Source of the DNA: Sistotremastrum niveocremeum HHB9708
Taxonomy: Eukaryota > Basidiomycota > Agaricomycetes > Sistotremastrales > Sistotremastraceae
Assembly: GCA_001630475.1 (NCBI GenBank)
Contig: KV419473.1
Location: 29,886 to 53,553, forward strand
Length of the DNA stretch: 23,668 nucleotides
Reading direction: 5' to 3'
Positions 1 to 23,668 of this stretch are shown here, piece after piece (positions within the stretch are counted from its first letter, which is position 1; each line of letters starts with the position of its first letter). The notes below the pieces were generated by a model, which worked only from the letters and a program-made list of their open reading frames with translations, was not told the DNA's origin and did not search any database. The position numbers were made by a program, and so were the translations under genes.

Positions 1-240
1 CCCCCCCACGAATCTATCAGTTGTTCCCCCTCTCAGGCCTTCGTTATCGCTCAGAAATATCGTATTCGACATCAAGAACACATACACAAGACTACGCTAG
101 GCTTCAGAACCCTATCCGCACGCCAAAACCCCTCCAACTCTCTCTGCTACCCATAGCATTCCCCCCCTTCGTAGACCGTGTGTCTACGATCTCTTCAATA
201 AAGCACGCACCTTGCGCATAGAAAGATTATAGAATAAAAG
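1..240 (+). other. possible 3' UTR / poly(A) region
   Basis: No convincing gene lies here. Two AATAAA hexamers (197-202 and 233-238) sit in a pyrimidine-rich stretch, which fits the 3' end of a plus-strand transcript entering from the left. The 66-codon open frame at 21-221 has no recognisable domain and low-complexity composition, so it is not called as a gene. Confidence 0.2.
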
Positions 241-324
241 TGACGCGTAGTGTAGCATCCATTGTTCGATATCGTCCGCTGGAGTCTGGCTGCTGCTGCT
301 GCTGTGCTGGCATTGAGGAGTTGA

Positions 325-343
325 GCGTGACGTTACGTCACGC
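325..343. promoter_or_regulatory. CRE/ATF-like perfect inverted repeat
   Basis: This is a 9+1+9 nt perfect inverted repeat, GCGTGACGT-T-ACGTCACGC, holding two TGACGT half-sites, the core recognised by bZIP ATF/CREB factors. The same palindrome core recurs at 12984-12998. Degenerate forms lie near 2685-2695 and 7628-7646. Each lies about 125-160 bp beyond the conserved family exon on the minus strand, so it may be a fixed part of that repeated unit and not an independent enhancer. Binding is inferred. Confidence 0.35.
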
Positions 344-353
344 GATTCGTTCC

Positions 354-1443
354 CTAAAATTTGTTTGTTGTTTCGCGCAAACGTCTGGTGAACCGATTAC
401 CTATAATCTCACTGAATTTAATATGATTCTTGTATGACCGAGATATTTCAGAATCATCAAGCTCCAATTTATCCAAAATCGTACAATACAAGACATTGAA
501 ATTTGGGTGCAGACGGTCCACAATGCATCTACAGCCGCATAGTCCTCCTAGCATGCAACACGCTGGTCACAGTCAGATGAATATCCAGATTGTCTGACGA
601 TATGATACTGCAACAGAGGTCATTAGCTAAAACCCTGAATCCAAGAGAACCAGTATATATAACTTACCCTTCATACGGCAAACATGACATCCCGACATTT
701 AGGCCGTGGCGGCTGTGGACGCTGCGAGACAGCGGGCAAAAAATCAGTCAGACCGTTTGAAAGGACGATAGATGAAGCTGCAGACTGACCGAGATGATCT
801 TTGAAGACTACCAGCTCATGGCCGGTCGCTGTAAGCATGGGAATGAATATGAATGTCATTGAAGATTTCGGAAGAGATGTAATCTAAATGAGACGACCTA
901 CCTCGATAGATTTGGGGAGAAATATGACATACCAATGTGGTGGGAATACCGATGGACCCAACAAGGAATGCAGACATCGGCCATGACACATCACAAAAAG
1001 CCATCGTTGACGCTGTGTACGACTGTGAGTCGAGTGAAAGAAGAGACCGAAGACACGTACCCCTATGATGGTGATGAGATATGAATGCGTTGAAAGGAAT
1101 AAAATAGGCACGTGCCTAGCTATCAACCGCTCATCTCTTACGAACCCTTCTCGAAAGTCTTTGAACAATCTCTATCTTCCCACCGGAGAACTCGCGATGC
1201 GACGTTAGTCAAGCCAAAAAAAATCACAAATAGATTCGGACTCACTTCCTGCGAAGACAACGTCAGCCTTGCGAGATATCTTGACTGTTCGCAAACCGTC
1301 CCGAGCATTGCCTGCAATTCGCAAGGGAACCCTATAGGACTGTCGCACTGGCGTTCGGAACTGCATCCTTCAGATCTGCAGAGCATGATGGAGACCATCG
1401 GCGACATATGTAGAGAGGTAAAACAAGAAAGAGCTGGAAGCAC
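354..1443 (-). other. family unit A: spliced minus-strand gene, unknown product
   Basis: Transcribed region downstream of the TATA box at 1501-1509. The first open frame (1443 down to a GTGAGT donor at about 1246) begins shortly after the CATCT-rich leader. Further donor/acceptor candidates occur near 1050 (GTACGT), 905 (GTAGGT) and 668 (GTAAGT). Near 500-420 the minus strand encodes a segment with C-x-I-L-D spacing that lines up with the conserved exon of unit B (CIVVLDSRR) at the same distance, about 1.0 kb, from the TATA box. A complete exon chain could not be fixed. No known domain is recognised. It may be decayed. Confidence 0.35.
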
Positions 1444-1500
1444 AGCAGATTAGATGGAGGTAGATGAGGGATAGATGAGGAATCGAGAGTCGTTGTTCGT

Positions 1501-1610
1501 CCTTTTATACACCAGGGTACGTGAGCGATCGCATGCAGACATCACGGAGGAATCAATTGAGCGGGAGAGAACGGAAGTTATTATGAGAGAAGGCTTGGCA
1601 TTCGGAAGGA
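1501..1610 (-). promoter_or_regulatory. unit A promoter (upstream box + TATA)
   Basis: On the minus strand TATAAAAGG occupies 1509-1501. Starting 85 bp upstream is the box TCCTTCCGAATGCCAAG (1610-1594), shared with units B, C and D. Downstream the leader carries several CATCT repeats, then the first minus-strand ATG-rich open frame. The order box, TATA, CATCT leader is the same in all four units, which supports a real RNA polymerase II promoter. Confidence 0.6.
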
Positions 1611-2400
1611 GAGGTTCTTAGATTGTGTTGAAAGAACACAGCGAAGCTGGATGACACGTGCCTTTCCGACGATCGAGAGAAGGTTCGGGAGATGAGACAC
1701 CGAATTTGGGAACATCGTTATCAGATCGGGATTGAACGGAGGCGACGATTCTAATGATACCATCTCCGTCAAGAGGTACAGACCGGGAGAGCTCAGACTG
1801 TCATGATCGATCGAGGATACGGGAGACTCTCTGGGTAAGAGATCGAGATTTGAACCAGGAGAGTCCTTGCAAGTCGGATGTTCGATGACATGATTGAAAG
1901 GAAGCTTCCGCTCCGATCGACAGAAGCTGGACTGAGACAGCGCCTCATATGGAACCCGATCGCTCTCTTCGCTTCTCCCTCTGTGTCCCACTCCCCTTTA
2001 TCTCTTTTCATCGCCCTTCCATTCTTGGTCATATCTGTATTCGGGTTGGAATTTCTTCACTGGGCAGCGCATGAGAAGCGAGAGGCTCTGCCAGTGGCCC
2101 TCTGGGAGAGGGGATCGAAGGCGGAGGGATATCAGGTGCATTGCGAGCATTAAGATTGTGGGACTGATGCAGCAGTAGTCGTATGGCGATGAATGTGACT
2201 TTCTGAGGCCGCGTCATCCGCCTCCTCTTCGACGTAGAGCGAGAGCTGGGTTTTTGAATGATAGGGTGCCGAGGGAATTTTGCAAGACGCGAAGAGTTGG
2301 ATATTGTAGAATGAAATGCAGGGTAAGGGGGATATCACGTCCACTGGAAAGGCAGTGTGGAATCGAAGCTAACCTGGAATTGATTCGACGGAGTTTCTGT
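1611..2400. other. intergenic region, GATCG-rich
   Basis: This is the spacer between the unit A promoter and the downstream end of unit B. It holds several CGATCG/GATCGATC motifs (for example near 1805 and 1915). The overlapping open frames on both strands (1581-1991, 1878-2153, 2029-2344) have no recognisable domain. One of them runs through the unit A promoter box, so they look like chance frames. No gene is called. Confidence 0.25.
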
Positions 2401-2562
2401 TTTCATTCGCTAGCTGAGAGAATATATTAGATGCAGTCAGATAGAACAGACCTCTTGGCTATTCAAGCGATGAAGGTCGATCATCTCTTTTCCACTAAAG
2501 TAAACTCTGATGGGATCAGCATCGCAGCTTGATGCCTTGAGCAACGGGCTCCACGAGGGAAT

Positions 2563-3381
2563 TCATTCTGAAAATCTTAAATCTCTTCGAGACGTTGTCT
2601 TTAGTATGGCTATCCAGAAAGATGCCTGGGCAGAGAGAGAATGCCGCATGGGGCGATGTGTCCTGAGAAAAGTTTGAATGCAACGTGACGTAAGCCGATA
2701 GCATTTACCGAGGCCGCTTCTTCGCTGAAACCAACTTCATATACTCAACTCACGGCAGCAGACAGAATTTTTCACGCAGGTTTTTTCTACGACTATCCAA
2801 GACTACGATACAAGAATTTGCTAGGTCTTTGACGAACATAAAGCTTTTTCCTCCGTGGTACCGATCCCTGACAGACATTTTGGGTTTATATGCACCTTTC
2901 GTACTCTCGGCAACTACTCCGGAACATGACCTGCCAGTTCAAAACTAATGAACCTCGAACCATGTGATAATAATGACAGAGATACTCACAGGGCACGCAG
3001 CAGGAGCTCGATCCATGAACCTGATCACAGTGATGACGGAAAAGCGAGACTGAGATCATCTCGCAGGAGGGAGAAAATTATTATGACTCACCATTTCCAG
3101 ACCGTCCAAGAACTGAACCATATCATCCCTTTATAGATGAAGATATCTCGCCGCTGCGATATCGTGGTCTGCGGGAGTTGCGGAGAGTCAACGACGAGAA
3201 TATACAAGCAGAAAATATACTTACCATTGGTTTCGACGACTGTCGGCGGATGCACCTGAATATGACAAAGATGAGACGATCAATCTTTCTCATCAAAAAT
3301 AAAAGGGCAAACTGAGTGGGCTAGATCTTGAAACGATAACGAACTTACGTGTCGGTCAGCAAACAGTGCTACCAACAACTC
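2563..3381 (-). CDS. family unit B: six-exon gene of unknown function (5' end unresolved)
   Basis: The minus-strand exon model is 3381-3349, 3255-3225, 3112-3092, 3020-2990, 2930-2754 and 2662-2563. All introns are GT-AG (93, 112, 71, 59 and 91 nt). The joined frame is open for 131 codons including a TGA stop. The fifth exon holds the segment GKSFMFVKDLANSCIVVLDS, whose CIVVL-x2-RR core recurs in frame near 7.8 kb (NFCIVVLNNRR) and, more diverged, near 13.15 kb and 0.48 kb; that paralogy fixes the reading frame. The product is basic, with no recognisable domain, signal peptide or membrane span. Weak points: an in-frame TAA sits just upstream of the first exon shown, and intron 2 has a competing acceptor at 3169 in another frame. 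The start codon is unknown, and the copy may be decayed near its 5' end. Confidence 0.4.
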
Positions 3382-3831
3382 GCTTTCCAGTTACCCACGA
3401 CTCCGAGACGAAAAAGGAGGTGATAGACTGTTAAACTGGTGAGCAACGGGAGCTAGAGAAGACGCATGAACTTGCATTGTCACCGCCAACGGGATGCATC
3501 CATGAGCGACGAAATCAATGTTTGATGAGCGCGCGTCAGACCGACTCAGGTTCCCTTGTCATGAATGAATAAGAGTAACACCAACGTCAATGGTGAACTC
3601 ACTCTCACTCGCAGTCATCGTGCCCAGACACAGAGAGTTTCCATGCGCATGTATAGCTTGATTTGAGCGTATTGAATGTCACAGCGGCCAGAGGGTGATA
3701 TATGAGGAGGGCACGTGAAGAAGGGGGGCAAGAAAGAGCGGTGGAGATGTAAAGCAAGAAAGTGAAAGGTAGTTGTGACGGTCAGATAGATGGAGATGAG
3801 TGTAGATGGGGAAAAGTGACTATTTCGTTGT
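3382..3831 (-). other. unit B 5' transcribed region, exons unresolved
   Basis: This lies between the unit B TATA box and the first exon that could be phased. A minus-strand ATG at about 3653 opens a short frame that reaches a GTGAGT donor near 3598. The following sequence (about 3590-3385) contains several possible acceptors but no single open chain. It is probably 5' UTR plus one or two small exons. Confidence 0.3.
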
Positions 3832-3937
3832 CCTTTTATATTGGGCAGAAGGCCACAAATCAAATCTTATCGCATTGGCTGCAATGGGAGGGTGAAATCG
3901 GAAGTCATGTGAAGATTGTGCTTGGCAATCGGGAGGA
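3832..3937 (-). promoter_or_regulatory. unit B promoter (upstream box + TATA)
   Basis: TATAAAAGG is at 3840-3832 on the minus strand. The shared box, here TCCTCCCGATTGCCAAG, is at 3937-3921, about 81 bp upstream. A leader with repeated CATCT follows the TATA box, as in units A, C and D. Confidence 0.6.
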
Positions 3938-4408
3938 TAATTGAATAGAGGTTTCCGTCCGCCGGAGGATCCGGTAGGATAGGAGGGCTGTATACGACTT
4001 CGGTGTCGAGATTGTACGATCGACAGTTCTGGGAGCGGCGCGATCGCAATTGAAGAAGTCGATCGCAGCCACCGATCAGAACGGAAGTCTGAGAGCACAA
4101 GGGGACCACAACACGGGATGAGGGAAAGGAGATACCGGATTAGGAGAAGGATCTGCGCAACTGAGCCATCGAGGAACGATCCAATTCTGAGCTTCGGAAT
4201 GGATGATCGAAGATCGTGCTGATCATCTCTGTCGATTTTTCGAACCTCTCGATCGTCGGCATAGAAGGAAAGCCATCCGATCCTCTTAGGCGCTATATTC
4301 GATGGCGAGGCAGCAGATGACAGGCCGTCGAATAAGGCGAAGACCCTCCAAGTGACGCAGGAGAGTTTAAGATCACACAGAAGTTAACTGCGTTGCGTAG
4401 ATGTGAAG
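3938..4408. other. unit B upstream spacer
   Basis: GATCG/CGATC-rich spacer with no recognisable gene. The minus-strand frames at 3820-4098 and 3867-4109 run across the unit B box and TATA, so they are taken as chance open frames. Confidence 0.25.
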
Positions 4409-4880
4409 TCACAAATCGGATAAATAGGCCGATGAGAGTCCTAGTGAGCGGTGAGCACGAGAGATGAGACCGGGTATTTCAGGCATAGAATATTATGGTG
4501 GGCCGATTGAGGATTTAATCGAAACTCGCAAAACGCACGATTAATCACCTAATCACAAAAAATATATTATTTGCGAAAAATGCGAGTTTTCGAGACCTAA
4601 AAAAATGTGAGCCTTCAACTGAATGTTTATAGCATTCGGCAGAAATGTGTTCATATTTTTTACGCGAGAACGCAGCACCGCACGATCACTTGTGCGCCTG
4701 ATCGCCTGATCACTTGATCAAACATTTCAAACTCCGACCCTTCAGCATCCCACAGCACAGCTGTCGAAGCCGTGGTACGCGTCGACGTCTACCCCGATTG
4801 CGAGCCCCCAGTGCTCTTCAGAGGGATTAAGATTAGACAATTGCCATGGTGGAATTCAGTCCTGTTTATTCTAGAGCCGA

Positions 4881-5965
4881 CTCTGATCCATGCGAAAGCT
4901 ACCACTGGCATCCACAAATGGACCACAACTCATCAAGATACTAGTAATCGGAGAAGGCAAGATATGACGATCTCCATCCTGATTCCATACTATAGTACAT
5001 CTCATCGGCTACTGGTCTCGTCAAATAACACTGCTACCCAACATCAAGCCCGTGTCTCATGCTCGAAGCGTCGGCCTCCGAAAGCTTGTTATCAAACTCC
5101 ATATAATGATATCATAATCGCACTGATCGGAAAATCCAATTTCAACGTCATATTCTGCCTGGAGAATCCAGCAACATAGTCTTTGTTTTCTACTGCAACA
5201 AGGGCATCGATCATGGCCTCTGTGTGTTGCTTTCCACATCTCGTTAGTCTTGGAACTTGATACTGCCAGCGACTCATGCCGTATAACCACCCTCCTTTGA
5301 CTCAGACTCAGACAACCGGCACGAGTACTCCAAAAAACCCAATTCTAACTTCCCATATTGCTTGCCTTTGCTTGTACAGCGCCCACCCCTTCGTATTCGA
5401 CTGCACTGAGGGCTTGGGTCATGGGTTACTTACCTTGCTTTCCAGGCCCTGATGCTGATCGCGACTCATGTCCTATGGTACGACCAAGCTGCAGTCGCCA
5501 TTTCTGTTGATATTTGGAATACTGTGAGACCACCGAATACGACTGACTACGAGAGCGACGAAAGCGACGAAAGCGACGAAAGCGACTACGACTAAGTCTC
5601 TATGAGAGCGACTACAAGAGTGACTGCAACCCAGGCAATGTTGACAGCCCACTCAAGCGACCCCTAGGTGGAAGACCTTGACTGTATGAACAATGCTCTG
5701 ATCCATGCGAAGCCACCAGTCATCCACATTGGACGAACTGGCACCCAACGATCTCCATCTGGATGTCATACTAAGGTACGTCTAGCTGGCTAACAATCTC
5801 GTCAAATAGCACCACCCCCCAAGCTCAAGGCCACGTCACATGCTTGGAATTGTCAACCTCCCAAAGCTTGGTGTCAAAATCTATACGATCACACTGCTCT
5901 CAGTCGGAAACCTTTTCCTCCAAAAAATCAAATACAATCTCACGTCCTGCTTGACAGGCTTATCC
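4881..5965. repeat. diverged internal direct duplication inside the 2.8-kb element
   Basis: The segment starting CTCTGATCCATGCGAA at 4881 recurs at 5696, an offset of 815. Similarity continues through CTCGTCAAATA and the AAGCTT-containing stretch to about 5170 and 5965 respectively. A further related fragment with GCGCCCACCCCTTCGT occurs at about 5380 and 5985. Open frames at 4772-5179 and 5840-6226 fall in the two copies but use different frames, so they do not support a conserved protein. Confidence 0.5.
5555..5586. repeat. 9-bp minisatellite (GCGACGAAA)n
   Basis: Three exact tandem copies of GCGACGAAA plus a partial fourth, followed by related GCGACTAC units to about 5620. Confidence 0.8.
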
Positions 5966-6996
5966 GACATGGCCCTGGTCGATAGCGCCCACCCCTTCGT
6001 TTTTTACTGCACCGAGGCGTTTTTTTCTTGTCGCTTTCCCCGTCTCGTTGGTCTCGATGCTGGTACAACCTGGCTGCAATTGCTGCTAGTATATCTAACG
6101 ATTCCTTGCACAACAATAACGATAACGACGACTGCAACGACTGCAACAACGGCAGCAACTGCGACCATAACAACACAGAGAAAGTTGACCCGCCACCCCA
6201 ATGACCCTCAGGCTATCCAGGTCTGAATTCCTCATCATCCGGCTCTGGACTTGGAGTCCGTTTTGATGGACAATCCTGACTGCATCTAGAAAAGAACGAT
6301 GAGCCCTCGCTCATGCTACAACGGAATATCAAGCTGGAATGGACTGGACGATGACGTCATGACTCGAGACGAATGATGGAGATCCTAGAGGGTCATCGCA
6401 AAGCATGTCAAGAAAGCAAGCCATTCGTCACAGTGGGACTTTCTGACGAAGCCACTTACCCAGATGGACAGAAGATAGCATCCAAGAATCCAGGCCCGTC
6501 ATCCATTCACTACCATAGGCCCTCCACCACACAAACTGCCATCACTTGCGTGCTCGATCCGCTATAACACTCCAACAACCCCCTCTCTCATATTGCCAAC
6601 TCATCGCAGTGCTTACTTCCGAAGTAGATCGTCTCGACTCGTCCGTGCCTGGCTCTGCCTGCCTCAACCTGTTACTGCCGCTCAGCATCGTCCTGTCTCG
6701 CTCCCTGTACTAGGTCGTCTGCCATGATCGCTGTTCTCAAGACCCTGTGGCAGATTTTCACCTCAGAATCCTCTGCGAAGGCTCTCTCTTCGCTGTCCTC
6801 GAAAGTCATGTCTTATATCCATCTAGTTTTCTCGTCAAATTCCATCAATGTATAATGTATTAATGCATTATGTATGAATAAAATGAGACAACCTGATTCA
6901 TCAAATAGTATCATATAATAAAGAAGACACAGTGGGAACGTGTTTGGACTCTGGAGAGTGGAGAGCAGCGTGTACAGGACGAAGGTAGGTACGTAG

Positions 6997-7025
6997 GTCG
7001 GTCGGTCGGTCGGTCGGGTCGGTCA
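6997..7025. repeat. GGTC/CGGT tetranucleotide microsatellite
   Basis: Run of GGTC units with one interrupting G, inside the right half of the 2.8-kb element. The short minus-strand frames over it translate to TDRP-type repeats and are not genes. Confidence 0.8.
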
Positions 7026-7621
7026 GTCGTATAGACGGCATAGCCAACGTATTGACTCGCGTAATCGCACGATAGCATGAACGCATGAACGCGTGATCGC
7101 ACAATCACAAAACCGAAACTATTGAGATAGACTCGCATCGATTATTTTACTTCGTAGAAACATTTTGTAGACTAGCATTATTCTGGTACGCAACTTCGCA
7201 AAACGAGAATCTCGCATGAAAAAAGATGTGATCATGTGATCATGCGATCATACGACTCGGACCTCGGATTCCCTGCCAAAATGGCAAATTGTGCGACTTT
7301 TGATTAAATCCTCAATCCGCCCACCATAGAATATTGAGGAAAGCGATGACGAGCAGGACAAAGAATGACACAGAGAATGGTATCGAGATCGTGTGTACGT
7401 AGCTCATCTTGGTTTTCTGGTGGTACGAAATCATTGAAGAAAATTTCTTGCACCTGGATGACGCGGAGTGAAATGTCGTCTTGCCTGACATGGATGGGTC
7501 CTCTGACTTCACTCTTCTCTCGAATGATTCCTGTATATGCCTATAGCGCCGTAGAGAGTGTCATCGAGAACGAGGACAAGCCGTGGCGCAGAGCTCGAAT
7601 TCAGCGACGATGAGGCAGGAA

Positions 7622-7806
7622 GAAGATAGCGTGACGGAACGTAACGCGTTCCTCCTTTGCTTGCAATTCGGTGTTCCCTTCGAATATCTTCGAAGGCACA
7701 GAATATACATGATCAAGGACGTCGGACTGCGCTTGAAGACATTTTCCCACAATTTCAGCCGAAAAAGTCGTCGATTATTCAAAACTACGATACAAAAATT
7801 TCCCAC
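7622..7806 (-). other. family unit F conserved exon (CIVVL-x2-RR)
   Basis: The minus strand encodes GNFCIVVLNNRRLFRLKLW, aligning with the unit B exon (NSCIVVLDSRRKNLREKF) and with the unit D copy near 13.15 kb. About 155 bp further along, a degenerate form of the TGACGT palindrome (7646-7628) follows, as in units A, B and D. The frame upstream of the exon meets a TGA within 35 nt, so either an acceptor lies there or this copy is decayed. No promoter box or TATA was found at the expected distance (about 8.8 kb). Confidence 0.4.
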
Positions 7807-7809
7807 ATT

Positions 7810-8037
7810 ATGTATCCTATATCACTGACAACGCTCCTCTTCGACACTTCTCAACACCTATACATAGCTGCAGAATCCAGTCGCATCCGACACCTATCTG
7901 TCTCTGAATGGTCTCGCCTCCTACGTTCCAACAAGGCTCGACGCACGCATCTGGCCATCTTACCAAGTCGATCTCCGCCAGAACATACTGCTGTAAAAGC
8001 TATCCTTGATTCACTGAGTGGACTAGATGTATCGTGA
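7810..8037 (+). CDS. hypothetical 75-aa ORF
   Basis: ATG at 7810 to TGA at 8035-8037. It contains HLYIAAESSRIRHLSVSEWS and a Ser/Arg-rich middle. No domain is recognised. It lies opposite the expected 5' part of family unit F, so it may be a chance frame. A GTGAGC sequence overlaps the stop and could be a donor, making this an exon of a longer plus-strand gene. Low confidence. Confidence 0.2.
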   Translation: MYPISLTTLLFDTSQHLYIAAESSRIRHLSVSEWSRLLRSNKARRTHLAILPSRSPPEHTAVKAILDSLSGLDVS

Positions 8038-8172
8038 GCCGATGATGGCAGAAGTCCTGACGTATGAGCGTGGAAGAACATGAGACTGCCTGAGGTAAGA
8101 CCTAGGAACAATATTTAGCAAGCTCCGAGGGGCGAAAATTCAAAGACATACTCTTGTGAGAGCTTCGAGGTT

Positions 8173-8520
8173 TTGCAACGCTTCTTCACTACACACGAGT
8201 CAGTTCGGATATCGCGAAGGCGGAACAAGTCGAATTACCTCGACCAGACGAACTCTGGCGAAGATTGGATAGCCGTGTTGACTATCTGGATTCGTCGCGT
8301 CTCATTATATATCTCAAGCGAAGAATTTATGAAGGGGATTTGCGCTGAGGTCTGTGCCGACGGCGGAGATAGTGTTGCCGACCCGCCGACTTCGAACTCC
8401 GCAGGGCCAGTTCTTGAGACCCCGAGTTCGACCATCCATATCGAGAGAGTAATCATCCCACGATCAATATCTGTGCTCATTGACTATCCTCTACTTGGGG
8501 GTGCTATCGTCGACCATTGA
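8173..8520 (+). CDS. hypothetical ORF with 27-bp identity to unit C
   Basis: The frame is open for 115 codons to TGA 8518-8520. It begins at a TTG, so the true start (or upstream exon) is unknown. It includes the segment FMKGICAEV, encoded by a 27-bp stretch (8328-8354) that is exactly reverse-complementary to 10682-10708, where unit C on the minus strand also reads MKGICAEV. Conservation of one frame in two places supports coding, but everything else in the frame is unfamiliar and Ser/Thr/Pro-rich. An alternative frame (DELWRRLDSRVDYLD...) ends at a stop inside the shared stretch. Confidence 0.25.
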   Translation: MQRFFTTHESVRISRRRNKSNYLDQTNSGEDWIAVLTIWIRRVSLYISSEEFMKGICAEVCADGGDSVADPPTSNSAGPVLETPSSTIHIERVIIPRSISVLIDYPLLGGAIVDH

Positions 8521-9327
8521 TCATCATCTTGTTGCTATTACACACAGAGTCGTAAATCCTATTCCATCATCCCCACCAACCGTTTCAGTGGTCTACGAAA
8601 CTGTCTGCGATTGTCTCAAGACGTCCTCCGACTCCAAGTCGGTCTCGTGTTGCTCTTGAAAAAAATTCTTCAGCGACTCAGCGCTTCAAGTTGAGCACCG
8701 ACTGATTCTCATTCGTGTCTCTCGTATCAGCATCAAGACCGCAGAGCTGGTAAGTGGAGGTGATCCTCAACGTTGCAAGGGGCATGCTATCTCGTGGTGT
8801 GTTCTCAACTTCTCATTCGTCGAATCGTCGTTTTGTTCCTCATACTGACTCTCATGCTTACTCTTATCGGTTCATCGCGTCATCCAATGCTCTGTCCCGT
8901 CTCGGATGCCTTTATCTCTGCTCGTCTCAAGCGTCCCATACCCTTCGACCCCTCCCTTGTATCTACTAATAATCGTCAACCCTCGCTGATTGCACCTCAA
9001 GTGACGACTTTCGCCGCAATACCGCTTCGAATTCTGCAGCAAGCTTCATCCTCACGTGCCTCGAGTGCACTGTATCTATTCTAGGTGCCCCTCCTGCCCC
9101 ATAGGACCCGATCACTCAGAATTCACTGGTGCACGTTGACAGTAGATGGTACCTCACAATCACCCCGCTGTACATTGATTCACTTATTCAAGCCTATCTT
9201 TTTGGCATGGTAGCCTCCATGTTGTCAAACATTCCACACAATGTTCTCCTTCGTTCGGTCCATGCACGGCACCAACTATGTGCGTTCTCCTACTGTTCTC
9301 CTCCCACTGTCCTGCCGACAAGGGCCC
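8521..9327. other. unassigned region with weak plus-strand exon signals
   Basis: There is a GTAAGT donor candidate near 8751 and a pyrimidine-rich stretch before TTTCAG near 8585. The frame 8773-9084 starts at TTG and encodes a hydrophobic run (IVVLFLILTLMLTLIG) followed by a Ser/Pro-rich tail; it could be a small membrane protein exon but has no support beyond openness. On the minus strand, 9327-9184 is open and includes GEHCVECLTTWRLPC; the hAT-like element at 9336 interrupts the sequence just upstream of it. Confidence 0.2.
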
Positions 9328-9335
9328 GACATCAC

Positions 9336-10120
9336 TAGGGATGCCAAGGTTCAGTTCGGTTCGGTTCACAGCCTTTTTTCATGAACCCCGAACTGAACCT
9401 CGGTTCGGTTCGGCCAAAATCCCTGAACCTGAACCAGAACCGTGGTTCAGTTCACATGGGTTCAGTTCAGGTTCAAACCTGGTTCAAACCAGTTCTGAAC
9501 CAATAATATTTTTAAACATTTAAATATTAAATTCCAGGACCAGTATGACCTTTAGCATTGTCTATATGACCACAGAGGGCCTATGTGGGCCCATAAAGAA
9601 AGATTTTGGCTTGCAGAAGTCTCAAAATAACCAATCTGGGAAGTTGGAACATCAGGGCTCTATACTTGATACTCCCATGCATTACCTCTCACCAAAACAT
9701 ATCCTGTCTCTTCTATATATGCCACAAGGTATACTCTATAGAGATCAACAACACTGTTCCCTTTGATTGAACATCCTTTATCAAGACTCACAGGCTAATA
9801 TGATATTTTTCTGGCACCCTGGTAGCTAATAAAGTGTACAGGATTTGTGATATATCCCCATAGCTGTTGCCATCCTTGATAATTCATCAAAGAAACCCAT
9901 TTGAGAAGAGATTTGGCGTACTAGTTGACATATTATTTTGGGGGTGGTTCATGGTTCAGTTCAGTTCGAACTCGGTTCAGGTGCCCGGCCAAAGACCTGA
10001 ACCACGAACCGAACCACTTGGTCTCAGACCTGAACTGAACTCGAACTTGAACTGAACTCTGGTTCAGTTCAGTTCAAACCCGGTTCGGAACGGTTCTCGA
10101 ACCGAACCTTGGCATCACTA
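9336..10120 (+). mobile_element. hAT-like MITE, GGTTC family, copy 1 (785 bp)
   Basis: Ends TAGGGATGCCAAGGTTC and, inverted, TAGTGATGCCAAGGTTC. Flanked by the 8-bp target duplication GACATCAC (9328-9335, 10121-10128). TAG-GATG ends plus an 8-bp duplication are hAT hallmarks. About 150 bp at each end is an array of GGTTC/AGTTC pentamers (left) and their complements (right). The roughly 400-bp core has no conserved long frame and encodes no transposase, so it must be mobilised in trans. A second copy in opposite orientation lies at 19709-20484. Confidence 0.88.
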
Positions 10121-10149
10121 GACATCACCGGGTCAACACGTACCTGCGG

Positions 10150-11388
10150 GTAGAGTTCGAGTTGTGAAAGTTGAGGCAGCTAAGGCCAGTGTACTGGATC
10201 AGGAAGATCTTGTGGCAGCAGATGGTTTAGATGTTGACGTGAGGGTTGTCGCGGGAAGGGTGTACGGAGACCACGACAAGCTGTAGGTACGCCGGATTGG
10301 TTCTTCGTAATAAAACTTCTTTTCCAGCTGTTGATCATGTTTCCTGATGTTTGTGGATTGATTGAGTCATGTCTCGTCCTTCGACATTGAATCGACAATG
10401 CGTGGTGATGAGTTCACAACCATGTATTGAAGTGTACGTATACAGGCAACAATTGAATACACTGCTGTGATCGATAGATGTACCTTGAGATGTACATAGA
10501 ACTAGCGCTGATGGTGGAGGTCGCATAAGCCAATGTCGTCGCCCTGGGATGATCGCGAGATCACCAGCAAGTGACCGAAAATGGGAAAGAGAGCGGTGCC
10601 AGGGGTCAGTCATGAGCCAGGATGATCAAGGTTTGGAGCCGACGATGCCGGGAGCGCGGAGTATGAAGCGTGCCGAGATGCCAGACCTCAGCGCAAATCC
10701 CCTTCATAAGAATTAAACGAATTGCAATGAGTTCTGGGAGGTAGGGACCTTACCCACGAGTCAGACATACCCGGAGCTCTTTAGACGCATGCCGAATCTA
10801 CAGGTTCCACTACGGCAAGTAAGAATTGACGTGCTCGGGGTGGTATGATAAAAACGCTCACCGAAGCTCATGGAGGTCCGAGCAAAATGGCGTCGAAACT
10901 TAGCACTAGCACATGAGACAGGTTGGATTGGATCAAAGTTATCAAGACAATGAACTGACCGCGAAGCCCCTTCTCGGCGACCTATGTCGTAATAGAAGGT
11001 ATCGGCACTTCAAAAATTGTGAGAGTCTTGTTGATATATGGGATAGAGAGAGCACTGCTTACAGGCTCAACTATCAGCCGACACATTTGCTTGCGGAGTC
11101 GTGCCACAGGATCCCGAGCCCTGACGACATAAAAGCCCTAACTGTACGCGTCAGATCGAAAACGATGAACGTAATGTAAGAAACTTCTCACGTTGTCAAG
11201 AGCTGAAGGCAAGGAAGGTGGACGTGCGTCATTTGCGGAGGCGTGGAAAGACAGTGAAGTAGGTAGCGAGGATGCCATGAGATCTTGAAATGCTGGGCTA
11301 TGGGAGAGATTGGGTGAGACTCAGGAACGCGCGTCCGGCGAGGACCATAATCATCAAGAATAAGCAAGAAGGACCGCAGGATGTGCAC
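10150..11388 (-). other. family unit C: spliced minus-strand gene, unknown product
   Basis: Downstream of the TATA box at 11443-11451 a first open frame (11388-11188) ends at the GTGAGA donor near 11189. Other donors are GTGAGC near 10859, GTAAGG near 10752 and GTACAT near 10488, with acceptors near 10820 (GCCGTAG), 10702 (TATGAAG) and 10328 (CAACAG). The segment MKGICAEV at about 10704-10681 matches the plus-strand frame at 8.3 kb. The conserved CIVVL-type exon is not clearly visible at its expected place (about 10.44 kb). No domain recognised; the exon chain is unresolved. Confidence 0.3.
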
Positions 11389-11442
11389 AGGTAGATAAAG
11401 TAAGATAGGGAAAAGATGAGGGGAGCGGGTCGAGGTTCACCT

Positions 11443-11563
11443 CCTTTTATAGGCGTAGGAAGAGGAATGTTGAGATCAAGGGGAGCGGAAGAACATCCGA
11501 AGAAGACCGCGAGGATCGAATAGAGGAACGGAGCGGATCACAAGCTCTTGGCATTCGGGAGGA
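11443..11563 (-). promoter_or_regulatory. unit C promoter (upstream box + TATA)
   Basis: TATAAAAGG at 11451-11443, with the shared box TCCTCCCGAATGCCAAG at 11563-11547, 96 bp upstream. A leader with CATCT/TATCT repeats follows. Confidence 0.62.
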
Positions 11564-12065
11564 TGAGGATGAAGGATTCTCGTTCGACGTGCTTCGAGGA
11601 ACACGATCGACGTTGAATCCGATCGCACCGGATGTTTCAGTCAGAAGAAGACACCTTTCACGGGAGAATTCGAATCACTTCTGGCGCCCGATTGAGGAGA
11701 TTAGCATGATCGTGGATGATTGTTGAATCCGAGTCTCACGGAAATGCTTACAGAAACCACTGTCAAAGCCGGAAGTAAATAAGCGCCGATTACGCCATCG
11801 CTCGATCGAAACCTCGATCATCCTCGATCAATTGCCATTCCGAGAGAGCCTGATCGATATGATCGGTCGATCATTCTCCATTCTGGGAGAGCCTGATCGA
11901 ATTGATCGGCCGATGCGTTGCCTTTTCGAGTACTGATCGCTGATGATCTGCCAAAGAGTGGTGACAGAAAGTGATGTGATTGAAGCTCTGTTAGTAGTCC
12001 ATCATCCAATTGCCTTGATGGATAGCAAACAAGAACGAGAGCAATGAGATTATTCGAATTCAGAA
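11564..12065. other. GATCG-rich spacer upstream of unit C
   Basis: No gene recognised. The stretch is dense in GATCG/CGATC motifs and contains a 43-bp tandem duplication and, just beyond, a 16-bp palindrome (both listed separately). The density suggests binding sites or simple repeat expansion. Confidence 0.3.
11835..11920. repeat. 43-bp tandem duplication with GATCG motifs
   Basis: Two imperfect copies of a unit starting CCATTC, then GAGAGCCTGATCGA, then TGATCGG and CGAT, starting at 11835 and 11878. The second copy differs at a few positions. Confidence 0.7.
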
Positions 12066-12081
12066 CTGATCGATCGATCAG
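12066..12081. promoter_or_regulatory. 16-bp perfect palindrome CTGATCGATCGATCAG
   Basis: Exact self-complementary 16-mer in the GATCG-rich spacer between units C and D. No transcription factor assignment is possible from sequence alone. Confidence 0.4.
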
Positions 12082-12829
12082 AGTGGATGGATCAAGAACT
12101 TCAAGCCATTGCGACGTGGCGGCAATGGACGCAGCGAGGCAAAAATTGAAGGCTCATTCATGTTAAACGTTAAACCGTCTCCATGAGATCTCGAAGGGGG
12201 GTATGAGAGAACACGAGAGAGGTCGTGATGGCATAAATCAAGAGCGGTGGTGAAGAACCTCAGGCTAGTGAAAGAAATGTCAACGATGTTCGCCATAGCA
12301 TTGCGATCAGGCACTTACCTGCCCTCCTCTTATCATATCTCCGAATGGCGGGATGGCCGAGCAGACCGATTCACTTCACATCAGCGTGACTTTTAAGAAT
12401 CAGACTCGCATCCTCATTCTCGTCTTCTATTTCTCCTCCAGTTGAAAGACGTCTTCCTCGCATCGTGAAACCATGAATGAGCTTGAAGATGGACTGCCAC
12501 GTCATCAGATCGTTCCGAAGTCTAATACAAACAAGTCAGCAGCGAGCCATTTCTTGAACGATCTTTCTCACATTCATCAATATTCGGCCATCCATCTCGG
12601 CGTTTATGCCGAACGATATCGATAGATGCTACTGCCAGTGAAAGTGGCGCACCCGTGCGTAGAATGGGCTGGCTGGTAAGTCCCAAAATGCCGCTCTGAC
12701 CAGGAAGCTTGGGAATGTCAGAGATTTGAAGACCTTGAAATTTCAGAGAAGGACATCGTCCCAGGATGATAGATCGATCATTTGGAGCCCATTCGCCCGA
12801 GCACATCAGCAGGTCATCTGTATACTGGC
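12078..12829 (-). other. region downstream of unit D: open frames of unknown function
   Basis: The minus-strand frame from about 12829 to 12522 is open and reads CSGEWAPNDRSIILGRCPSL and onward; it has the look of a real exon but no known domain. Further down, 12314-12078 includes a segment (GLTF...RPLPPRR) that aligns with unit A near 0.7-0.8 kb (GLTDF...RPQPPRP). Both are preceded by a TTTTTGCC tract and a GCGTCCA acceptor-like context. This shared piece suggests the tail of unit D or a decayed extra unit. Confidence 0.3.
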
Positions 12830-12983
12830 AGAATAATTCGTAAGCGTTCGGGAAACGTCAAAGGACTGGCATACCTATAGATTCCGGGTGTGATCTTCAT
12901 ACTCATATAACAATATGGACTCGCGCTGGTTGATAAAGGTGCTTGAGGTGAGGCGCAAGTTGTGGTCGGGGGGGAATGATAGC

Positions 12984-12998
12984 GTGACGTAACGTCAC
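12984..12998. promoter_or_regulatory. CRE/ATF-like palindrome GTGACGTAACGTCAC
   Basis: A 7+1+7 perfect inverted repeat with two TGACGT half-sites. It has the same core as the palindrome at 325-343 and lies about 160 bp beyond the unit D conserved exon. Confidence 0.4.
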
Positions 12999-13882
12999 CT
13001 AAGTATTTCCTTCTCGTTCGACTGATTCAATTTTATTCCTTTCGATACGCGTGCTTGAGTCCATGAGAGATCATTTTGGTAGAATACCATTGAATGTTGC
13101 GACACTCGAAGGGTTTTTTCACGAACTGAAATTTCTCGGGAAACCAAGACAAAAACTACAAAAATAGACACAACCATGCAGCGGCCCTACACGGCTACTT
13201 CAACAAACCATATGAACCTTAAAGACCCACACCCACGCTCTCTGTGATACCAAATTAACAGAACTGCCGAGACATCCCGAATGCGTCATCGGAGGGGAAT
13301 TCGTCACCCATCTTTCTGGCAACGACATCGCAACCTCTCGCTTCACATGTAGTCGACTCGCTATGCAAACATCAGTCCTCAAAATTCAAGACAAAAAAAA
13401 TCACTAACCTCGACGGCGACTTCTCAGCGGAGATCAAACGTCAAAGCTCAACGATACATGGAAGAGAAATCGGTCTGTCTGAATTCGAGTCGTCGAATGG
13501 AGCGCAGGAGTATGTCGTGTGGAAGTTGAAAGATAGAGAGGACCGAGAACCAGTGAGCATTGTGAAGCCGAATAAAACCAGAGAAAAGGCTTACTCGGTC
13601 AATCATGCTTTGTGTTCTCCACGTGAACCTCCTGGGAGGCAAGTGATCTTGACAATCGGTGAGAACCGGACAAATCTAGAAAATGTCATACATGAACTTA
13701 CTGATTGAGGCGGAAAGCTGGGCCTGGAATGAGCTCTTGTGTCGCCAGATATCATCGGACCTCATTGGCACCTCGAAGAAAGAATCAATGGATTGTGAGG
13801 CTGTGAAGAAATTAAGCTTACACTTCAGGACCCACTTCAGCCAGCGCTATCAGTCTATCTTATGTGAAGGGGGTACTCGGAT
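12995..13882 (-). other. family unit D: spliced minus-strand gene, unknown product
   Basis: About 0.92 kb downstream of the unit D TATA box, the minus-strand frame 13177-12995 reads VSIFVVFVLVSREISVREKT, aligning with the CIVVL exon of units B and F. Upstream of it, GAGTCG and GAAGCGAG stretches near 13350 align at nucleotide level with the first phased exon of unit B and read CEARGCDVVARKMGDEF. A GTTAGT donor lies near 13409. The plus-strand frames 13517-13955 lie opposite and may be shadows. The chain is unresolved. Confidence 0.35.
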
Positions 13883-14072
13883 AGATCACGCGCTACAGTC
13901 GAGGGAGGGGATCCTGGAAGACGACCATACTACGACGGATCAAGAGAATAGATGAGGGATAGAGAACGGGGGGTAGTCAGCAGGTCAGGAAAAATCAGGC
14001 AGCAAGAAATAGATGAATGTGATAGATCGAATGAGATGGGGGAAAGATGGAGAAAGCGTCAGGAAACATCGT

Positions 14073-14203
14073 CCATTTATAGGCTCCAGAACTCGAGGAA
14101 TGACGCAGGGAGGATCCGGGCGATGTCTTCAGAGGAAGTCTTGACATCGGGAAGAAGTACGTCGAAGAATCCCGATTGAATGAAGAGGGAACATTCGGGA
14201 GGA
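14073..14203 (-). promoter_or_regulatory. unit D promoter (upstream box + TATA)
   Basis: TATAAATGG at 14081-14073, a one-base variant of the other units' TATA. The shared box, here TCCTCCCGAATGTTCC, is at 14203-14187, about 106 bp upstream. The leader is rich in CATCT, as in A-C. Confidence 0.58.
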
Positions 14204-14780
14204 TTGAGACGCCTGCAGCGCTTTCGAACGGCTTTGAATTGGTGGGGTGAGATCGGAAGGTTGGGAGTGGAATCCGATCGACTCGGACTGACAATCTACA
14301 TCGAAATTGAGCATTCGGATTCGGATTCCGATGGGCTCTCGATCATTCCCAGTTTCGGGAGAAGAACTGTCAGATGGTGGGCTCGTCAGGCGGGGACCGA
14401 GGATCGAGCTGTCGATCGGGCGATCCTCCCGTTGTCTCTGGTTCGCACAACGAGGCAACTGGTTCTGGAGCGGCGAGAGAGGATTAGGTAGGTATAGAAT
14501 CAGAGGCACGGAATGATCGGCGTCGCTGGCCAAAGGACAAGAGCGCAAATTCTCAGTAGAAGTCATACAAGAGTAGCCATATCCATTCAGAGAAAGTATC
14601 GAGCGTCCCTTGACGAAGTGTCTGATAGCCCATGCCACCACCGATCGTTTTTCGACACCCAGAACCCAGAAGAAAATTTCTTTAAGGGTGGCATGAGCGT
14701 CGAATTGTTTGCTGCATCAGGAAACGGCCCCCCGAAATTGAAGTTGCTACATATTGCTGTAGACTCGTTGATTAATACAT
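14204..14780. other. unit D upstream region
   Basis: No gene called. The 170-codon minus-strand frame 14641-14129 is the longest here, but it runs through the unit D promoter box and is low in recognisable features. A plus-strand frame (14180-14491) overlaps it. GATCG and CGGATTC repeats (about 14310-14330) occur. Confidence 0.25.
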
Positions 14781-15099
14781 AGCGTTGTGATAGAGGGGCA
14801 TAGAGCTATAGAGTTTTCACCACTTGCGCATGGAGCTGTAGCGACCGTGTAGCGGTTCCATAGCAGCTGCGTAGCAAGTCGCTGAGACCAACTACACCAC
14901 CAATCCCGCCCGAGGGCCCAGAAATATCAGAGCCGAATCCTCCCACGATGTCGAATCTCGCATCTCGGCTGAGACCAAAATGATACCAGCCGGATCTCGG
15001 CACTCGGGATACCTCCTGAGATGCCCGTGGATATCCCTTGATATCCCTGTGATATCTCCCAATCTCGCCAGATACATATGGGTCGCATATCAATAGCTA

Positions 15100-15880
15100 G
15101 TCCTTGCTTACCACTACCATAACATAGCTGATGTACCGTGACTTAATGAACTCAAAGAATTTGCTTACTTGGGTCTCCCTCAGTGTGATATTGTCGACCC
15201 GCCCTCGATTTGGGCCTGTTCGTCGTGCGGAACAGCTCACCGGCAAATACGCAGCGGTGCGAAGTCATCCGAGCCTGCCCTAAACATCACGTGATGTTGA
15301 ACTTTGCGCGCACATCTTGTTCCGCAAATCCCAACTCCGCCTCAACACTCTCCATCATCACTTCAACGACGACTGCACTTTCGTGCCCGTTCTTCCCTCC
15401 GCAAGATCAACAAGAAATCTTCTATTGCCTCTCTTGGTGCGCTCTCTGTTTTGATTCCTAATGAGATCCGTTTCTGACTATATCCCGTCGACAACATTGT
15501 CACAACAATTAGTATGCTCGTTTGGCGAGCCACCGAAGGTAATGTCTCTCTGGCTTCCACCGTGGCGAAGGCTTACTGACAGCCACTTCACAGATTCCTT
15601 TTCTTGAACATTGGCTAGCATGGGTTGACATCAGGTGCGCAACTTAATCTTTTCCATGACTTGTCCCAACACTTACCCACACTCACAGCAGAGGCTCGGT
15701 TTCACCTCGCGGATGTCCATGTTGAGTCGATTTGAGTGATAGTGATGTTGCACGAGAGCAGTTCTGGTGGAGACAATGAAATAAAGCTAGAGTCATACAG
15801 CAGAGGAGGTTTTGTATCTGCGCCAACCATTGTATTGTAGACTTTCGTAACAGACCTGAATATAAACACCTATTTATTAT
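15100..15880 (+). other. unassigned interior with weak plus-strand transcript signals
   Basis: A possible intron runs from GTGCGC (15634) to CTCACAG (about 15690), and an AATAAA occurs near 15780. Open frames at 15210-15461 have no domain. No exon chain could be joined with confidence. Confidence 0.2.
15283..15298. promoter_or_regulatory. 16-bp palindrome with CACGTG E-box
   Basis: AACATCACGTGATGTT is perfectly self-complementary and centred on CACGTG, the site class bound by bHLH factors. It lies upstream of the weak plus-strand transcript signals. A role is inferred only. Confidence 0.3.
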
Positions 15881-16393
15881 TTATTTCGTGCGCTGTCCAT
15901 TCTGAAAAAATAAATAAAAATGAAAATTCTGTGATCTAAAGGCATCTCTTGAGGATACTGAGCGATATCCGGGAGGACTCTCAGCTGAGAGCTGATATCA
16001 GAGGAGACCAGACCGAGGGTCTCGTGTGATATCGCCTCAAAACGATATCGCCTGATTTTATGATCTGGCATCAAAAGGTCTCGGCCTGATATCAGGCGGT
16101 ATCCGGAGCGGAATGCTCGGAGAGTCGCGCGCGGGATATCAATCCGATATCCGGCAGGAACGGTGGTGTATCTCATAGCTTCCTCGTAGCACCCCCGTAG
16201 CACCCCGGTAGCAATCAACAGATACTTGAGAATCTGATAGCCATGAGTAGTATCCCGAGATGTTTGCAGTACTGTAGCGACCCGTAGTTGCTATATATAG
16301 TCGCGATATCAGACAGTAGACTCAAGTGATATACCAAATCAGAAGAACTCGGAAAATCAGTAGAGCCTTGAACGTTCGAGTATCAATCTGAAG

Positions 16394-16902
16394 TAGTGTT
16401 CCAAGGTCCAGTTGCTGTGACCGGTGGCAACCGGCAGTCGCAACCGGACCGTGACCGGACCGCAGTTGCCGGTTGCCTAGCTTCGTGGAAAATCAGGCAA
16501 CCGGCAACCGCAGTCATGACCGGTCGTGACCGTGGTCGCAACCGAGGACCCTTAAGGGTCCCCAACTAGGGTACCCAGAGGGTATTTTGGGTCTCAAATG
16601 GGTGTTTACAGTGACATATCTGGTATATATTGGTCTCTATATGCATGTACCACATCATACAAGGTGTATATACAGTATATATAATATAATAATGATTAAA
16701 ATATTGATATAAGACCAGTTGTGACTGGAAAAACTGGCCATGACTGGTTGCGCAACTGGTCGCAGCCGTGACTGGTTGCCGGACCGCAACCGCAGTTGCA
16801 GTTGCCAGTCACGCCAAATTTTGGACGGCAACCGGACCGGCAGTTGCCAGTCACACCCTCTGGGGGTCAAAAGTCCAGTCGTGACTGGACCTCAGAACAC
16901 TA
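16394..16902. mobile_element. hAT-like MITE, CAACCGG family (509 bp)
   Basis: Ends TAGTGTTCCAAGGTCCAGT and, inverted, TAGTGTTCTGAGGTCCAGT. Target duplication ATCTGAAG at 16386-16393 and 16903-16910. The left subterminal region is packed with GCAACCGG and TGACCGG units, the right with GACTGG, GCAACTGG and CCGGCAGTTGCC. There is an AT-rich core and no coding capacity. It sits about 55 bp beyond the stop codon of the Plavaka-like transposase, so it probably entered that element's 3' region. Confidence 0.85.
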
Positions 16903-19708
16903 ATCTGAAGCTTCTGTTCAAGACATATTTATGGCATTTGTCTATGGTAGATCCGCTACATTAATGTCTTAAAGGCCTCCCGTGATATATAGTCATTCAA
17001 GAAGAAGGTATCATATAGTTGGAATACATTCTGTGGCGTCAATTTCTTGTTGGCAACTCGGGCGCCCTTGAAATCAGGAACAACATGGACCGTTTGTCGG
17101 ATCTTTGTCAGTGGAATCACGCTGTATTCGTCCAGAAGTTTGATGCGATACATATTGACGTTTTGAGCAGCTGAATGTGGGAAGCGAGAGAACCATCGAA
17201 CAAATACAAGCATCTTCTGTTCGGATGCTTTCGAGAAGAAATGATAGTCGAGCTTAAAGAAAAATCGGACTCGAGCCACGCGGTAGCCTTTGGAAATCAA
17301 TGTGGAAACCTTCAGACAGGCACAGCTTGATAGGCTTCGAAGCGTACCTTTGACACCATTCAGATTTGCTGTTTTCTCGTTGACATTGACCAGCACGTTG
17401 TCAAAATGTTCAGGTTTGTTGCCTCGAGCGATATGACTGGTGACAGCAGGTTTTGCTTGTATACGCTCAGTAATACGCAATTTTTGCCCTCGAACAAGAG
17501 CCGGCAATGTAGCGTGAACTTGGTGCCAGACGTCGAAAAGATCTGTTGGTTGAAGCGACAGAGGATCTTCATATTTGGCATCAAGATATTCTTGAACTGC
17601 ACCGAGGAAATGGGCACCATCATCATAGATGTCAACGAGGCTTTTGGCGCTAATGGAGGGGTGTTGGGGCTCCTGGGAGAACGAGAATTCCGAAGCGATA
17701 CCGCTGACATTGAAGGATTTGTCAGCAAAGGAACCTAGTTGAAATCTCAAAGACTCACGAAAGACGAATGGCATCATCGTCCTCAGTCTCCGGTTTGACC
17801 TGCACAGCAGTGGTGGTCGCTTCATCTACCGTCTTGATTCTGGCATCCTTAAACTGGACTCCATCCACATCACTCTCAACTTCCGAGCATGCATCATCCG
17901 TGTCGTCGTCCTCTTCCGCATCCAGCCAATTTTTTTGTGCCCAGTTAATAAAATTACTCCAGAAATTAAGCGCTTCTTGGCGGTTCATCATGACTGTTTG
18001 TTGACAAAGGTGATCCTTTCAATTCGAGCGACGATACAGCACCTTGGCGAAGTCAATGTGAAGACGCTCCGACGTTTCGGTATTGTAGCCGTCCAGAGAT
18101 CCCCACCGTTTGACATGTTCGACGAAGTGTATGAGGGCATGGAATTTCGGGAAGTTGAAATGTTCGCGAACGCCGAGTTCGATGAAAACATCCTTGTTAT
18201 CGTGAAAGACGTCGAGGGAGCTCTGCATGAGTTCGAGAGTCTCCGTAGAATGCTGAGTGAATGAGGAATAATAGATGAAATCCAAGAGCGCCCGCGCGCA
18301 CACGACGAGTTCGGTTCTCTCTCCGCCGAGGACAGAGACTATTACTTTCTCCATTTCCTTGGATTCCCGGCCTGTCCATTGCGATACGGTTGAAATGCCC
18401 TTGGTGAAATGTCGAAGTGTTGAATGTTTGGGAATGCACTTGAAGCGCGCGTCAACTTCTTCATCTCCAAGGATCTCACATATCCATGGAACCAGGTGTG
18501 AATGGAAGATTCCTTTGTGAAGTTGATGGAGAAGATCGGGGGGGAATGCTTTATAGACATGGAAAACGGGGAGATCCCGCCAGAACGGATTTTTTATCGA
18601 TCGTATACCGAGACGGTCGAGTTCTGTGGTATCGGACAGAGGGTTTTGGATAAAGGCATCCAATATCTCAATGGAGCTCCGGGAACGAGGTTTGGATGGT
18701 GTTGGATCTTCGCGTTTCTTGGGATCCACCTCACATTCGGGACAGTGATTCTCTTTGCAGCAGGCAATGAGACATCTTTCGGGGTGGTCGACGGTGAAGA
18801 CGGCTACAAAAGGATAAATTCGGCGAGCCTTGTTATCAGAACAAGCCATCTCGACTCCGTTAGATTCAGGTCCAAGAGAATAAAGCGGCTCGCAGATTTG
18901 TCGCATGCATTCGTGATATAGCTCCCAACCACCAACTCGACGACCCTCCTGCGTAGCGAAGCATTCCAGCTTGGCGACTGGAAGATATCCAACAAGTCTC
19001 CAAGCGCGTTGAGACACCTTTCGTCGAGTCGATTTGTTGAGATTTCCGATAGTCATATAGACTGGCCACGCGACTTTGTCGCCGCTGAAGAGGGATAGAT
19101 TGGTCTTATCGGTGGCGAAGATGATTGGAACGACAGTCGAGCGCTGTGGGAGACGCATCTAATTATGGATGAAGTGAAAGTGATAAGCAATGAGTTGAAG
19201 TTCGGTGGATGCGAACGCACCTGGGTTTCCCACCACCAGTCCCCTGTCCACATCTCTGAGTAAAATCTCTGAGTCTTCGTCTCATCACTCCATAATCGAC
19301 ATGGTGCGAAATTCATGTCATCCTTCAGTGCAGGATCGCCGACGATGTCTTGAATGCACTCGAGAATGTTCCGGAAATAAAGCTCGACTGTTTCGACTTC
19401 GGGAACACCGTCGTCGGTCAAGCGATCTCCGTGAATTCTGATATCGGATGTTTTCCACTGCGGGCCTCTAGGAAGAGTGTCGATAGTCTTATTAAGACTA
19501 TGAGCAGATGAGAATGGAAACTTCATATCTTGAACCTTCTTTTCTATGAGTATTGAAAATCGATAAAAATCGAATAACTCACAGCAGGAAGCTTCAAGAA
19601 TGAATCAATCTTGTTTTGGCTTACTCCAGAGGTCACTAGCCACTTTGCCAAACCCCAATGCCCTTCAGACTCGAAGGGACTCCATATCTCTTTGTTTTCG
19701 GCCTCCAA

Positions 19709-20484
19709 TAGTGATGCCAAGGTTCGGTTCGAGAACCGTTCCGAACCGGGTTTGAACTGAACTGAACCAGAGTTCAGTTCAAGTTCGAGTTCAGTTCAGG
19801 TCTGGGACCAAGTGGTTCGGTTCGTGGTTCAGGTATTTGGCTGGGCACCTGAACCGAGTTCAAACTGAACTGAACCATGAACCCATCCCAAAATATAATG
19901 TCAAGTATTATGCAAATCTGTTACAAAAATGTATTTTCTGAGGAATTATCAAGAATAGTAACAGCTGTAGGGATATATTACAGATCCTGCACACTATATC
20001 AGCTACCAGGATGCCAGAAGAACATGATGTTAGCCCTGTGAGCCTTGATACAAGAGGTATAATCAAGGGAAACAATGTTGTCAAATTTTGTAGAGTGTAC
20101 CTTGTGGCATATATGAAGAGACAGAATATGTTTTGGTGAGAAGGAATGTATGGGAGCAGCAGGTACAGAGCCCTCATGCACCCAGATTGGCTATTTTGAA
20201 GCTTCTGCAAGGTGAAAATTCATTTTATGGGCTCACATAGGGCATCTGTGGTCATATAAACAATGCTAAAGGTCAGACAGGTCATGGAATTTAATATTTT
20301 AATATTAAAAATATTATTGGTTCAGAACTGGTTTGAACCAGGTTTGAACCTGAACTGAACCCTTGTGAACTGAACCACGGTTCTGGTTCAGGTTCAGGGA
20401 TTTTGGCTGAACCGAACCAAGGTTCAGTTCGGGGTTCATGAAAAAAGGCTGTGAACCGAACTGAACTGAACCTTGGCATCCCTA
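19709..20484 (-). mobile_element. hAT-like MITE, GGTTC family, copy 2 (776 bp)
   Basis: Opposite orientation to copy 1 at 9336-10120 and alignable with it throughout, including the core (for example GACCTTTAGCATTGT, ATGCCACAAGGTA and CTGGTAGCT). Ends TAGTGATGCC and, inverted, TAGGGATGCC. Target duplication GCCTCCAA at 19701-19708 and 20485-20492. Inserted in transposase exon 1 between codons for QRLEA and ENKEIW; removing the element and one duplication copy leaves the frame intact. Confidence 0.9.
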
Positions 20485-20754
20485 GCCTCCAAGCGTTGGC
20501 GGTGGGCTTCGTATATTGACGGACAGCTCCGGAGAGGAAAACCAGCTCGATATTCCAAGGGAAAGCGTTCTACGAATTCATCTTCTGGGTCCTGAGGCCC
20601 ATCTGGTTCATCCTCGACTGTAGCAGGGTGATATCTCGGGTTCTGATTGGGGTAATCGTCGGCTGACGGTAGACAGGGAGGATCGTCCATGGGCACGTCG
20701 TGGTCGCGGACGGCATGATGTGGTGGTTCATGAGCAGTAGTAGTGCTTCGGGGA

Positions 20755-21347
20755 TAGTGTTTGGATGGGTCGGGTTGGGCTGGGTTGGGCCAGAATAGGG
20801 TCGCATCAGAGCTCTGACCCGGACCCGAGTGGCTGGGTCTGGGTTGGGTCTGGGTTGGTTCAGGGTCACGACCTTGGGTCAGAGATAGAAAATATTTTAA
20901 ATATTATGAGGCACAGAAAATGACTTCCAAACACCATAACATGATGTCTTTTGTTGTGTAATGACTTCCGTTGCAGCATAACGCATATACACTGCACCAG
21001 ATCTCTCAATTTCAAGATTATAGCACCAACAAATCACAAGAATAACAGTGAAAGTGTGACAAATGCTCGTATATATACTAAGGAAGCTTGATATTGCCTT
21101 ACCCATCCTCAAATTACACTTTGGGAGGACCAATGGACCCTCAAAATTACACATTATATTCGAAAAATCATTATTTATAATAATTAATATATTATGTATT
21201 GGCTTGGGTCACCTTGGGTTGGGTCTGGGTTTGCTCAAACCTTCGACCCTGACCCACAACCCAGGGTTGGAACGGCCATGGGTTTTGGTGGTTCGGGGTC
21301 GGGTCGGGTCGGGTCAGGGCCAAATGACCCGACCCTACCAAACACTA
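20755..21347. mobile_element. hAT-like MITE, GGGTC family (593 bp)
   Basis: Ends TAGTGTTTGGATGGGTCGG and, inverted, TAGTGTTTGGTAGGGTCGG. Target duplication TTCGGGGA at 20747-20754 and 21348-21355. Subterminal zones are GGGTC/GGGTT pentamer arrays, mixed in orientation; the core is AT-rich and non-coding. It interrupts transposase exon 1 between the zinc-finger segment (...GRSHAPR) and the linker (STTTAHEPPHH); the empty site is in frame. Confidence 0.88.
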
Positions 21348-21584
21348 TTCGGGGAGCATGGCTTCTACCTGCCCTTGACTGTTGCCTTTGAGCTCGAAGA
21401 AATCGCTCTTGATCGCGGTAGCACTGCGAGCCCTTCCGAATGTGCTTATTGATGGCTTCGTAATTCTTGAACGGCCTCTCACAGTACTTGCATTTAGGCA
21501 TAAAACAGCGACCTTCTCTTCAAAATGCAACAGAACATTAGATGGGGTGAGTTGAAGTCAGCCAGTAGTCAGCCTCGCTCGACG

Positions 21585-22218
21585 ATGCAGATAGCGCGTT
21601 GTCGGGGCTTTCGGAATTCAAGCCATCGTACGACCACGACTACGACCACGAAGAGGTGCCCTTCATCAAGTCTGGTTTCGAATCGTGTCATTGACTAACG
21701 TATAGATCTAAATCTGTTATACGTTCCTTCGATACTGATCACGCCTTGATCTCCAATATCAAAGTGAGCAGCCTCCGATGATATTCCACAGTCGTTGACT
21801 TGCCTTCAGCTTCGGGTCCACGTCTAGTACCCGCGTCACTTTGATATCATAAGTGCAAAAGAACTCTACTTGTAAGACAATCCGAAAAATTTGCCTTAGT
21901 TTTGTTCTAACCTCTGGACAGACGAATCAGGAAACAATTTTTTTGCATTGTGTCGATGAAGTCACACGAAGTATTGAAAGTTGTCGTTGGTATGTTTCTG
22001 CCTTCTCTACTTTGTACACACAACTAACATGCTTGAACGTAGATGAATCTCAAGGTCCAGGCCCGGAAGTATCGAACGGAGCGCAACTGACTTACGAGAA
22101 GAAGGAAATCGAGCTTCAGGAGGACGGGTGTATTGGGGACCTCTGGTGGACAACGCAATTCGAGCTGACAGGGGTGCTGCGATTGAGTGAAAAATGCAAG
22201 CTGTCGCTGGTTACATGA
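21585..22218 (+). CDS. five-exon gene of unknown function (138 aa model)
   Basis: Exons 21585-21655, 21706-21763, 21828-21871, 21922-21989 and 22043-22218. Introns are 50, 64, 50 and 53 nt; introns 1, 3 and 4 have CTAAC branch sites (ACTAACG, TCTAACC, ACTAACA), and all end in AG. Phases agree throughout and give one open frame of 138 codons to TGA 22216-22218. The product starts with a Thr-rich stretch, then reads HALISNIKYPRHFDIISAKE and ELYLRIRKQFF, and ends in an acidic region and DLWWTTQFELTG. No signal peptide, membrane span or known domain. Donor 1 (GTGCCC) is atypical, so the first exon and start are the weakest part; the 5' end may have been lost or lie within the neighbouring transposon. 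The start is 83 bp from the divergent transposase ATG. Confidence 0.55.
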
Positions 22219-22297
22219 ACGTACGTCGTCTCGACTTCTATTCAGAGAACATCTACTAACGTATTCGTCTACCAATCTTCCTCGCACACTCGTAACC

Positions 22298-22534
22298 ATG
22301 TCCTTCACCACTATCGATGGTCTCGTCCCGTTGCCAGACTCCCTGCTTCTTGTTCGTCGTGTGCGCCATCGGCGTGGTTCAAGCAGAGACCGAGGCGTGG
22401 TTCAAGCGGAGACCGGGGCGTGGTTCAAGCAGAGATCGCGGCGTGGTTCAAGCAGAGATCGCGGCATGGTTCAAGCAGAGACCTTCGCTGGGGTGATGCA
22501 ACCCAGATGCCATTATCTCTTAGGATTAGGTTGA
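22298..22534 (+). CDS. hypothetical 78-aa ORF containing 23-bp repeats
   Basis: ATG at 22298 to a TGA at 22532-22534. The N-terminal part reads MSFTTIDGLVPLPDSLLLV; most of the rest is the 23-bp tandem array read in rotating frames, giving SSRDRG- and QAET-type repeats. An AATAAA occurs just after the stop, near 22540. It could be a terminal exon of a plus-strand transcript or a chance frame. No function can be given. Confidence 0.25.
   Translation: MSFTTIDGLVPLPDSLLLVRRVRHRRGSSRDRGVVQAETGAWFKQRSRRGSSRDRGMVQAETFAGVMQPRCHYLLGLG
22371..22483. repeat. 23-bp tandem repeat, about five units
   Basis: Units beginning GGCGTGGTTCAAGC, then GGAGACC or AGAGATC variants, at 22371, 22394, 22417, 22440 and 22463. 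Units 3 and 4 are identical. The last is truncated and has GGCATGG. Confidence 0.85.
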
Positions 22535-22874
22535 TACATAATAAATTCACACAATTATCTCTTAGCATCCACCAAATATGAATGCGGACACGCATCCCGC
22601 GAAAACATGTACAACCGCACATAAATAATGATAATGATGGTCAAGAAGTCTCATTGGGGGTATTGGAGTCACGATAATATTGGATGGGAGCTTCAAGAAA
22701 ATAGCAAGAAAAGAGCACGACATTATTATTAGATAAAAGGTTTAGAAAAGCTAAGGTAAAGGAAAGATGAATTTGAGCAAGTCAATGAATGGAGCATAGT
22801 GAGGTAACTGATAGACTACTGATAGCGCAAGCCTGCGGGATTCTCAAGACTTCTCGAGCGAGTAGAATGCATAG
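22535..22874. other. convergent 3' intergenic region
   Basis: AT-rich region between the plus-strand ORF and the convergent minus-strand exon. It contains the poly(A)-like AATAAA near 22540 and ATAAATAATGATAATG near 22622. No open frame of note. Confidence 0.4.
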
Positions 22875-23348
22875 TTATTTTTGACAGCGACTTGGTGCAT
22901 CTGTTCCCCAGTTAATCCGGCTAGATGCGGCGGCGGCGGCGGCAACAGGAACGGGAGGTGGTGGTGGTGGAGTCGCTACAGGCTCTGCGCCGAGTGCGTT
23001 CGCATTCCTCTCGGCCTCCATCAATCTCATCGCCTGTCCTCCGTCCTCGTCGATCTCAGGCTGAAGCACCCCATCAAGAAGAGGCATATTAGCCAACCTT
23101 TCCGCCAGGTCTTCATCGTCGACTTCTGTTGGTGTGAGAGGGCCTAGCGGAATGCATGGAACATCAGGGATGTAGTTAATATATCCCCAGAGTCGCAACG
23201 GGCGAATGTGCTGAGGAGGAGGAATGTGTGGGGGATTTAAGGGAGCTGGTGGAGGAGGTGGCGCATCTCCAAGCTTGATGCCGGCCTCTGGAGTGTGAGG
23301 TAGTGGCTCTGTCGTGGGAGTCGGCGGTGCTATGTATGGAGGCCCAAT
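22875..23348 (-). CDS. Pro/Ala-rich protein, 3' exon (partial)
   Basis: The minus-strand frame is open for 157 codons plus TAA, from a candidate acceptor (AACCAG, intron end 23349) to 22875. In order: a Pro-rich part (IAPPTPTTEPLPHTPEAG, then PPPPPAPLNPPH), the segment LRLWGYINYIPDVPCIPLGP, an acidic stretch (TEVDDEDLAERLANMPLLDG, PEIDEDGGQ), then runs of Pro and Ala, ending in RINWGTDAPSRCQK. An upstream in-frame TAA just before 23349 supports an intron boundary; the preceding exon is to the right, possibly beyond the window. The frame 23553-23176 overlaps in another phase and reads through repeats, so it is rejected. Function unknown; low-complexity linkers suggest a regulatory or scaffold protein, but that is only an inference. 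Confidence 0.5.
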   Translation of the reverse strand: MGPPYIAPPTPTTEPLPHTPEAGIKLGDAPPPPPAPLNPPHIPPPQHIRPLRLWGYINYIPDVPCIPLGPLTPTEVDDEDLAERLANMPLLDGVLQPEIDEDGGQAMRLMEAERNANALGAEPVATPPPPPPVPVAAAAAASSRINWGTDAPSRCQK

Positions 23349-23394
23349 CTGGTTTTAATACACGCATGTCCAAGTGGTCCGCAACATGGTGAAA

Positions 23395-23668
23395 ATTACC
23401 ATATAAGGTCATTTTGGGCACCATGCGCACGCCACTCCCAGAGGTTGTGGACCACCCTTTTCCATGGCCAAAAATCTCTCTAAGTTTTGAGATTTTGGGC
23501 CCATGTTGGCGCTCATCCATGGAATTTTGAGGTTTGGCGTGTGTGCACCACAAAATTTTGGGAGTGGCGTGCGCACACCATGAATTTTTTCAAAATTTTG
23601 CATGTGTGGCGCTGGATACCCAGAATTTTCCAACTTTGGCGTGCATTCACCATGAAATTTTGAAATTT
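23395..23668. repeat. imperfect ~30-bp interspersed repeats
   Basis: Recurring units on the minus strand of the form TGGTG, 4-6 nt, CACGCCA, about 8 nt, AAAATTTTG/AAAATTC, at about 23650, 23585 and 23555. An inverted form (GGCGTGCGCATGGTG) lies near 23430. They run off the window and resemble the subterminal zone of another DNA transposon. No end or target duplication is visible. Confidence 0.55.

Follow-up and report, generated by a model that had tools for sequence, protein, structure and literature searches.

Introduction

Several described systems come close to the locus analyzed here. Fungal long non-coding RNAs (lncRNAs), in the portion of the literature available to us (PMC8113380), are exemplified by transcript classes or by single loci acting on neighbouring genes. 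The units reported below resemble them in being of a predicted polymerase II type, spliced, >200 nt long, and devoid of a coding signal, but differ from the examples in that portion in numbering about 90, mostly in tandem, with a common promoter and 3′ end. With the meiotic lncRNA loci of fission yeast, such as sme2, they share only the idea that an lncRNA marks the chromosomal site from which it comes; the accessible part of PMC6898681 describes no tandem arrays, and our units are predicted from sequence. Small nucleolar RNA (snoRNA) host genes, a known kind of spliced non-coding gene according to the parts of PMC7719101 and PMC2780460 at hand, likewise have poorly conserved non-coding exons, whereas here there are many tandem copies and no snoRNA was found in the part of the units searched. 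Transcribed satellite arrays, as far as the partial sources describe them, are also tandem and lie in repeat-rich regions; here, in contrast, the repeated part is a regulatory frame and the bodies fail to align. Rapidly evolving clustered protein families offer the same picture of a tandem array with conserved promoters and a diverged transcribed part, but the present units lack a coding signal. No tandem non-coding arrays of such form appeared among the literature matches listed.

Results

The window, a stretch of 23,668 nucleotides from Sistotremastrum niveocremeum HHB9708, contains three minus-strand matches to the box CCTCCCGAATGCCAAG with ≤3 mismatches (1594-1609, 3921-3936, and 11547-11562; 0.18 expected, with 0/100 shuffles reaching three) and four minus-strand matches to TATAAAWGG (1501-1509, 3832-3840, 11443-11451, and 14073-14081; 0.31 expected, with 0/100 shuffles reaching four). 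Box and TATA are separated by 84, 80, and 95 bp in units A, B, and C, respectively; the pattern scan found no box with ≤3 mismatches in unit D. A profile of 19 promoters, none from the window, recovered all four window promoters, on the minus strand only: unit A at 1445..1612 (E 1.7e-26), where a CATCT leader follows at about 1449-1481, unit B at 3779..3940 (E 1.6e-21), unit D at 14022..14156 (E 1e-11), and unit C at 11392..11564 (E 1.8e-10). The best further match in the window had an E of 0.77. The four box/TATA promoters proposed by a sequence-only reading of this DNA are thus upheld, but its fourth box, at 14,203, and its box-to-TATA spacing of 80-106 bp need correction, because the profile places the box of unit D at about 14140-14156 (CTTCCCGATGTCAAG), some 58 bp from its TATA, and gives the stretch 14192-14205 an E of just 5.7.

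The presumed transcribed parts lie downstream on the same minus strand. That of unit A (436..1480, ends inferred) holds candidate introns at 1172-1245, 1063-1141, 1013-1060, 722-789, and 608-667 and a weak 3′ element at 436..491 (E 0.17), and that of unit B (2792..3811, ends inferred) has its best candidate intron at 3169-3224 and a 3′ element at 2792..2819 (E 4.4e-4, the model having been built on units outside the window). Unit C presumably spans 10500..11422, its lower end being guessed from the usual unit length, with candidate introns at 11142-11191 and 10906-10959; the 3′ element model detected no match in it. For unit D (presumably 13105..14052), candidate introns are located at 13632-13701 and 13361-13408 and a weak 3′ element at 13105..13161 (E 0.48). 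A further minus-strand 3′ element at 7752..7802 (E 4.3e-4) backs a fifth, promoter-less unit that had been placed near 7.8 kb; the promoter of this unit was not found. CRE-like palindromic elements of window repeat family D7 follow unit A (324..344), the fifth unit (7628..7648), and unit D (12981..13001) on the minus strand; elements similar to those after units A and D occur in the C54 array, and none was found in 25 kb of C9. In a check for a second type of gene, the interval from the CRE-like element to the promoter that follows contained 9 sense and 5 antisense introns and little common body.

Two insertions do not belong to the units, and both had been correctly recognized as transposons: a DNA transposon at 4495..7327 and a short element at 9336..10120, which we take to be hAT-like. 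Each has terminal inverted repeats and an 8-bp target duplication (AGAATATT and GACATCAC, respectively), and among the 25 longest of 59 inverted pairs in the window such terminal repeats occurred only at these two elements.

Two genome-wide promoter patterns, with overlapping rows merged within 60 nt, identified 97 distinct places, compared with 3 for control matches. Twelve contigs carry 85 of these, mostly in tandem arrays, and the remaining 12 are single and on other contigs, so that the box-plus-TATA module, for which a genome-wide search had been proposed, is not randomly scattered. The count of extra units excludes any locus duplicating the window or C54. Within 25 kb of C9, 11 of the 14 profile matches listed had E < 1e-6, all on the same strand, with a profile that contained no C9 sequence. 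The genome holds about 90 look-alike units, mostly in tandem rows, with common predicted start signals, splice points, and end signal, and the common promoter module suggests that they are co-regulated. In a check for telomeric location, the motif (TTAGGG)3 occurred 0 times in the assembly versus 8 for the backwards control.

We cut out and analyzed 35 of the roughly 90 units, leaving out C54_173954 and guessing the end of C54_126326. Tests on 26 units omit the nine without a set 3′ end (C54_56054, C54_68192, C54_114962, WIN_11451, C9_11068, C9_21117, L004, L021, and L023), among which C9_11068 has a weak 3′ element match; control sequences were either shuffled plainly or sampled from a first-order Markov model. 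A typical unit comprises a TCGATC-rich upstream region, the box of 16-17 nt, extended by a pyrimidine-rich stretch, TATA, a CATCT initiator/leader, often TTTCTTG near +80 (at +72..+85 in 17/35 units), introns some 56 nt long, and a 3′ element that in most cases lies 0.55-1.1 kb downstream. TCGATC is concentrated in the spacers (56 vs. 7.4 expected; 10 vs. 7.3 in transcribed parts), and only pyrimidine-rich words and TTTCTTG stand out in the exons. GT-AG intron signals, called by an ad hoc rule and not by a trained gene finder, numbered 67 in sense and 11 in antisense orientation (26 units), with 11 of the 67 donors at +240..+266 (2.2 expected) and a median length of 56 nt (range 45-79, the rule admitting no longer ones); 3/35 units had none. 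A stricter rule applied to 29 units returned 24 sense introns, 1 antisense, and 5.6 in Markov shuffles. All 32 matches to the 3′ element with E ≤1 are on the unit strand, 28 of them ≤1.5 kb past a TATA and 4 without a known TATA within that distance, using a model seeded with 16 of the units it then matches; several units gave no recognizable 3′ element in this search. The family and its architecture are thus legible in the DNA itself, and transcription and splicing of the units are predicted from them.

Similarity between units stops at +52 to +110, the exceptions being the pair C27/C42 and a single piece of 31 nt. Beyond that point, the bodies fail to align with each other, while promoter, splice signals, and 3′ element are still recognizable. 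Because the presumably transcribed part can hardly be recognized any more from one gene to another, the units seem to encode no protein. Spliced stop-to-stop frames measured 88.2 aa versus 87.4 aa in shuffled sequence (26 units, p 0.73), and no period-3 signal was detected in these units (median 0.93, highest 2.94). Control medians were 5.12 for 16 long-open-frame pieces and 1.29 for 11 non-unit C54 stretches; the coding controls were chosen as long open frames, and of four run against Pfam, the Plavaka transposase frame matched (PF18759) and three C54 frames did not. Spliced and unspliced frames, free-intron frames, first-ATG peptides, and period-3 analysis yielded no protein family. The conserved or open frames expected of a protein-coding tandem family did not emerge from the frame and period-3 tests, and this candidate was rejected. 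The same-strand tandem array with similar promoters and diverged transcribed parts, as the sequence-only reading described it, is retained, but its interpretation of the units as genes for diverged proteins is not confirmed because no protein is detectable. The units are apparently non-coding, peptides of less than about 50 codons being outside the reach of these tests.

Searches for structured RNA gave no signal in the material covered. The mean folding z was 0.04 in sense and -0.02 in antisense orientation (239 unspliced windows, 24 units). Rfam returned nothing at gathering scores for the window and four C54 loci, which total 63,668 bases, and nothing at E ≤1 in three loci, and C/D-box pairs were at chance (1 sense, 1 antisense, 1.8 shuffled; 26 units). 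Units as snoRNA host genes were accordingly rejected, no snoRNA being found in introns or exons of the part of the units searched, with H/ACA types covered through Rfam only.

Discussion

The arrays are probably made up of polymerase II units, co-regulated, spliced, and apparently non-coding, that keep their signals for transcription, splicing, and termination but not their exon sequence. One regulator would recognize the box, and selection would maintain transcription, with its splicing and termination, as a process but not the RNA sequence. Tentatively, and with less assurance than the description of the units themselves, their function may lie in cis, in transposon-rich regions, where either transcription of the locus or spliced transcripts fed into RNA silencing would act. 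Argonaute (Piwi) has 13 matches at five places in the genome, in keeping with this view.

The most divergent part of the units could instead be their product, the exons giving rise to spliced non-coding or small RNAs under selection for diversity, for example as guides directed at transposons or at foreign nucleic acid, or else as locus-specific tags. We consider this rather unlikely; the divergence values come from a single paralogue pair. In C27/C42, divergence is 15% in the upstream spacer, 27.5% in the downstream spacer, 19-35% in introns, and 33-53% in exons. The intron and exon values use borders a few bases off, with which exons 2-4 differ by 48% (126/263) and introns by 26% (53/200; Fisher p 3e-6); with exact borders and splice signals excluded, 158/257 positions of exons 2-4 are identical versus 74/99 in intron interiors (p 0.019). 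Indels do not distinguish body from spacer, with 8 events in 578 positions of upstream spacer and 13 in 821 of the body, alike per base, which also fits selection on exons. However, exons 2 and 3 align above shuffled sequence (score z 5.8 and 3.2; 0.9 for exon 4), exons 1 and 5 are conserved at about intron level (0.70 and 0.72), and neutral exons next to constrained splice or regulatory sites would give a similar picture. A link to small RNAs may be suggested by the Argonaute matches and by 14-mers of 23 unit bodies that recur elsewhere in 229,536 letters (sense, 27 vs. 13.1 shuffled; antisense, 20 vs. 13.6); genome searches with unit sequence for transposon or target fragments gave family members only, the best candidates being scored. 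The bolder version, in which promoter, splicing frame, and terminator are conserved across some 90 co-regulated non-coding genes but exons are driven to differ and each array has its own RNA identity, such as locus tags by which chromosomes or nuclei are recognized or a diversified small-RNA repertoire, appears quite unlikely.

The missing coding signal in 26 units and the transposon insertions within the array would also suit a decaying family of former protein genes, now pseudogenes with promoter, intron, and 3′ remnants. This is disfavoured and, in our estimate, unlikely, because a dead copy should lose all its parts at similar rates, whereas promoter, splice signals, and 3′ element outlast the alignable bodies; moreover, none of the 35 units read, a minority of the family, appeared to be an intact coding member. 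That the units are protein genes after all, encoding short, very fast evolving peptides or frames missed by the intron rule, we regard as improbable. Length differences between C27 and C42 in exons 1-4 (0, 0, 3, and 42 nt) are all multiples of three, and single frames of 115-224 codons occur in some units. Nevertheless, exon 2 lengths of other units, read by eye, are not constant modulo 3, first-ATG frames are mostly short (35 units), the period-3 signal is lacking, and the best run jointly open in C27 and C42 is 45 codons versus 36 in the antisense control, with introns slightly misplaced. When introns were chosen freely, the best frame averaged 98.8 aa in sense, 83.3 in antisense, and 77.5 in shuffled sequence (29 units), but the sense strand has more introns on offer. 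Highly improbable, finally, are snoRNA host genes with intron- or exon-encoded snoRNAs and poorly conserved exons: such hosts are an established class and one pair has introns more conserved than exons, but the Rfam and C/D-box searches came out empty or at chance in the part of the units covered and the introns, as called, are short.

Arrays of probable non-coding units such as these could pass as empty in genome annotation or receive spurious proteins. If expressed as predicted, they would constitute a large non-coding family of a form absent among the literature matches listed, in which what is inherited is the frame for regulation and splicing, while the content of the RNA may vary freely or even be pushed to vary. 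One could then test directly if selection can act on transcription and splicing irrespective of RNA sequence, or if the function lies in the diversity of the exons.

Promoter module and genomic extent

The window, positions 29,886–53,553 of the 53,553-base contig C80 (assembly of 34.7 Mb in 111 contigs), contained, exclusively on the minus strand, three copies of the box at up to three mismatches (0.18 expected) and four copies of TATAAAWGG (0.31 expected). A nucleotide profile built from 19 promoters outside the window recovered the four window promoters at E-values of 1.7e-26, 1.6e-21, 1e-11, and 1.8e-10, the next-best match being at E 0.77. The promoter module proposed in the sequence-only reading stands. 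All four promoter sites held, but the coordinate of the fourth box did not; a variant box lies near 14,150, while 14,192–14,205 is only a partial match (E 5.7). A perfect 28-nt inverted repeat is also present, with one copy near the promoter-less unit (8327–8354) and the other inside unit C (10682–10709).

Searching the genome for the box followed by TATA had also been suggested by that reading. The degenerate box at one mismatch occurred at 23 genome places, compared with five for a backwards control. A Box-TATA-CATCT pattern of limited spacing gave 98 rows genome-wide (two control matches) and a TATA-CATCT-ATCT pattern gave 83 (one control match), which merged into 97 distinct places. Twelve contigs (C9, C27, C33, C37, C42, C45, C54, C68, C74, C80, C83, and C96) held 85 of these, and the remaining 12 were spread over eleven others. 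On C9, 30 places fell within 217–327 kb on a single strand, with two others elsewhere, while C33, C37, and C96 had one place each, 77–79% like a C54 promoter. The patterns recovered 14 of the 18 C54 promoters with a profile E of 5e-9 or better; they missed seven units that the profile or the window had revealed, which brings the total to 104 places. Removal of the 12 scattered and the two lone C9 places leaves a likely family size of 90 members. Isolated matches at C23:172486 and C46:174866 are identical in the letters listed; they probably represent a repeat dispersed in the genome that has no relation to the arrays.

Beyond the units, a Plavaka transposase (PF18759, E 9e-79 and 3e-30) occupies 18022–19604 on the minus strand. 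Beside it, an element at 19709–20484 has ends of the same kind as the 9336–10120 element, and its 8-bp target duplication, GCCTCCAA, can be read directly in the sequence.

Unit anatomy and processing signals

The promoter runs from the box through a pyrimidine-rich extension and TATA to a series of CATCT repeats located between about +28 and +60, and 17 of 35 units carry TTTCTTG at +72 to +85. Within the C54 and C9 arrays, the sense strand of transcribed parts has an excess of T over A (skew 0.19; spacers, 0.01). TCGATC is enriched in upstream spacers, 18 of which carry 56 copies where the rest of C54 would predict 7.4; transcribed parts have 10 versus 7.3 expected. A CRE-like element close in sequence to GCGTTACGTCACGTCACGC was found 3' of units on C54 in eight cases, seven of them followed by a TATA at 0.79–1.18 kb (one a weak promoter) and the eighth without any unit after it. 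It matched once in 42 kb of C54 outside the arrays and followed no unit in 25 kb of C9; in the window it lies 3' of unit A, unit D, and the fifth unit.

Intron signals numbered 67 in sense and 11 in antisense across 26 units; the candidate introns have a median of 56 nt under a rule allowing 42–79. Of the 67 donors, 11 fall between +240 and +266, an interval expected to contain 2.2. The 3' element model, seeded with 16 of the units counted among its matches, gave 32 matches at E up to 1, every one on the unit strand and 28 of them 0.55–1.44 kb downstream of a TATA. A 21-letter 3' pattern, drawn from the same units, occurred at 18 genome places with one control match. Twelve lie 0.6–1.5 kb downstream of a known TATA on the same strand; three, on C68, C74, and C96, share the strand of nearby units, with no promoter found at that distance; the last three are on C5, C15, and a distant part of C33. 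The C5 place (422885, minus strand) is near-perfect, with one mismatch, on a contig without arrays.

Coding and RNA-structure tests

The sequence-only reading had proposed a cluster of protein genes, which was not borne out in 26 units by either frame length or periodicity. Spliced stop-free stretches averaged 88.2 aa, no longer than shuffled sequences (87.4) or reverse complements (90.8); with free intron choice in 29 units, the best frames had means of 98.8 aa in sense, 83.3 in antisense, and 77.5 in shuffled sequences. The period-3 signal was absent from the 26 spliced units (median 0.93, highest 2.94), compared with 5.12 in 16 long-open-frame pieces from C54 and the window, assumed coding (of four tested, Plavaka alone had a Pfam match), and 1.29 in 11 non-unit C54 stretches. 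Judged by eye, exon 2 length modulo 3 varies between units. A counter-point comes from one close pair, on C27 and C42, in which the lengths of exons 1–4 differ by multiples of three. Folding equaled that of shuffled sequence in 239 unspliced windows from 24 units (mean z 0.04 sense, −0.02 antisense), and Rfam gave no match in the window, four C54 loci, or three other loci.

Unequal divergence between units

Local alignments among 20 units were mostly limited to the promoter with its leader and the 3' element. The strongest exception, a stretch aligned beyond the 3' elements of two C54 units, is probably a shared repeat. In genome searches, similarity to other units stopped at +52 to +59 for C33, C37, C96, and C74, and at +91 to +110 for the C42 unit and for two units of the window, A and B, with one 31-nt piece as an exception.

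The C27 and C42 units are collinear paralogues, differing by 14.7% in the upstream spacer (85/578), 19.2% in the promoter (30/156), 38.1% in the body (313/821), and 27.5% in the downstream spacer (174/632); the preceding stretch, taken as the previous unit's body, is unalignable (54%, 391/720). Introns differed by 35, 19, 29, and 22% and exons by 33, 43, 47, 53, and 43% with borders slightly off; with the right borders, 74/99 positions were identical in intron interiors versus 158/257 in exons 2–4 (Fisher p 0.019), a comparison resting on this one pair. Alignment scores exceeded shuffled ones for exon 2 (z 5.8) and exon 3 (z 3.2) and did not for exon 4 (z 0.9), and exons 1 and 5 were 70% and 72% identical. 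The spacer of this pair, about −700 to −100 before TATA, is about 85% identical; no long reading frame common to both was seen, and this spacer could represent either another non-coding gene or a block of regulatory sequence.

Interpretation

Read from sequence, the comparison shows a family that has kept its regulatory and processing frame and not its exons. It is possible that these are relics, yet decay does not account for promoters, splice signals, and 3' ends all remaining recognisable. A bolder reading is that exon diversity is itself selected, for which the support is the single C27/C42 pair. A non-coding polymerase II family is the simplest reading. In full-text literature searches aimed at such arrays, their motifs, or comparators, no title or abstract opening among the papers listed describes arrays of this kind, most subscription papers and preprints lying outside that scope.

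As a non-coding family, the units would be polymerase II genes transcribed and spliced without coding, for which making the transcript would be what matters. Argonaute-like genes are present in the genome. A putative role in cis, in the silencing or chromatin of the transposon-rich array regions, fits and could be what the arrays do.
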